A stretch of 64,000 bases of DNA from NCBI GenBank assembly GCA_019637075.1, contig JAHBWI010000003.1, positions 434,001 through 498,000 on the forward strand. The letters run 5' to 3'. A program made the position numbers and the translations under genes. The stretch comes from Nitrospiraceae bacterium (GTDB lineage Bacteria; Nitrospirota; Nitrospiria; Nitrospirales; Nitrospiraceae). Every line of letters begins with the position of its first letter. Position 1 is the first letter of the stretch. The notes beneath the pieces were generated by a model. The model saw only the letters and a program-made list of their open reading frames with translations. It ran no database searches and had not been told where the DNA came from. Positions 1-64,000 of the stretch are shown here, in pieces.

Positions 1-2
1 CG

Positions 3-149
3 TTTCTCACGCCTCAGGTTGCCCTGTTCACCGAGTATAAGTACACGGATTCGACCTTTCGATTCGGGGGAGCGTTCGGTCCGGTCGGCGGATTCGATGC
101 CACCTATCGAGCACACCAAGTCTTTGTCGGGCTGTCGTACCATTTTTAG
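3..149 (+). CDS. C-terminal end of an outer-membrane beta-barrel protein (partial)
   Basis: The window opens inside a reading frame whose last 48 residues can be read. They alternate hydrophobic and polar residues, carry the short turn-rich pattern of a barrel hairpin (VALFTEYKYTDS...), and end in HQVFVGLSYHF. A terminal aromatic Phe preceded by alternating residues is the classic signal for outer-membrane barrel assembly by BamA. The style resembles OmpA-like or opacity-family small porins, but the N-terminus lies outside the window, so the family cannot be fixed. It is followed 66 bases later by a small secreted protein on the same strand. Confidence 0.7.
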   Translation, partial: FLTPQVALFTEYKYTDSTFRFGGAFGPVGGFDATYRAHQVFVGLSYHF

Positions 150-215
150 CGGGAGGCGGCTGCCGAGGCATGTATGAGGAGTTGTCATGTCCGAGGTACA
201 GACAGGAGGTGTCAG

Positions 216-527
216 ATGATGGGAGCCATTCGATCGTTCCTGCGCAATGCGGTGGTGGGCGCGATCTTATTGAGTCCGGCTTCCTGCGCGCAGTCACTTC
301 ATCAAACCGAACGGCTCACGAGGCTCGATCAAGCCGTCAGCTACGGCTATGAGGAGCCCGGACCAGCGTACTTCGGACCGGCCTGGTGGCCGCTCGGGTA
401 CTACGGCTATCCGGGTTACGGCTGGTTCGGCGGGGGATCTGGAGCGACGGGGCGTCAGAGCGCCGGTTCGCCGACACCGAAACCGAGTCCACCGGCCAAT
501 GCACCGCCGCAATTCAAAAAGAAATGA
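216..527 (+). CDS. Small secreted or lipid-anchored Gly/Tyr/Pro-rich protein, function unknown
   Basis: I chose the ATG at 216 because an AGGAGGT ribosome site lies five bases upstream; a longer frame from 174 lacks this. The 103-residue product starts with a positively charged stretch and a hydrophobic segment (NAVVGAILL) ending at SPASC, which could be a poor lipobox or a signal peptidase site. The mature part is rich in Tyr, Gly and Trp (YYGYPGYGWFGGG) and ends in a Pro/Lys tail (PKPSPPANAPPQFKKK). Such low-complexity envelope proteins have no predictable enzyme function. It sits between an outer-membrane barrel protein and a PagL-like enzyme, so an envelope location is likely. It is not a family I recognise. 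Confidence 0.6.
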   Translation: MMGAIRSFLRNAVVGAILLSPASCAQSLHQTERLTRLDQAVSYGYEEPGPAYFGPAWWPLGYYGYPGYGWFGGGSGATGRQSAGSPTPKPSPPANAPPQFKKK

Positions 528-645
528 GGCATGCGAGGCTGCGCCGTCTCGTGCTATGGTGCAACTTGCATCTTGTGGTTGCTCGACGTGCCGGCGGTCC
601 GAACTCCGCTTCGCTCGGTGAGGAACCGAGTCGAAGGAGTGGAGT

Positions 646-1215
646 GTGCCCCGAGGTTCGTTTGGAAGTGTGATGATGTTCGTCGGTGCGTTCCTCTGGG
701 GAGTCGCATGGACGGCCTATGCCGGTGACACCGAACTCATGGCGGTCGGCCTCCGGGGAGGCTTGAGCGTCAAGGGGAGTTCACCTCTTGGGGAAGAGCA
801 ACGCCGCGTCTTCGCCGCCGGCGATGCCCTCGCAATGTGGCGCTTGCCGTGGAGTTGGTACGGCGCTTCCGGATGGGGTGTCGGCACGCGGCTTCTCGCG
901 AGTGTCGGCGTGTTGGAAGGAGAAGGGGCAACGGCGGGCGTGCTCACGGCCGTCCCCTTGATTGCATTCGGCGATCGGGACGGGCGCGTGACATTGGACG
1001 CCGGGGCCGGAGGCGCGTTGCTCACTCGGCACCGATTCGGTCTTCAAGACTTCGGCGGGCCGTTCCAATTCGTCGGCACTGCCGGACTCAGCGCAGTCCT
1101 CATCCACCCTTTCACCGTGGGTTACCGTTTTCAGCACTACTCGGATGGCACGATCTACGGCCGCGACAGCCGCGGAGTCGATCTGCACATGATTGAGTGG
1201 ACCTATCGATTCTAG
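646..1215 (+). CDS. PagL-like lipid A 3-O-deacylase / acyloxyacyl hydrolase family protein
   Basis: The protein is a predicted outer-membrane barrel of 189 residues from a GTG start (AAGGAG upstream) or 180 residues from ATG 673, with a signal peptide ending near AYAG. The C-terminus carries YRFQHYSDGTIYG followed by RGVDLHMIEWTYRF. This matches the PagL active-site layout, in which a His-x-Ser pair is followed about 13 residues later by the acidic member of the triad. Here the pair is His164-Tyr-Ser166 and the acidic position appears to be Asp179 rather than the Glu of Pseudomonas PagL. PagL removes the 3-O acyl chain of lipid A in the outer membrane. The final Phe fits a barrel protein. Family assignment is fairly good; catalytic activity is inferred. 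Confidence 0.65.
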   Translation: MPRGSFGSVMMFVGAFLWGVAWTAYAGDTELMAVGLRGGLSVKGSSPLGEEQRRVFAAGDALAMWRLPWSWYGASGWGVGTRLLASVGVLEGEGATAGVLTAVPLIAFGDRDGRVTLDAGAGGALLTRHRFGLQDFGGPFQFVGTAGLSAVLIHPFTVGYRFQHYSDGTIYGRDSRGVDLHMIEWTYRF

Positions 1216-1809
1216 CCGCCCTCAGTGTTCTCACTCCCGCCGATTTTCTTCCGAAACAGCCGAAGGTCGAAGAGATCTTCTGGACTCTTCGGCATCGACG
1301 ACTCATCGAATCGACGATGCAGGATTTGTCCAGCGGTGACTGTCGTAATGTGAGACAAGGGTTTCGCTGAGCGGTGGTGTCGGCTCTCCTTTTTCCGCAA
1401 TCCCTCGCCGTATCTCATTTCGTACATCGTGTATCTACTTGGATAAATATCCATCGCCCCAGATGATGAGCAGCTGCCGATGTTCGCTCTCGGGCCCGTG
1501 TGACGGCAATGCGGTTTGTCTACCACTCCGCGTCGCGATAGCTGCGCCGACGAATTCTCGCCAGCCGCTTACTGCAGTACCAAAGGAGCGCGCGGTGCGA
1601 TCCTGCCGCCGATGCGGCCTGCGGCTTGGTTTGAGATCTCCAGATATTTCCCACCATTCAGGAGCAACAATGGCAAGCATCCTGCAGATATCGCCGGCAA
1701 TTAGAGCTGTCGGTCCAAGACGAGCTTGCAGTGGCCGGATGGTCCGATCAATATTCCGGCCCGTTTTGCCGCTACGTATTGTTCGCGCCTATCGAGTGGG
1801 GAGGACCTC
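1216..1809. other. 594-base intergenic stretch with no supported gene
   Basis: Open frames on both strands here give Arg/Ser/Pro-rich translations without domains, ribosome sites or signal peptides, so none is called. The stretch must hold the promoter of the downstream multicopper oxidase cluster, because the preceding gene ends at 1215, but I see no convincing -35/-10 pair. A short near-palindrome GGATAAATATCC lies around 1441-1452. No terminator with a T-tract was seen after 1215. Confidence 0.4.
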
Positions 1810-3360
1810 ATGCGTTCATGTACTCTTGTCGTCACAGGACTCGTTGCCGTGCTGTCGGCTCTTGCGCCGGGCCAGCCGAAGGCCTTTGCGCAGACGGTCA
1901 CACCGTTTCAGCTTGTCGGGCATATCGAACAATTCTCGCTCGATAATCCCGCCGATAAGCTGACCGGGGCCAAGATGACCGTCAACGGCATCCAGGTTGT
2001 TCTGCCGAAGAACCTCGTGGTGCAACTGCCGGCCGCATACTTCACGCCGCAGCAGATCTTTGAGAAGGCCCAAGGTGTATCGAAGAAATACCATGAGTCC
2101 GGTCTGGCCTTGAGCGACAAGTTTCCGCCGCTGGCTGCGTTCGAAGCATCCATCGACGGCAATATTGTGGACGGCGTCTACCTCGCCGGCTTGGTCTCGA
2201 TTTCTCAGCAGGCATTGAACGTGGGCGCTGGGTTCATCCACCAGATTGATGTGACGACCGGGGTGATCTGCGTCGGCGCCAGCAAGACGGCGACGGTGTG
2301 TAGTGCCGGCGACACGCGAATCAGGCTCAACGATCCGGCCCTTGATGTATCCGATCCCTTTCCCGGAGACGGTCGCTATGGCTTGCCAAATCCTGCGCCG
2401 CCCGCAATCGGTGCCGACAATCCGGACTCCCGCTTTCCCGATCCGCGGTTCACGGTGGATCAGGGGAACCCGACCGTCCATGCCCTCACCGGATATCCCA
2501 TGTGCGTGCCCCGCTCACCCAGTGATAACGAATGTCCTGCCGCCAATCGGCCCGCCGAGGGGACGTTCGTCATGGACACAGTCGATCTTGTGCCACCGAC
2601 GAGATTCGGTGCCGATGTTATCAAGGCCTGTCCGGCTTGTGATGCGACGAAGCAGGCGCCTCTGAAAGTCGGAGACTATGTGACGTTCGGCGGTACGTTG
2701 GCCAATGGTGCGCAGGGACGTTTTGTTTCCGTGCACACGCTGGTGGTCAACGTCGGCATTTATACGAAGCCGGGCGGACGCGCCTATGTGACGTTGGAAG
2801 AATCGCTGCTCGGGACCAAAGGGCCCGTGGCACAGTGCGGTGCTGCAGCGGAATGTCAGGACCGTCTGAAGGTCGAAGGATTCACGACCGATCCGACCAG
2901 ATCCGTGAGCGTCTATGCCGTCGACGTAGCGCCCGGCGGGACACCGAAGACCCGTCTCCTGCACAGCACCGACAAAGTTCAGGCCGTCTTCGGTCGGTTC
3001 CGGTATACGCCGCCGCTCACGTCCGCAGCGTTATTCGATATCAATGGAGTCCTGAAGGGGGCGACCAGGGAACTGATGGTACGCATCGACAATCCAGGCC
3101 CGCTGCTCGACGGTAGTGATATTCCCGGTGGACCCAAATCGGCCCATGGTCTCACCGCCGGCATCTATGTCGCACCGGTGGGGGAGTACATCTTCCCTGA
3201 GCCGACAGGCGTTCAGGGTGGAGACCAGCCGGCGCTAAATTTTCAATGTCTGGCCTTTCTCGCTCAAGGATGGGCGCTGCCGGACAGCGGATTGCCGAAT
3301 ATCCCTCGGCTGACGCCTTGGCCGGGCAAGGCAGCGCCGCTCTTTTCCTGTACCGACTAG
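1810..3360 (+). CDS. Secreted protein of unknown function, first gene of the multicopper oxidase cluster
   Basis: The start at ATG 1810 is preferred over an upstream TTG because GGGGAGG precedes it and the product then begins with a clear signal peptide (MRSCTLVVTGLVAVLSALAPG...AFA). The mature protein has about 490 residues and several Cys that look paired (CVGASKTATVC, CPACDATKQAP, CGAAAEC), as expected for an exported, disulphide-bonded protein. No haem-binding CxxCH and no copper motif is present. It has no family I recognise. Its stop is 39 bases before the giant multicopper oxidase start, so the two are probably co-transcribed, and a periplasmic or outer-surface partner role for that oxidase is a reasonable inference. 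Confidence 0.75.
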   Translation: MRSCTLVVTGLVAVLSALAPGQPKAFAQTVTPFQLVGHIEQFSLDNPADKLTGAKMTVNGIQVVLPKNLVVQLPAAYFTPQQIFEKAQGVSKKYHESGLALSDKFPPLAAFEASIDGNIVDGVYLAGLVSISQQALNVGAGFIHQIDVTTGVICVGASKTATVCSAGDTRIRLNDPALDVSDPFPGDGRYGLPNPAPPAIGADNPDSRFPDPRFTVDQGNPTVHALTGYPMCVPRSPSDNECPAANRPAEGTFVMDTVDLVPPTRFGADVIKACPACDATKQAPLKVGDYVTFGGTLANGAQGRFVSVHTLVVNVGIYTKPGGRAYVTLEESLLGTKGPVAQCGAAAECQDRLKVEGFTTDPTRSVSVYAVDVAPGGTPKTRLLHSTDKVQAVFGRFRYTPPLTSAALFDINGVLKGATRELMVRIDNPGPLLDGSDIPGGPKSAHGLTAGIYVAPVGEYIFPEPTGVQGGDQPALNFQCLAFLAQGWALPDSGLPNIPRLTPWPGKAAPLFSCTD

Positions 3361-3399
3361 CATTCATTTCAAACCCATTAGGCTTTGGAGACTACGACG

Positions 3400-6300
3400 A
3401 TGCGAGTTGAGCGAGTCTGTCTACGGAAGGATTCCGGAGCGCCCTCACCGATGGCCGTGGGGCCTACGACACTATCCCGAGTGCGTTGGCGGGGCGGGCG
3501 GCCAAAAGCGCTCGGTACCATGGCGCTGGTGGGACTGATCAGCTTGGTGGGCGCCGGTTGTGTCACGCACCAGGCGCCTCAATCGCAGGTTGTGCACAAG
3601 CCTGTCTGCGAGCGGACGATCACCGCCGACGTCGTTGCGCTGGACCAGGTCTATTACTACAACCGGTTCGGATCCTTTAATCCCGCGGGCATCATGTATG
3701 CGTTGCGGAAAGATGTCGTCCTGGCCGATGAGCGCGATGCCGGAGGCGAGCGCAAGCATGAGCCCGAGAATAAGGAATTGGACCTGTTGAATGGAGACCT
3801 GGACCAGTGGCCCAACGAGGTCGAACAGGCGATCTCTTCCGAACCAGGCCCTGATGATCTTAAACTGGTCGGACGGGTGAAACTCCGTTCCGACAAACGT
3901 CCGCGGCCGCTGGTGCTGCGTGCCAATGAAGGGGACTGCCTGCAGGTCAGGATGACGAATCTGCTGGCGCCGAGCGCTGGTGGTCAGGAGCTGATGCTGG
4001 ATCCAGAGCGGCGATTGACCCATCCGGAGAAGCGCCTGGTGGTATCGAACGATGGGGATGAGCCTACGACCCGCCATGCCTCCATGCATGTCAATGGATT
4101 GAGCCTGGTGGATTCGATCGATTCGCTCGGCGCGAACGTCGGTAGAAACGGTTGGCACGATCAGTCGGGGAACAAGACGGACGGCCGCTGCTCCGCCGAT
4201 CCGGTCGATTTTGGGAAAGATTTGTGCGCGCTGGCCGCACCGGGCGAAACCCGCATCTACACGTGGTATGCGAAAAAGGAAGGCACCTACTTCTTCTATT
4301 CAATGGCCGCGCCTGCGGGAGGAGAGGGAGACGGCGGGCAGTTGGGACTGGGACTGTTCGGCGCGGTGAATGTTCAACCGCGCGGCGCGAACTGGTATCG
4401 GTCTCAGGTGGCGGAGTCGGACTTGAAGGCGGCAACCACCGGAACCACCACCTACGGCCAACCGATCATTGCCTATGAGGCTGTCTTTGCCAAGGGACCG
4501 CGCAAGGGCGATCCTATTTTAAACATGCTGAAGTGCCGGGATAAGGGTGCCGAAGGGGGCATGCAGGGCCGGGTGGCCTGTCCAAGCGGAGGCGAGCTCG
4601 TCTATTCAGATCTCAATGCCGTGGTCGACATCGAGAAGGAAGCGAGTTGCGAACAGATGGGAGAGGGAAATGCCTGCGGCTTGCCCTACCGCGAGTTTAC
4701 GGTCATTTTTCACGATGAGGTGACGGCGGTTCAGGCCTTCGACGATATTCGGCAGGAAGATGCTGCCTTGGCCTCGATCCGTGACGGTATGGGGATCAAC
4801 TACGGCGTCTCCGGGCTGGGGCCGATGGTCGTGGCGAATCGACAGAAGCTCGGGCCCGCGCGGGACTGTGCCGAGTGCAAGCTCGAGGAGTTCTTCCTGA
4901 CATCGTGGGTCAACGGCGACCCGGCGATGGTGGTGGGCTATGAGCGAAACGCTCAGGGAGACTTGATCAAAATCGGGGAAACGACGGTGAAGGGACGTGA
5001 TGGAAAGCCGGAACGGCGCCCGCTGTACAAGATGAAGGCCAAGTATCCGGATGATCCGTCCAATGTTCACCATTCCTACCTCGGTGATCCGATCCGGTTC
5101 CGAAATATGCATGCAGGTCCGAAGGAAACGCATGTGTTCCACTTGCATGCGCATCAGTGGGTCGAGGATAAGCACGATCCGCAGTCTCATTACTTGGACT
5201 CCCAGACGATCTCGCCCGGGACGGCATTCTCGTACGAGGTGCATTACGGGGGATCCGGCAACCGGAATCTCGGTCCCGGCGATTCGATTTTCCACTGCCA
5301 CCTCTATCCGCACTTTGCGCAGGGCATGTGGGAGCTATGGCGGGCCCATGACGTATTCGAGGATGGCAGCCGGTTACGGTGGTTGCCCGATCACGACATC
5401 GAGGAAGGCACGCCGACTCCGGCGGTCGTGCCTCTGCCCCGCACGCCGCTCGCGCCGATGCCGACAAAGGATTTCAAGGGGTATCCCTTCTACATTGCCG
5501 GCGAAAAGGGGCACCGTCCTCCGCAGCCGCCTCTGGATATCGAGGGCGAGGATCACGCCACGGCTTTGCGGCGGCACGTCGTGATGGACGGGGCGGTGCT
5601 TGATGGCTCTGAAGCGCATGGCCCGCAGGACATGAAGCAGGCTCCTCCGCAGAATCACGATCTCTTCGATCGTGGACGCCAGGCCTCGGCTGATATCGCC
5701 GCCCGCGTCTCCTCCCAGAACCGAAGCGAAGACCTGTCGGTGCTCGCACGCGAGCTGGAACGGGCTACCGTCAAGACCTATCCCAACCATGGGAATGAGC
5801 AGGAACAGGCGGCCATGCGGTTTCACGCCGGACAATCAATCGTGAACGGCGCTCCCGCCGTCAGGGTGGGGGCGGCAGGTTGGCAGCCGACTCCCTACAA
5901 TTGGGAAGCGCCCGGCTACAAGACCTGTCTGTCGGATGGCACCTGTGACAGTGAAGCGGGAACGCGGGTCCTGTTTCGCGTCAACGGTGGCGGCAACGTG
6001 GAGCTGCCCAATATCGGGAAAGGCGAGCCTGGGGCGCCGTTTTCCAATCCCTGTCCCAAACAGTGGATCGACGAATCAGGGAAGATCCGCGAGGTGAAAG
6101 TCCGTGAGTACCGTGCCGTCTACATTCAGATGGATATGACCGTCAACAAGTCCGGATGGCATGATCCTCAGGCGCGGTTCCCGGTGCTGGAAGAGGACGT
6201 CCAGGCGACTTTAGACGGGAAGCGCCCCACGGAGCCGCTGTTCTTCCGCGCGCAGTCGGGCGAATGTGTGGTGTTCAAAGCCACGAATCTCATTCCCAGC

Positions 6301-9300
6301 AACCTGAATCTGGACGATTTCCAGGTGTACTCGCCCACCGATACGATCGGACAGCACATTCATTTGGTGAAGTTCGACGTGACGTCGTCGGATGGCTCGG
6401 GGAACGGCTGGAACTATGAGGACGGCACGTTGGCGGCGGACGAAATTCGCGAGCGCATTCACGCGATCAGGGCTGCCAATCCCGCCACTCCCATCAAGCC
6501 GCACACGCACCGGCTGTTCTTGCGTAAAGGACAATTGGGCGCGACGGAAGACGGCGCGCTGGCAGGAGATAGCCGTGGATACTGCAGCGACATGGGCGGG
6601 AACGACAACGATCGCATCCGGCATCCCTGGTGCGGCGCCCAGACCACGATCCAGCGCTGGTGGGCCGACCCAGTATTAAACGCAAAGCCGGGTGACAAAC
6701 ATTCCCATGACCGGACTTTGCGGACCGTCTTCACCCATGACCATTTCGGACCGAGTTCGCACCAACACCACGGATTCTACGCGGCGCTCGTCGTGGAGCC
6801 TCGGAACTCGAAATGGTTTTTCCCTGATGGGCGATTGATGGGTGGGACGGATGCGCAGGGGAAACCCGAGAAGGTGGACGGGCGGCACGACGGTGGCCCC
6901 ACGTTTTACGCAGCAAATCTCATCGTCCGTGGCCAAGGCACGGCGTGCATCACCGAACAGAAAGACGGCCTGGTCTGCAGCGACCGGTTGGACCACAAGG
7001 ACACGATTGATGACAAGCGCACGGCAAGAGAGTTCAATCTGGCGTTTGCCGATTTTGCGATCGTCTATGACAGGGAAAATCAACCCATCAATCCGCCGAG
7101 CCAAATTGAGGGAGGACTGCGAACGCCGATCCTTCCAGGCCGGATTCCCGTGCCGGAAGGGATCTCGACGAAAGATCCGGGCACTCAGCTGATCAACTAT
7201 CGCAACGAGCCCATTCCTCTGCGGATTGCGACCAAGGCCTCTACCGGAAAAGAGTTTGTCCAACTATCGGAACAGAATGGCCGTGGTGACTTGGCCCACG
7301 TGTTCAGCTCCGTGGTGCACGACAAGCAATCCGTAGTAGACAGCAGCATTTTCACCGAGGGCACCGATGTGGGGCGCGAATCCGGCGATCCCGCAACGCC
7401 ACTTCTGCGGGCCTATGAAGGGGATCGCGTCCAGATTCGTTTGATCCAAGGCGCGCAGGAAGAGCAGCATGTCTTTACGATGCACGGCGCAAAATGGTTG
7501 GCTCAGCCTGATTCAACCAATACCGGCTATGTGAGCGCACAACATATCGGTATTTCGGAACACTTCGAGTTCAACGATCGGGTCGTCGAGTTCATGCCGT
7601 TCGACAAGGGCAACGGGAGCCGGAAAGTGGTCGATCACCTCTACGCATCCGGTGCGACCGACAATCTCTGGGATGGCCAATGGGGACTCATGCGGGTCTT
7701 CTCCCGCACCGAGTCCGCACCGGGATTGACCAGGCTGCCGGGAAATACGGAGCGGACGCACGACGTCCTGGCCTCCGCCTTTGTGCAGCAAGGGCTCGAT
7801 GAGACGCTCGACAGCGAGTTATTCGAGGTTGTCGATGGGGAAGCGTCGGAACGAACGGCGTCAGACTCGACCGATCTGGAGGAGCCGAAAGACGCATTGG
7901 AAGCCTTTTGCCGGTCGGCGGCACAACAGTCGTTCCAGCAGCACTACGAGGTGGAAGCCTGGCTGGCGAAAGACCTCTTGCCGGGCGGCAAGCTGGTCTA
8001 CAACGAACACTTCGGCATCGCCGATCCCAACGCCATTCTGTTCGTGGAGGCGTCGGAGGTGTCGGCATTGCGTTCGGGCGGGAAGCGGGCAGAGCCGCTG
8101 ATCCTGCGTGCACGGGCCGGTGACTGTATCCGTGTCACGCTGAAGAACATGATTCGCCCCGAGCATCATCTGGACGGCCCTGACAATTCGGAGAGCTGGA
8201 GTTACAACATGGTGCCGCCGATTGTTGCCGGATTTTCCTTCAATCAGGTTCGCTCCTCGCACCGGGTGGGCCTGCATCCTCAACTCGTGGATCACAGTAT
8301 CCAGACGAGTGACGGCGCCCATGTCGGTGTCAACGACGATTCCACGGTGGGACCCGGTGAGCCACGAAAGACCTACTACTGGTACGCCGGGGAAATTGCC
8401 GCCCGTCAGAAGGGTAAGAAAATCGTAGGCATCCCTTACGAGTTCGGAGCGATTCCGTTGCAGGACATGGGGGACGTCATCAAGCATGCGTCCCACGGGG
8501 CGATTGGGGCCTTGATCGTCGAACCGCAATGCTCGGAGTGGAAGGTAACCGGCTCTCGCAAGGACCAGGCGGAGGTCGACTATTGGAATGGGCAGCCGGT
8601 GCCTGGGCAGAGAGGAAAACGGAGACAACTTCTGGCTTGCCCGCCCAAGCCGGCCGAGGATTCGCGCAAGCTGTATCGGTTCAATGAAATGGTGCTGCTC
8701 TACCAGGACAACCTGAGCCTGCAGCAGTATGGCCAGCCGATCCCGAATTTGCGCAACGGCGACGATTCGGAAGATTCGGGGCAGAAAGCCTTCAATTACC
8801 GTACGGAACCCCTCTGGGCGAGGCTTGGGGCCAGCGCCGCAGATGAGCCGGATGCCATGAGCGAATTCGATTGGTCGAACGTGTTGAGCTCGACAGTTCC
8901 CCATTTCCGCTGCGATGCCAATCCGTCGAAGGGACGGTACTGCGATCCGGAGACACCGCTGTTCACAGCCAAGGCGGGAGATCATCTCCGGTTCCGCGTG
9001 GTCCATCCGGGCGGCCACCCGCGACAACATGGGTTCACCCTGTTCGGTCATGATTGGGGGCTCATTCCCTGGATCAATGACTCGAGAACGATGGGGTGGA
9101 ATCAGTTTAATCAGGCGCGGGTAGGTTCGACCGGCGGCATCGGGCCTGGCCGGGCCATCAATATCCTGACCGCGGCCGGCGGGGATTGTAAGGTTACAGG
9201 GGACTATCTCTACCGCACGCAGGAGGGCTTCATGTTCGGCGGGGGCCTGTGGGGCATTCTCCGAGTCGAAGAGAATCCCAGGCTCAGCTGGTGGGAACCA

Positions 9301-9396
9301 TCAGGCTGGTTCAGGAAGAAGCTCGTGAACAACGGAGACGAGGCCAGCAGCTGTAAGGTTGCCTTGTCCCAAGCCAAGTCCGGCGACCAGCCATGA
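3400..9396 (+). CDS. Giant multi-cupredoxin multicopper oxidase (MnxG/MofA-like size and motif order)
   Basis: The product is about 1998 residues from ATG 3400, with GGAG nine bases upstream. An N-terminal hydrophobic segment (MALVGLISLVGAGC) suggests export, possibly with a lipid anchor. Copper motifs are plain. HxxHxH is at residues 578-583 (HVFHLH). The type 1/trinuclear motif HCHxxxHxxxxM is at 632-643 (HCHLYPHFAQGM). Two further HxH pairs lie downstream at 986-988 (HIH) and 1113-1115 (HDH), the latter beside HQHH at 1121-1124. Later cupredoxin-like units carry HVFTMH (1357) and HGFTLFGH (1877). In ordinary laccases the two HxH motifs precede HxxHxH and HCH; here the order is reversed. 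This size and order recall bacterial Mn(II) oxidases, but the substrate is inferred, not shown. The stop overlaps the next gene by four bases. Confidence 0.88.
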   Translation: MRVERVCLRKDSGAPSPMAVGPTTLSRVRWRGGRPKALGTMALVGLISLVGAGCVTHQAPQSQVVHKPVCERTITADVVALDQVYYYNRFGSFNPAGIMYALRKDVVLADERDAGGERKHEPENKELDLLNGDLDQWPNEVEQAISSEPGPDDLKLVGRVKLRSDKRPRPLVLRANEGDCLQVRMTNLLAPSAGGQELMLDPERRLTHPEKRLVVSNDGDEPTTRHASMHVNGLSLVDSIDSLGANVGRNGWHDQSGNKTDGRCSADPVDFGKDLCALAAPGETRIYTWYAKKEGTYFFYSMAAPAGGEGDGGQLGLGLFGAVNVQPRGANWYRSQVAESDLKAATTGTTTYGQPIIAYEAVFAKGPRKGDPILNMLKCRDKGAEGGMQGRVACPSGGELVYSDLNAVVDIEKEASCEQMGEGNACGLPYREFTVIFHDEVTAVQAFDDIRQEDAALASIRDGMGINYGVSGLGPMVVANRQKLGPARDCAECKLEEFFLTSWVNGDPAMVVGYERNAQGDLIKIGETTVKGRDGKPERRPLYKMKAKYPDDPSNVHHSYLGDPIRFRNMHAGPKETHVFHLHAHQWVEDKHDPQSHYLDSQTISPGTAFSYEVHYGGSGNRNLGPGDSIFHCHLYPHFAQGMWELWRAHDVFEDGSRLRWLPDHDIEEGTPTPAVVPLPRTPLAPMPTKDFKGYPFYIAGEKGHRPPQPPLDIEGEDHATALRRHVVMDGAVLDGSEAHGPQDMKQAPPQNHDLFDRGRQASADIAARVSSQNRSEDLSVLARELERATVKTYPNHGNEQEQAAMRFHAGQSIVNGAPAVRVGAAGWQPTPYNWEAPGYKTCLSDGTCDSEAGTRVLFRVNGGGNVELPNIGKGEPGAPFSNPCPKQWIDESGKIREVKVREYRAVYIQMDMTVNKSGWHDPQARFPVLEEDVQATLDGKRPTEPLFFRAQSGECVVFKATNLIPSNLNLDDFQVYSPTDTIGQHIHLVKFDVTSSDGSGNGWNYEDGTLAADEIRERIHAIRAANPATPIKPHTHRLFLRKGQLGATEDGALAGDSRGYCSDMGGNDNDRIRHPWCGAQTTIQRWWADPVLNAKPGDKHSHDRTLRTVFTHDHFGPSSHQHHGFYAALVVEPRNSKWFFPDGRLMGGTDAQGKPEKVDGRHDGGPTFYAANLIVRGQGTACITEQKDGLVCSDRLDHKDTIDDKRTAREFNLAFADFAIVYDRENQPINPPSQIEGGLRTPILPGRIPVPEGISTKDPGTQLINYRNEPIPLRIATKASTGKEFVQLSEQNGRGDLAHVFSSVVHDKQSVVDSSIFTEGTDVGRESGDPATPLLRAYEGDRVQIRLIQGAQEEQHVFTMHGAKWLAQPDSTNTGYVSAQHIGISEHFEFNDRVVEFMPFDKGNGSRKVVDHLYASGATDNLWDGQWGLMRVFSRTESAPGLTRLPGNTERTHDVLASAFVQQGLDETLDSELFEVVDGEASERTASDSTDLEEPKDALEAFCRSAAQQSFQQHYEVEAWLAKDLLPGGKLVYNEHFGIADPNAILFVEASEVSALRSGGKRAEPLILRARAGDCIRVTLKNMIRPEHHLDGPDNSESWSYNMVPPIVAGFSFNQVRSSHRVGLHPQLVDHSIQTSDGAHVGVNDDSTVGPGEPRKTYYWYAGEIAARQKGKKIVGIPYEFGAIPLQDMGDVIKHASHGAIGALIVEPQCSEWKVTGSRKDQAEVDYWNGQPVPGQRGKRRQLLACPPKPAEDSRKLYRFNEMVLLYQDNLSLQQYGQPIPNLRNGDDSEDSGQKAFNYRTEPLWARLGASAADEPDAMSEFDWSNVLSSTVPHFRCDANPSKGRYCDPETPLFTAKAGDHLRFRVVHPGGHPRQHGFTLFGHDWGLIPWINDSRTMGWNQFNQARVGSTGGIGPGRAINILTAAGGDCKVTGDYLYRTQEGFMFGGGLWGILRVEENPRLSWWEPSGWFRKKLVNNGDEASSCKVALSQAKSGDQP

Positions 9397-11399
9397 GAAG
9401 AGCAGGAACATTGGTGTTCGGGCGGCGATGGCTGGGGCTGGTTCCCTTGGCGCTGATGCTTGTGACCACTCCGGTGTTCGGCGGAGAACCAGGAAGGGTT
9501 ACCCCCCCGGCGTCTCCGGAAAAAGATGGGAACGAAGTGCTGCAGCGTGTCGTGCAGAACGGCCTTGCGGTGGAGTTGCGTGTGACGCCGTTCGATGAGA
9601 CGGGAGACGGCCACGCTCCTTCTGCCGGTCGGCCAGCGATGGTCACACTCTCCCTCACGGACGCAAAATCCGGTGCGCCGGTTACCGGTGTCCGCCCCAG
9701 GGCCTGGATGACCAGCCGGCCCTCGGAGATGGTTTCCGACGAAGTGCCCTGCGCCGACAAGATCCGGCGGCTTCTCGGCGGTCGCTTGGGAGCCCGCGCC
9801 GACGTCGACATGAACCAATATGTGGTGTTGTCGTTGAATCATGACAAGACCATTTCCGTCATCAATCCGTTGGTGGAGTTCAGCCCCAGCAAGCTGGAAA
9901 GTCTGGTGCCGTTGCCTGGCACCGGGGCCGATTGGGTACTCACTGCCGATGGGACCCTGTTGTATGTGACGATGCCGGATGAGGCGGCAGTGGCAGTGGT
10001 GGACACCAGGAGTAGACGACTTGTCGCAACGGTTTCCACCGGCGCCGGGTCACGTCCTGGACGGATCGTGCTGCAGCCGGATGGGCGGCAGGTGTGGGTG
10101 GGATTGGACGGAACCGGGCAGGTGGCGGCATTGGACGCGGCGACGTCCGGCCTTGCAGCGGTCCTTTCGGTAGGCCAAGGGCTGCATGCGTTGGCGTTCA
10201 CCCCGGACAGCCGGCTCCTGTATGTGACGAACAGCCAGGATAACAGCGTGGCGGTGGTTGATGCTCAGACCAACAGAGTGACGAACTCGATTCCTGTTCC
10301 TGATACTCCGGTGGCATTGACCTACGCGGGCGCCGCCAAACGGATGTATGTCGCGTCGTTGAATGGCTCGGTCGTTACCGTGATCGATCCGGCCCGTCAA
10401 TCCGTCAGCAGAAACGTCGCTGTCCGGCCAGGCGTCGTGGCCGTGGCCGTGGAACCGCAGGGACGCTTCGTCTTTTCTGCCAACCAGATGACTAGCGACG
10501 TTTCGATCATCGACAGCGCCACCGACACGGTCGTGGCCCGTGTGCCGGTGGTAAAGGATCCCGATCAAATCGTGTTCACATCGCACTATGCTTATGTGCG
10601 TGGCATCGAATCGGAGAAGGTCAGTCTCATCGAATTGGGTGCCCTCCGTCAGGGGAACGCCACGCCGGTAGATCTTCAGATCGGACGACAGGCACCGAGT
10701 GTTGCACCTCAGGAGTTGGGTGTCTCGCCCATGATCGCGCCAACTCCGGACGGAAATGCGGTGATGGTGGCCAATGCGCCGGATGCGACACTCTACTATT
10801 ATCAGGAAGGCATGATGGCCCCGATGGGGGCCTTCTCAAACTACCGACGAATGCCGCGAGGAATTGTGATGCTCGATCGCAGCCTCAAGGAGGTCGCCCC
10901 GGGAACCTATCGGGTGCCGGTCACCTTTCCGAAAGGGGGCCGTTTTGACGTGCCGCTGTTGCTGGAGCAGCCGCGTCTCTCCCATTGTTTTCAGGTGACG
11001 GTGCAGGAATCGCCTGGACAGACATTGTCTTCGGCCTCACGCCGCCCGCCGACCGTGCAGGCGTTGCCGGGGGAGGTCCCAGTTACGGCGAAACAGCCGA
11101 CCGCATTGTTGTTCAAACTTCTCGATCCCTCGACGTCGCTGCCCATCATGGGACTCACGGATGTGCAAGTGCTCCTCGTCGAACCTCCGGGTGTCTGGCA
11201 GCAACGGCATTGGGCGAAGGAACTCGAGGGCGGCACCTATTCCGTGACCTCGTCCTTTCCACACGCCGGGGACTTTACGGTGATGGTGCAAGCCCCCTCG
11301 CGACATCTTCGGTTCACCGATGGGACACCTACGGTCGTGGCAGTCGGACCGGCTCAGTCGCGCTCGGAAGTCGGGACGAAGGCTGCGGGAAGGCACTGA
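9393..11399 (+). CDS. Secreted YVTN/YncE-type beta-propeller protein with flanking Ig-like domains
   Basis: The ATG overlaps the oxidase stop (ATGA), so translation is coupled. A signal peptide (LGLVPLALMLVTTPVFGG) is followed by a small beta-sandwich-like domain at about residues 45-110. A seven-bladed-type propeller covers about 130-430, with repeated phrases such as LYVTMPDEAAVAVVDTRS, LYVTNSQDNSVAVVDAQTN and MYVASLNGSVVTVIDPA. A second sandwich domain at about 560-660 (SLPIMGLTDVQVLLVEPPG...GDFTVMV) resembles YtkA/FixH-like domains. No haem motif is present. Such propellers are usually extracytoplasmic binding or scaffolding modules. Given the coupling, it probably works with the multicopper oxidase. 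Domain limits are by eye. Confidence 0.8.
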   Translation: MRRAGTLVFGRRWLGLVPLALMLVTTPVFGGEPGRVTPPASPEKDGNEVLQRVVQNGLAVELRVTPFDETGDGHAPSAGRPAMVTLSLTDAKSGAPVTGVRPRAWMTSRPSEMVSDEVPCADKIRRLLGGRLGARADVDMNQYVVLSLNHDKTISVINPLVEFSPSKLESLVPLPGTGADWVLTADGTLLYVTMPDEAAVAVVDTRSRRLVATVSTGAGSRPGRIVLQPDGRQVWVGLDGTGQVAALDAATSGLAAVLSVGQGLHALAFTPDSRLLYVTNSQDNSVAVVDAQTNRVTNSIPVPDTPVALTYAGAAKRMYVASLNGSVVTVIDPARQSVSRNVAVRPGVVAVAVEPQGRFVFSANQMTSDVSIIDSATDTVVARVPVVKDPDQIVFTSHYAYVRGIESEKVSLIELGALRQGNATPVDLQIGRQAPSVAPQELGVSPMIAPTPDGNAVMVANAPDATLYYYQEGMMAPMGAFSNYRRMPRGIVMLDRSLKEVAPGTYRVPVTFPKGGRFDVPLLLEQPRLSHCFQVTVQESPGQTLSSASRRPPTVQALPGEVPVTAKQPTALLFKLLDPSTSLPIMGLTDVQVLLVEPPGVWQQRHWAKELEGGTYSVTSSFPHAGDFTVMVQAPSRHLRFTDGTPTVVAVGPAQSRSEVGTKAAGRH

Positions 11400-11411
11400 G
11401 GAAGGGTGGAA

Positions 11412-11993
11412 ATGAGAGGGATAGCAGGTCTGATCACGGCGGCGTTTTCGTTGGCCATGCTCGCGCCGTCGATTGCGCTCGCAGATTCGGCGGCGCCGGT
11501 GATCCCGGATGTGGAGGTGTTGGACGAGACCGGAACTTCGCATCGGTTCTACAGCGATTTGATCAAGGGCAAGACCGTCGCAATCAATTTTGTCTACACT
11601 GCGTGCGCGTCCAGTTGCCCTGCCTCCGCCGCATTGTTCAACGGAGTGCAACACCGATTGCGTACACAACCCGAGCGGGCCGTGAGTCTTCTGTCGGTCA
11701 GCATTGATCCGACTACCGATCGTCCGGCTCAACTCCAGGCCTATGCCGAAAAGTTCGGTCGCGGAGCGGGATGGACGTTCGTCACCGGATCCAAGCGCGA
11801 GATCGATCGGTTGCTGGCGGCATTTGGTCTCACTGCATCCGACAAGGTCGATCACCCTGCGTTGATCGTGGTCGGCAATGACGCCTCGGGTGTGTGGACG
11901 CGCTTATATGGACAGGCATCTGTGCCGATGGTGATGGAAGCCTTGGCTGCGGCTTCCGCGGTGCCGGCATCCGCAGCGTCACCGCTTCCCTAG
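11412..11993 (+). CDS. SCO1/SenC-family copper chaperone or thiol-disulphide protein
   Basis: From ATG 11412 the product has 193 residues with a signal peptide (LITAAFSLAMLAPSIALA). The thioredoxin-like fold shows the SCO copper site: Cys65-x3-Cys69-Pro (CASSCP) and a distal His148 (VDHPALIVV), the three ligands that bind Cu in Sco1. SCO proteins deliver copper to the CuA site of cytochrome oxidase or to other periplasmic copper enzymes. No oxidase subunit is encoded nearby, whereas the giant multicopper oxidase lies two genes upstream on the same strand, so that is the likely client. The gene follows the propeller gene by 12 bases. Confidence 0.85.
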   Translation: MRGIAGLITAAFSLAMLAPSIALADSAAPVIPDVEVLDETGTSHRFYSDLIKGKTVAINFVYTACASSCPASAALFNGVQHRLRTQPERAVSLLSVSIDPTTDRPAQLQAYAEKFGRGAGWTFVTGSKREIDRLLAAFGLTASDKVDHPALIVVGNDASGVWTRLYGQASVPMVMEALAAASAVPASAASPLP

Positions 11994-12003
11994 TCCTTCG
12001 CGC

Positions 12004-13617
12004 ATGATCCGTATCATGGCATCTTCCGTACACCTCCTGTCTCGGCTGGCACTTCTCATACTTATGGTGCTGACGGTTTCTGCGTCGGCCCTTGCCTGGA
12101 CGGATCCGCTGACGCCGGGCGCGCGCGCGGGGCGGATGATCTACCAGCGTGGCGCAGGGGAGGAAATGGACCCCATCGAGGCGCAAAGTCAGGAATCGGA
12201 TGTCTGGCTTCCGGCAACGCTCTTTCGCTGTGCCCAATGTCATGGGGCGAGGGGGGAAGGAAGTCAAGAAGGGGGCCTGAGGGTTCCACCATTAACCCCG
12301 GCTGTCCTGCGCTCGTCGGACTCAGGTCCCGGTCGCAGGCGCAGACCCTATACGGACGAAACGTTGTTGCGTGCCATCACAGAAGGACGTGACGCGTCGG
12401 GCAACCGGTTGCAGCCTGCCATGCCGCGCTACCGCATGACGACGGCTCAATCCACAGCCTTGCTCGCCTACATGCGAGAGCTTGGGGGGGACGCCGACGT
12501 CGACCCCGGCATTGCCTCGGATTCAATCACGGTCGGAGCCGCCCTGCCGCGTTCAGGCCCGCTGGCTCAGATCGGCCGAGATGTCAGCGCAACCCTGGCC
12601 GGTTTGTTTGCCTCGATGAATGACCGGGGCGGTATCTATGGGCGTCGGGTGATCTTCGTCACCGAAGATTCGCAGGGCGAGCCCAACGGGACTGTCGAGG
12701 CGACCCGTCTGCTCGTCGAGAGAGATAAGGTGTTCGCACTCGTGGGGAATTTCAGCCCGTCCGGAGATGAAAGGACGGGCGCATTTCTGCAACAACAACA
12801 GGTCCCTTTGATCGGACCCCTGGCACTCTCACCAAAAATCTCCGATCCACCCAATCCCTATGTGTTCTATTCACTGCCGGGATTTGCTCTCCAATTTCGC
12901 GTTCTGATTGACCTGCTTGCGGGTCGCGCGTCGGAACTCGTCGGGAGCGCACAGCCGCGCGTCGCGGTCATTCATGCGCAGGCCTCAGTCAATGACGAGA
13001 CGCACCAGAGCGCTCTAGCGCAAGCAGCCCGTCATGGTTTGACGGTCGTGCTGAATGAGGGCTATCCAATCGGCAGACTGGCGGTTCAGCCGCTCGTTAC
13101 CCAGATCAAGGTACAGCGGGTCGACGCGATTCTATGGATAGGCGAAGGCGAAGATCTGCTTGTGCTGGCTCGGGCATTGGCCAGGGAGCGGATATTTCCC
13201 ATCCTGTTCGGCGCGGTCGGCATGGTGGGAGGCCGCGTGGCGCAGCTGCCGCCGGAGTTCCGGTCAAAGGTCTACCTGGCAACCGGCTTACCCCCTCCGA
13301 CAGCTAAAGACATTGCGAGACTGGCAGCCCTGACAGGGCAGGACACTCTTGCCAGCGTGGGATATGCCCGGATGGCCCAAATTGCCGGGGTCGCATTTCT
13401 GGAAGCTCTCAAGCGGGCAGGGCGTGACCTGAGCCGGCTGGCCCTGATCGGTTCGCTTGAGACCTTCGCCAACCAGGACGAGGGGGCGGGGATTCCTCTG
13501 TCATTCGGACCGGGGCGTCGATTGGGGCATGATCGGGTATTGGTACTGGGTTTTTCAGATGATCCTCCCATGGCCGTTCCTTATAGTGACTGGACTGCTC
13601 CGAAATCGCGGCCGTAG
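12004..13617 (+). CDS. Fusion of a c-type cytochrome domain and an amino-acid-type periplasmic binding protein
   Basis: The 537-residue product has a signal peptide (RLALLILMVLTVSASALA). A mono-haem cytochrome c domain covers about residues 40-165, with Cys76-x-x-Cys79-His80 (CAQCHG) and a candidate sixth ligand at Met140 or Met145 (PAMPRYRM). From about residue 175 the sequence becomes a class I periplasmic binding fold of the LivK/Peripla_BP_6 type (ITVGAALPRSGPLAQIG, NDRGGIYGRRVIFVTED, FALVGNFSPSG). No ABC permease or ATPase is near, so the binding domain is more likely a redox partner or sensor than a transport component. It follows the SCO gene by 10 bases and ends the oxidase cluster. 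The haem domain is certain; ligand and partner are not. Confidence 0.85.
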   Translation: MIRIMASSVHLLSRLALLILMVLTVSASALAWTDPLTPGARAGRMIYQRGAGEEMDPIEAQSQESDVWLPATLFRCAQCHGARGEGSQEGGLRVPPLTPAVLRSSDSGPGRRRRPYTDETLLRAITEGRDASGNRLQPAMPRYRMTTAQSTALLAYMRELGGDADVDPGIASDSITVGAALPRSGPLAQIGRDVSATLAGLFASMNDRGGIYGRRVIFVTEDSQGEPNGTVEATRLLVERDKVFALVGNFSPSGDERTGAFLQQQQVPLIGPLALSPKISDPPNPYVFYSLPGFALQFRVLIDLLAGRASELVGSAQPRVAVIHAQASVNDETHQSALAQAARHGLTVVLNEGYPIGRLAVQPLVTQIKVQRVDAILWIGEGEDLLVLARALARERIFPILFGAVGMVGGRVAQLPPEFRSKVYLATGLPPPTAKDIARLAALTGQDTLASVGYARMAQIAGVAFLEALKRAGRDLSRLALIGSLETFANQDEGAGIPLSFGPGRRLGHDRVLVLGFSDDPPMAVPYSDWTAPKSRP

Positions 13618-13692
13618 AACTGCGGTAGCCGGTTGGCACCGCTGGCCTCTGGAGGAAGATCCGAATGACCCTACTGAAAGCGGCCTAGGTCG

Positions 13693-13722
13693 TTGACAGC
13701 CTTTAAAATCTTGTGCTACCTT
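13693..13722 (+). promoter_or_regulatory. Probable sigma-70 promoter of the rpsF operon
   Basis: TTGACA at 13693-13698 is a perfect -35 box. An 18-base spacer leads to TACCTT at 13717-13722, and TGc directly before it makes an extended -10. The start site would be near 13729, giving a leader of about 75 bases to rpsF. The same arrangement occurs before the oxidoreductase operon and folD. Confidence 0.65.
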
Positions 13723-13733
13723 CGCCCGTTCGT

Positions 13734-13781
13734 GCCGGCTAGACCGGCTTTCCTACACCTCGCTCCCGTCAAAAGAACGGG
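13734..13781 (+). promoter_or_regulatory. rpsF leader with two small hairpins (candidate S6:S18 autoregulatory site)
   Basis: Between the promoter and the rpsF ribosome site are GCCGG-CTAGA-CCGGC (13734-13748) and CCCGT...ACGGG (13765-13781). Leaders of rpsF operons in many bacteria bind the S6:S18 complex through a CCG-containing bulged hairpin. A CCGGC side is present here, but I cannot show the full consensus fold, so this is a candidate only. Confidence 0.3.
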
Positions 13782-13805
13782 GGCCTATGTCCAGGAGGAG
13801 TCTGC

Positions 13806-14156
13806 ATGGAGCTCTACGAGTCTCTGTTCATTATTCGTCCGTCGTTGAGCGATGAAGAAACGGCGGCCCTTGTCGAAAAGATGAAGGGCATTGCCGAAAA
13901 GAACGGCGCAGCCATCGCCAAGGCGGAAAATTGGGGTCGTAAGAAGCTCGCGTACGAGATCAAGCGCGAACGGAAGGGCACCTACGTCTATTTGTATTTC
14001 AAGGGACCTGGGACGGTGATCGGCGAGCTTGAGCGCGCCTATCGTCTCGAGGATTCGATCATCAAGTTTTTGAGCGTGCGGCTGGAACAGGAACCGGCTC
14101 CGCCGCGAGGTGCCGTGACGCCGCAGCCGCAGGGAGCCACCGTTGGCGGGGTTTAA
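13806..14156 (+). CDS. rpsF: 30S ribosomal protein S6
   Basis: The 116-residue product begins MELYESLFIIRPSLSDEE and contains NWGRKKLAYEIKRERKGTYVYLYF, the hallmark S6 segments. AGGAGGAG stands eight bases before the ATG. S6 binds 16S rRNA in the platform together with S18, which is encoded two genes downstream. The C-terminal tail (about 15 residues after EQEPAPPRG) is Pro/Gly-rich and not conserved. The end of the gene overlaps the TTG start of ssb by 14 bases. Confidence 0.97.
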   Translation: MELYESLFIIRPSLSDEETAALVEKMKGIAEKNGAAIAKAENWGRKKLAYEIKRERKGTYVYLYFKGPGTVIGELERAYRLEDSIIKFLSVRLEQEPAPPRGAVTPQPQGATVGGV

Positions 14157-14535
14157 TAAAGTCATTCTCATCGGGAACCTGACCAAGAATCCCGAGCTGC
14201 GGTATACGCCGAGTGGAACGCCTGTGGCCAGTTTCGGCCTCGCGACCAGCCGGCGATTCAAGCAGGGAGATGAACTCAAGGAAGAGGTCTGCTTCATCGA
14301 CATCGTGGTATTTGGGAAGCAGGCCGAGCACTGCGGTCAGTATCTCAGCAAGGGCAACGGCGTGATCGTCGATGGACGGTTGCAGCAGCGACGCTGGGAA
14401 ACCGAAGACGGTCAAAAACGAAGCAAACACGAAGTCGTGGCGCAATCAGTCACCTTTCTGCCCAAGCGCGGTGAAGCTAGCGGGGAGAGCGGTGGCGGCC
14501 ACGAGGAACCTTCGTACGACGAAGAGCAGTTCTAG
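14143..14535 (+). CDS. ssb: Single-stranded DNA-binding protein
   Basis: The 130-residue protein reads MAGFNKVILIGNLTKNPELRYTP and continues with VASFGLATSRRF and ECFIDIVVFGKQAE-type strands of the SSB OB-fold. It ends in an acidic tail, SYDEEQF, close to the DDDIPF-type tip used to bind partner proteins. The start is an unusual TTG inside the 3' end of rpsF, supported by AGGGAG nine bases upstream and by the conserved MAGFNKVILIGN start. It protects single-stranded DNA in replication and repair. Placement between rpsF and rpsR is the common bacterial order. Confidence 0.95.
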   Translation: MAGFNKVILIGNLTKNPELRYTPSGTPVASFGLATSRRFKQGDELKEEVCFIDIVVFGKQAEHCGQYLSKGNGVIVDGRLQQRRWETEDGQKRSKHEVVAQSVTFLPKRGEASGESGGGHEEPSYDEEQF

Positions 14536-14580
14536 CAGGCGGTCGGGGCGCGTGGCGTCCCGCCGGCGATGGAGGTTGGT

Positions 14581-14826
14581 ATGGAGCGTGGAGAACGTAG
14601 TGGCGGCGGGCGGTTCTTTCAGCGTCGCAAGCCGTGCCGGTTTTGTGTGGATAAGGCGCCGATCGATTTCAAGGATGTCGGGCTGCTGCGCAATTTCCTG
14701 ACGGAGCGCGGCCGCATTGTTCCGCGGCGGATTTCGGGCAACTGCCTCCACCATCAGCGCGAGTTGACCGTGGCGGTGAAGCGGGCTCGGCATATCGCGC
14801 TCGTGAGCTTTGCCGAAGAGAGATAA
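14581..14826 (+). CDS. rpsR: 30S ribosomal protein S18
   Basis: The product (81 residues) carries the S18 core: [44 protein letters not shown]. It starts at ATG 14581, where GGAGGT lies five bases upstream; an in-frame ATG at 14569 lacks this. It has the Cys-containing N-terminal form (CRFC, and a third Cys in GNCLHH), which suggests the zinc-binding variant. S18 pairs with S6 on the 30S platform. The rplI gene that often follows rpsR is absent here. Confidence 0.95.
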
Positions 14827-14918
14827 GCGCCGGGAGTTGTTTGGTGAGAGTTGGATCGGATGGACCGAGTCGGGAAGTTTCTCGCGCGGCGGGATATTGC
14901 TCATACTCGGTGGTTTCA

Positions 14919-15527
14919 ATGATGGATGCCCTCAACCCTGCGGTCGTCGATATTACGTCGGAGAGCTTGGCGGTAGACTGTGTCGCTGCCGCGCCGCAAT
15001 TGGGGTTGGTGGAACCGGATGAGAAATTCCAAGGCCCGCTGACGATCCACTTGGAGTTGATCAAGGTAGAAGGTCCGATCGTGGTGACCGGCTCACTGGA
15101 CGGAACGGCCATCCGCCAATGCGTTCGGTGTCTGACCGAGTATCCCGATCCGTTGTCCGTCTCGGTGTATGCCGAATTCATGCGTCAGAGTGGGACGGCG
15201 CCCAAGCCCCCAGCGGTTGAATCCCGTCGGAAAGCAAGCCGACGTCGGGAAGAAACAGTTGAGGCGGCCGAGGAAGCGGACAAGGAAGAGGATGAGGTGT
15301 ACCTCTATCAGGGTGATCATCTCGATCTCGTCCCCATGCTTCGCGAACAGGTCATTCTTGCAGCGCCCATGCAGCCGATCTGTCGAGAGGATTGTCAGGG
15401 ACTGTGTCCCCAGTGCGGGCAGAATTTGAACGAGCGGCGTTGCGCCTGCCCTCCGGACGAAGGGCCCAATCCGTTTCGGGTACTGCGCGAGCGGTATTCG
15501 AAGCCGTCGAAGGGCGGTAACGCGTAG
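14919..15527 (+). CDS. YceD/DUF177 family protein linked to 23S rRNA and L32
   Basis: The protein has the DUF177 core: a beta-rich N-terminus, the central pair [14 protein letters not shown], an acidic linker, and a C-terminal [21 protein letters not shown] cluster. The family is required for normal 23S rRNA accumulation and is almost always encoded directly before rpmF, as here. The start is uncertain. ATG 14919 (or 14922) gives about 202 residues but has no good ribosome site; TTG/GTG at 14841-14844 has GGGAG upstream and would add 26 residues of non-conserved sequence. The Lys/Glu-rich segment ([20 protein letters not shown]) is longer than usual. Confidence 0.88.
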
Positions 15528-15570
15528 TCAGTATCAACCGGGTGATGTGCCCGTAGTCGAAGGAGTCGCC

Positions 15571-15756
15571 ATGCCAAATCCGAAACATAAACATTCACGT
15601 GCCCGACGCGACAAGCGACGGACGGCCAAGACCCGGTTGGTTCCTCCAGGGTTTTCGCTCTGCCCGCAATGTCACGAGCTCAAGCTTCCCCACTATACCT
15701 GCTTGAATTGCGGGACCTATAAGGGGAAGGAAGTCATCGCGGTCGAGGAATCCTAA
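15571..15756 (+). CDS. rpmF: 50S ribosomal protein L32
   Basis: The 61-residue protein starts [17 protein letters not shown], as L32 does, and carries a zinc ribbon: CPQC near residue 32 and CLNCG near residue 45. AAGGAG precedes the ATG at 15571; an in-frame upstream codon would add an atypical extension. L32 is a small 50S protein near the peptidyl transferase region. The four Cys make this the zinc-dependent form. Confidence 0.96.
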
Positions 15757-15786
15757 GCGGGTTTTCCTTTCCCTGCGTGATTCGGG

Positions 15787-15809
15787 TACAATCACCGACC
15801 GTGATCACG
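15787..15809 (+). promoter_or_regulatory. Candidate promoter -10 box and palindromic operator before plsX
   Basis: TACAAT at 15787-15792 is a strong -10 hexamer, but no good -35 accompanies it. Seven bases downstream, at the expected start site, is the perfect palindrome CGTGATCACG (15800-15809). A palindrome on the start point upstream of the plsX-fab genes would suit a repressor of lipid synthesis. The regulator is unknown. Confidence 0.35.
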
Positions 15810-15907
15810 ATCCTAGGCCGTGCCGAGCGGGACACCATTCTGGGGCCCGCCGGCGCGCCCTCTCCATTCTTTTCATTGCCACTCCATCCGTGGGCTGCTG
15901 ATTGCCT

Positions 15908-16939
15908 ATGAAGATTGCTGTCGATGCCATGGGCGGAGACCATGGTCCGGCTCCCGTCATTGAAGGCGCGATGCAAGCCGCCCAAGAGTTGGACGTCGGC
16001 ATCATTCTGGTCGGTAAAGAGAACGAACTCACGGCGGAGTGCAGCAAGCTCAACTGCCGCGATCCACGTATCACCATACGGCACGCGCCACAGGTCGTGG
16101 AGATGCACGAATCTCCGGCGGCGGTCGCGCGTAAGAAGCGCGATTCTTCCATCTGGATCGCGACCGAGCTGGTGAAGACCGGCGAGGCGGATGCGGTGGT
16201 GAGTCCCGGTAATACCGGTGCCAGCATGGTCGCGGCATTTTTCGTGTTGGGCTTAATCAAGGGCGTGGAACGGCCGGCGATTGCGACGATGCTCCCGACC
16301 TTGACCGGCAGCGCGGTGATGTTGGACGTCGGTGCCAACGTCGACTGTAGCGCCCAGCATTTGGAACAGTTCGCCTTGATGGGGAATGAGTTCGCCAAGC
16401 ACTTGTACCGTAAGCCGAATCCTCGGGTGGGCTTGCTGAGCATCGGCGAAGAAGACACAAAAGGCAATGAGGTCACGAAGGAAGCTTTCAAACTGTTGAA
16501 AGCCAGCCCATTGAACTTCATCGGCAACGTGGAGGGGCGGGAAGTGTACAGCGGCAGCGCCGATGTGGTGGTGTGCGATGGGTTCATCGGCAACGTGGCG
16601 CTCAAGATTTCGGAGGGCGTGGCGGAGGTTATTAAAAAGCTCCTGCTCAAGGAAATTTCCGGCTCGTGGTTGGGTCGCTTGGCCTATCCCTTGATCGCTT
16701 CCCCATTGCTGAATTTGAAGCGAAAGATTGATTACGCGGAATTCGGCGGCGCCCCCTTGCTCGGTGTCAACGGCACGACCATGATTTGCCATGGACGCTC
16801 ATCGGCCAAGGCGATCAAGAATGCCATCCGCCGCGCCAAAGGGTTGGCCGAAACGCGGCTCGATGAATTGATTCACCGCGATATCGAGGAGACGTTGGCC
16901 CGTCACCAGGACGAACGCGGGGAAGGGAAGCAGGCATGA
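15908..16939 (+). CDS. plsX: Phosphate acyltransferase PlsX
   Basis: The 343-residue protein starts MKIAVDAMGGDHGPAPVIEGA, the PlsX signature, and contains SPGNTGASMVAAFFVLG and GFIGNVALKISEGVAEV. PlsX converts acyl-ACP and phosphate to acyl phosphate, the donor for PlsY in phosphatidic acid synthesis, at the inner face of the membrane. ATG 15908 is preferred to TTG 15902; no clear ribosome site is visible. The stop overlaps the fabH start by four bases. Its place ahead of fabH-fabD-fabG-acpP-fabF is the standard lipid-synthesis cluster. Confidence 0.96.
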   Translation: MKIAVDAMGGDHGPAPVIEGAMQAAQELDVGIILVGKENELTAECSKLNCRDPRITIRHAPQVVEMHESPAAVARKKRDSSIWIATELVKTGEADAVVSPGNTGASMVAAFFVLGLIKGVERPAIATMLPTLTGSAVMLDVGANVDCSAQHLEQFALMGNEFAKHLYRKPNPRVGLLSIGEEDTKGNEVTKEAFKLLKASPLNFIGNVEGREVYSGSADVVVCDGFIGNVALKISEGVAEVIKKLLLKEISGSWLGRLAYPLIASPLLNLKRKIDYAEFGGAPLLGVNGTTMICHGRSSAKAIKNAIRRAKGLAETRLDELIHRDIEETLARHQDERGEGKQA

Positions 16940-17913
16940 TGAGGGCACGCATCACCGGCACCGGCAGCTACGCGCCTGAGCGGGTGGTGACCAACGCCGA
17001 CATCGAACGCATGGTCGCGACGTCGGATGAATGGATCCGGGAGCGGACCGGCATCCGAGAGCGCCATGTGGTGGCCGACGGGCAGGCCTGTTCCGATCTT
17101 GCCTTGGTTGCCGCAGAGAGGGCCTTGAAAGCCGCCGGGGTGTCCGCCTCGGAACTCGATCTGATCGTCCTCGCCACCTGCACCGGCGATACGCCGCTGC
17201 CATCGACAGCCTGTCTACTGCAACATCGCCTGGGGGCAACCCGTGCCGCGGCCTTCGATTTAGGCGCCGCCTGCTGCGGTTTCGTCTATGCGCTGGGTGT
17301 GGCGGATGCCTATGTTCGGACCGGTATGCGCCACGTGTTGGTTGTGGGTTCGGAGGTCATGTCGGCGATCACGGATTGGACCGATCGAAACACGTGCGTG
17401 TTGTTCGGTGACGGCGCAGGCGCAGCCGTGGTGTCGGCTTCCGGCGATGACCGTGGGATCCTCTCGACGCACCTCCATTCCGATGGCAGCATGTGCGACC
17501 TGATTACCGTGCCCGGGGGCGGAACCAGGATTCCGCCTTCGGACCAGATGGTGACTGATCGGTTGCAGTACATCAAAATGAAGGGAAATGAGACCTTCAA
17601 GGTGGCCGTGCGGACGCTCGAAGAGGTGGCGCGCGAAACGCTGGCGGCCCATGGGGTCGGAGTGAGCGACGTCGACCTGTATGTGCCTCATCAGGCCAAC
17701 GTGCGGATCATCAAAGCGGTCGTGGATCGGTTGGGGCTTCCGTTGGAAAAGGTTGTCCTCAATATGGATCGGTATGGCAATACCTCCGCGGCGTCGATTC
17801 CGATCGCGCTCGATGAGGCGGTGCGGGACGGGCGTGTGCGCGATGGGCAATTGATCATGCTCGGGGCTTTCGGCGCAGGGCTCACCTGGGCCTCGGCGCT
17901 GATTCGGTGGTAG
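16936..17913 (+). CDS. fabH: 3-oxoacyl-ACP synthase III (KASIII)
   Basis: This 325-residue thiolase-fold enzyme condenses acetyl-CoA with malonyl-ACP to start fatty-acid synthesis. The triad is visible: Cys113 in FDLGAACCGF, His252 in VPHQANVRII and Asn282 in RYGNTSAASIP. The N-terminus, ITGTGSYAPERVVTNADIE, is typical. The first ATG overlaps plsX (ATGATGA), so translation is coupled. Acetyl-CoA made by the ATP-citrate lyase further along this window would be its natural substrate pool. Confidence 0.96.
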   Translation: MMRARITGTGSYAPERVVTNADIERMVATSDEWIRERTGIRERHVVADGQACSDLALVAAERALKAAGVSASELDLIVLATCTGDTPLPSTACLLQHRLGATRAAAFDLGAACCGFVYALGVADAYVRTGMRHVLVVGSEVMSAITDWTDRNTCVLFGDGAGAAVVSASGDDRGILSTHLHSDGSMCDLITVPGGGTRIPPSDQMVTDRLQYIKMKGNETFKVAVRTLEEVARETLAAHGVGVSDVDLYVPHQANVRIIKAVVDRLGLPLEKVVLNMDRYGNTSAASIPIALDEAVRDGRVRDGQLIMLGAFGAGLTWASALIRW

Positions 17914-17969
17914 GAACGGTAGCGCTTAGAGGCCAGAAGTCAGCTGTGGGACTAGGGATAGTGTCGATG

Positions 17970-17997
17970 GCTGAAGGCTGATCGCTGAAGGCTTTTC
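17970..17997 (+). repeat. Two tandem copies of a 14-base unit between fabH and fabD
   Basis: GCTGAAGGCTGATC (17970-17983) is followed directly by GCTGAAGGCTTTTC (17984-17997), which differ at two positions. They lie in the 137-base fabH-fabD gap just upstream of the fabD promoter. The function is unknown; slippage or a dispersed intergenic repeat are both possible. Confidence 0.6.
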
Positions 17998-18011
17998 AAA
18001 ACTTTTTCTCG

Positions 18012-18040
18012 TTGACATTCCGAACGGTTTCTACGATATC
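18012..18040 (+). promoter_or_regulatory. Probable internal promoter directly in front of fabD
   Basis: A perfect TTGACA (18012-18017) is followed after 17 bases by GATATC (18035-18040), a moderate -10. The expected start site, about 18047, is only about four bases before the fabD ATG at 18051, and no ribosome site is visible. The transcript would be nearly leaderless. Confidence 0.45.
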
Positions 18041-18050
18041 TTACCCGGTT

Positions 18051-18998
18051 ATGGCGCCTTCAGGAATTGGGTTTTTGTTCCCCGGACAGGGTTCCCAGTC
18101 GGTCGGTATGGGAAAGGCATTGTATGATGCCGTCCCAGCCCTGAAGACTGTTTACGAGGAGGCGTCGTCCGTTTTGGGGTACGATGCCGCCACGCTGTGT
18201 TTCGAGGGACCGGCGGAACGACTGAATCTGACTGAGCATACGCAGCCGGCGCTCCTGATCAGCAGCGCTGCGGCATTGAAGGCCTTTGAGCCGGCCGGAG
18301 TGAAGCCTCAGGCCGTGGCAGGGCACAGCCTGGGTGAGTACTCCGCTGTCTATGCGGCGGGGGGATTTTCGTTCCGCGATGCGGTCGCCTTGGTTCAGAA
18401 GCGCGGCCGGTACATGTCGGAAGCCGTCGCACCAGGGACCGGACTCGTGGCCGCGCTGTTAGGTCTCGCTCCGGATGCGGTGAAAGCGGCTTGTCAGGAA
18501 GCTTCAACGGTCGGCGTCGTGGCGGCGGCCAATTTCAATTCTCCTGGACAGGTGGTAATTGCCGGAGAGAAGGCAGCAGTCGAACGCGCGATCGAACTTG
18601 CGAAGACCAAGGGCTGTAAGAAGGCGATTCCGTTGCCCGTGAGCGTGCCGGTCCATACGCCCCTCATGCAAAAGGCTGCCGATCGGTTGGCGGCGGAGTT
18701 CGGAACGGTGGCGTGGCGAGATTTGTCGGTGCCGCTCATCAACAACGCCGAAGCCGCGTCGATCCAGCGGGCCGAAGATATCAGGGCATCGCTTGTCCGT
18801 CAGTTGCCGTCCTCGGTGTTGTGGGAGGATTCGGTCAAGGCGATGGCGAAACTGGGCGTGACTACCTTTGTTGAGATCGGGCCCGGGAGCGTGTTGACCG
18901 GCTTGGTCAAACGGATTCTGCCCGAGGCGACGACATTGAACGTGAATGATCCGAAATCGCTGGATGCGACGATCGCGGCATTGGGCCGGACCGGCTGA
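18051..18998 (+). CDS. fabD: Malonyl-CoA:ACP transacylase
   Basis: The 315-residue enzyme loads malonyl groups onto ACP. It starts with GFLFPGQGSQSVGMG, has the nucleophile Ser93 in AGHSLGEYSA and the partner His202 in VSVPVHTPLM. ATG 18051 is chosen because the longer frame from TTG 18012 begins on the -35 box of a likely promoter and adds no conserved sequence. There is no Shine-Dalgarno sequence in front. It is followed by fabG after 42 bases. Confidence 0.96.
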   Translation: MAPSGIGFLFPGQGSQSVGMGKALYDAVPALKTVYEEASSVLGYDAATLCFEGPAERLNLTEHTQPALLISSAAALKAFEPAGVKPQAVAGHSLGEYSAVYAAGGFSFRDAVALVQKRGRYMSEAVAPGTGLVAALLGLAPDAVKAACQEASTVGVVAAANFNSPGQVVIAGEKAAVERAIELAKTKGCKKAIPLPVSVPVHTPLMQKAADRLAAEFGTVAWRDLSVPLINNAEAASIQRAEDIRASLVRQLPSSVLWEDSVKAMAKLGVTTFVEIGPGSVLTGLVKRILPEATTLNVNDPKSLDATIAALGRTG

Positions 18999-19040
18999 TC
19001 GGCGCACCTTGAACGATCAACATCAGTGGAGAAGCGACTC

Positions 19041-19784
19041 ATGGGATTGCAGGGGAAAGTGGCGGTTGTCACCGGCGGCGCACAGGGCATCGGCCGCGCT
19101 ATTGCAGAAGCCTTGGCAGAGGATGGGGCCGATATCGTCGTCGCCGATTTGGATCCGGGACGCTCGCAGGAAGCGGTCGCGGCGATTGAGAAGATCGGCC
19201 GCAAGGCGCTGAATGTGAAGGTCAACGTCGCCGATTTCAACGATACGAAGGCGATGGCGGATCACGTACTCAAGGAATGGGGCAAGATCGATATCCTGGT
19301 CAATAACGCCGGGATTACCCGAGATGGGTTGTTGTTGCGCATGAAGGAAGAGGATTGGAATTTGGTGCTGCAGGTCAACTTGAACGGGACGTTCCACTGC
19401 ACAAAGGCGGTCCTGCAGGCTATGACCAAACAACGCTATGGCCGAATCGTGAACATTGCTTCGATCGTGGGAGCGATGGGCAACGTCGGCCAGGCAAATT
19501 ACGCGGCCTCGAAGGCGGCGGTGATCGGGTTTACAAAGACTGTGGCGCGTGAATATGCGAGTCGCTCAGTGACTGTGAACGCGGTGGCGCCGGGTTTCAT
19601 CGATACGGCAATGACGCAGGGGTTGCCGCCGGATGTGAAAGAGGCGTTGCAAAAGCAGATTCCGCTGGGGCGGCTCGGGTTACCCTCTGATATTGCAGCT
19701 GCGGTGAAGTTTCTGGTATCGGATGCGGCGTCGTACATCACAGGCCAGGTGCTTCATGTCAACGGCGGGATGTTGATGGTATAA
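19041..19784 (+). CDS. fabG: 3-oxoacyl-ACP reductase
   Basis: The 247-residue short-chain dehydrogenase reduces 3-oxoacyl-ACP with NADPH. The cofactor motif TGGAQGIG lies at residues 11-18 and NNAG at 88-91. The catalytic Ser141, Tyr154 and Lys158 are in [24 protein letters not shown] 19041 is preceded by GTGGAGAAG; an upstream in-frame GTG at 19026 is less likely. It belongs to the same operon as fabD and acpP. Confidence 0.95.
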
Positions 19785-19881
19785 GCAGGTGCGGGTGCCG
19801 GTATGCTGTGTGCCCGCTGACGCGGGTCGGCCACCGGCGAGAAATGGAGTGTGTGAGATGGGGAAGGAGGTGGGGAAGTCA

Positions 19882-20115
19882 ATGGCAACAGTCGATGAAC
19901 GGGTGAAGAAAATTATTGCGGAACAATTGGGCGTCGAGGAAGAGGAAGTGACGCCGGAAGCTCATTTCGTTGAGGACCTGGGCGCGGACTCGCTCGATAC
20001 CGTGGAATTGGTCATGGCCCTCGAAGAGGAATTTGAGATCGAAATTCCCGACGAGGATGCCGAGAAGATCCTCACGGTCGGCAAGGCGCTCGACTACATC
20101 AAGGAAAAGGTCTAG
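19882..20115 (+). CDS. acpP: Acyl carrier protein
   Basis: The 77-residue acidic protein has the phosphopantetheine site Ser37 in [20 protein letters not shown] and the usual helical frame ending in ALDYIKEKV. Upstream in-frame starts exist (ATG 19858), but the conserved length and the [16 protein letters not shown] start favour 19882, with AAGGAGG slightly far upstream. ACP carries the growing acyl chain for all neighbouring Fab enzymes and for PlsX. Confidence 0.97.
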
Positions 20116-20129
20116 CGGTCGGATTACCT

Positions 20130-21380
20130 ATGCAGACACGATCCACACGGCGCGTCGTCGTGACCGGTCTTGGACTGGTCACCCCCCTTGGCACCGGGGT
20201 CGAGAAGACCTGGAAAGCCCTGTGTGCCGGGGAATCGGGGATCGGCCGAATCACTCGATTCGACCCGACGGCTTACGATGCCCAAATTGCCGGCGAGGTC
20301 AAGGATTTCGACCCGGCCCAATTCATCGAGAAAAAAGAAATCAAGAAGATGGATACGTTCATCCACTATGCCGTGGGCGCGGCCCAATTGGCGGTGGATG
20401 ACGCGGGGCTCAAGGTGTCGCCGGAAGAGGCCACCAAGGTCGGCGTGTACATCGGATCGGGGATCGGGGGCCTGGGTTCGATCGAGCACTATCATGATGT
20501 GTTGAAGGAGAAGGGGCCTGGCCGAGTGTCGCCCTTCTTCATTCCTATGACCATTATCAACCTGGCTTCCGGTCAGGTGGCCATTCGGATCGGCGCCAAG
20601 GGGCCGAACTCCTGCGCGGTCACAGCTTGTGCGACCGGCAACCACTGCATCGGCGACGCGTTTCGGCTCATCCAGCGGGAAGATGCCGATGTTATGATCG
20701 CCGGCGGTGCGGAAGCGGCCATCACGCCGTTGGGCGTGGCGGGATTTGCGTCGGCGAAAGCCCTGTCGTTTCGCAACAGTGAGCCGACACGGGCGAGTCG
20801 CCCATTCGATAAGGACCGCGATGGCTTCGTGTTGGGCGAAGGGGCCGGGGTGGTTGTTCTCGAAGAGTTGGAACATGCGCGGCGCCGAGGGGCGAGGATC
20901 TATGCCGAGCTCGTCGGGTACGCCATGAACAGCGACGCGTACCATATTACGGCACCACCGGAAGAGGGTGAAGGAGCCGTGCGCTGCATGGAACTTGCCC
21001 TGAAGGATGCAGGCGTGGCCAAGACCGATATCGGGTACATCAACGCGCACGGGACGTCCACGATGGCGGATGCGATCGAAACCAAGGCGATCAAGCAGGT
21101 CTTTGGTGAACAGGCCTACAAGATCGCCGTCAGTTCGACCAAGTCCATGACCGGTCACCTGCTGGGTGCGGCGGGCGGCATCGAAGCCGTGTTCAGTATC
21201 TTGGCCTTGCACCAGGGCATGCTTCCGCCGACCATCAATCTTGAGAATCCTGATCCGGCCTGCGATCTCGACTATGTCCCGAACAAGGCTCGGACGGCCA
21301 GCCCAAAGGTGGTCCTCTCCAATTCATTCGGCTTCGGCGGGGTCAATGCCTGCCTGCTGTTTCGCAAGGTTGAATTCTAA
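20130..21380 (+). CDS. fabF: 3-oxoacyl-ACP synthase II (KASII)
   Basis: The 416-residue condensing enzyme shows the Cys-His-His triad: Cys167 in [13 protein letters not shown], His307 in [13 protein letters not shown] and His343 in [10 protein letters not shown]. It elongates acyl-ACP with malonyl-ACP. It starts 14 bases after acpP, the usual acpP-fabF pairing. The N-terminus, [15 protein letters not shown], is typical. Confidence 0.97.
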
Positions 21381-21404
21381 CTTCTTCCGCGCCCAACAGG
21401 TCCT

Positions 21405-22112
21405 ATGACCCCGGTCACGTCACTCGAGACCGTCCAACGCTTGTTGGGCTACCGCTTCGCGAGCCCGCGCCTGTTGGAAGAGGCGCTGACTCACAAGTCC
21501 TACAGCAACGAGCGCCGAACGAAGGATCGGCAGCAGAACGAACGCCTGGAGTTTCTCGGCGACGCCGTTCTTTCCCTGATCATCAGCGAGCACCTAGCGG
21601 CGGCGCTGCCCGACAGCAGTGAGGGGGCCCTGTCCAAGCTGAAGGCTCGGTTGGTGAGCGAGACGTCGCTGGCCAAATCCGCACGGCGCATGGACCTGGG
21701 CCGATTCTTACGGTTGGGAAAAGGCGAGGAGCTCTCAAAGGGCCGAGAAAAGAATTCGCTCTTGGCGGATGCGCTCGAAGCGCTCATTGCGGCGGTGTAT
21801 TTGGACGGAGGGCTGGATGCGAGCAGAACCTTTACACTCCGGGTGCTCGGTTCGGAACTCGAACTGGTCGGAACGCAGGGCGGACGTCTCGGCAGCGACG
21901 ATTACAAGACTCGACTGCAGGAAATCTGTCAAAAGCGATTTGACCAACTCCCGCGCTATGTCACGGTTCGTGAGACCGGTCCGGACCATGAAAAGATCTT
22001 CGAAGTGGAGCTGACAATTCAGGGAACCGTCATGGGGATCGGACGGGGACACAGCAAGAAAGAGGCGGAGCAGATGGCGGCCAGGGAAGCGCTGGCTCAG
22101 GTGATGCCGTAA
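21405..22112 (+). CDS. rnc: Ribonuclease III
   Basis: The 235-residue protein has the RNase III signature NERLEFLGDAVLSLII at residues 45-60 (Glu49, Asp53) and the second metal-binding set in ADALEALIAAVYLDGG (Asp122, Glu125). A double-stranded RNA-binding domain follows at about 160-230, ending GRGHSKKEAEQMAAREAL. It processes rRNA precursors and structured mRNAs in the cytoplasm. It follows fabF by 24 bases, a conserved adjacency in many bacteria. Confidence 0.97.
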   Translation: MTPVTSLETVQRLLGYRFASPRLLEEALTHKSYSNERRTKDRQQNERLEFLGDAVLSLIISEHLAAALPDSSEGALSKLKARLVSETSLAKSARRMDLGRFLRLGKGEELSKGREKNSLLADALEALIAAVYLDGGLDASRTFTLRVLGSELELVGTQGGRLGSDDYKTRLQEICQKRFDQLPRYVTVRETGPDHEKIFEVELTIQGTVMGIGRGHSKKEAEQMAAREALAQVMP

Positions 22113-22145
22113 CCGATGCGGATGGATGACCAACGAGGAGGCACC

Positions 22146-22796
22146 ATGGAAGATCGTAGAAAGAGCAGGTGGATGCGACTGGTGGCAATGGCGGGTCTCG
22201 TACTGACGGTGGAGATGGGCGGCGCCTCCTGGGCTGCCGACCAGCCCGCTGCGGAGAAGGAGCCGATCAACATCAAGAACGCGCGCGCCATCATCAAGAC
22301 GAAGTTCGGAGACATGGAGATCAAGTTTCTGCCGGATGTTGCACCGAAGCACGTGGAGAACTTCATCAAGTTAGCGAAGAGCGGGCTGTATAACGGCACG
22401 ATTTTTCATCGGGTCATCCCAGGGTTCATGATCCAGGGCGGCGATCCCAACACCAAGAACTCGTTGAAGAAGGATACCTACGGTCAGGGCGGGCCTGGTC
22501 ACAATGTCAAGGCCGAATTCAGCGACCTTCCACACAAGCGTGGGGTGCTCTCGATGGCGCGCGCTCAGGACCCTGACAGTGCCGGCTCTCAGTTCTTTGT
22601 GGTGGTGGAGGATTCGCGGTTCCTGGATCGCAAATACACGATCTTCGGTGAGGTGGTTAAAGGCATCGGCGTGGCGGACAAGATCGTGGCGGTTCCACGG
22701 GTGATGTGCCAGGGTGGCGCGCCCAATCATCCGGACAAGGGCCCCTGCGACAATCCGCTGGATCGTGTCGAGATGACGGTGACGATCGTCGAATAG
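22146..22796 (+). CDS. Exported cyclophilin-type peptidylprolyl isomerase
   Basis: The 216-residue protein has a signal peptide (LVAMAGLVLTVEMGGASWAAD) and a cyclophilin domain with NGTIFHRVIPGFMIQGGDP, AMARAQDP-like GVLSMARAQDPDSAGSQFFV and FGEVVKGIGVADKI. The Arg of FHRV and the QFF segment mark the active site. It catalyses cis-trans isomerisation of Xaa-Pro bonds, probably in the periplasm. ATG 22146 has a strong GAGGAGG site. An insert near the C-terminus with two Cys (VMCQGGAPNHPDKGPC) may form a disulphide. It ends the long + strand run. Confidence 0.92.
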   Translation: MEDRRKSRWMRLVAMAGLVLTVEMGGASWAADQPAAEKEPINIKNARAIIKTKFGDMEIKFLPDVAPKHVENFIKLAKSGLYNGTIFHRVIPGFMIQGGDPNTKNSLKKDTYGQGGPGHNVKAEFSDLPHKRGVLSMARAQDPDSAGSQFFVVVEDSRFLDRKYTIFGEVVKGIGVADKIVAVPRVMCQGGAPNHPDKGPCDNPLDRVEMTVTIVE

Positions 22797-22829
22797 CCGA
22801 GTTCCCCCGCCTCCACTTCCGATCTCAGA

Positions 22830-22858
22830 TCCGGCGATCACGCCATGTGGTCGCCGGA
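22830..22858. terminator. Perfect 12-pair hairpin between convergent genes
   Basis: TCCGGCGATCAC (22830-22841) and GTGGTCGCCGGA (22847-22858) pair over 12 positions (one G-T) around a five-base loop. It lies 34 bases after the isomerase stop and 66 bases before the end of the convergent gene. There is no T-tract on either side, so it is a likely but atypical bidirectional terminator or RNA-stability hairpin. Confidence 0.5.
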
Positions 22859-22923
22859 GCCATGCTCAGCGGCCTCGGCCCGCGCGCCTTCGGCGCAACG
22901 TTCGCTAAACTCCAACGTGGAAA

Positions 22924-23490
22924 TCAGAATGGGGAGGTGCTTTTTTCCGCTCGGACTAGGCTGAGGAGGTGTGCCAGCGCTTTGGCAACTCGCTCCGCGT
23001 GAGAAGCCGATCGAAACAACAGGGTGTCGTCTGGGAACTGGGCTTCGAGATTGGAGACGGCGCCGCTGCAATAACTCGTCTTGAGGATGCAGGGCCCAGT
23101 GGCTTTGCACACCAACCGGACACCATAGAGTGCAACCGGTCCTTCTTGGGCCTGTTGTCCCTGATATTCCACCGATTCAATGTCATGCAGGTCGAATTGG
23201 GTAAAACCGGTCATGACCTCGTCGTGGCCATGATTAAGCTCGACCAATCCGAACTTCGCGCCGGTGGGGATGACTGTGTAAATCTCGGTCATCTTTGTCG
23301 GTTTGGGGGCCTTCGGATTGCGGCAACTCAGCGCGCGTACGAACCCGTGGGTGTTTGCCATCTCGCCGATGAATTTGACGGTTTCATCGACCGTCTGTGC
23401 CGTCCCGTTCAAGGGGAACAGGAGGGCGAGCATCAGGATGGTCGGCAGGGAGACGACGATATGGAGCAATCGCAAGCGGACCTTCGTCAT
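22924..23490 (-). CDS. Secreted protein of unknown function
   Basis: The preferred start at 23490 has TGGAG upstream and gives 188 residues beginning with a signal peptide (LLHIVVSLPTILMLALLFPLNGTAQ). The mature part has four Cys (ALSCRNP, RLVCKATGPC, TSYCSG) and mixed alpha/beta character. It reads as a small folded domain with two segments resembling a PH-like or YokE-type domain (FGLVELNHGHDEVMTGFTQFDLHDIESVEYQ), but I cannot name a family. It runs toward the isomerase gene and has no co-directional neighbour closer than the deacetylase gene upstream. Confidence 0.65.
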   Translation of the reverse strand: MTKVRLRLLHIVVSLPTILMLALLFPLNGTAQTVDETVKFIGEMANTHGFVRALSCRNPKAPKPTKMTEIYTVIPTGAKFGLVELNHGHDEVMTGFTQFDLHDIESVEYQGQQAQEGPVALYGVRLVCKATGPCILKTSYCSGAVSNLEAQFPDDTLLFRSASHAERVAKALAHLLSLVRAEKSTSPF

Positions 23491-23630
23491 GGGGACTCCA
23501 GGAGTGGTTGAGTGTGAGAACAACGTCGAGCCCTCACCGTACTCAAATCAGAACCTGAGTGCAATCCCCATATGCGCAGGAGATCTGTCATGCGAGGGAA
23601 TCGAGGAGGGCAGTGGGAGGTCAAAGCCCG

Positions 23631-24527
23631 TTAGGCTACGTCCTGAGCGATCTCTGCGGGAGGAACGATCGGGGCCGTCGGTCTGACTTCACCCGGGATG
23701 GCGGACATCAAACTGATTTGCGGAAGAATCGGACCGAACCGGAAGTTCATGACCAGGTCATTCAGCCGACTTTCCATCCGATCCAGATTGGAATAGTGGA
23801 ACAGCTGAGAGATCATGGGGCCGTCCATTCGGGGTTGCTGGGGATCCAACTCCCACGGATGGAAATACATGACCAGCGGCTGTCCCTGTCCTTCCAGGCG
23901 CTTCAAAAGGAGGCTGGACAGCCAATAGGGCAACAATCTGAAGTAGCTGCCTCCTGCCACGGGCATCCGGACACCCAACAGGTTGACGGTGGAGGGGGGA
24001 ACCTCCCAAATCGGACCCGAATCCGTGTGGCGAAGGTGATACGTCGGCAGAGCGCCGCTGAGCCCGCAATGGTCGTGACGGATGGGGACGATACTGGAGT
24101 CGTATGTGAACCCTTCCTCAACCAAAATGGGTAACGCCCACAGGGTTTCCTGAGTCACGGTGAAACCTGGTGCGCGGTAGCCGTGCACGGCAGTGCCAAC
24201 TAGGTCTTCGAGGATCCGCTTCGATTTACGGACATCGGCCCTGAACAGTTCTGGCGTTTGAGCGGTGACGAGTTCGTGGTCATAGCCGTGCGAAGCGATC
24301 TCATGGCCACATTCGGCGATTTGCTTGATCAGACCAGGGTGACGCTCCGCGACCCAACCGAGCACAAAGAACGTGGCGCGGGTTTGGGTGCGGGCCAGCA
24401 AATCCAGCAGTTTGCAGGTATTGGAGGAAACCCTAGTTTCGAAGGATGACCAATGACGGCGACGAATGGGGGAATCGAAACGCGAAACCTGAAAATGTTC
24501 CTCGATGTCGAAAGTGAGGCAGTGCAC
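23631..24527 (-). CDS. Polysaccharide deacetylase, XrtA/PEP-CTERM-locus type
   Basis: The 298-residue protein starts at GTG with AAGGGA upstream. It opens HCLTFDIEEHFQVS (metal-ligand Asp7) and has the NodB-type metal pair His80 and His84 in ECGHEIASHGYDH, then GYRAPGFTVT and a C-terminal region with MYFHPWELDP. This matches the deacetylase subfamily usually found beside exosortase XrtA and exopolysaccharide genes, where it would remove N-acetyl groups from a sugar polymer. No exosortase or glycosyltransferase gene lies nearby, so here it is an orphan. Confidence 0.85.
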   Translation of the reverse strand: MHCLTFDIEEHFQVSRFDSPIRRRHWSSFETRVSSNTCKLLDLLARTQTRATFFVLGWVAERHPGLIKQIAECGHEIASHGYDHELVTAQTPELFRADVRKSKRILEDLVGTAVHGYRAPGFTVTQETLWALPILVEEGFTYDSSIVPIRHDHCGLSGALPTYHLRHTDSGPIWEVPPSTVNLLGVRMPVAGGSYFRLLPYWLSSLLLKRLEGQGQPLVMYFHPWELDPQQPRMDGPMISQLFHYSNLDRMESRLNDLVMNFRFGPILPQISLMSAIPGEVRPTAPIVPPAEIAQDVA

Positions 24528-24614
24528 CGGTGATCCCTTGGTGGTCTGCTGAATAATCCTGGGCCGGCTGGACCTGGAGGGTCATCCCTATGGGAGGGGA
24601 CCAAATGCCTGCCC

Positions 24615-24644
24615 TGTATACTATGGGTACGACAGTAATGTAAA
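24615..24644 (-). promoter_or_regulatory. Probable promoter of the polysaccharide deacetylase
   Basis: Read on the minus strand, TTTACA (24644-24639) is followed by an 18-base spacer and TATACA (24620-24615). The leader to the GTG at 24527 would be about 80 bases. The remaining part of this 288-base gap contains nested inverted repeats (ATTATC/GATAAT at 24730/24775 around GTATC-GATAC at 24737-24752) downstream of the kinase gene, possibly its transcript end. Confidence 0.5.
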
Positions 24645-24815
24645 GCAAACTTTTGCAGAGCAAGCTCCGCGCCTTTCACGATATTGAGTATTTTCAACAG
24701 GATACCTGTCGAGGGGTTTGGTAGAGAAAATTATCTGTATCTGTGGCGATACCAGGACGTATCGGAAAAGATAATCGCGTGACGTGCGAGGGGCGGCTCC
24801 AGCGAGAAATGAGGG

Positions 24816-26063
24816 CTATGCGGCTTTCGAACCTGTTCCTATTGCGGCTGTTTGCAGGTCGAGAGGGACCGTAAAGCGGAAGGTGCTCCCCTGACCAGGC
24901 TGGCTCTCCACACCGATATGCCCGCCCATCAGTTCCACGAGCTGTTTGCAGATAGCCAATCCGAGCCCGGTCCCGCCGTATTTTCTTGTCGTGGATCCGT
25001 CGGCCTGGACGAACGGTTGGAAGAGTTTCTTGAATGCGACAGTGGGGATGCCGATGCCCGTGTCCTTCACGGAGAAGCGGATCTTGGCGGCCGTGGGGCT
25101 TGTCGGGGGGGGAGTGCCTCCCAGCCCGGCGTCATCGAGTAGAAGGTGGGCAGGGGTGGATCTTTCAAGCTCCACCAGGACGGAGACGTGCCCCTGGTCG
25201 GTAAACTTAATCGCATTGCCGAGTAGATTGCTCAGTACTTGCTGAAGTCGCCCGGGATCGCCTCGAAGCGCTCGGGGAACGTCCTCATGGACCTGGGAAG
25301 ACAGAATCAGACCCTTACGTTGTGCTCGCTCCGCGAATTGAGCCAGCACTCGATCCACGAACTGCGGCAGATTGAGATCCAACGTTTCCAGGGCCAGTTT
25401 CCCGGACTCGATTTTTGAGAAATCCAGAATGTCGTTCACGATGACCAGTAGGGCATCGCCGGACGTCCGGATCGTTTCGGCGCAATCCCGTTGTTCCGGG
25501 GTGAGTTCGGTTTCGAGCAACCAATCGGTCATACCGAGCACGCCGTTCATTGGGGTTCGGATCTCGTGGCTCATGGTGGCCAAGAATTCGGACTTCACCC
25601 GGGCCCCTTCCAAAGCCGCGTCGCGAGCCTGGGTCAGTTTGGCCTGGCTGCTCCTGAGTTCCTGCAGCACCTGGCTGGCGCGTACCATGTAGCGGATTCG
25701 ATGCGTTAGGAGCAGGGCATTGAGTGGTTTCACGATGAAGTCAGTGGCGCCCGCGTCGTAGGCTTTGGTGATCGACTCGAAATCATCCAAGCCCGTCATG
25801 ATCAAGATCGGCGTATGCTCGCCGGCGGGCAATTTTCGCAGGGCCGCGCAGGTCGTAAACCCGTCCATTTCCGGCATCATGACGTCCAGCAACACCACAT
25901 CCGGCGTACAACGTTGAAATTGTTCGTACGCCTCGCGGCCATTTTCGGTTTCCTCGACGGTCCATCCCACCTGCTCCAACGCCTCACGAGCGAACATCCG
26001 AATGATAATGTCGTCGTCTGCGATCAAGGCGAGAGGGGGCCGCGTCGCGTGAGCGGGAATCAT
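24816..26063 (-). CDS. Receiver-histidine kinase protein (REC-HisKA-HATPase)
   Basis: The 415-residue soluble protein has an N-terminal receiver at about residues 10-125, with the phospho-acceptor Asp60 in [17 protein letters not shown] dimerisation/phosphotransfer domain carries His166 ([14 protein letters not shown]). The ATPase domain has N ([10 protein letters not shown]), G1 (VKDTGIGIP) and G2 (GGTGLGLAI) boxes. There is no membrane segment or PAS domain. An N-terminal receiver in front of a kinase core suggests that another kinase tunes its activity. The start overlaps the end of the large hybrid kinase upstream by four bases (ATGA), so the two are co-translated. Confidence 0.92.
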
Positions 26064-29000
26064 GCCGATCCTCCTTTGGAGATCTCATTGCGGAATGCCG
26101 TGCATACGAAGGCATACTCGGTCTGTAGTTGCTCAAAGATCCGGTCTGCGTCGATCAGATTCTGTTGGATCCCGAGCGCTTCCAACTCCTTGCATCGAGC
26201 CGCCACCGCGATGGCTCCTAACTGGGCGCTGCTGGACTTCAGCCGGTGGGCAATCGCCTGTAAGGCAGCCGGATCATGAGCGCGAATTGCGTCCCGGAGG
26301 GCATCGACGCTTTCTCGAGAACTGTCGAGATACTTACGCAGGACTGACGCGAGCACGTTCGGTCGGCTCGGGCGTTGCAGGGCCCTGATACTGTCCAATG
26401 CCTTGAGGTCAAGCGACGGACTCGTCGTGTCGGCCGCTGCCGGCTGGTCCTGCGGCGTCGTTGTGTCCGACGGAGACGAAGCCGTACTTGGAACGGAAGT
26501 GGGCGGGCTTGCCGAAAGCCATTTCGTCAGCACATCGCGAAGCTGTATCTGAGAGAAGGGCTTCGTGAGGTAATCATCCATTCCCGAGGCCAGGCATTGT
26601 TCACGATCCCCCTGCATGGCGTGGGCCGTCAAGGCTACGATCGGAATGTGGCGCCGCCCCGACGCGTTCATTTGACGGCGGATCTCACTGGTGGCAGTCA
26701 ATCCGTCCATTTCCGGCATTTGACAGTCCATGAGTACGAGGTTGATGTGGCCGTCCGGCGCAGACATCAAGGCACGAACCGCCTGGCCGCCGTTTTCGAC
26801 CGTCTGCACCTCATACCCGAGCAACTCCAGCATCCCGCATGCGACCTCCCGATTCACGGAATTGTCCTCTGCCAGGAGAATCCTCATCCGGACCGGCGCG
26901 GGGCCGAGAGTTGCCGGTTGAGATGGCAAAGCTGCCGGCTCCGTAATCTCAGGGAAGTGCATGTCTCGGCCGATGCCTTTCAGGCCCTTGTGAGCCGCCG
27001 TGCCGGGCAGTTGGCGCCCCAAACGAGCGGTGAAGCGGAACGTGGACCCTGCTCCCACGGTGCTGTCGATGGTGATGGATCCGCCCATCAACCCCGCCAA
27101 TTGTTTGGCGATTGAGAGGCCCAACCCTGTGCCGCCGTAACGGCGAGTGGTTGAGCCGTCTGCCTGTGAAAAGGCTTCAAAGATTCGTTCCTGGGCCTCA
27201 CCTGAGATGCCGATACCCGTATCGGATACGGAAATGCTGATCACCGCGTCGGAATCGCTTGCCGACAGAAGTGCCGCAGAGACGGAAACACGGCCTTGAT
27301 CGGTGAACTTGATGGCGTTGCTGAGCAGATTCATGACGATCTGACGGAATCGAACGGGATCGCCTCTCAGGAATAGCGGGACCTCCGGTGCGATCTGTTG
27401 GGTGAGCTGCAACCCCTTGCGCCGGGCCGGTTCCGAGAACAGTTCCACGGACTCTCCCAAAACTTGGGAGAGATCGAAGTCGACGACTTCCAGGTCGAGT
27501 TTGCCCGCCTCGATTTTTGAGAAATCCAGTATGTCGTTGATGATGGCCAGTAGAGTGCGTCCCGAGCGATGCACCGTCGAGACCAAGTGTCGTTGCTTCT
27601 CCGTCAAGTCCGTGTTCAGGAGTAGTTCCGCTGTTCCCAGGACGCCGTTCATCGGGGTCCGGATTTCATGGCTCATGTTGGCCAAGAACTCGCTCTTGGC
27701 TTTACTGGCCGCCTCGGCCACTTCCTTGGCGGTTCGCAGCTCTCCCTCGACCTGTTTGCGATTGGTGATGTCGCGGACGACGGCCTGAAGCACCGGTTTG
27801 CCGTTCAGTTGCATCGCGGTCAACAGGACGTCGGCTGGAAACGTCGCTCCATTGTCTGCGCGTTTATGGACCCATTCGAAACGGGCCGTACTCTGTTGCA
27901 TGGCCGTGGTGATATGCCGATTGGCCAGGGTCAAGGAGTCTGTCCCGCATGGCTGGTACGGGGGGGACAGGTCGGCAGGATGCTTGGAGCAAAATTCCTC
28001 ACGGCTGGCACATCCGAAGGCGGCAACAGTGGCCGGATTGCAGTCGAAGAATCCATACTCATCCAGTAGCATGACGGAATCGCTGCTGGAGTCGTAGAGC
28101 GTGCGAAACTTGGTCTCGGAATGGCGTAGCGATTCCTCCGCCTGTTTCCGTTCTGTAATGTCTGAGACGAAGGCCGTGAAGGTGTAGGCATTTTCGAGAC
28201 GGAGCGGGGTAATGGCCAACTCGATAGGGAATTCGGTTCCATCGCGCCGGCAAGCGCTCAACTCGACGCGCCGATTGAGCACGGGACCTTCCCCCGTGCG
28301 AAGAAAGTGCTCCAGTCCTTGCCGGTGGGCTGCGCGGTGTTGGGGGGGGATGATCGTCTCATCCATTTTGCGGCCGAGGACCTCTCGCCGTGCCCAGCCG
28401 AACACCTGTTCCGCCTGCGTGTTCCAGTCGATGATCGTGCCCTTGTCGTCCATGCCGATGACGGCGTCCAGGGCCGTGTCGATGATGAGCCGTGTTCGCC
28501 CCTCGCTCTTGCGGAGCGCCCGTTCGGCATGCAACCGGTCTGCGGCCTCGAGTGCCAGGGAAATCAGGTTGGCGATGGCATTGCCGAATTGCTGTTCCTC
28601 GAGCGTCCAGGTGCGTGTCGGCCCGATGTGCTCGGTACGCAGGACCCCGACCAGCTTTCCCTTGAAGCGCAAGGGGATGTCGAGCATGGACGTGATGTCC
28701 AGCGGAACCAAATAGTTGGGGGCGAATTCCGCGGTGCGCGAATCAGTCTGGGCATCCGCGGCGTCGATAATGCATTCGGCCGTAAGCTCTTTGAAGTAGT
28801 TCGGGTAGTCTGTCGCTTGAAGTTCGGCCCCGGCTGAGTGTCTGTCGTTCGTCCTCTGGTAGAGGCTTCGGCATTGGATCGCTTGCTGATTCTCATTCAA
28901 GAACCACACGCTGACCCGCTCGACGCCGAGGGTCGTGGCGGTACCCTTCGTGATCTCGCGCAAGGCCGGTTCGAGTATGCCGCTCTGAATGATCGTGCTT

Positions 29001-29668
29001 CTGGTGAGTTCGAGCAGCGTCTGCTGCTGCCGCCGTAACTGGTTCTCCGTATGGCGACGGGCGGATTCGGCCTGTTTGCGATCCGTGACGTCACGAAACA
29101 CCAATACGGCGCCGGCGGTCTTTCCATCGCGTACGATGGGAGCGAGGACATAGGAGACGGGAAAAGTCAGACCGGGGGAGGTGGACAGGATCGCATCGTC
29201 GTTGCGGACGACGCTTCCCTGACCGACTTCATCGAGCAGCAGTTGGGTGAAGATCGATTCCTCGGTGCGCTTGCCCGACGACAGGGAGACGACATCCTGC
29301 AACGGGCGTCCGACGGCCTCATCTTCTCGGAGATGCCAGAGGCGTTGTCCTTCGGGATTCAGTAGCAAGATACGCCAGTTCGGGTCGACGACGCAGAGCC
29401 CGTCGCCGATCGAGCTGATGACAGTGCGCAGACGGTCCCGCTCTTCAGTCAGTTGACTCTCGGAGGTTCGCCGCAGCTGTTCGTTGAGATCCAGCATTTC
29501 CTTTGAGGAGAGGGAGATCGATCGCTCCAAGAGCGCGTGGCCCTGGTCGGACTCTATATAGGATTGGCTGACCCGTTCCAGCAGCTTGTGCCAGGTCTCG
29601 AGTGAGTCCGGCAATGCGGATGCGTCGAGCCCGATCCGCTTCAATTGTCTGGCAAGCAGGGAATGCAT
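26060..29668 (-). CDS. Large soluble hybrid histidine kinase with PAS, GAF, PAS, PAS, REC and Hpt domains
   Basis: This 1202-residue protein has no membrane segments. Visible modules are an N-terminal helical region (1-75), PAS (about 80-195), GAF (about 215-375), PAS (385-505), PAS (515-635), HisKA with His667 ([15 protein letters not shown]), HATPase (about 765-885), a receiver with [10 protein letters not shown], and a C-terminal Hpt with [13 protein letters not shown]. It can therefore carry a full His-Asp-His relay in one chain. The PAS and GAF modules would sense cytoplasmic small molecules or redox state. It starts five bases after the FIST gene stop and overlaps the next kinase gene, so the three form one unit. 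Confidence 0.93.
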
Positions 29669-29673
29669 GAGTG

Positions 29674-30822
29674 CTAGATTTCCGTAATCGTCGTCAGCGT
29701 CATAGTCTGGTTATGGAGGTCGCACACTCCGCTGGCATAGGGAGAGATCTCGCCGTAGGAGTAGAAGCCTACCTGCGCACTCTGCTTCGGCAACAACTCC
29801 AGCGTGGCCTCGGTTTCTTCTTCGGTGCGTTCTCCCAGCACTAGGCGCCGGCCGACGCAGCTGATGGCAATCGATAGCGTTGGGTTCGGCGATTGCCCCC
29901 CGGCATGGCCATTGACGGTGAGCGATGCCGCCTCCGAGGCGCCTTGAATCAGTCGGTCGAAGTTCGCCCGCATCAATTGGGCTAACGAGCCTTGAGGAAT
30001 ATCGCCGGCAAAGGTCATCGATTGCTTGGCTTCGTCCACAGCCAAGATGGTACGCACCAGGACCTTGGCATCGGCGTTGCTCGCACGAAGAGCCAAGGGA
30101 AACAGGAGGGCCGTCGCAGGAAGGCCGGCAGACCGATCGCCGAGATATTCCTTGTACAGCTGGAGTGCGGGGCGATTGTCCAATTCATAGAGCACATTCC
30201 CTTCGGACCTGGTGACGAGCCGCTCTGGGCCGAACTTATCCCAGCCGCCTTTCGACCCGTGGCCGATTCGAACACGGTCGCCATAGAATCCGATGGCCGT
30301 GACATAGCCGCTTTGTAGAGTGCGGTCTTTGATGACCCACGTCCGTTTGAAGCGCGGTCCGTCGCCGGCCAGGCCGCCCGTGATAATGACGTCCCCTTTG
30401 AGAACATCGTTGAGGCCCTTGACCAGATCGCTGCCATTGACGCTGAGTCCGTCCGAGAGCACGAACAGACCTTTGAGGGAAGGCTGGTGCAGCGCCTTCG
30501 CGATCGAGACACCTGCCGCATAGGAATCCGCCGGAGTGCTGACGGCGGCGTATGCGGTTTTGAGGCTGGTGTGGTCGAATCGCAACGCCGCAAGGACCAG
30601 TGTATCGTCCGTGATCTCACTTCCTTGGATTTCTCCCGCCGTCGAGCAACCGATTGTGGCGCTGGTCGGGCAGGCAGCGAGGAGCCGCTGCATCACCGCA
30701 GGGTTATCCAAGAGGCTTGACGGCCCAAAGAGGACCACGAGAGTCTTGGGCGAATCGAGCTCGGTCAGCGAGGCAGGGATCTCGTTCGCAGAGGACGTTA
30801 GGCGAAGGCTGGTGAGCATCAT
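29674..30822 (-). CDS. FIST-domain sensory protein
   Basis: The 382-residue protein has the FIST N domain ([46 protein letters not shown]) and the FIST C domain ([38 protein letters not shown]...[11 protein letters not shown]). FIST domains are input modules proposed to bind small ligands such as amino acids, often paired with signalling proteins. A clear AAGGAG lies before ATG 30822. It stands between two histidine kinase genes in one operon, so it probably modulates the downstream hybrid kinase. Confidence 0.93.
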
Positions 30823-30848
30823 GGTGACTCCTTATTCTGGTACGTGCG

Positions 30849-32597
30849 TCATGCGGCGGGTTGAATGCGATGTGGTTCTGAACCCGAATTGCCGACCGGC
30901 GTCCCATCTAGTGCCGCGGTTCTGCAACGGGCGGTATCAATAGGCATCGTGAATCGAAAGGCGGTCCCTATTCCGGGTGTGCTCTCGAGTTCCACGTGGC
31001 CCCCCATCAGCTCGACCAGTTGTTTCACGATCGCGAGTCCCAACCCCGTACCGCCGTACTTCCTGGTCGTAGAGCCGTCTGCCTGCGAGAAGGAATCGAA
31101 GATCTTCGCCTGTGATTCCAGGGGAATGCCGATCCCGGTATCCCTGACTTCTGCCACAATGCGGTCTCGTCGCACCGCATGAAGCGTCACGGTGACGGAA
31201 ACGCCGCCGCGTTCGGTGAATTTGAGCGCATTGCCCATGAGATTCGTGACAATCTGTCGGAACCGGTAAGGATCTCCCTGACAAAGGGCGGGCACGTTCT
31301 CCGCCACAGTGGCACTCAATGCCAGGCCCCGCTTGGCGGCTTGTTCCCGGTACAGTTCGAGGGTTTCGGCGACCACGTCACGAAGGTTGTAGGGAATATG
31401 TTCCAGGTCCATCCGGCCGGCTTCGATCTTTGAAAAGTCGAGGATGTCGTTGATGATGTGCAGCAAGTTCTTGCCGGACTGATGGACCGTCTCAGCATAA
31501 CGACGTTGCTTGCCTTCGAGTTGCGTAGCCAGGAGGAGCTCGGTCATGCCGAGCACCGCATTCATGGGAGTACGAATCTCGTGGCTCATATTAGCTAGGA
31601 AATGTGATTTGGCAACATTGGCTGACTCTGCGGCGCTCTTGGCCTGACAAAGTGCGGCTTCCTGTTCTTTCCTTGCGGAGATGTCCTGGATGAAGACCGT
31701 GAAGTGTTGCGTCCCTCCGATGGCGAGACAACTCATTGCGATTTCAACCGGAAATGTTTGCCCCGACGAGCTGCGGCCGACCATCTCCACCCGACGGTTG
31801 AGAATCGCTCCCGGCAAAGGTTTGGGAAGGGAGAGGGGTGGTGTCGGCTCATCCTGAGAGGGGGCTGCGAGTAGGTAGGTTGTGAGTGACCTGCCGATCG
31901 TCTCCCCCCTGGAGATTTCGAACATGAGTTCAGCTTGCGCGTTCCAGCCTGTGATGGTTCCGGTGGCATCGGTCGTGACGACGGCGTCGAGGGCCGTTTC
32001 AATGACCATCCTTGTGCGGGCTTCGCTCTCCATCGCCTCGATTTGGGCCACCTCGTTGATGCGCCAAAAGTAAAGCAGTGCGGCGGATTCGGCCAAGATG
32101 AAAGCCCCATGCACCAACGCCCAGGTCCAGGGCTGCGTCTGCGCAGCATGGTGGTTGTAGACCAGCGTTGGGAAATACGTGCCTATCAGGCCATGGTCGA
32201 CGACGACGTAGATGAGCCCGACCAGAAACGGAATCCAGTCTTGGTACAGCACGATCAGGGGCATCATCACAAAGAAGTGAAAATGTAATTCGATATAACC
32301 GCCGGAGAAATGAACCAGAATGGCCGAGGCCGTCATCAAGCCACAGGTGGCAATCGCGGACTGCACTCGTCGAGGAACAATCGGAAGCTGAGCAGCGGTG
32401 GCCAAGCCGGCGAGCAGCCCCCCTACCCCCAAACAGGTGACGGTTTCGACCCCCAGGTAGAGTCCAAACGCTGCCACGCCAAGAGCATGGCACCAGAGGA
32501 TCAGGAGGATGCCGCGATGCCGGTTCCTCCAGGTCGGCTGCTTGAGGGAACCGCCCCTCGGGAGGCCTGAGAGAATCTCCTGCAACAGAGAAGTCAT
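30849..32597 (-). CDS. Membrane histidine kinase with His-rich multi-span sensor and PAS domain
   Basis: From ATG 32597 the protein has 582 residues. About six hydrophobic spans fill residues 28-180 and hold an unusual His-rich stretch, VHFSGGYIELHFHFFVMMPL, followed by YQDWIPFLVGLIYVVVDHG. A PAS domain (about 195-325, VTTDATGTITGWNAQAE), HisKA ([13 protein letters not shown]) and HATPase ([13 protein letters not shown]) follow. No receiver or Hpt is present. A TTG start at 32651 is possible. The conserved-looking His residues at the membrane face could bind a metal or haem, which is inference. It is first in a four-gene signalling operon. Confidence 0.9.
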   Translation of the reverse strand: MTSLLQEILSGLPRGGSLKQPTWRNRHRGILLILWCHALGVAAFGLYLGVETVTCLGVGGLLAGLATAAQLPIVPRRVQSAIATCGLMTASAILVHFSGGYIELHFHFFVMMPLIVLYQDWIPFLVGLIYVVVDHGLIGTYFPTLVYNHHAAQTQPWTWALVHGAFILAESAALLYFWRINEVAQIEAMESEARTRMVIETALDAVVTTDATGTITGWNAQAELMFEISRGETIGRSLTTYLLAAPSQDEPTPPLSLPKPLPGAILNRRVEMVGRSSSGQTFPVEIAMSCLAIGGTQHFTVFIQDISARKEQEAALCQAKSAAESANVAKSHFLANMSHEIRTPMNAVLGMTELLLATQLEGKQRRYAETVHQSGKNLLHIINDILDFSKIEAGRMDLEHIPYNLRDVVAETLELYREQAAKRGLALSATVAENVPALCQGDPYRFRQIVTNLMGNALKFTERGGVSVTVTLHAVRRDRIVAEVRDTGIGIPLESQAKIFDSFSQADGSTTRKYGGTGLGLAIVKQLVELMGGHVELESTPGIGTAFRFTMPIDTARCRTAALDGTPVGNSGSEPHRIQPAA

Positions 32598-32615
32598 AAT
32601 TATCAATGGCTTAAA

Positions 32616-32676
32616 CTGCGTTGGCCGTAACGACGCAGAAAAGGGATACAACCTGCTTGGCCGTTATCGGCAGAAA
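32616..32676 (-). repeat. Two tandem stem-loop repeats upstream of the membrane kinase gene
   Basis: TTGGCCGTAACGACGCAGAAA (32621-32641, shown here minus its final base as 20 of 21) recurs as TTGGCCGTTATCGGCAGAAA at 32657-32676, exactly 36 bases along. Each copy is enclosed by short arms (CTGCGT/ACGCAG and CTGC/GCAG), so each can fold. They lie just upstream of the kinase start, either as paired operators or as RNA hairpins in the leader. Confidence 0.55.
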
Positions 32677-32786
32677 TCTAGAGGAACTGAAGGGTAGGGA
32701 ACGGATGAAAAGACTAGGGATTTCTGTCGCTTGTGCAGGCTGCTCGGCAGTCGGATGGAGGGGGAGGTGAGTGAGATCGCCGGCGC

Positions 32787-33482
32787 TCAGTGGTGGTGAT
32801 GCTGACACTCCGGCCCATGGACATGAGGCTCGGGCTGCCGCGGGGTTAACTCGCCGGGTAGGACAATACGCCCTTCCCGGTGCTGTTCTGCCAGGTGTGC
32901 TGCGATATCCGGGTGGAAAGTCTTGACGTAGCCGATCATGCCGTTGAGAAAACGACGAGACTGGAATTCTTGCCCGGAGAATTCGGTAATACAGGTCAAT
33001 GCTCGGTCGAGTACCTCCGGCGCACTGCTGCTATCAGCGATCTGTTGGGGCTGTTGTTTGGCAAAGGTGTCGTATTCCTTCTTCAGGCGCTCCGCAAACA
33101 CCGGCATCGGGGCCGCGGGAACATGCAGCGGACTCAAGGTCCGTCGAAGAGCCTGAATCGCAGCGATGACCTCTGCATCTTGCCCATCGCGTCGATCGTG
33201 GAAATAGCCGAACGTGACCACCTCGATCAGGTTGAAGAGCGCGGCCGCTTTCTCCCCGCCCAGTTCCCCGAGTTGACGATATAAGTCCCGCCTGACCGGC
33301 CCAAACTGCTCCGCCAAGCGTTTTTGCTGGTAGTCGCTTCCGCTGTCGAGATAGGCGCAGTCCGGAGGGCAGGAGATGCGCGCGAGCCGGTGTTCGCCGC
33401 AACATTGGCTGCAGATCAATCCGTTCAACGCCGGGCAGCTTCGTTTTCCTTTACGTTGATGGCAATAAAGGCATCGGCTCAT
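32787..33482 (-). CDS. Cys-rich N-terminus and His-rich C-terminus protein, probable metal binder
   Basis: The 231-residue protein begins with a dense Cys cluster (RCLYCHQRK, CPALNGLICSQCCGEHR, SCPPDCAYL), typical of treble-clef or zinc-ribbon folds. A helical middle follows, and the protein ends PHVHGPECQHHHH. The tail resembles metal-storage or delivery tails, the head a zinc finger. No enzyme motif is seen. Its ATG overlaps the stop of the beta-propeller gene (ATGA), so the two are translationally coupled. I do not recognise the family. Confidence 0.8.
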   Translation of the reverse strand: MSRCLYCHQRKGKRSCPALNGLICSQCCGEHRLARISCPPDCAYLDSGSDYQQKRLAEQFGPVRRDLYRQLGELGGEKAAALFNLIEVVTFGYFHDRRDGQDAEVIAAIQALRRTLSPLHVPAAPMPVFAERLKKEYDTFAKQQPQQIADSSSAPEVLDRALTCITEFSGQEFQSRRFLNGMIGYVKTFHPDIAAHLAEQHREGRIVLPGELTPRQPEPHVHGPECQHHHH

Positions 33483-34507
33483 TTGCGGGGAGTTCCTTCC
33501 TGTGTGCCCTTGGGCGGCTCGACGAATCCGTAATCGGCCAGGGTGCGCTTCTTCTTGTCGCCGGTGGAGACGGTCGGGGCTTCCAACCCGTTCACCTCCG
33601 CTGCGTTCGCATACTGGTAGGGAACCAAAATCAGATGATTCAGGCGGTCGATCCCGACATCGCTCGGAGAAGGAAGGTATTCGGCGATGACCTGGAATTT
33701 CTTATTCGGGGTCATGCGCCAAATTTTCCCTTTGGTGGTGTCGGCCACGTACATATTGCCCCACCGGTCGAAGTCGACGCCGCCCAAATTCTGAAAACGG
33801 GCAGTGAAGAATCCATTGGAAACCAGTTCCGTCAGGACGCCGTCCGGGGTGATTTCGAAAATCTTCCCGCTGTCCCAGCTCACAACCAGGATATTGCCGG
33901 TCTTTGGGTGCACGGCAACTCCGGAGGGGCCGGCCAGCGCCTTATCCACGATGAACGGCGTAAGTTTCAACGTCGGCGTGGTGTCTACCCGATAGATCGC
34001 GTTGGCATCCTGATCGGCCACGTATAAACGGCCTTGCCCATCGGCGGCGATGCCGACCGGCATGGAGGGGGAAGCTCCTGAGCCGGCTGTGCCAGGTAGC
34101 GCGACGGAGCCCAACGGTTTGCCCGTGGCCTTGTCGAAACTGCGCACCGCATCAAGATCCGCCACATATAAAACCGGTCCGATGATGGCCATGCCCTTCG
34201 GTGCATGGAGCGTTACGGGGCCCTGGCCTCCGGCAACGAATTTGAAGGCGACGATCTCGCCGTCTCCGCTGAGCTTGGTAATGAAGCCGTTGTTGTCTCG
34301 ATCTCGGCCGTCGCCGTTGACGTTGGAGATGTAATAGGTGTTGGAGCCAGGGTCCGCCAGAAAGCTGTGTGGACCTTCGAGCCCGGCCACCTGGAGCGCC
34401 CGAGCCGTTTCGGCCTCGAAAGTCAGCAAGGCGGCGGCAAAGACGAACAAAAACCGCTTGCGATATCGCAAGTGGAAGGAGGCGATCGGCCCGAGCGTGG
34501 AATTCAT
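33479..34507 (-). CDS. Exported NHL/SMP-30-like beta-propeller protein
   Basis: The product has about 342 residues from ATG 34507, with a signal peptide (RYRKRFLFVFAAALLTFEAETARA); other starts at 34543 and 34552 add a His-rich lead. Repeats such as GPSGVAVHPKTGNILVVSWDSGKIFEITPDG, GRLYVADQDANAIYRVD and GNMYVADTTKGKIWRM define a six-bladed NHL-type propeller. Such proteins may be lactonases or binding scaffolds; no catalytic metal set can be assigned by eye. The gene is divergent from folD and coupled to a Cys/His-rich protein. Confidence 0.8.
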   Translation of the reverse strand: MNSTLGPIASFHLRYRKRFLFVFAAALLTFEAETARALQVAGLEGPHSFLADPGSNTYYISNVNGDGRDRDNNGFITKLSGDGEIVAFKFVAGGQGPVTLHAPKGMAIIGPVLYVADLDAVRSFDKATGKPLGSVALPGTAGSGASPSMPVGIAADGQGRLYVADQDANAIYRVDTTPTLKLTPFIVDKALAGPSGVAVHPKTGNILVVSWDSGKIFEITPDGVLTELVSNGFFTARFQNLGGVDFDRWGNMYVADTTKGKIWRMTPNKKFQVIAEYLPSPSDVGIDRLNHLILVPYQYANAAEVNGLEAPTVSTGDKKKRTLADYGFVEPPKGTQEGTPRK

Positions 34508-34613
34508 GCGTGCGGTGACGGCGCGGAAATGACGATGGTGCATCGTAGCCAACGGTTCGAGAATCTGTCAAGGAAACCGGAGGCTTGACCTGCTCCTCGC
34601 AGCGGCCTGGACG

Positions 34614-34643
34614 TTGACTTGATGAAAAAGTGCCTGGTAAGGT
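34614..34643 (+). promoter_or_regulatory. Probable folD promoter
   Basis: TTGACT (34614-34619), an 18-base spacer and TAAGGT (34638-34643) preceded by TGg form an extended -10 promoter like those before rpsF and the oxidoreductase operon. The leader to the folD GTG at 34684 is about 35 bases. Confidence 0.45.
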
Positions 34644-34683
34644 GCGCTCAATTTTTCGCTGAACGAATGCCAGGGAGGATATT

Positions 34684-35544
34684 GTGGCTGCACGAATCAT
34701 CGACGGAAAAGCATTGGCACAACAAGTCCGCGAGCGGCTGGCGGTAGAGTCCGCGGCGGTCTTCGCAAAAACAGGGGTCAAACCGGGACTGGCGACCATC
34801 TTGGTAGGGGACGACCCTGCGTCGCACGTCTATGTGAGAAATAAACAAAAGGCCTGCGAAATGGCGGGTATTCATGTGGACGATCACAAGCTGCCGGCCG
34901 GTACGACGCAGGCCGAGCTGTTGGCGTTGATCGAAAAGAAGAATGCCGATCCCAAAATTCACGGCATCCTGGTGCAGTTGCCGTTGCCCAAGCATATTGA
35001 GAGCCGTGTCATCTTGGAGGCTGTGTCGCCGAGCAAGGATGCCGACGGGTTTCATCCGTACAACTTCGGTCGGTTGGTCGAGGGCAATCCGGTTTTTGAA
35101 GCTTGCACGCCCAAGGGTGTCATCAAGATGATCGAGTCGGCCGGCGTGTCCATCGAAGGTAAGCGTGCCGTGGTGCTGGGGCGGAGTAATATCGTGGGCA
35201 AGCCGCTGGCGTTGATGCTGCTTCAGCGGAATGCCACGGTGACGATTTGCCATTCGAAGACGAAAGACCTTGCCGCGGTGTGCCGTGAAGCCGAGCTGTT
35301 GCTGGTGGCGATCGGCAAGGCCAAGTTTGTGACTGCCGATATGGTGCGGGAAGGGGCGGTCGTCATCGACGTGGGAACGAACAAGCTGCCTGACGGCAAG
35401 CTGTGCGGCGACGTGGACTATGAGGCGGTCAGCCAGAAGGCCGGCTGGATCAGCCCAGTTCCCGGCGGCGTGGGGCCGATGACGATTGCGATGTTGCTCG
35501 ACAATACCGTGGAATCTGCTAAGAGAATGGCAGGGATGAAATAG
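34684..35544 (+). CDS. folD: Methylenetetrahydrofolate dehydrogenase / methenyl-THF cyclohydrolase
   Basis: The 286-residue bifunctional enzyme interconverts 5,10-methylene-, methenyl- and 10-formyl-THF with NADP. Motifs include VGDDPASHVYVRNKQKACE (with the catalytic Lys in YVRNKQK), GILVQLPLPKH, the NADP loop VVLGRSNIVGKP and the end signature PVPGGVGPMTIAML. Translation starts at GTG 34684, supported by GGGAGG upstream and the conserved start AARIIDGKALA. Together with metF downstream it forms a one-carbon pair. Confidence 0.97.
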   Translation: MAARIIDGKALAQQVRERLAVESAAVFAKTGVKPGLATILVGDDPASHVYVRNKQKACEMAGIHVDDHKLPAGTTQAELLALIEKKNADPKIHGILVQLPLPKHIESRVILEAVSPSKDADGFHPYNFGRLVEGNPVFEACTPKGVIKMIESAGVSIEGKRAVVLGRSNIVGKPLALMLLQRNATVTICHSKTKDLAAVCREAELLLVAIGKAKFVTADMVREGAVVIDVGTNKLPDGKLCGDVDYEAVSQKAGWISPVPGGVGPMTIAMLLDNTVESAKRMAGMK

Positions 35545-35704
35545 AGTCGATCGAGACGCGCCCGTTGCTCGCAGACCGCGCACGATGAAGATGTGCTCGG
35601 TCGATGCGCGCAGCCGGGACATCCCGATCGCTCTGTTTCTAGTGAGGTAAGGTAAGGATGGGCCGGAGGATAGGGGGATCACCAAACATGCAGGGAAAGT
35701 TTAG

Positions 35705-36595
35705 ATGAGTCGGGAGCCGAAGCGATTACGAGAGGTGCTGGCGCAGGGGCAGTTTGCCGTAACGGTGGAATACAACCCCCCCAAAGGCACCAACCTCACC
35801 TCCGTGGTCGAAAGCGCCAAAGGGCTCGTCGGTCGCGTGCACGGTGTCAACGTGACCGATAACACCGCCGCGGTGGTCCGGGCCGGTTCCCTGCCGGTCT
35901 GTCGTGTTCTGTATGAGCTGGGACACGACCCTGTCATGCAGCTGACCTGCAGGGATCGGAACCGCATCGCGATGCAGTCGGATCTCATGGGGGCCCATAT
36001 CCTCGGGATCCGCAACATCCTCTGCTTGACCGGTGACTATCCGACGGTTGGCGATCACAAGGATGCCAAGCCGGTGTATGACCTCGATTCCGTCCAGGTC
36101 ATGCAATTGGTCAGGGGGCTCAATGCCGGGAAAGACTATGCCGGCAACAAGCTGGATGGGGCCACCGACTTTACGATCGGCGGTGCTGTCACGCCTGAGG
36201 CTGATCCGATCGGGCCCATGTTGGTGAAGTTTGAAACCAAAGTGCGGGCGGGGGTGGAATTTTTCCAGACCCAAGCGATCTATAACCCCGACCAGTTCAA
36301 GACTTTCATGCAGGCCGTCCGTCCGTTCAAGGTGAAGGTCCTGGCGGGAATCCTGCTGCTCCGCAATGCCAAAATGGCCGAGTTCATGAATGCCAATATC
36401 CCCGGTGTGGCCGTTCCACAGGACATGATCGACGAATTGCGGGCCGCTGGAGACAAGCGGGCGATCGAGGCAGGGGTCGAAATTGCCGTCCGCACCATCA
36501 AGACGGTGCGACCCTACTGCGACGGGGTGCACATTATGGCGATCAAGGCCACGGAACGCATTCCGGAAATCCTCACCAAAGCGGAGCTGGGCTGA
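35705..36595 (+). CDS. metF: Methylenetetrahydrofolate reductase
   Basis: The 296-residue TIM-barrel flavoprotein contains FAVTVEYNPPKGTN with the catalytic Glu, LTCRDRNRIAMQSDLMGA, LCLTGDYP and EFFQTQAIYNPDQF. It reduces methylene-THF to methyl-THF for methionine synthesis or a methyl branch. It starts 160 bases after folD and its stop shares a base with the panB start (TGATG). A small protein with the MTHFR C-terminal Cys motif is encoded at 52.6 kb and may be its partner. Confidence 0.94.
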   Translation: MSREPKRLREVLAQGQFAVTVEYNPPKGTNLTSVVESAKGLVGRVHGVNVTDNTAAVVRAGSLPVCRVLYELGHDPVMQLTCRDRNRIAMQSDLMGAHILGIRNILCLTGDYPTVGDHKDAKPVYDLDSVQVMQLVRGLNAGKDYAGNKLDGATDFTIGGAVTPEADPIGPMLVKFETKVRAGVEFFQTQAIYNPDQFKTFMQAVRPFKVKVLAGILLLRNAKMAEFMNANIPGVAVPQDMIDELRAAGDKRAIEAGVEIAVRTIKTVRPYCDGVHIMAIKATERIPEILTKAELG

Positions 36596-37383
36596 TGACG
36601 ATTCCCGAGTTGCAGAAGTGCAAACGGGAGCAGCGAAAGATTACCGTCGTCACGGCCTATGACGCCCTGTTTACGCGGCTGGCCGAACAGGCCGGGATCG
36701 AAGTTCTGCTGGTCGGTGACTCCTTGGGTGTCGTCGTACAAGGCAAGCCCAACACCCTCTCCGTGACCATGGAGGAGATGCTGTACCACACCAGGCTTGT
36801 GGCCGGTGCGGCACGGAAAGCCCTCGTGATCGGCGACATGCCGTTCATGTCCTACCAAGCAAGCCTGGACGAGGCGATTCGCAATGCCGGTCGCTTTATC
36901 CAGACGGGCGCGGCGGCCGTCAAATTGGAGGGGGGGGCCGCGGTCGTTGACCGAGTTGCCGCCATGACTAAGGTGGGCATCCCCGTCATGGGACACCTCG
37001 GCATGACGCCGCAATCAGTGCATCTCTACGGTGGTTACAAGGTTCAGGGAAAGGGAAGAGAGCGAGCCCACCAACTGGTTGTCGATGCACAGGCGCTGGA
37101 AGCTGCCGGCGCTTTCGCCGTCGTCCTCGAAGCAATCCCCGCCGACCTCGCCAAGAGCGTCACCGAATCGATCACGATCCCCACGATCGGCATCGGTGCC
37201 GGCCCGCATTGCGACGGGCAAGTGTTAGTCATCTACGATCTGTTGGGTCTGTTCGATGACTTCGTCCCGAAGTTCGTCAAACCCTACGCGCAGCTCAAAG
37301 GGGATGCCCTGCAGGCCCTTCGTCGCTACAAGGATGAAGTCGAGCAGGGGAAGTTTCCGTCCGATTCCGAGTCCTACCACTAG
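36595..37383 (+). CDS. panB: 3-methyl-2-oxobutanoate hydroxymethyltransferase
   Basis: The 262-residue TIM-barrel enzyme transfers the one-carbon unit of methylene-THF to 2-oxoisovalerate, the first step of pantothenate and CoA synthesis. Signatures include ITVVTAYDALFTRLAEQAG, VLLVGDSLGVVVQG, AVKLEGG, MGHLGMTPQSVH and TIGIGAGPHCDGQVLV. It is coupled to metF by a one-base TGATG overlap, linking folate C1 supply to CoA synthesis. Confidence 0.97.
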   Translation: MTIPELQKCKREQRKITVVTAYDALFTRLAEQAGIEVLLVGDSLGVVVQGKPNTLSVTMEEMLYHTRLVAGAARKALVIGDMPFMSYQASLDEAIRNAGRFIQTGAAAVKLEGGAAVVDRVAAMTKVGIPVMGHLGMTPQSVHLYGGYKVQGKGRERAHQLVVDAQALEAAGAFAVVLEAIPADLAKSVTESITIPTIGIGAGPHCDGQVLVIYDLLGLFDDFVPKFVKPYAQLKGDALQALRRYKDEVEQGKFPSDSESYH

Positions 37384-37506
37384 TCGAATCTCAACACCGT
37401 CGCGGGTCCTCCCGTTTCCCTGGCATGTGCCAGCCGGTATTCGGTCCTTAGTGGGAGAATAAGCGGCACACTGCATGCGGCGGTTTTGCTTCCGCTCAAG
37501 CCGAGG

Positions 37507-38022
37507 CTAGTGAGGGGTTTTCGGCATAGTCAACGAAATGCAGAGGGGGGATGGGCGTTCACCGTGAAACGCCTCGCTGATCGCGAGTATCAATGGAGCC
37601 ACGTCGATACCCATGTAGTGGGGCGGTGCAGATTGGAATCGACCCAGCGCGCGGTCGATGAGCCGTAGGGTTGCCGCTGGAAAGCCGGTTTCGCGTTTCA
37701 CGTGTGCGGCGGCGAGTTGGATCAAGGCTCGAACGAAACTCCCCTGTTCCGTGTCTTTCCCGAGGGCGTGCCATAAGGATTCCCATTGCTCGTGGGATTC
37801 CCACCAGTAGCCGAAATTAAACAGATCCACGGCAAAGAGGTAGGTCTCCGACCCGGCCCAGTCATCGGGTTGAAAGGCCTCGGCGGTCGGTTCGGGATGG
37901 CCGAAGGAATGACCTTTCCTGTGTCGTTTCGGGTGGGGGGTTCGTCCGGGAAGGAAGCGATACGGGGGGAAAAGCTTGGTCGAATAGCGTATCCGACCGG
38001 GGAGATCGATTGGTTCATCCAT
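37507..38022 (-). CDS. DUF309 domain protein
   Basis: The 171-residue product from ATG 38022 contains NFGYWWESHEQWESLW and SFVRALIQLAAAHVKRETG, the conserved helical core of DUF309 (a small all-alpha family, function unknown). The start lies within the end of apaH: ATGGATGA joins its start codon and the apaH stop in an eight-base overlap, so it is coupled to apaH. A longer frame to 38136 would overlap apaH deeply and is less likely. Confidence 0.75.
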   Translation of the reverse strand: MDEPIDLPGRIRYSTKLFPPYRFLPGRTPHPKRHRKGHSFGHPEPTAEAFQPDDWAGSETYLFAVDLFNFGYWWESHEQWESLWHALGKDTEQGSFVRALIQLAAAHVKRETGFPAATLRLIDRALGRFQSAPPHYMGIDVAPLILAISEAFHGERPSPLCISLTMPKTPH

Positions 38023-38833
38023 GCGCAGGCATTTCCGCGCTGGCGACCTGGAAAATCTTTCGGTCCTCGAGTCGAACAGCAGTGAGTTGGCGTCCATACA
38101 CACAACCGCTGTCGAGAGCCAGGAGACCCGGTTCAATTTTGAGCCCCGAGGCGGCCCAGTGTCCGCATACGACCGTCGCGTCCGCGCTGTGGCGGCCTGG
38201 AATGCGGAACCAGGGATGAAAGCCTGCCGGCGTGAGCTCCGGCGGACCGGAAAATTCAGACTCCATCCGGCCGTCGGTGGAACAGGCGCGCAATCGGGTC
38301 AGCACCTTCGTGATAGTCGCCCACCGCGTCGAGCCCGTCAACGAGGGGGCCCACTGCAGGTGCCCGCTTGGATGCAAGGCCAACAGCAAAGTCTGCCAAT
38401 CGGCGCTCTGTAATCCTGCCGTTGCCTCCGCCGCCAGGGCAGCAGCTTGCTCCACGGACCATTGCGGCAACAGCCCGGCATGCACCATCACGTACTCATC
38501 CTCTCGATGCATCAGTGGCTGTCGGCGCAACCAGTCGATCAGTTCCTCACAGTCGGGAGCATTGAGCACCGGCGCGAGCGTGTCCTTTCGCCGGAGTGGG
38601 GTCAGGCCGGCCGCCACCGCGATCAAGAACAGATCATGGTTGCCGAGTACCGTGACGGCGGCGGACCCCAGCGACTTGATGAAGCGAAGGACTTCGAGTG
38701 AGGCCGGCCCCCGATTCACCAAGTCGCCGACGAACCAGAGGCGGTCTTGGCGCGGATCGAACCGGATGAGGGAGATTAGTCGTTGAAGCGAGAGGAAGCA
38801 GCCTTGCAGGTCCCCGATCGCGTAAGTGGCCAT
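38015..38833 (-). CDS. apaH: Symmetrical bis(5'-nucleosyl)-tetraphosphatase
   Basis: The 272-residue protein starts MATYAIGDLQGCF and continues with FVGDLVNRGPASLEVLRF, VLGNHDLFLIAV and VMVHAGLLPQW, the metallophosphatase motifs of ApaH. It hydrolyses Ap4A to two ADP and is also known to remove Np4 caps from RNA in other bacteria. It follows a hybrid kinase gene by 48 bases on the same strand and overlaps the DUF309 gene downstream. Confidence 0.95.
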   Translation of the reverse strand: MATYAIGDLQGCFLSLQRLISLIRFDPRQDRLWFVGDLVNRGPASLEVLRFIKSLGSAAVTVLGNHDLFLIAVAAGLTPLRRKDTLAPVLNAPDCEELIDWLRRQPLMHREDEYVMVHAGLLPQWSVEQAAALAAEATAGLQSADWQTLLLALHPSGHLQWAPSLTGSTRWATITKVLTRLRACSTDGRMESEFSGPPELTPAGFHPWFRIPGRHSADATVVCGHWAASGLKIEPGLLALDSGCVYGRQLTAVRLEDRKIFQVASAEMPAHG

Positions 38834-38881
38834 GGGGAGCAAGACTAGCGTGGACCGGTCCAGTTCGCAAGTCAGGGCGGC

Positions 38882-41779
38882 TTAGGGAGCGGCCCGCTGT
38901 CGCAGTTCGGTGGTGATAGCGGCGCAGGCTGCCTGATGGGCATCCGTGAGCTGGATCAGCAGGCGTGCGGCATCATCGAGGCGCGCAAGGCGACCCAGGC
39001 CTTCGAGTTCCTTGCAGTGGGCAGCCGTGGCCAAGGCGCCGAGTTGGGCGCTGCTGGACTTCAACCGATGCGCCGCCTTGGTCAGGGCGCTCGGGTCTTG
39101 TATCCGCACCGCGGCGCGAATCTCTTCCACCAGGAGTCGGGAATCCTCGAGATAGGTTGTGAGTACCCGTGCCAGAATATCCGGGCGTCCGGGGCGTTGA
39201 AGCGAGCGGATCGCATCCCAAGCGGTTTTGTCGATGTCAGCAAGGGCAGGAGATGGCGTTTGTTCACGGGGCGAACCGACCGGCTCGGGCGGAGAGGGAG
39301 GCGCGGCGATGGCTTCCTCATGAGCGGCAGGTGTCGATGCCAGCCATTGCGTCAGTACCGTGCTGAGTTGTGCCATGGTGAACGGTTTCGCCAGGTAGTC
39401 GTCCATGCCGGCGGCGAGGCAGCGGTTCCGATCGCCTTCCATGGCATTGGCCGTGAGCGCGATGATGGGTACATGGTGCGTAGCCTCGGCGGCCTGTTCT
39501 TGTTGCCGGATGGCGCTGGTGGCGGTAAAGCCGTCCATCTCGGGCATCTGGCAATCCATGAGGACCAGATCGAAGTGTTCCCGCGCAAATGCTTCTACTG
39601 CGAGGCGACCATTTTCGACGGCCTGAATACGGTATCCCAGCACCTCCAACATGCCCATTGCGACTTCCCGATTCACGGGGGTGTCTTCGACTAGGAGAAT
39701 CTGGCGAACTTCTGATTGGCTGCCGGTGCGAGCGGCGGTCGGCTGAACCGGCTGTCGAAGGGGGATCGCTGGTCGCGCCTGAAGCAGGCCCAGCAGGGCC
39801 TGCCGGAGGAGGCTCTTTCGGACCGGTTTGGTGACCCATGCATCGACGGAGGGGCCGTCGGAGGCCCTCGCATCGTACGTGACCGAGGTGAGCATCAAGA
39901 GGCGGAGGTCGGCTAAGTGCGGATCGCGTCGGATAGCCTGCGCCAGTTGGAGTCCATCCATGTCCGGCATGTGCAGGTCTAGAACGGCCAGCTCGAACGG
40001 TTGTTGTGCCGCGACGGCGGATTGAAGTTGCGCCAGCGCTTCCTGGGCGGAAGCGGCCAATAGGGGGAGCGCGCCCCACGCGCGGAGATGCTCATCCAGG
40101 ATTTCACGATTGGCGGCGGTGTCATCGACGACCAGGATTCGTTTGTTCAGCAGGACCTCCTCGAGAGCCTCACCCGCTGCGATAGGGGAGGGGCGCTCGA
40201 AGACGGCCGTAAACCAGAAGGTCGATCCTTGCCCGACCTGGCTTTCCACCCCTATCTGGCCCTGCATAAGGGCCACGAGTTCCTTGACGATTGTGAGCCC
40301 GAGTCCTGTCCCGCCGAAGCGGCGGGTGGTCGTTCCGTCGGCTTGAGAGAAGGCTTCGAAAATACGCTGGTGCGCCTCCACTGGAATGCCGACGCCGGAG
40401 TCCTTCACCGCGAATCGAAGGGTCACGGTCGTCTCCGTCTCGGCCAGCCAGTCGACGCGCACGTTGATTTCCCCGGCCGTGGTGAATTTCAGCGCATTAC
40501 TCACGAGATTCAACAATGTTTGCCGGAGTCGAGTCGGATCGCCGCGGAGCACTCCGGGGATTGCACCGTGCAGATGACAGGTCAATTCCAGGTTTTTCCG
40601 CTGGGCCGGCCCGGCGAAGAGCTCGACGGCGCTTTCAACCGTGTCCCGGAGATCGAAATCCACTCGTTCGAGTTGAAGTTTGCCCGCTTCGATTTTGGAA
40701 AAGTCGAGCACGTCGTTGATGATTCCAAGGAGCGCTTCGCCGGATTGTTGGATGGTTTGTGTCAGGTGTTGTTGCCGGGGATCGAGCGTGGTCGTGAGCA
40801 GAAGCTCAGTCATGCCCAGGACGCCGTTCATCGGCGTCCGGATTTCATGGCTCATGTTGGCCAAGAATTGCGATTTGGCGAGACTGGCGGCCTGCGCAGC
40901 ATCGGCCAATCGGCGAGCCTCTCGGGAGGCATGTTCCAGTTGCTGGGTTCGCTCGGCGACCTTGGCTTCCAGACTTTGCTGATAGTCCTGAATCTGTTTT
41001 TGGGAGGTGCGCAGTTGGAGCGTCATCCGATTGAATGCATCGGCCAGCCGCTGGACCTCGTCGTTGGTGCGAGCCTCGACATCGACGTCGAAGCGTCCTT
41101 CGGCGATCCGGTCTGCCGCCTCAACCAAGGCCAAAACCGGTTTGGTGATATTTCGCGTGAGGATCAACGTGACGGTGAGCCCCATCAGGAGGACCACTCC
41201 GACGACGAGGCCGGTGACCAGGACGAATTGCTGCAAATTTTTTCGCAACCGGTCTTGGCTCAGGCCGAGTTGCAGATAACCAATGACGGTCGCAGATGTC
41301 GATCCTGCGTTGGAGTCGAGGAACAACGGGTCAGCCGACGACACCGGCCGGCTCACCACCGGCACCAGGATATCAATGTAGGCTGGATGGCCGGGCTTAA
41401 GGACCACTTCCTCGAACAGCATGTCACCGGCCGCCGGCAGATGGTCTCCGCGGGTCGTCGGGATCGTGATCTGGAGGTCCCAGGTTTCTTTCAAGAGCAC
41501 CTGCCGTTCCTTGCCGAGCACGGCGACATAGGCGATGTCCGGCAAGGCGTGTAGCCCATCGATCACCCGGCGGAGGGCATCCTGGTTTTCCGTATACACG
41601 GCATATTCGCTGTTGTGCGCGATCATGGTCGCGGTGCTGAGTCCGGTGTTCGTCAAATCCTGGTAGCGGGCGGTGATTTCTCTGTGCACGACGAACGCAG
41701 CGATGCCGATCGCGGTCACGACCACGAGGCTGATGCTCAGGAAGTTGAGCTTATTTCGTAGGCTAAGACTTGTCCGCAT
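38882..41779 (-). CDS. Membrane hybrid histidine kinase with HAMP, two receivers and Hpt
   Basis: From ATG 41779 the protein has 965 residues; the open frame extends further but only as coding shadow of the next gene. Membrane spans at about 11-33 and 183-208 bracket a 150-residue periplasmic sensor. HAMP follows (208-262), then a coiled coil, HisKA with His311 ([13 protein letters not shown]), HATPase ([13 protein letters not shown]), receiver 1 ([11 protein letters not shown]), receiver 2 ([10 protein letters not shown]) and a C-terminal Hpt ([13 protein letters not shown]). It starts 14 bases after the substrate-binding protein gene, which suggests that this protein senses the ligand through it. 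Confidence 0.93.
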
Positions 41780-41793
41780 AGCCAAACCTTTGT

Positions 41794-42747
41794 CTATTGG
41801 AATACGTGCGCGGCGCCGCGCACGATCTCTTGGGATAACTCCAGGTTCATGGCGCCAGCCGTTTTTAAGTTCACGACATACATAACTTTTCGCGGATGAA
41901 GAGGGACGAGGCTGCCCGCGTCGGTTCCCCCTAATATCTTCCCCGCGATCTCTCCGCATTGGCTGCCGATGTCGAGGTAGTCGCGATCGAGGGCGTAGAG
42001 AGCGCCGGCCTTGACCCACGATGTTGATAGCCCTGCCAAAGGAATCTTGTTCCGAAACGTGCTCAGGAGAATCGGCTCGGCCGTGTGCGGGGTCATCACG
42101 ATCGAGTCCGAAATCCCCCACAGGGCATCGACGTGACGTGACAAGTTTTCAAGGGCATCGGGCAAGGCGCGCGGGGTGTCGACGGCTTGTGCGACCAGGA
42201 TGACCCCGGAATTTTTCGCGACCTGCAGGGCGTTATTGATTTTGGTTTGGTTTTCCTTGGGATTGAAGAGCACCCCGACGGTCCCGGCACCGGGAACGAT
42301 GCGGCGAAGCCACTGCAGTTGAGTCTCCAAGGGGAAGTCCAGCAGCACGGCGGTGGCGTTCGGGGAGGATTTGATGTCATCCGCGCTCACGATCATGGTG
42401 GCGAGAATGGGAAGATGACCGACTTCGCGCACGGCAGCCTGGGTGGCCGCGCTGCCCAATGTCACGACCAGGCGAGCCCCCGAGTTCTTCAGATCGTTCA
42501 ACGCCTCCTGTGTTTTGGCGGTGTTGCCTTGAAGGAAATGGACTTCAAGGCTGGCGCCGATGCCTTGTTTGGTCAGCGATTGCTGAATCCCGGCGAGCAC
42601 CTCCTGATAGGGCTGGATGTCCTGGCCGCTGAGCACCATGATGCGGTCGGACTTGGCAGCTACGACATCGCAGTGCATCAGCAGCCCGAGGGCGCTGAGT
42701 GCCAGACCGATCGCAATTGTCTGAAGGAGGCGCATGAGTCGACGCAT
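41794..42747 (-). CDS. Periplasmic substrate-binding protein (ABC_sub_bind type) without a transporter
   Basis: The 317-residue exported protein (signal LLQTIAIGLALSALGLLMHCDVVAA) has the two-lobed fold of the ABC_sub_bind family. Markers are YQEVLAGIQQSLTKQG, LVVTLGSAATQAAV, VGVLFNPKENQTKIN and WGISDSIVMTPHTAEPILL. Family members bind diverse small ligands, and some belong to tryptophan or tyrosine uptake systems. No permease or ATPase gene is near. It lies between a TonB receptor gene (15 bases upstream) and a hybrid kinase (14 bases downstream), so a sensing role is more likely than transport. Confidence 0.9.
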   Translation of the reverse strand: MRRLMRLLQTIAIGLALSALGLLMHCDVVAAKSDRIMVLSGQDIQPYQEVLAGIQQSLTKQGIGASLEVHFLQGNTAKTQEALNDLKNSGARLVVTLGSAATQAAVREVGHLPILATMIVSADDIKSSPNATAVLLDFPLETQLQWLRRIVPGAGTVGVLFNPKENQTKINNALQVAKNSGVILVAQAVDTPRALPDALENLSRHVDALWGISDSIVMTPHTAEPILLSTFRNKIPLAGLSTSWVKAGALYALDRDYLDIGSQCGEIAGKILGGTDAGSLVPLHPRKVMYVVNLKTAGAMNLELSQEIVRGAAHVFQ

Positions 42748-42762
42748 CAGTCGGAGGGGCCT

Positions 42763-44880
42763 TTAAAAACGGTATTTCAGCTTGACCCAGAATGTTCGGC
42801 CGTCCTGGTCGATGACATCCTGCACATGTTCCCCAGAACCAGGATATCCATACTTCTGGTTCATGAGGTTGTTGATGTGGCCAGAGAGTTCCCATCCTTT
42901 GACGATCCGTTGGCTGAACAATGAGACGTTCAGAATGTAAAAAGGGCTGGCACTGTTTCCGGCGAGTGTGAGGCGCGAACTCGTGAAGCGCCCCTCGAAT
43001 CCCGCGAACAGTTTGTCGGCGACGACCGGAAGGATCAGGTTGGCTTTCGCAAGATGTTGTGGGGAGTTCGTCAGTTGTCGGCCTCCGTCCTCGTTTTCCG
43101 TGCGCTGCAGGGCATAGCTCACGCGTCCTTCCGCGCCCGACGGCCATTTCCCTTCCAGAGCGAGTTCCACGCCACGAGCCAGGATATTGTCCACGTTGTT
43201 GTAAAACAGTTTCCCGTCGGTCGGGTCGGTGGTTTGGCTGATCAAGCCTGAGATGTTGTACTGGTACAAGCTGCCGAGGGCACGGAGGTGATTCCCCAGG
43301 TATTGCTCAACCACGAGCTCGTAGGTCTTGATTCGTTCAGGTTTGATGTCTGGATTGGCCTTGAAGGTGGTCCCAGTCACATAGAATTGCTCGTAGGGAT
43401 TGGGCGCGCGGAACGCCTGCCCGTACAACAATTTAACCGTGGTCTTGTCCCAGGTTGAAATGAGCGCCGCTCGGGGATTTGTGGTGCCTCCAAAGGTGCT
43501 GTACTGGTCATGCCGAACGCCGGCGTTCAGGACGAGATGGTCGGTGATGGCCCATTCGTCCTGCAAATAGGTTGCGATGAAACTCGATTGGCGTTTGTCG
43601 TCGAGGTAGGTTGAGGGAGGCGCAATGTCCGCGTTGCTTTGATTGAGGCGAAATTGGTCCCGATACTCCGCGCCGATCGTTACTTTGTGACTGTCGAACA
43701 GCCGCTTGGTAATCATCAGTTCCGTGCCCCACCAGTCGGCTTCCGTCGAGTCCTTGTTAATGGTGAAGGGGGGTGTGCCGGTCCCGGCATAGTCGTACGG
43801 AAGGTGTGCGCGATAATAGTAGCGATCGTAATAGACTCGCGCCTTCACGTTGAATTGGTTGGCAAGCTCATGCTGGTAGACGAGGTCAAGATAGGTCCGT
43901 TCGTCGAGCGTGTGTTGTCGGTTGTCGTTGAATACGGTGCCGAACGAGGCAGTGGGCACGTTTTTTTTGCGCCATTGGTGGCCGCCCAAGAGGGTGAAGT
44001 CTCCATAGGAGAGCTTGCCGGTGTAGTAGTACAGGTTGTCCCGATCCGCATCTTTGGCGATGCCGTTGTTGGTGGACGCGAATGCCGGGTATGAGATCTC
44101 CCGGTGTCCTTCGCTGTCTGAGAAGGAGCCTGAGAGGAGCATCTCGACTCCGTTCGAGAACTTGTTTCCGTAAGTCAGACGGCTTCGATAGGTGTTGAAG
44201 CTGCCGGCTTCACCGGAGACCTCCGTGCCTTTGATGTCGCGTCCCCGCTTGGTGATCACGTTGACGACCCCGAAAAACGCATTAGTGCCATACAACGAAG
44301 ATCCCGGGCCTTTGATGATTTCGACTCTGTCGATCAAATCGACGTCGATCGGCATTTCCGTGCCGGCCCCGCCCTCGTCGTAGACGGCGTCGTTGAGTCG
44401 ATGGTTGTCGACCAACAGCAACACCCGGGAGGTGTAGTCTCCCGGCCGGTTGAATCCCCGAAACCCGAGGTAGCCGTAATTCCGGTCGTTGCTGGTAAAT
44501 AGTCCCGGGACGCTGTCGAGTATTTGGGCAAGGCTTCGGTAGCCGTATTTCTTGATTTGGTCTGCGGTGATGATAAAGACGGCCGCCGGCGCCTCGTTCA
44601 CTTTCTGGTCATACTTCGCTGCGCCGTAGACCGAAGGAATTTCCTCGAAGAGCGTGACTTCCTTCCCAATCTGGTTGTTGGCCGGGGCGGAGGCCGTCGT
44701 CGAAATGTCGGGCAAATCCAGCGCGGAGTTCTCTGGGAACGAAGCCGGGATCTCGGAGGTTTCTGCCGCATGGGATGTCGATATGAAAGACGTCAACATC
44801 GTGGCGGCCGAGAGGACCCCAGCGGCGATGAACACTATCGGTTTGCAGGTGTAGGAAAGACCAGTCATGTCCGGCTCCAT
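42763..44880 (-). CDS. TonB-dependent outer-membrane receptor
   Basis: The 705-residue protein has a signal peptide, a plug domain (about 85-215: APAAVFIITADQIKKYGYRSLAQILDSVPGL, VEIIKGPGSSLYGTNAFFGVVNVITKRG) and a long barrel ending in FWVKLKYRF with the terminal Phe. It transports or senses a ligand across the outer membrane using TonB energy. The region before the plug is a short extension without a clear STN signalling domain. It is co-transcribed with the substrate-binding protein and hybrid kinase downstream. Ligand unknown; no siderophore or cobalamin genes flank it. Confidence 0.94.
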   Translation of the reverse strand: MEPDMTGLSYTCKPIVFIAAGVLSAATMLTSFISTSHAAETSEIPASFPENSALDLPDISTTASAPANNQIGKEVTLFEEIPSVYGAAKYDQKVNEAPAAVFIITADQIKKYGYRSLAQILDSVPGLFTSNDRNYGYLGFRGFNRPGDYTSRVLLLVDNHRLNDAVYDEGGAGTEMPIDVDLIDRVEIIKGPGSSLYGTNAFFGVVNVITKRGRDIKGTEVSGEAGSFNTYRSRLTYGNKFSNGVEMLLSGSFSDSEGHREISYPAFASTNNGIAKDADRDNLYYYTGKLSYGDFTLLGGHQWRKKNVPTASFGTVFNDNRQHTLDERTYLDLVYQHELANQFNVKARVYYDRYYYRAHLPYDYAGTGTPPFTINKDSTEADWWGTELMITKRLFDSHKVTIGAEYRDQFRLNQSNADIAPPSTYLDDKRQSSFIATYLQDEWAITDHLVLNAGVRHDQYSTFGGTTNPRAALISTWDKTTVKLLYGQAFRAPNPYEQFYVTGTTFKANPDIKPERIKTYELVVEQYLGNHLRALGSLYQYNISGLISQTTDPTDGKLFYNNVDNILARGVELALEGKWPSGAEGRVSYALQRTENEDGGRQLTNSPQHLAKANLILPVVADKLFAGFEGRFTSSRLTLAGNSASPFYILNVSLFSQRIVKGWELSGHINNLMNQKYGYPGSGEHVQDVIDQDGRTFWVKLKYRF

Positions 44881-45012
44881 GGATTAGTCCTATCTCGCTC
44901 GTATCGGTCGAAAATCTACGCAACTTGATGGAACTGCAGGACGGGTCGCGAGGAGCGGGTATGTGGTTGCGTGCGTGCGCAAGCGAACGGAGAGCGGGTC
45001 TTGCGTGCGGGA

Positions 45013-47874
45013 TTAGGGAGTCGTGTGGCTACGCAGCTTCGCTTCGATGGTGTCGCAGGCTTCGCGGTGTGCGCTGCTCAATTGTTCGACCAGAGGACTG
45101 CACGATTCAGCGCGGCCTTCGCGTCCGAGGACTTCCAATTCCCCACAGCGCGCGGCTAAGGCCAGCGCCCCAAGCTGTGCGCTGCTGGATTTGAGGCGGT
45201 GTGCTGCTTCGAACAGGATTCGGGAGTTTCCCGTCGTGGCGGCCTCGCGAATTTGATCGACGAGTTCCCTCGAGTCCTTGAGGTACTGGGTCAGCACCTT
45301 GATCAGGAGGTCGGGCCCTCCTTGTTTCTGGAGGTCACGGATCTGGTTCCAGGCTTGGAGATCGAATGGAACGGAATCGTGCGGTTGATCCGTCGGGGGC
45401 GATGGAGTTTCCGGTGGAACCGCATGGGGCTGCGTCCAGTGGCTCAAGGCTTCCGCGAGTTGTTCAAGGGAAAACGGCTTGGCCAGGTAGTCGTCCATCC
45501 CGGCTTTCAAGCACAGGTCTCGATCACCTTCCATGGCATTGGCTGTGAGGGCCACGATGGGGGTGTGTATTGAGAGCTGCCCCTTTTCCTCCATCCGGCG
45601 AATCTGTTGCGTGGCGGTAAAGCCATCCATGCCCGGCATCTGGCAATCCATCAGGATCAAATCAAAAGATTGGGTTGCGGCGGCCTCCACCGCTTCCCGG
45701 CCGTTTTCGACCATGTGGACGGTGCAGCCGAGCAATTCGAGCATGCCCGAGGCCACTTCCCGGTTGACCGGGTTGTCCTCGGCCAGCAAGAGATGCGCGG
45801 AGAAAAATGAGCTTCTTGAGGGGCGCGGGGCAGGTGTGGTCCTGTCGGGCAGCGCAGCGAAGATCCGGTCCAGACAATCCTTCAACGCGGTCTGATGGAC
45901 AGGTTTCTGCAACCAACTCCGGAAGAGGTTGTCACGGGCGCCCTGAGGCACGCGATCCATCGAGCTGAGTGCGACCAGAATGAGCCCTTCGCAACCGGGC
46001 CGGCTCTTGATCAAGCGGGCCAAGCCGACCCCGTCCATTTCAGGCATTTGAAGATCAAGAATCGCCAAATTGAAGGCCTCCGGAGTGGGTTCCGTGTTCA
46101 GCCGTGCCAGGACTTCGGTTCCGCCCGTTTCGGCCACGACCGTCGCTCCCCAGTTCTCAAGATGAGACTGCAGGATATGGAGATTCGTTGGATTGTCGTC
46201 GACGATCAGAATGCGGCGGCCGGCTAGGCTGCGTTCCGGGAAACCGGATTGCGGCGCAGGATCCGGGCTGATGCCGAGCGTCACCGTGAACCAGAATGTG
46301 GAACCGATTCCCGGGGTGCTCTCCAGCCCGACCTCTCCGCCCATGAGCTGCACCAACTGTTTGACAATGGCGAGTCCGAGGCCGGTTCCCCCGAAGCGCC
46401 GTGTCGTTGAGCCGTCGGCTTGAGAGAAGGCTTTGAACAGGCGCTTCTGGGCCTCAGGAGGGACGCCGAGGCCGGTGTCACGAATCAGGCACTTCAGTCG
46501 TAACGCGCCGTCGCGATCTGCCAGGCGTTCGAGCGTGATCGCCACCTCGCCTTCCTTCGTGAACTTGATCGCATTGCCGATCAGGTTGAGCAGAACCTGC
46601 CGAAGCCGCACCGGGTCTCCCACCACTCCGTCAGGAAGATCGGGCGGCAAAAAACAGGTGAGTTCGATGTGCTTGCGCGCAGCGGTTTGGGCGAACAGAT
46701 CGACGGCTTCTTCGACTGTTTGCCGCAGGCCGAAGGTGATCGATTCTAGTTCGAGTTTCCCGGCCTCGATCTTTGAGAAATCGAGAATGTCGTTGATGAT
46801 TTGGAGCAACGCGGAGCCGGAGCGATGGGCGCTTTCGGTCAGCGCGCGCTGCTTGGCCGTTAAGTCGGTCGAGAGGAGCAACTCAGTCATACCCAGGACG
46901 CCGTTCATGGGCGTGCGGATTTCATGGCTCATGTTCGCGAGGAATTGGGATTTCGCCACGCTGGCGGCTTCCGCCGCGTCTTTGGCCTTGATGAGGTCAG
47001 CCGTTCGAGCTGCCACCGCTTCTTCAAGCGACGCGGTAAAGGACCGCACGGCGTGAGTTTGCGTACGCAAGAGGGCGGTGGTCGTATTCACGAGCGCCAA
47101 CATCCGTTCTAATTCCCCGCCGCCGTGAGCCCCGGTGTTGGCGGCGACCGCTTCCGGGGATCCGAGGTCTGAGGCTGATTGATTGGCGGTTTCGGACAGT
47201 TCCGAGAGCGTGTTCTGCAACTCCGCCCCCGTATTTCGCAGATAGGCCGTGATGCGCCCAATCCCGAGTTGAAGGGAGAGGATGCTGGCACCGATCAGGA
47301 AGATCGACAGCAGAATCAACTGTTGGGCGGTCTCCGTCAGCTGGCGTTGCATGGAGGCCAGAGAGAATTCAGTTCTCGCCCAGGCAACGACGGTGTCGTT
47401 GTCCCAAAGAGGTTCCCAAACGATCAGCGCAGCTCCGCCTGTGTCCGATTCGCGCAAATCGACATGCTCCACGTTGACTCGTTCGTTGGCGGCAATGATA
47501 TCCGGCGCCAGCTCCCGTCCGATTCTGTCCGGGTGCATCGCCGCCACGATCATATGATCGGGATCGATGATGTCGACGTTGAGGACGTCGGCGTCGTCGC
47601 GATATCGACCCAATGCTTCTTGGATGCGGAAGAGGTTGTCTAGGATGGCCGCTCCTCCCATCACGGCGAAGGTGCGGCTGATCGACAACGCGCGGTCCCG
47701 CGTCGAATCCTGAATGGTCTTCTGCAGCTGTAACAGGCGGGCGACGGCAAAGACGGACATGATAGTAATCAGCAACACGGAAAGCGTGATGCTGACGCGC
47801 AGCCGCAGGTTGCCTTTCCACGTGCTGCGAACGCGGTCGGCCCAGGAGGCATCAATGTGATGGGCTGTTTTCAT
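45013..47874 (-). CDS. Membrane hybrid histidine kinase with two receivers and Hpt
   Basis: The 953-residue protein starts at ATG 47874, inside the end of the cupredoxin-like gene (23-base overlap). One span at about 26-47, a periplasmic sensor (about 48-195; [26 protein letters not shown]) and a second span ([20 protein letters not shown]) precede a coiled linker. HisKA ([13 protein letters not shown]), HATPase ([13 protein letters not shown]), receiver 1 ([10 protein letters not shown]), receiver 2 ([10 protein letters not shown]) and Hpt ([13 protein letters not shown]) follow. It can complete a His-Asp-His relay. The coupling suggests that the cupredoxin-like protein is its input partner. 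Confidence 0.92.
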
Positions 47875-48568
47875 GGTATTGGAACTCGAAGAGCACCGAG
47901 ACCTCTCCTCGCGGGGGAATCGTGACCGTCTTCGATAGCCGGCCCAAGGTCTCGTGCCATACCGTGACCGTCCGCTCACCTGGCGGGAGTCCGGAGATCC
48001 GGAACGTCCCGGCATCATCGGTGACGCTGAAGTAGGAGTGGCCGAATACGAGGATATACCCTTCCATGAACCGGTGGGCGTCACAGCGAACTTGATAAAT
48101 GCCCGGTGCTTTCAGTCGCTTGACGATGGGTTTTGTGCCAGGCATCAGCGCGACGTTCACAAACGTTCGGCTCTCATGCGTGATGTGTGTGTTGTGCATG
48201 ACGCCATCTTCATTCCTGATTTCCAGGGCGTGATTCATGTCCGAGGCTTGAATCCGCGGAGTAAAGGCGCAGGTACGGTTGCTGAGCGCAATCGGAGTCG
48301 GGTCGGGATTCACGACCGGCACACCCGCAATTCCCTCAACCTCGGCTACCGCCCCGCGGATCCCTTTACCTGCTGGATCAACGACCAGCGATTCGATGGG
48401 AACCTGCGACCCGCAGAACTCCGTATCCCTCGAGACGCTCGCCATGGCGGCGGAGGGCGGTACCCCAGTCAGCGTGACCCGTCCGATGAGGTCGGCGCCT
48501 GAGGCGGCCTCGGCAGAGGCTTCAAGATTGAACAATAGGCACAGGATTGCGAATGTAAAATGTTTCAT
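47852..48568 (-). CDS. Exported cupredoxin-like protein with carboxypeptidase-regulatory-type tail
   Basis: The 238-residue protein has a signal peptide and a beta-sandwich middle with a possible blue-copper site: His125 or His128 (VMHNTHITH) and Cys162-x2-His165-x2-Met168 (RCDAHRFM). A Gly/Pro-rich domain follows ([31 protein letters not shown]), typical of carboxypeptidase-regulatory-like folds. Cys52 and Cys100 may form a disulphide. Copper binding is inferred from ligand order only. It could carry electrons or act as a copper or redox signal for the kinase whose gene it overlaps. Confidence 0.75.
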
Positions 48569-48756
48569 CGGCAGGCACTCCTCCGGTACCTGTATCGGTT
48601 GAATGAAGGCAGGACTTGATCCTGAGGCGAGGGGGCGGCTGGAAGCGGGGAATACGGGGATAGTGGTCTTGATGGGCTGTATACCTCAAACGGGTGAAGG
48701 CGCGGTTTTGGCTAGGGGTGTCGCGAGCATAGGCGTTTCAACGACCTAAGATTGGA

Positions 48757-51700
48757 TTAGGCCGCTTTGTCGGTGCCTGGTTGCCTTCTGGACTGTGCTG
48801 CATGCGGACTTCCCGGAAGGTGCTTTTCAACGATCGTCGCCAGTTGTTCGAGGGAAAATGGCTTGGAGAGGTAATCGTCCATTCCCGCCGCCAGGCACCG
48901 TTGGCGGTCGCCGTCCATGGCATTGGCCGTCAGTGCAATGATGGGAACCGATACGGACCGATGAGGGCCCTGTTCCTGCAGACGGATGGCTTCTGTAGCC
49001 GCAAAGCCATCCATCTTCGGCATCTGGCAATCCATGAGAATGAGATCGACCGGGGCGTGAAGGGCTATAGCTACGGCGTCATGGCCGTTCTCGACTAGTG
49101 AAACGCGGTAGCCCAGTAGTTCAAGCATGCTTTGGGACACTTCCCGATTGACGGGATTGTCCTCTGCCACGAGGATGTGGCCCCGGGGCGTGGTCCGCGC
49201 TGTTGGTGTGGCCGCCTGAGTCACTGCGACCTTTCCTGCTCGGCGCCAGACGCGTCGAAGGCAGTCGCGCAATTGAGATTGCCGCGCCGGCTTCCTAAGC
49301 CACGCGGCAAAATCCGAATCCGCGGTCGATCGTTCTTCACTCGGAAGATCGATGGAACTCAAAGCTACCAGCTGTACCTGTTGCAGACTGGGGTCCGCTT
49401 TGATAGCAGTGGCCAAGGTCAATCCATCTGTGTCGGGCATTTGGATGTCCACCACGGCCAATTCGATCGGTTCATGCCGGTCGGCGGCTTCCTGTAGGAG
49501 GCTGAGCGCTTGGGCGGCGGAATCGGCCGTCCAGACCTGTGCTCCCCACGCCGTGAGGTGCGAGTCCAAAATATCGCGGTTGGTATGGTTGTCATCGACG
49601 ACCAATACCCGGCAGCCGTAAAGGTCAGTGGTGCATGCCGGCTCCCGCTGCTGGGCTGCCAGATCCAGTCGAATCGTAAACCAGAACGCCGCCCCTTGGC
49701 CGGGGCTACTCTCGACGCCGACGTCTCCGCCCATCAACTGTGCCAATTGCTTGACGATCGCCAGCCCAAGGCCCGTGCCGCCAAAGCGCCGCGTCGTACT
49801 CCCATCCGCCTGAGAGAAGGCCTGGAATAGCCGGTCTCTTGCCTCGACTGTCATCCCGATTCCCGTGTCCCTCACCTCGAATCGTAGGTCCATGGCATGG
49901 GGGGCTTGATTGATGGGTAGGACCCGCACTGCGACCTCACCCTGTTCGGTGAACTTGACGGCATTGCCGATGAGATTCAGCAGGATTTGCCGGAGGCGCA
50001 CCGGATCACCCATGACCGAGTCCGGCAGCTCCGGCGGGATGTCGCATGAAAGCTCCAGCTGCTTGCGGTTGGCTGGTTCTACGAAGAGTTCCACCGCTTC
50101 CTCGATTGTTTGCCTGAGGCCGAATTCAATGCGCTCCAGTTGGAGTTTGCCGGCTTCGATTTTCGAGAAATCAAGGATATCGTTGATAATCTGGAGCAGC
50201 GCCGTTCCCGAGCGGTGGACGCTTTCGGCCAGGTGCCGCTGGCGATCATTCAGTGGAGTGGTCAGGAGCAGTTCGGTAAGCCCGAGCACGCCATTCATCG
50301 GAGTGCGAATTTCATGGCTCATATTGGCAAGGAATTGGCTTTTTGCCGCCGTGGCTGCCTCTGCCGTTTCCTTGGCGTGGCGGAGTTCGATCTCCGCATC
50401 TTTTCGTTGCGTGATGTCCATGATCGCGGCGACGATGACCGCGCCCTGCCCAGTCGTGACTGAGCGGAGCCCGATTTCGGCGGGAAATTCAGTCCCGTCC
50501 TTGCGTCGCCCGCGGAGATCCCGGCCGGTGCCCATCGTTCGGGAGCGGGGTTGGGCCATAAAGGCATTACGGTCCTGTGCATGCTGGGTGCGCGCGGTTT
50601 CTGGAATCAACATTTCGACGGAGCGTCCGAGCAACTCCTCCCGGGGATAGCCGAAGATTTTTTCCGTTTCCGCGTTGACCATGCGCATGAGACCTGACTG
50701 ATCAACGAGGATCATCCCACTGGGGGCCGACTCGACCACGATGCGGAGGGTTTCCTCGCTGAGTTTGCGTTCCGAAAGGTCTCGAATGAACCCGCTGAAA
50801 GTGGCGCCCAGCGGCGATATGAGCGGAACAATCGTCAATTCGACCGGAAATTTCGTGCCGTCTGATCGGATGGCCGAGATTTCGATGCGCTTGCCCAACG
50901 TGGGGCCCTCGCCGGTGGCAAGATAACGCGCAAGACCTTGGTTATGGGCATCCCGATATTCAGGTGGAATAATAGTTTCGGAGAGCGGTTGTCCAAGCAC
51001 GGAGTCTTTGGGCCGACCGAAGATGTGTTCGGCTTGGGGATTCCAGTCGACGATGCGACCCGCCTCGTCCATGACCACCACGGCGTCCAGTGCGCTGTCG
51101 AGGATGGAACGAGTTTGTGCCTCGCTTGTTCTCAGACGGCGAATGAGCGGGTCGCTCACGGTTCGGCTGATCAACCAACCGACGAGGATCAGGATCGCCA
51201 AGTGGCTGATCCCCAGGACGCTGAGGAGATACAGTCTGCGGGTGAGTGCCTCGCTGGCCTCATTTTCGATTTGGGCCCGGTGGTCATCGGCAAGCCGGAC
51301 CAAAGAGAGTACTTCCCGCCGATGGAGTTGGAACTGCTGCATCAAAGGGCCATAGGCGAGGTCTGTCATGGTCCGGACATCTCCGCGCATCGTCGCGGGC
51401 AGAAAGGCCTGTTCCCACCGACGGTAAAATTCGGTCGCGGATCGTTGCGAAGTGAGGAACTGGGTCTGCAAGGGACCCGGCGGGAGGCGGCGTTGCCAGG
51501 ACTCTGATTTTGCTTCGAACTCGTTCTTCAGCGATTGAAATCGATCGATGAGCGTCTGTCGTTGGGAGGGCTCGACGCTTAAGAGCTCAAGCGTCACCAG
51601 GTAAGAGTCGACGATGTAAAGCGGGGGCGGCAAGGCGTCGACGACGAGATCCTTGCTTTGAACGATCTCTGCATACAGTGGCCCGTGAACTTGCACCGTC

Positions 51701-51837
51701 GAAATTGTGTCGTAAACGGCAAAGGCGAATAGGCCGGTCGCCAGAGTGGCCCCACCAATGAGCATCGCAAGCCGTTGCTCAAGGCCGGTTGGTTGAGATC
51801 TGTTTCGGGAGGCGGGGGCCATACCCCTCATTTCCAT
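48757..51837 (-). CDS. Membrane hybrid histidine kinase with two PAS domains and two receivers, no Hpt
   Basis: The 1026-residue protein has a span at about 22-45, a helical periplasmic sensor to about 205, and a second span ([19 protein letters not shown]). Two PAS domains follow ([47 protein letters not shown]), then HisKA ([13 protein letters not shown]), HATPase ([13 protein letters not shown]), receiver 1 ([10 protein letters not shown]) and receiver 2 ([10 protein letters not shown]). Unlike its two neighbours it ends after the second receiver, so its phosphate must move to a separate Hpt protein. Start codons at 51831 and 51822 are also possible. Confidence 0.92.
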
Positions 51838-51890
51838 TCCAATGTTCGACCTAGTGCGAACGCTCTGGCCTTATCGGCTTGGAGACGGCA

Positions 51891-51909
51891 GGCCTTAACT
51901 GGTAAGGCC
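51891..51909 (-). other. Hairpin in the leader of the kinase gene
   Basis: GGCCTTA (51891-51897) and TAAGGCC (51903-51909) form a seven-pair stem around ACTGG, 54 bases upstream of the kinase start. No T-tract follows, and it does not match a riboswitch I know. Confidence 0.35.
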
Positions 51910-52065
51910 ATGAAAACCTAAGATAATCGAATGGTTTGCTTGAGGCGCCTGGTGTGGCCTGCGCCTATCTCATTAGGTGATCTGAGACCAGACGGCGAGC
52001 AATGTACCGATTGGACTACGAAAAGTAGGCGCGGGGTGGGGGAATACCCCTTGGTGCGAGGGAGG

Positions 52066-52476
52066 TTATGGGTATGTCGCGTCGATAATACTCGAAAGCC
52101 CTCCACGGGCGGTGAATTCGCCGGTGACGCGGGCTTTGATTGGGCGGGCTGCGGCTACGACGTCCCGTAGGATCCGGTTGACGGCATTTTCATAGAAAAT
52201 GCCAAGATTGCGATAGGCGTGGATATACATCTTGAGGGCCTTGAGTTCGAGACAGTGTTCATTCGGGGTGTACCGAAGGGTGATCGTCCCGAAATCAGGC
52301 AGGTTGGTCTTAGGGCAGATCGCCGTATACTCGGGAATCACGATCGTGATCTCGTATCCTTTAAATTGATTGGGAAACGTCTCGATCTCGGGAAGCGGCG
52401 TGGTGAGGCCGCTTTTCGCATGGCGTTCATCGTACCCGAGCTTCGTTGATTTCCTTTTTCTTGTCTTGTTTTGCAC
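52066..52476 (-). CDS. queF: NADPH-dependent preQ0 reductase (YkvM type)
   Basis: The 136-residue protein is the short, unimodular QueF. It shows the catalytic Cys54 and Asp61 in YTAICPKTNLPDFGTITLRY and the family signature CLELKALKMYIHAYRNLGIFYENAVNRI. It reduces preQ0 to preQ1 in queuosine synthesis for tRNA. The start is a GTG with AGAGAGG upstream. The N-terminus has a short Lys/Arg-rich extension. No other que gene is in the window. Confidence 0.95.
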   Translation of the reverse strand: MQNKTRKRKSTKLGYDERHAKSGLTTPLPEIETFPNQFKGYEITIVIPEYTAICPKTNLPDFGTITLRYTPNEHCLELKALKMYIHAYRNLGIFYENAVNRILRDVVAAARPIKARVTGEFTARGGLSSIIDATYP

Positions 52477-52568
52477 ACGTGCCTCTCTGCGGCGAGACTC
52501 TAGTCCTAAGGGGCCTGCGTCTAGTTTTGATGCGGCTACAATTCCAATTCAGGCGACGCTCGGCCAGA

Positions 52569-52817
52569 TCAGACCTGTTTCATCCATTCCAACTGTCCCA
52601 ACTCTTCCAGTTTGCGGTACAGCGTGACCCAGGGGCAGGTCATATCCGGGTACACTTCGCAAAACCCGCCCTTTCGCACGCCGCCACAGGGACCATGGCT
52701 CATGAACTTGGGGCATTCGGCTTTGAGCGAGCCGTCGGGAATCGGAGGTCGTTTATGGACTCCACCGACATGGGCGTCGCCCTGTTCTTCTCCGGGTATT
52801 AGAACTCGTAGTGGCAT
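52569..52817 (-). CDS. Small stand-alone MTHFR C-terminal-domain (MetV-like) protein
   Basis: The 82-residue product carries CPKFMSHGPCGGVRKGGFC and then EVYPDMTCPWVTLYRKL. The four Cys (35, 44, 53, 61) and GPCGG phrase match the MTHFR C-terminal domain found in MetV-type subunits, which partner MetF and bind a metal or Fe-S centre. The start is uncertain: ATG 52817 is used, but TTG codons up to 52853 are in frame and neither has a ribosome site. The MetF of this window is 16 kb away. Confidence 0.6.
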   Translation of the reverse strand: MPLRVLIPGEEQGDAHVGGVHKRPPIPDGSLKAECPKFMSHGPCGGVRKGGFCEVYPDMTCPWVTLYRKLEELGQLEWMKQV

Positions 52818-53277
52818 GCGTCGTACTGTAAACCGAAATCGAGGAACCAACAACCTTTACCTGCTTCCTACGCGAAGTGCAACCGAGCAGAGGTTCTAGC
52901 CGGTGTTTTCTCATTGCGAACTCCAGTCTGCTTCGACTTGGAATTTAGGGCCAAGGGCCTAGCGGGCCAGGAGCCGCTAGGCCTTCTTTCGTGAGGGGTG
53001 GGCCTTCTGTAAAGTTGCAATGCTCTTATGGACTCTATAGACTTGAGATTGTCCTGAAATGACAGTGACTTCTGCTGCTGCTTGTGATTGACAGAAATTT
53101 TGGGGCTTTGTTACACTCGCCGGCGCTAAGCAGAATCAGTTTTGGCGGTTCTTGTCTGCGTCGGCTTTTGCCAGCACTCAAGTCGGTCCACGTCGACATC
53201 ATCTCGAATTGGTGCTCGCTCCATTCCCTGGTGGGAATGGCGGCAGCTTCCATAGAGACATAAGGGAGGGAATCCAC
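52818..53277 (+). other. 460-base gene-free stretch holding the oxidoreductase operon leader
   Basis: The first half contains no supported gene. The second half carries a strong promoter (53088-53117) and a leader of about 150 bases. Within the leader, CCATTCCC-TGGT-GGGAATGG (53221-53240) is a perfect eight-pair hairpin 38 bases before the start codon, likely to stabilise or regulate the mRNA. Confidence 0.6.
53088..53117 (+). promoter_or_regulatory. Strong promoter of the 2-oxoacid:ferredoxin oxidoreductase operon
   Basis: TTGACA (53088-53093), an 18-base spacer ending TGt, and TACACT (53112-53117) make a near-consensus -35 with extended -10. Transcription would start near 53124. Confidence 0.65.
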
Positions 53278-54180
53278 ATGAGCTTAGATTATGTGAAGTT
53301 TTCGAGCGGCTTCGAAAAGTTCATGCCGAAGGAATATCGGGACATGGTTGAGCATGGCCCGTTTGGTAAGAAGGTTTCCGTCTCTCAGATGGGATCCTTC
53401 AAGGAAGTCCTCGAAGAACATCCCATGTGCGCCGGATGCGCGATGACCCTCTTCATCCGGCTGGCCATGATTTCCTTCCCAAATCCGGAAGATACGATCA
53501 CCGTCGGTACCGCCGGCTGCGGGCGTCTGGCGATTTCCCAGGCTGCCATCCCCTTCGTCTACGGCAACTATGGTGACCAGAACGGCGTGGCCAGCGGGCT
53601 CTCCCGCGGTCTGCGGCTCCGTTTTGGTGACAAACCGAAAGACGTGGTCGTGATGGCGGGCGACGGCGGCACGGCTGATATCGGCTTCCAGCAGGTGCTC
53701 CACTCCTGGTTCCGCAAGGAACGTTTCACCACCATCATGTTGGACAATGAAGTGTACGGCAACACCGGTGGTCAGGAGAGCGGCATGACAAACCGTGGCG
53801 CAGTTTTGAAGATGGCGCCGCTCGGTAAGAAATTCGAAAAGATGGATATGGTGCAGATGGCCAAGGTGGCCGGTTGCGCCTACGTGGCGACGGTGGTGCC
53901 CAACAATCCGCGCCGCGTGGAAAGCGTGATCAAGAAGGCTGTGCTCATCGCGCGTGAAGTCGGTTCTACCTACATTCAGGCCTACACCTCCTGCAACATC
54001 GAATACGCGATCCCGACCGACAAGGTCATGGAAGATGCCAAGTCGGTGGAAAACGATCGCTACCAGTTCACCGAATTCATCAGTGACGAGGCCAAGCAGT
54101 ACCTGACCGATCGGTACGGATATAAGGAATTCCAGCAGAAGGCTGCTGCTCCTGCCGGCTCGATTCCTGGTAAGGCCTAA
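53278..54180 (+). CDS. 2-oxoacid:ferredoxin oxidoreductase, beta (TPP-binding) subunit
   Basis: The 300-residue protein starts at ATG 53278 with AGGGAGGG upstream. The thiamine diphosphate motif spans GDGGTADIGFQ (Gly128-Asp129-Gly130) to LDNEVYGNTGGQ. Cys51, Cys54, Cys81 and Cys239 (MCAGCAM, TAGCGR, TSCNIE) are placed like the [4Fe-4S] ligands of this subunit. It catalyses CO2 fixation onto acetyl-CoA or succinyl-CoA when run reductively. Whether the substrate is pyruvate or 2-oxoglutarate cannot be decided from sequence alone. It is the first of five genes. Confidence 0.93.
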   Translation: MSLDYVKFSSGFEKFMPKEYRDMVEHGPFGKKVSVSQMGSFKEVLEEHPMCAGCAMTLFIRLAMISFPNPEDTITVGTAGCGRLAISQAAIPFVYGNYGDQNGVASGLSRGLRLRFGDKPKDVVVMAGDGGTADIGFQQVLHSWFRKERFTTIMLDNEVYGNTGGQESGMTNRGAVLKMAPLGKKFEKMDMVQMAKVAGCAYVATVVPNNPRRVESVIKKAVLIAREVGSTYIQAYTSCNIEYAIPTDKVMEDAKSVENDRYQFTEFISDEAKQYLTDRYGYKEFQQKAAAPAGSIPGKA

Positions 54181-54203
54181 GCCGACAAAAGGGAGGCGAC
54201 GAT

Positions 54204-54920
54204 ATGGCGAAGCGTTTCAACATCCGAATGGCAGGGGTCGGTGGACAGGGCGTCGTGACCGGCTCGCACATTCTCAGCACGGCGGTCATCAATGCCGGCG
54301 GAGAAAGCACGATCGTTCCGTTCTATGGTTCGGAAAAGCGCATGGCTCCGGTGGAGAGCTATGTGCGTGTTTCCGACGAGCCGATCTATGAAATCGGCGA
54401 GATTACGTTTCCGCACATCATCATCATCTTCCATCCGCAGGTCATCACGCACGGCAAGTCTTACACGATGCCCTTCTACTTCGGATTGAAGGAAGATGGT
54501 ATCGCGTTGATCAACAACGATGGGCCGATGAAGCTCCACAAGGACCAAGCTCGCGAGTTGGAAGAGCGTCGTGCCAAGTTGTACTACATTCCGGCCACCA
54601 AGATTTCCTTGGAAGTGTCGGGGATGGACTTAGCCACCAATATGGCCTTGATGGGCGCGATCGGGGCGATCACCGGTTTGACCAACATGATCGCGCTCGA
54701 ACAGGCCGTAAAAGACCGCTTCCTCGGTAAAGGATTCGTGGTGTCCGGTGGTACGGCCGCTTTGGACAGTGTCGTCGAGCGTAAGTTCAAAAAGAAACAA
54801 GAGCTGATTGAAAAGAACGTAGCGGTCATGCGGGCGGCGTGGAACTACGCGGTTGATAACGGTTGGGCGGCCAAGGACATCAAGCGGGTCGATGAGGCTG
54901 TGACCGCGGCAACCGCCTGA
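54204..54920 (+). CDS. 2-oxoacid:ferredoxin oxidoreductase, gamma subunit
   Basis: The 238-residue protein opens with FNIRMAGVGGQGVVTGSHILSTAVINAGG, the glycine-rich signature of gamma subunits, and has VPFYGSEKRMAPVESYVRVSD. Gamma subunits help bind CoA in the complex. It lies 23 bases after the beta gene with GGGAGG upstream. The C-terminus (ERKFKKKQELIEKN) is helical and longer than in compact four-subunit enzymes. Confidence 0.93.
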   Translation: MAKRFNIRMAGVGGQGVVTGSHILSTAVINAGGESTIVPFYGSEKRMAPVESYVRVSDEPIYEIGEITFPHIIIIFHPQVITHGKSYTMPFYFGLKEDGIALINNDGPMKLHKDQARELEERRAKLYYIPATKISLEVSGMDLATNMALMGAIGAITGLTNMIALEQAVKDRFLGKGFVVSGGTAALDSVVERKFKKKQELIEKNVAVMRAAWNYAVDNGWAAKDIKRVDEAVTAATA

Positions 54921-54942
54921 GCATCGCACGGAAGGAGTTCGC

Positions 54943-55266
54943 ATGTATCTCGTAGCTGATATCAATATTGAAATCTGTGCCGCAAAGAGCTGCAAGCTCT
55001 GCACGCAATATTGCCCGGAAGCCAACACCATTTTGTATAGTGATGAGCTGGGCAAGGACCGAGGATTCAAATATGGATCCGCGTACGTGGCGGTGGATCG
55101 CTGCAAAGGTTGCGCGCAATGTGTGTGGGTCTGTGACAACATGGCAAAGAACAACGCCATCAAGATGATCATGATCGATCAGTTGCCGAAGGCGGCCTTG
55201 ACGGAGAACATCACTTACGTGGAAAAGAGCACGACGGCCGTACTCGCGAGCCCGATGGTCGGTTAA
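54943..55266 (+). CDS. 2-oxoacid:ferredoxin oxidoreductase, delta (ferredoxin-like) subunit
   Basis: The 107-residue protein has two [4Fe-4S] sets: Cys12, 17, 20, 24 (CAAKSCKLCTQYCPE) and Cys54, 57, 60, 64 (CKGCAQCVWVC). The first set has four residues between its first two Cys instead of the usual two, and the second lacks the trailing Pro. It would pass electrons between external ferredoxin and the catalytic subunits. It follows the gamma gene by 22 bases with AAGGAG. Confidence 0.93.
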   Translation: MYLVADINIEICAAKSCKLCTQYCPEANTILYSDELGKDRGFKYGSAYVAVDRCKGCAQCVWVCDNMAKNNAIKMIMIDQLPKAALTENITYVEKSTTAVLASPMVG

Positions 55267-55287
55267 GCGGACGAAAGGGGAAACGGG

Positions 55288-56052
55288 GTGGGAACTACGC
55301 AAGACACAAGAGAACGCATCATCGTACCGGGACCGGCGGGATTCCATCCGCCGTCAGCTGCGCAGTTGGGTGTCGCCTTACCCGATCCTGGGCAAGGCCT
55401 CTTCTATGGTCTGCTTGAACCGCAAGAGGACAAGGTCATCGAAGAGATGGCTCGTAAGATGTTGACGAGCCCCAACGCGACAATTTTCCCGGGACCGCTG
55501 GTCCTTTGGGCATGGAACGAGCACGCCGTCGAAAAAGCGAAGGCCGTACTCGAAATTGCGGCGCAGATTCCCGATGTGATGATCATTCCGATGCCGGACT
55601 ATCGGCCGAAGTATCCGAAAATCGATCCGGAAGAAGTGATCAATCCCAACCACCCCAACCTGACCATCTGGGGCAACAAAATCGAAGCCTGCATATTCAT
55701 CGGGGTTCATTGTCACTATGCGAACCTCACACTGAAGATGATCCGTGCGGGAACGAACTGCTGTACGATGGCCATTTGCGCGGAGCAGGGACACGAAGAT
55801 GCGATGCTGACGATCCGCGATTCGGACACGTTGAAGCTTAAGAAAGTTGCACAGGTGTTCAAGCGGGTTCGTGAAGAAATGGGCATCAAGTTGCCGGAAG
55901 GCGGCGAGAACGTCCGATTCACGGGTACGCAGTCAAAAGTCCATGGCGGCAAGACTCACACCAATCCCCTCACCTTCATGCCTTCCGCGGCCGGTGTCGG
56001 CAGCGCGAGCTCGTTCGGCCACACAGCTGAGCAAATGAAGCGGGAAGGATAG
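55288..56052 (+). CDS. Fifth (epsilon-like) subunit of the oxidoreductase operon
   Basis: The 254-residue protein (GTG start, AAAGGGG upstream) has no standard cofactor motif. It contains NEHAVEKAKAVLEIAAQIPDVMIIPMPDYRPKYPKIDPEE and Cys residues in ACIFIGVHCHYANL, NCCTMAICAEQGH. Its position between delta and alpha genes matches the extra subunit of five-subunit enzymes known from Aquificales and Nitrospira-type bacteria. The Cys/His-rich centre could bind a metal; its role is unproven. Confidence 0.85.
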   Translation: MGTTQDTRERIIVPGPAGFHPPSAAQLGVALPDPGQGLFYGLLEPQEDKVIEEMARKMLTSPNATIFPGPLVLWAWNEHAVEKAKAVLEIAAQIPDVMIIPMPDYRPKYPKIDPEEVINPNHPNLTIWGNKIEACIFIGVHCHYANLTLKMIRAGTNCCTMAICAEQGHEDAMLTIRDSDTLKLKKVAQVFKRVREEMGIKLPEGGENVRFTGTQSKVHGGKTHTNPLTFMPSAAGVGSASSFGHTAEQMKREG

Positions 56053-56091
56053 GACGAGAGGAACGGGGCGATATAGCCAAGAGGTGTAACC

Positions 56092-57423
56092 ATGAGTGAA
56101 GCGCAAAAGACGAATCCGCAGGGTGATCCGACCACGAGTGTGGCTCCTAAGGCCGAGCTCAAGAAGGACCCGCATGCGGAAGCCAAGAAGCAAAGGGTCG
56201 TGACGCCGGAATACATGTTTTTGGAGGCTCCGCGTACGAAGGAGTTCATCACGGGCAGTGAGGCCGCCAAGGAGGCGATTCGGCGGTCCAACGTCGACCT
56301 CGCCATCGCGTATCCGATCACCCCGCAGAGCGAGACCATGCAGCTGGTGGGTGTGCTGTACGGTGAAGGCTATGTGAAGGAATACTACCGCGGTGAGGAA
56401 GAGGTTGGTGTGATGGCGGCGATCGCGGGCGGCTCCAGATCGGGCGTCCGATGCTATACGGCGACCGCAGGTCCCGGCACCCTCCGTGGGTTAGAAGGTA
56501 TTGCATCCTGGCCTGGTCACCGGCTGCCGGTCGTGGCGATGTTCACCTGCCGCGTGGTCAATGCCCCGCTGGCCATTCAGCCGGACAATATCGAAGTTTC
56601 TTACTTGCTGAATTGCGGCATGATCGTGTTCCACGCCGAAAATCAGCAGGATATGTTTGACTTCACCTTGGCAGGTTTTACGATCAGCGAAAAGAATGAT
56701 GTGACCCTGCCGGTCGGTGTCTGCTGCGACGGGTTCTTCGTGACCCACGCCCGTGGGTACGTGAGAATGCAGGAACGGGGCATCAAGTTGCCGCCTCGTG
56801 AGCCCTGGCGTGGCGCGGTTCCCGTGCTCGACGCGGAGAATCCACCGGCCCGTTTGTCACGGGACGCCCCGGTTCAGAAGTCCAACTTCATGGCCTACAA
56901 CATCCACGCGGTGTGGCAACAGGAAGTATGGGCGGCGGTCGAGCGGTCCCGGAAATACATCAATAAGTATATGGGCGGTTTGCTGTCGGCTGAAAATGTG
57001 GACGGTGCCGAGGCCATCATTGTCGCCTCCGGCAGTGCGGCAGCCCAGTCCCGCGAGGCAGTTCGGCTGTGCTCGGAAAAAGGGATCAAGGTCGGGCTGA
57101 TCAAGATCCGCTCGTTGCGCCCATTCCCGACACAAGAGTTGCGTCAGCTCTGCGGTAAGGCCAAGCTCATCGTCGTTCCGGAATTTAATTACGTCGGTTG
57201 GTTGGCCAAAGAAGTGGCGACCGCCATCTATGGCTTCTCCAATGCGAAGATCATCGGGGGGCCGCGCGTGTACGGCGGTCAGTCAATGCCGGTGGAATTG
57301 ATTGTGGACGAAGTCGAGTCCGGTTTGACCGGGAAGAAATCCACGAACGTCGCGATCTCTCAGGTCATGGGTGCTTCTACGGCCGATCATGAGGCCATGG
57401 GGCATTTCATGCGGAGCATCTAA
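56092..57423 (+). CDS. 2-oxoacid:ferredoxin oxidoreductase, alpha subunit
   Basis: The 443-residue protein has an N-terminal extension of about 45 residues, then the alpha signature TGSEAAKEAIRRSNVDLAIAYPITPQSETM and the pyrimidine-binding core (YRGEEEVGVMAAIAGGSRSGVRCYTATAGPG). Domain II follows (VIVASGSAAAQSREA-like, GLIKIRSLRPFPTQELRQL). It closes the operon; the gene order beta-gamma-delta-epsilon-alpha differs from the Hydrogenobacter order. A strong terminator follows 22 bases after the stop. Confidence 0.94.
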   Translation: MSEAQKTNPQGDPTTSVAPKAELKKDPHAEAKKQRVVTPEYMFLEAPRTKEFITGSEAAKEAIRRSNVDLAIAYPITPQSETMQLVGVLYGEGYVKEYYRGEEEVGVMAAIAGGSRSGVRCYTATAGPGTLRGLEGIASWPGHRLPVVAMFTCRVVNAPLAIQPDNIEVSYLLNCGMIVFHAENQQDMFDFTLAGFTISEKNDVTLPVGVCCDGFFVTHARGYVRMQERGIKLPPREPWRGAVPVLDAENPPARLSRDAPVQKSNFMAYNIHAVWQQEVWAAVERSRKYINKYMGGLLSAENVDGAEAIIVASGSAAAQSREAVRLCSEKGIKVGLIKIRSLRPFPTQELRQLCGKAKLIVVPEFNYVGWLAKEVATAIYGFSNAKIIGGPRVYGGQSMPVELIVDEVESGLTGKKSTNVAISQVMGASTADHEAMGHFMRSI

Positions 57424-57444
57424 GCGGGCTAGTGGGTCAAAAAG

Positions 57445-57479
57445 AAGAGCCCGATCCTGAATAGGATCGGGCTCTTTTT
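57445..57479 (+). terminator. Rho-independent terminator of the oxidoreductase operon
   Basis: AAGAGCCCGATCCT (57445-57458) pairs perfectly with AGGATCGGGCTCTT (57463-57476) over 14 bases around GAAT, followed by TTT. The A-run upstream extends the pairing, so it could also act on minus-strand transcripts. Confidence 0.95.
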
Positions 57480-57572
57480 ATTTATGCTGCGCTTGTGACT
57501 GCGATGTTCGTAAGTCGTGTCCCTGCTCGCAGAAGGCTCACCGAACGGCCTTCACGAAATACAATCGCCTTC

Positions 57573-57821
57573 TCAGCCCTGTAAATCTTCCTCAATCAGG
57601 TCTGGGCTTTCCGGCATTCCATAGGCAACGAATTTGGCATAGGAGAGGTAGATCAAGGCGCTGTCTCTCATTGCCTTGGCCCCTTGGCTCATCCGCAGCA
57701 CCTTGCCATGGTCCCGAGGGTCGGCGGTCTCCAAGGATTTGACGTGCTCATCAAGCAGAAGCGTATATCGTTCCATCGCCATTTCGATTTCTCGATAGGC
57801 TTGTAGGATTGCGTCGTTCAT
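57573..57821 (-). CDS. Small helical protein of unknown function
   Basis: The 82-residue product begins at ATG 57821 with GAGAGG eight bases upstream, which supports expression. It is mostly helical (LQAYREIEMAMERYTLLLDEHVKSLE...AMRDSALIYLSYAKFVAYG) and ends in an acidic tail. No domain is recognised. It is divergent from the Rsm22-like gene. Confidence 0.7.
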   Translation of the reverse strand: MNDAILQAYREIEMAMERYTLLLDEHVKSLETADPRDHGKVLRMSQGAKAMRDSALIYLSYAKFVAYGMPESPDLIEEDLQG

Positions 57822-57865
57822 AGTACGGTCCTCTCTTTCGATCTAAGATACCTCAGCCACTTTTT

Positions 57866-59098
57866 ATGGGTCAACCGAACGGCAACCTCCCTGCGCTCGA
57901 CCTGTCAGCCAGGATTTTGGCTGCATTGTCCGAGGTGTCAGGCCTGAGGCTGGAAAGCCCCTGCATGCCGGCTCCCCACTCGGTTGTGGATGGCGTCAGA
58001 AAACTCTCCGCCCAGTTCAATCGAGGCGAGGGGGTGGTTACCCATCCCTATCTGAACGACGTTGCCCTCCGATCCGCCTACTTGGCGTATTTCGTGCCCG
58101 TCAATCTGGTCAAAGTTCAGATCCTTCTGAATGAGATTACACAGTCGATCAGCGATCTTTCTCAAAAGCTGACACGGGTGCTGGACGTGGGGGGAGGGCC
58201 GGGAACTGGAGCCTTGGCGGTATTGGATTGGTTGGACCGCTTTAATGATGCTGGCCCGGGAGCGCTTGAGCACACCGTCATCGACCATTCCCGCGAGGCA
58301 CTCACAGTCTATGAGCGAGTGTGGCGCAGTTATCAGAGCAAACGGGTTCCTCGTCAGAGTCAACGTTTGAGGGCGTTGGAAGGCAATTTGGAGAAAAACG
58401 CGTATTCGCTTATCGAACAGGCAGCGGGCGGAGCGGCCTATGACCTGATTCTGGTTCAGAACCTCCTATCGGAACTCCATCGCGGCGACGACCATCGTAT
58501 CGACCAACGAGTGCTTTTGATTGAACGGTGTTTGGAATACCTTGCGCCGGATGGGACGATCATCATCATTGAGCCGGCTCTAAGGGGGACTTCGCGAGAT
58601 TTGCACAATCTTCGAGATCGGCTTCTGCAACGTTCTTCGGTGACGGTGTTTAGTCCATGTCTGCATACCAATCCCTGTCCTGCGCTGGTTAAGCCGGACG
58701 ATTGGTGTCACGAAGAGCGAGGATGGGTGCGGCCGGAATGGATCGAGCAGGTCGACCGGACCGTAGGGTTCATCAAAGATGCCCTCAAATTCTCCTATCT
58801 GATTTTGAGAAAGGACGGAAGGACTTTGGTCCCGAGAAGTCCGGACCTCCACCGGGTCGTGAGCGAATTGCGCGTGATGAAGGGCGAGAAGCGGGTCTGG
58901 TGGTGCGACGAGACAGGACGTCCAGAGGTAGGGCGCCTGGATCGGGAGCGGTCGGCGACAAATGCTGCATTCGATGCGTGGCATCGAGGCGCCATCGTGC
59001 GGGTCAGCGAGATTGTCCGAAAAGACCGTAAAGGTCGCCCCAGCACTGTAGGACGGATTCCATCGTCTGCCGCGGTTGAAATCGTTCGCCCGGCATGA
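57866..59098 (+). CDS. Rsm22-family (METTL17-like) methyltransferase-fold protein with Cys cluster
   Basis: The 410-residue protein has the SAM-binding loop VLDVGGGPGTGAL (about 105-117), DLILVQNLLSEL and a C-terminal set of four Cys (265, 271, 281, 347: SPCLHTNPCPAL, DDWCHEERGW, VWWCDETG). The spacing resembles the [4Fe-4S]-binding Cys of mitochondrial Rsm22/METTL17, which act in small-subunit ribosome assembly. The start at ATG 57866 has no ribosome site; TAAGAT lies 16 bases upstream. Catalytic activity of the family is uncertain. Confidence 0.85.
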   Translation: MGQPNGNLPALDLSARILAALSEVSGLRLESPCMPAPHSVVDGVRKLSAQFNRGEGVVTHPYLNDVALRSAYLAYFVPVNLVKVQILLNEITQSISDLSQKLTRVLDVGGGPGTGALAVLDWLDRFNDAGPGALEHTVIDHSREALTVYERVWRSYQSKRVPRQSQRLRALEGNLEKNAYSLIEQAAGGAAYDLILVQNLLSELHRGDDHRIDQRVLLIERCLEYLAPDGTIIIIEPALRGTSRDLHNLRDRLLQRSSVTVFSPCLHTNPCPALVKPDDWCHEERGWVRPEWIEQVDRTVGFIKDALKFSYLILRKDGRTLVPRSPDLHRVVSELRVMKGEKRVWWCDETGRPEVGRLDRERSATNAAFDAWHRGAIVRVSEIVRKDRKGRPSTVGRIPSSAAVEIVRPA

Positions 59099-59197
59099 GG
59101 TAGGCTGTGCAGGAAAAAACAGTCGGACTTTACAATGACGGTTCGGTTGAGTGTGGGGCAGCGCCCCCACTCGAGCCAAACCATTGGGAGGAGCGGG

Positions 59198-59380
59198 CTA
59201 GTCGGCTTCGGGTTCAGAACTTCCGTGCTGATGCGAAACCCGATCCTCGTCGAAGAGTTCAGCCATTTCAGCCGCCATCACATCTGCATCGTTGGGCACG
59301 GATATCAATGGGAGCTCTTTCCGGGGTTTCGGAGTGTTTGACGGTTGCTTGGGGTCGTTTGTCTGTGGTGTGGTAGTCAT
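59198..59380 (-). CDS. Possible small acidic protein, unknown
   Basis: A 60-residue frame with a Pro/Lys-rich start and an acidic end (MAAEMAELFDEDRVSHQHG). Support comes from a TATACT box ending eight bases before the ATG (59388-59393 on the minus strand), which would give a leaderless mRNA. There is no ribosome site. It may be a real small protein or a chance frame. Confidence 0.4.
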   Translation of the reverse strand: MTTTPQTNDPKQPSNTPKPRKELPLISVPNDADVMAAEMAELFDEDRVSHQHGSSEPEAD

Positions 59381-59416
59381 AAAACACAGTATACACCATT
59401 CAAGGAGCTTCGTGGG

Positions 59417-59776
59417 CTATTCGAAGGCTTCCAGGGATGACCGTTCGGCGAATTGATGCTGGCAAGCCGTGCAGGTTACAAAGTAATAGGCTTCGCGGAC
59501 GGACATGGTGGCTCGGAAATCAAGGTTGACACCGCGATGTTCACACTTTGTGCAGGACATTTCCTTAAGTCGGTAGGGCACGTCCGGCTGAGTTTTAAGG
59601 TAGAAGTCCATATCGGTATAGACAGGAAAGTTATACCGACATTTGAGGCAGACCCCGCGGCATTCCCCATCCGCTTGTACCGTCCGGCGATCGATACCGA
59701 AGTTATTGGTTTTGCAAATGGCGCAACGCACGCTCGGCAAGCGTTGTTCGACGATTTCCAGCGGTATCCGACCCAT
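59417..59776 (-). CDS. Zinc-ribbon protein of unknown function
   Basis: The 119-residue protein starts at ATG 59776 with GGGAGG upstream; the longer frame beyond it lacks support. It has three Cys pairs: CAICK (near residue 18), CLKCRYNF, CTKCEH and a last CTACQHQF, enough for two zinc ribbons. Such proteins bind nucleic acid or act as adaptors. No family name can be given. Confidence 0.75.
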   Translation of the reverse strand: MGRIPLEIVEQRLPSVRCAICKTNNFGIDRRTVQADGECRGVCLKCRYNFPVYTDMDFYLKTQPDVPYRLKEMSCTKCEHRGVNLDFRATMSVREAYYFVTCTACQHQFAERSSLEAFE

Positions 59777-59801
59777 CGGAAGCCTCCCTCTTGTTCTGGG
59801 C

Positions 59802-59831
59802 AGTATACTGACGAGGAGAAAACGAGTGCAA
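59802..59831 (-). promoter_or_regulatory. Promoter of the zinc-ribbon gene
   Basis: On the minus strand TTGCAC (59831-59826), an 18-base spacer and TATACT (59807-59802) precede the ATG at 59776 with a leader of about 20 bases containing the ribosome site. Confidence 0.6.
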
Positions 59832-59865
59832 CCCGCAGTGCCAGGGCGAGTGATGCAGGAATGAC

Positions 59866-59893
59866 TTGACGCCCCCGCTGCCGTCTCTATACT
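59866..59893 (+). promoter_or_regulatory. Promoter of the phosphatase gene
   Basis: TTGACG (59866-59871) and TATACT (59888-59893) are 16 bases apart. The start site near 59900 is only three bases before ATG 59903, so the transcript would be essentially leaderless. Confidence 0.55.
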
Positions 59894-59902
59894 GACCGTA
59901 GA

Positions 59903-60334
59903 ATGCACATGGTTACGAAACAGCTGCTGGTCGGCAACGCCGAAGATGCCGCCAACCCCCCTCCCCAGGTTGGCGCAGTACTGATGGTCGCCGAAGAGCA
60001 ACACGTGACAGCGCCCTCATGGATAGTATTCGCGAAAGTACCGCTCAAGGAGTTCGGTGAGGCAACTCCGAACGCGCTGTTACAGGCCGTTGAGTGGGTT
60101 GAAGCGCAAATTTCAGAGAACCGAGTGATGGTCTGTTGCCGGGCGGGGATGGGGCGATCGGTCTCCGTGGTCATTGCCTACCTGTGTTGTGTCGAGGACA
60201 TGCCCTATGCCGAGGCTGCCAAACTGGTTCTGGCCCGACGTCCTGGGGGACTGCCGCTCCCGCGGCTTCAGGACACGATCGAAGCAGCCGTTCGCCTTCG
60301 TGCGAACCGCAAACCTCCCATCTCCCACGCCTAA
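59903..60334 (+). CDS. Dual-specificity-type protein phosphatase
   Basis: The 143-residue protein has the Cys-x5-Arg phosphatase loop, Cys79 to Arg85, in MVCCRAGMGRSVSVVIAYLC. The general layout is that of the dual-specificity family (VGNAEDAANPP at the start, QDTIEAAVRLR at the end). It would dephosphorylate phosphoproteins, or possibly another phosphoester, in the cytoplasm. An internal start at 59909 is possible; neither ATG has a ribosome site. Confidence 0.85.
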   Translation: MHMVTKQLLVGNAEDAANPPPQVGAVLMVAEEQHVTAPSWIVFAKVPLKEFGEATPNALLQAVEWVEAQISENRVMVCCRAGMGRSVSVVIAYLCCVEDMPYAEAAKLVLARRPGGLPLPRLQDTIEAAVRLRANRKPPISHA

Positions 60335-60458
60335 CCAGTTTTCTCCAGCAATCCCTCCGCGATTCCGTCAACGGAGTAAGGCCCCGTCGCTTGCATTTGA
60401 TGCCGCGTGCATGGCGTAATCCTACGGTTTCCGAGTTCAGTTGATGTGAGGGTGGGTT

Positions 60459-61307
60459 ATGCCGGAGTTGCCGGAAGCGGAAGTTGCCGCGCGCCAATTG
60501 CGCGAGCGACTGGTTGGGGGGATGATTCGTGACTATTGGGTCGGTCGCGACGATATCGTTCGGGAAGGCTTACCCACCTTGCCATGGTATCGGTCCAGTC
60601 GGGTCGAGGGGGTTGAGCGTTGGGGCAAGAGTGTTGTCTTGGCCTGCCGTCGAGGTGCCGAGCGGCGGTATCTGGTCGCCGAACTGGGCATGACCGGTTT
60701 GCTCTTGTTGCCATCCGCGCCGTTCAAACATCCACAGCATACGCATTTCAGGATCCTTTTCGATGGCTGTGCCGAACAGGAGGTACGTTACTGGAATCCT
60801 AGGCGGTTCGGGCGTCTTTCGCTTCTTGACCAGAATGGTCTCGATCAATATACGGGGCGTCGTTTTGGTTACGATCCTCTGGGCATGACCTTCGAGGAGT
60901 TTAAGAATCTCTTGCAGGGGAATAGAAGCCGCCTCAAGTCGCTTCTCATGCGGCAGCAGGCCATTGCAGGGATTGGGAACATCTACGCCAACGAAATCCT
61001 CTTCCGCGCCAAACTACACCCCAATCAAATTGCCAATGAGATGCAGGCCGGGCGGCTTCCGCTCCTCTACGAGGCTATGCAATTGATTTTGCATGAAGCC
61101 ATTGCGCTGGGCGGTTCGAGCGTACGGGACTATTTCGCGCCGGACGGGACGGAAGGTCAGTACAAACGGCGGCACCTGGTGTATGCAAAGGCGGGCTTGC
61201 CCTGCCCGAACAGATGTGGGGCGCTCATCCGTCGCTCAGTCGGGGAACGCACCTCGTTTTACTGCCCCAGTTGCCAACGGATCCGCCAACAAACGACGAA
61301 AAAATAA
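60459..61307 (+). CDS. mutM: Formamidopyrimidine-DNA glycosylase
   Basis: The 282-residue protein starts PELPEAEVAARQL, giving the catalytic Pro and Glu after Met removal; the usual PELPEVE has Ala at the sixth position of this motif. It has WGKSVVL, the helix-two-turn-helix (LMRQQAIAGIGNIYANEILFRAKLHP), and a C-terminal zinc finger (CPNRCG...FYCPSCQ). It removes oxidised purines such as 8-oxoguanine. A nei-type relative cannot be fully excluded. Confidence 0.92.
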   Translation: MPELPEAEVAARQLRERLVGGMIRDYWVGRDDIVREGLPTLPWYRSSRVEGVERWGKSVVLACRRGAERRYLVAELGMTGLLLLPSAPFKHPQHTHFRILFDGCAEQEVRYWNPRRFGRLSLLDQNGLDQYTGRRFGYDPLGMTFEEFKNLLQGNRSRLKSLLMRQQAIAGIGNIYANEILFRAKLHPNQIANEMQAGRLPLLYEAMQLILHEAIALGGSSVRDYFAPDGTEGQYKRRHLVYAKAGLPCPNRCGALIRRSVGERTSFYCPSCQRIRQQTTKK

Positions 61308-61516
61308 ACTCCCCATCTTCATTCAGCTCCGCTTGTCAATAGCGATCTAACCGACTGAATTATTTCGTGTTTTGATCTGTTTGGCCCACGTTCCAGTCGC
61401 TGGTAGGACTTCTGTGCTTATATTGTAGGCCCTTTGGAGGATTGAGGTAGTTGCCGGATTTCGGTACTCTGTCGATCCTTTTCTCTGCCCGTTCACATAT
61501 CAAGGAGTCGTCAACC

Positions 61517-62716
61517 ATGGCGAAAGTGCTCGAGGGCCCCGGGATGGGGCTGATGAAGAAGTGGGGGATCCACGTTCCTAACTATGTCGTGGTCACCTCC
61601 GCTGATGAATTGACCAAACTCGGACAGGCCAACGATTGGATGAAGACATCCAAGTTGGTGGCTAAGGCGCATGAGGCGTTGGGATCCCGATTCAAGCTGG
61701 GCCTGGTAAAAGTCGGCCTGGACTTGAATGGAGCCATAGCCGCGACAAAGGAAATGATCGGCCGCCAGGTCGGAAGCATCACCGTGACGCAGGTCATCGT
61801 CTCCGAGATGGTGCCGCATAAGGAAGAATATTACTGTGCCGTGAAGTCGACGCGGGAAGGCAGCGAAATCCTGATCGCCAACTGCGGCGGCATTGAAGTC
61901 GAGTCGAACTGGGAGCGCGTGAAGCGTTTGTGTCTGGACGTGGGGCAGCAGCCGACGGCCGAGGGCCTGGACAAATTGGCCAAGGAGGCCGGGTTCACGG
62001 GTGCCCTGACCAAGAAGATGGCCGAATTTTCCGGCAAAATGTTCACGTGCTTCGATAGCGAAGACGCGCAGTATCTTGAGGTCAATCCCGTGGTTACCCG
62101 GGAGAGTGATGGAGAATTAGTCGCTCTCGATGCTGTCACGCTGCTCGATGGCGACGCCAAGTTCCGCCATCCGGATTGGAACTTTGCTTTTGCGGCAGAA
62201 TTTGGTCGCGCCTATTCCAAGGATGAAGTGGAAGTGATGGCGGTAGACAGCAAAATCAAGGGCTCGGTCAAGTTCATCGAAATTCCTGGCGGCGATACGG
62301 CGATGCTGCCTGCCGGTGGCGGCGCCAGCGTGTATTACTCAGATGCGGTGGTCGCGCGCGGTGGCAAATTGGCCAACTATGCCGAATACTCGGGCGATCC
62401 ACCTGACTGGGCTGTCGAAGTGCTGACCGAGAAGGTCTGCTCGCTGCCTGGTATCAAGAACATTATCGTCGGCGGCGCTATCGCGAATTTTACCGACGTG
62501 AAGAAAACTTTCGGGGGCATCATCAACGGTTTCCGTAAGGCAAAGGCCGACGGAAAGCTGAAGGGTGTGAAGATTTGGGTTCGCCGTGGTGGGCCGCGCG
62601 AGAAGGAAGGCCTCGATGCGATGCGGGCTTTGAAAGAAGAGGGCTTCGACATCCATGTCTTCGACCGCAACACGCCGTTGACCGATATCGTCGACAAGGC
62701 GCTCCAAGCGAAATGA
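61517..62716 (+). CDS. aclB: ATP-citrate lyase, small (ATP-grasp) subunit
   Basis: The 399-residue protein starts at ATG 61517 with AAGGAG upstream; TATATT at 61419-61424 is a possible -10 box. It resembles succinyl-CoA synthetase beta: an ATP-grasp domain (about 1-245; VPHKEEYYCAVKSTREGSEILIANCGGIEVE), then a CoA-ligase-type domain (GGGASVYYSDAVVARGGKLANYAEYSGDP). ATP-citrate lyase cleaves citrate with ATP and CoA to acetyl-CoA and oxaloacetate, the diagnostic step of the reductive TCA cycle. It is followed by aclA after 105 bases. Confidence 0.95.
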   Translation: MAKVLEGPGMGLMKKWGIHVPNYVVVTSADELTKLGQANDWMKTSKLVAKAHEALGSRFKLGLVKVGLDLNGAIAATKEMIGRQVGSITVTQVIVSEMVPHKEEYYCAVKSTREGSEILIANCGGIEVESNWERVKRLCLDVGQQPTAEGLDKLAKEAGFTGALTKKMAEFSGKMFTCFDSEDAQYLEVNPVVTRESDGELVALDAVTLLDGDAKFRHPDWNFAFAAEFGRAYSKDEVEVMAVDSKIKGSVKFIEIPGGDTAMLPAGGGASVYYSDAVVARGGKLANYAEYSGDPPDWAVEVLTEKVCSLPGIKNIIVGGAIANFTDVKKTFGGIINGFRKAKADGKLKGVKIWVRRGGPREKEGLDAMRALKEEGFDIHVFDRNTPLTDIVDKALQAK

Positions 62717-62754
62717 TGCGCACCGAGTGACGCGTCGCCCGTGGCAGGACTGTA

Positions 62755-62802
62755 GGGGCCCGGCCCCCTCATATCACTTGTCACCCGTCACTCATCACGG
62801 CT
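62755..62802 (+). repeat. Small GC palindrome and tandem 7-base repeats between aclB and aclA
   Basis: GGGG-CCCGG-CCCC (62755-62767) is followed by four 7-base units: CACTTGT, CACCCGT, CACTCAT, CACGGCT (62775-62802). The repeats stop just before the aclA ribosome site. Their regulatory meaning is unknown. Confidence 0.55.
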
Positions 62803-62821
62803 TTTTAAGAGGGAGATCCCG

Positions 62822-64000
62822 ATGAGTATTCTGGCAAACAAGGACACCCGCGTAGTTATTCAGGGTGGTCAGGCAGGTGTCAATGCGGCGCGCCGAATGG
62901 CCGAGTTTTGCTATCTGATCAAGCGGCCTTTGAACGTGGAAGCGTTCGTGTATCCACCGGACGCCGGTAAGACGAACGAAATTCCCTACGGCAGCGGATT
63001 GATCGCCATCCCCGTCTACAAGAGTATCGCGGAAGCGACCAAGCATCATCCCAGCATCAATACCAGCCTCGTCTACATCGGTGCCGATCGCGCGATGAAG
63101 GGGGGGATGGAGGCATTGGACGATTCTCGCATTAAGGTTGTATCGATGATCACCGAAGGCGTGCCGGAAAAGGACGCCAAGCTGTTGGGCACGCATGCAC
63201 GTAAGCTCGGCAAGGTGTTCAACGGGCCGTCCTCTATCGGCATTATTTCAGCCGGTGCCTGTCGTTTGGGCGTCATCGGCGGGGCCTTCGACAACCTCGT
63301 CCTTTCCAAGCTGTATCGCGAAGGCTCTTTCGGCGTCATCACGAAGTCGGGCGGCCTCTCCAATGAAATTATCTGGATCTGCTCTCAGTTCGCCGATGGC
63401 ATCACGACGGCCATTGGTATCGGCGGCGACGCATATCCCGGCACCGACTATGTCAGCTACCTCGAAATGTTCGAAAACGATCCCCAGACCAAAGCGGTCG
63501 TGATCGTCGGCGAAATGGGTGGGGATCTCGAGGAGCGTGCGGCTGAGTGGTATGGAGCAAAGAAGCGCCGGATCAAGCTGATCGGTGTCGTGTCAGGTTT
63601 CTGCCAGGAAAGCCTGCCGAAGGGGATGAAGTTCGGTCATGCCGGGGCGAAGGAAGGTATGAAGGGCGAAGGGTCGGCCCGCTCCAAATCGGATGCGCTC
63701 AAGAAGGCGGGCGCGATTGTCCCGCCGACCTTCGGGGCGCTGGGTCCTGCCATCAAGGAAACGTACGAAGAGTTGCTCAAGTCCGGCCAAGTGAAACCGG
63801 TGGTGGAGCCGGCGACCTTGCCGAAGCTTCCGAAGTCCATCGAGGAAGCAATGAAGGCCGATGAAGTCATGGTGGCTCCGTTGATCCGTACCACGATCAG
63901 CGATGATCGCGGCGATGAACCTTGCTACGACGGATATCCTGCTTCCGAGCTCATTAATAAGGGTTACGAGATTCCGCACGTCATCGGGTTGCTGTGGGAC
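62822..64000 (+). CDS. aclA: ATP-citrate lyase, large subunit (truncated by window end)
   Basis: The frame is open from ATG 62822 (GAGGGAG upstream) to the last base, 393 codons with no stop. The sequence is succinyl-CoA synthetase alpha-like: VVIQGGQAGVNAARR, AFVYPPDAGKTNEIPYGSG, ITKSGGLSNEIIWICSQF, and the active-site His in KFGHAGAKEG that is phosphorylated in this family. The missing C-terminus should hold the citrate-synthase-like domain that performs the lyase step. Together with aclB it forms the enzyme. Confidence 0.95.
   Translation, partial: MSILANKDTRVVIQGGQAGVNAARRMAEFCYLIKRPLNVEAFVYPPDAGKTNEIPYGSGLIAIPVYKSIAEATKHHPSINTSLVYIGADRAMKGGMEALDDSRIKVVSMITEGVPEKDAKLLGTHARKLGKVFNGPSSIGIISAGACRLGVIGGAFDNLVLSKLYREGSFGVITKSGGLSNEIIWICSQFADGITTAIGIGGDAYPGTDYVSYLEMFENDPQTKAVVIVGEMGGDLEERAAEWYGAKKRRIKLIGVVSGFCQESLPKGMKFGHAGAKEGMKGEGSARSKSDALKKAGAIVPPTFGALGPAIKETYEELLKSGQVKPVVEPATLPKLPKSIEEAMKADEVMVAPLIRTTISDDRGDEPCYDGYPASELINKGYEIPHVIGLLWD

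Follow-up and report, generated by a model that had tools for sequence, protein, structure and literature searches.

The locus lies within a 64-kb window (the whole stretch of DNA analysed here) of a Nitrospiraceae genome and comprises five genes arranged head to tail in the order P0002-P0001-P0003-P0004-P0005, with 39 bp between the first two, P0003 overlapping the stop of P0001 by 4 bp, and 6 and 10 bp separating the remaining pairs (Table 1). The second of these, P0001, has a stop-free translation of 1,998 aa, matching the size of about 1998 residues given in a preliminary description of this DNA, and an alternative TTG start at 3385 would extend it by five codons. A hydrophobic N-terminus with a Cys is common to P0001 and its Nitrospira orthologues, and P0001 is a probable lipoprotein via Cys54. 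GC content of the five operon genes (60–62%) is near that of the window (59%), and there is therefore no compositional support for recent acquisition; a recent foreign cassette was considered and rejected. A scan for promoters and terminators gave nothing above chance.

Table 1 Genes and predicted copper-site features of the P0001 operon (positions within the window).
Feature	Position	Strand	Assignment or remark
P0002, exported beta-rich protein, 516 aa from ATG 1810	1810..3360	+	Without known family
P0001, MnxG-like giant multicopper oxidase, 1,998 aa	3400..9396	+	NF041487; 9bxa sequence and fold matches
CxxC, Cys490-Cys493 of P0001	4867..4878	+	Family conservation 99%
Motif C HxxHxH, HVFHLH, residues 578-583	5131..5148	+	Type 1 His578, trinuclear His581/His583 (predicted)
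Motif D HCHxxxH, HCHLYPH, residues 632-638	5293..5313	+	Trinuclear His632/His634, type 1 Cys633/His638 (predicted)
Motif A HIH, residues 986-988	6355..6363	+	
Motif B HDH, residues 1113-1115	6736..6744	+	
P0003, YVTN-type beta-propeller, lactonase-like	9393..11399	+	TIGR02276, PF21783
P0004, SCO1/SenC copper chaperone, CxxxC (67-71) + His150	11406..11993	+	PF02630, E 2e-18
P0005, one-haem cytochrome c (CAQCH at 76) + LivK-type periplasmic binding domain	12004..13617	+	PF00034, PF13458

The copper motifs of P0001 follow the order C-D-A-B, the HxxHxH and HCHxxxH motifs preceding the two HxH motifs at exactly the residues previously reported, and Met643 occupies the axial position after motif D. 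All 12 predicted copper-site residues (H578, H581, H583, H632, C633, H634, H638, M643, H986, H988, H1113 and H1115) are kept in every one of the 87 aligned family members; the same residues are present in one Bacillus-type MnxG and three paralogues; judged by sequence, the motifs are not chance matches. Six cupredoxin-type anchors were located (residues ~178, 562, 954, 1341, 1574 and 1860), with full copper motifs in units 2 and 3 only, which bears out the earlier suggestion of extra cupredoxin-like units lacking a full motif. Three-domain laccases (~500 aa) carry the four motifs in the order A-B-C-D, which P0001 does not match. The C-D-A-B order was found in each full-length relative examined and is shared by Bacillus SG-1 mnxG, in which the primer for region D sits upstream of that for region B (PMC3039467), and the permuted order is therefore regarded as a signature of the MnxG-like family.

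No Pfam-A family was found for P0001. The NCBIfam MnxG model NF041487 matched with an E-value of 1.1e-269, but the score of 897.9 bits is far below the equivalog cut-off of 3,100 bits, which counts against an Mn-oxidase reading. Among solved structures, Bacillus MnxG (9bxa) was the sole strong sequence match (E 1.3e-110); the alignment takes in the four motif regions, and phmmer segments cover most of MnxG; the delineation of units 1 and 4–6 rests on sequence. Two-domain laccases also gave sequence matches over motifs C/D. An AlphaFold2 model limited to residues 425-1150 (units 2-3) and built from 79 sequences had a pLDDT of 84 and a pTM of 0.89, and its top Foldseek match was again 9bxa (E 6.8e-29, 719 columns, TM 0.50, rmsd 5.6), with both predicted motif-bearing domains falling within one alignment. 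The alanine at a type 1 His position in 9bxa was considered as a natural loss, an explanation rejected since the entry gives it as the H340A mutation. Ceruloplasmin, ranked second, and ascorbate oxidase followed at ~2e-8, some 20 orders of magnitude weaker. Ordinary multicopper oxidases (MCOs) hold the trinuclear site between their first and last domains; in P0001, unit 3 comes immediately after unit 2, so that by analogy the two predicted halves of the site can meet. The sequence and fold matches, the full set of copper ligands and the make-up of the operon together thus support P0001 as an MnxG-like six-cupredoxin multicopper oxidase at the superfamily level, without MnxG equivalog status. 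The MnxG-type link made in the preliminary description stands on these grounds; the permuted order that it singled out is no peculiarity of P0001, being standard throughout the MnxG-like family (PMC3039467).

The operon context of P0001 is widely conserved. The propeller gene is kept beside the MCO, and the order MCO/YVTN/SCO/cytochrome-LivK is retained at numerous loci of Nitrospirota, Acidobacteriota, Myxococcota and Alphaproteobacteria, as well as at gammaproteobacterial loci whose MCO reaches up to 2,414 bits against the MnxG model. The fusion of a cytochrome c with a LivK-type domain, as in P0005, is kept with the MCO in many phyla. P0002 has no Pfam or NCBIfam match, and its AlphaFold2 model (pLDDT 81) returned no significant PDB fold match. 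Good homologues of P0002 occur solely at loci of the P0001 subclade, across Nitrospirota and Proteobacteria, and weak matches (25–29%) were detected at L080, L089, L106 and L120; P0002 is thus all but confined to the neighbourhood of this MCO subfamily. Genes similar to mnxE or mnxF were not found in the 64-kb window by tblastn with two small genes upstream of a Priestia mnxG-like gene. The latter is a full MnxG-like gene on a Priestia megaterium plasmid (NZ_CP085418.1; L184:3820-8147; 1,705 bits to 9bxa) that is annotated merely as a multicopper oxidase domain protein, and the two small genes preceding it lie where mnxE/mnxF would be expected.

Two phylogenetic trees placed P0001 within a Nitrospira clade and not with non-oxidase cupredoxin scaffolds, the placement that the preliminary description had named as grounds for refutation. 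Nearest to this clade were sequences from Nitrosomonas, Acetobacteraceae, Hyphomicrobiales, a second Nitrospira lineage and a Methylococcaceae MAG labelled 'Mn'. Gammaproteobacterial MnxG-type, Sphaerotilus and Bacillus-type MnxG sequences all branch apart from P0001, which weighs against the Mn reading; the Bacillus-type sequence sits on a long branch of uncertain position. The Pseudomonas-type clade was represented by gammaproteobacterial proxies (L147-L150) in place of the P. putida sequence itself; L147-L149 scored 2,183-2,414 bits against the MnxG model and L150, which is fragmented, scored lower; P0001 is not monophyletic with the clade so represented. No Pseudomonas MnxG above the cut-off was found in 369 genomes of the class to which a Methylococcaceae genome belongs. 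In Nitrospirota, 30 of the 396 sampled genomes contained a match at E <= 1e-20, and the gene is therefore patchy; the patchiness of the tree points to older transfers. The MnxG-like family is widely present in soil bacteria, its broad distribution takes in myxobacteria and Acidobacteriota, and many of its members belong to heterotrophs for which no Mn oxidation is known to us, a further point against an Mn oxidase. MnxG-like genes were also observed in archaea of the genus Methanoperedens and in Jettenia, an anammox bacterium (L079, L094 and L095); both are usually considered anaerobic, a strange setting for an enzyme that reduces O2. A search for AMO in the source genome returned no match, but its positive control likewise gave none, so that this negative does not bear on the comammox status of the genome.

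The source genome encodes three further giant permuted MCOs of 1,606, 1,688 and 1,656 aa (L043, L044 and L045; contigs C2 and C10), all with the permuted order and all copper ligands; a related 931-aa reading frame without HCHxxxH was also observed. Almost all of the sampled Nitrospirales carry relatives of ~1,606-1,688 aa, frequently as multiple copies, and these are much commoner than the P0001 family. They form a separate clade, with local similarity only (~22-36%) to P0001. E440, C490, C493, D651 and E1354, which are common to P0001 and Bacillus-type MnxG, are altered or absent in these ~1,650-aa paralogues, which lack the CxxC pair. Nitrospira thus contains two giant permuted MCO families, and 'MnxG' annotations in nitrifier genomes must therefore tell them apart.

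Taken together, we consider P0001 to be probably an MnxG-like outer-envelope metal oxidase, with Mn(II) as the most likely substrate and electrons delivered directly to O2, belonging to a distinct Nitrospira/Nitrosomonas/alphaproteobacterial subfamily. P0001 would be exported and anchored as a lipoprotein in the outer envelope, with the SCO protein P0004 presumably assisting copper loading. The metal would be oxidised in one-electron steps close to the type 1 copper in unit 2; Mn(II) is proposed as the substrate because of the nearest characterised relatives and the operon. Given established MCO chemistry and the intact ligands, electrons would then pass via His-Cys-His to a trinuclear cluster at the interface of units 2 and 3, where O2 would be reduced to water by four electrons, and Mn(III/IV) oxide would be deposited outside the cell. 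The P0003 propeller and the P0005 cytochrome/LivK fusion may serve as conserved accessories. Any physiological benefit of metal oxidation is likewise presumptive. The nitrifier families discussed in PMC11995701 still lack a demonstration of Mn oxidation, and MCO substrates are promiscuous (PMC11995701), both of which temper the Mn reading, as does the requirement of Bacillus MnxG for MnxE/MnxF (PMC5622069).

Substrate promiscuity also provides grounds for considering that an oxidase of the same MnxG fold acts physiologically on Fe(II), Cu(I) or another metal, in an envelope detoxification role resembling that of ceruloplasmin, Fet3p or CueO. The second rank of ceruloplasmin in the fold search, the SCO chaperone in the operon, the wide carriage of the family by soil bacteria and the position of P0001 outside the MnxG equivalog are all consistent with such a role, but the closest relatives by structure and operon context are Mn oxidases, and we regard a metal other than Mn as unlikely, albeit the most credible of the alternatives. 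That the same fold instead serves a laccase-like oxidation of organic compounds such as phenols and humics appears improbable: the two-domain laccase matches over motifs C/D and the broad distribution, myxobacteria and Acidobacteriota included, would fit, but the whole-protein match is to MnxG and the motif order is not that of three-domain laccases. We know of no laccase encoded in a lipoprotein/SCO/cytochrome operon.

The preliminary description further proposed an extra energy capacity, for which we find no support. Since the trinuclear site is intact, electrons are expected to reach O2 on the enzyme itself and energy conservation is not expected; moreover, MCO-catalysed Mn oxidation is viewed as having no clear energy-conserving path (PMC9040806). 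It is correspondingly very improbable that electrons taken by P0001 from Mn(II), or from some other metal, enter the respiratory chain by way of the P0005 cytochrome c with conservation of energy. Retention of the one-haem cytochrome c/binding-domain fusion in the operon at many loci, together with Mn chemolithoautotrophy elsewhere in Nitrospirota (PMC9040806), speaks for such a route, but soil heterotrophs carry the operon too. Because the P0005 cytochrome c is conserved, we retain at a similarly low probability a variant in which the MCO, P0002 and the cytochrome c/LivK protein might act together as an electron conduit in the envelope and so provide nitrifiers with a second route of metal oxidation that may yield energy.

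Parts of this picture are already known, namely the permuted motif order and the presence of MnxG in Nitrospira MAGs, reported in 2025 from a sand-filter inoculum (PMC12070406). Putative MnxG, McoA and MoxA, whose function is still to be verified, have been described for further nitrifiers (PMC11995701). New here are the demonstration of complete ligands, the separate subfamily position, the conserved operon and the dedicated partner P0002. In rapid sand filters, ammonium is removed along with manganese; Nitrospira coincides with Mn removal in such filters and has been put forward as a missing Mn oxidiser (PMC12070406). With its intact ligands and conserved operon, the complete MnxG-type gene described here offers a concrete candidate for expression and assay, for which the accessory genes to be included are now known.

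Among named Mn oxidases, MnxG of Bacillus sp. PL-12 (9bxa, Mnx H340A complex) resembles P0001 in fold, C-D-A-B order, ligands and the CxxC at 490/493, and has six cupredoxin units, a number that the sequence anchors suggest for P0001 too. It is shorter (1,227 aa versus 1,998), shares 24% identity in the Foldseek alignment and works with MnxE/MnxF, of which no homologue was found in the window. MofA of Leptothrix discophora and McoA of P. putida, compared by description, are like P0001 giant MCOs tied to Mn oxidation. A gene for cytochrome c belongs to the mof operon (PMC8218464), in which MofA is accompanied by mofB and mofC (cytochrome c). The P0001 operon carries its cytochrome c domain within P0005 and has no mofB-type isomerase. 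Neither an isomerase nor a cytochrome domain of the mofB/mofC type was found among the scanned neighbours of two Sphaerotilus MCO genes. MnxG of P. putida GB-1 (PputGB1_2447; NF041487), likened to P0001 by description, is near to it in size at 1,944 aa (PMC3600357), and a GB-1 mnxG/mcoA double knockout forms no Mn oxide (PMC11930936). No P0002-type partner is described in GB-1. Its mnxG operon comprises ABC, beta-propeller lactonase, mnxG, SCO and SurA genes, and the P0001 operon, with its beta-propeller, SCO and ABC/LivK-type genes, matches this operon type (PMC8218464).
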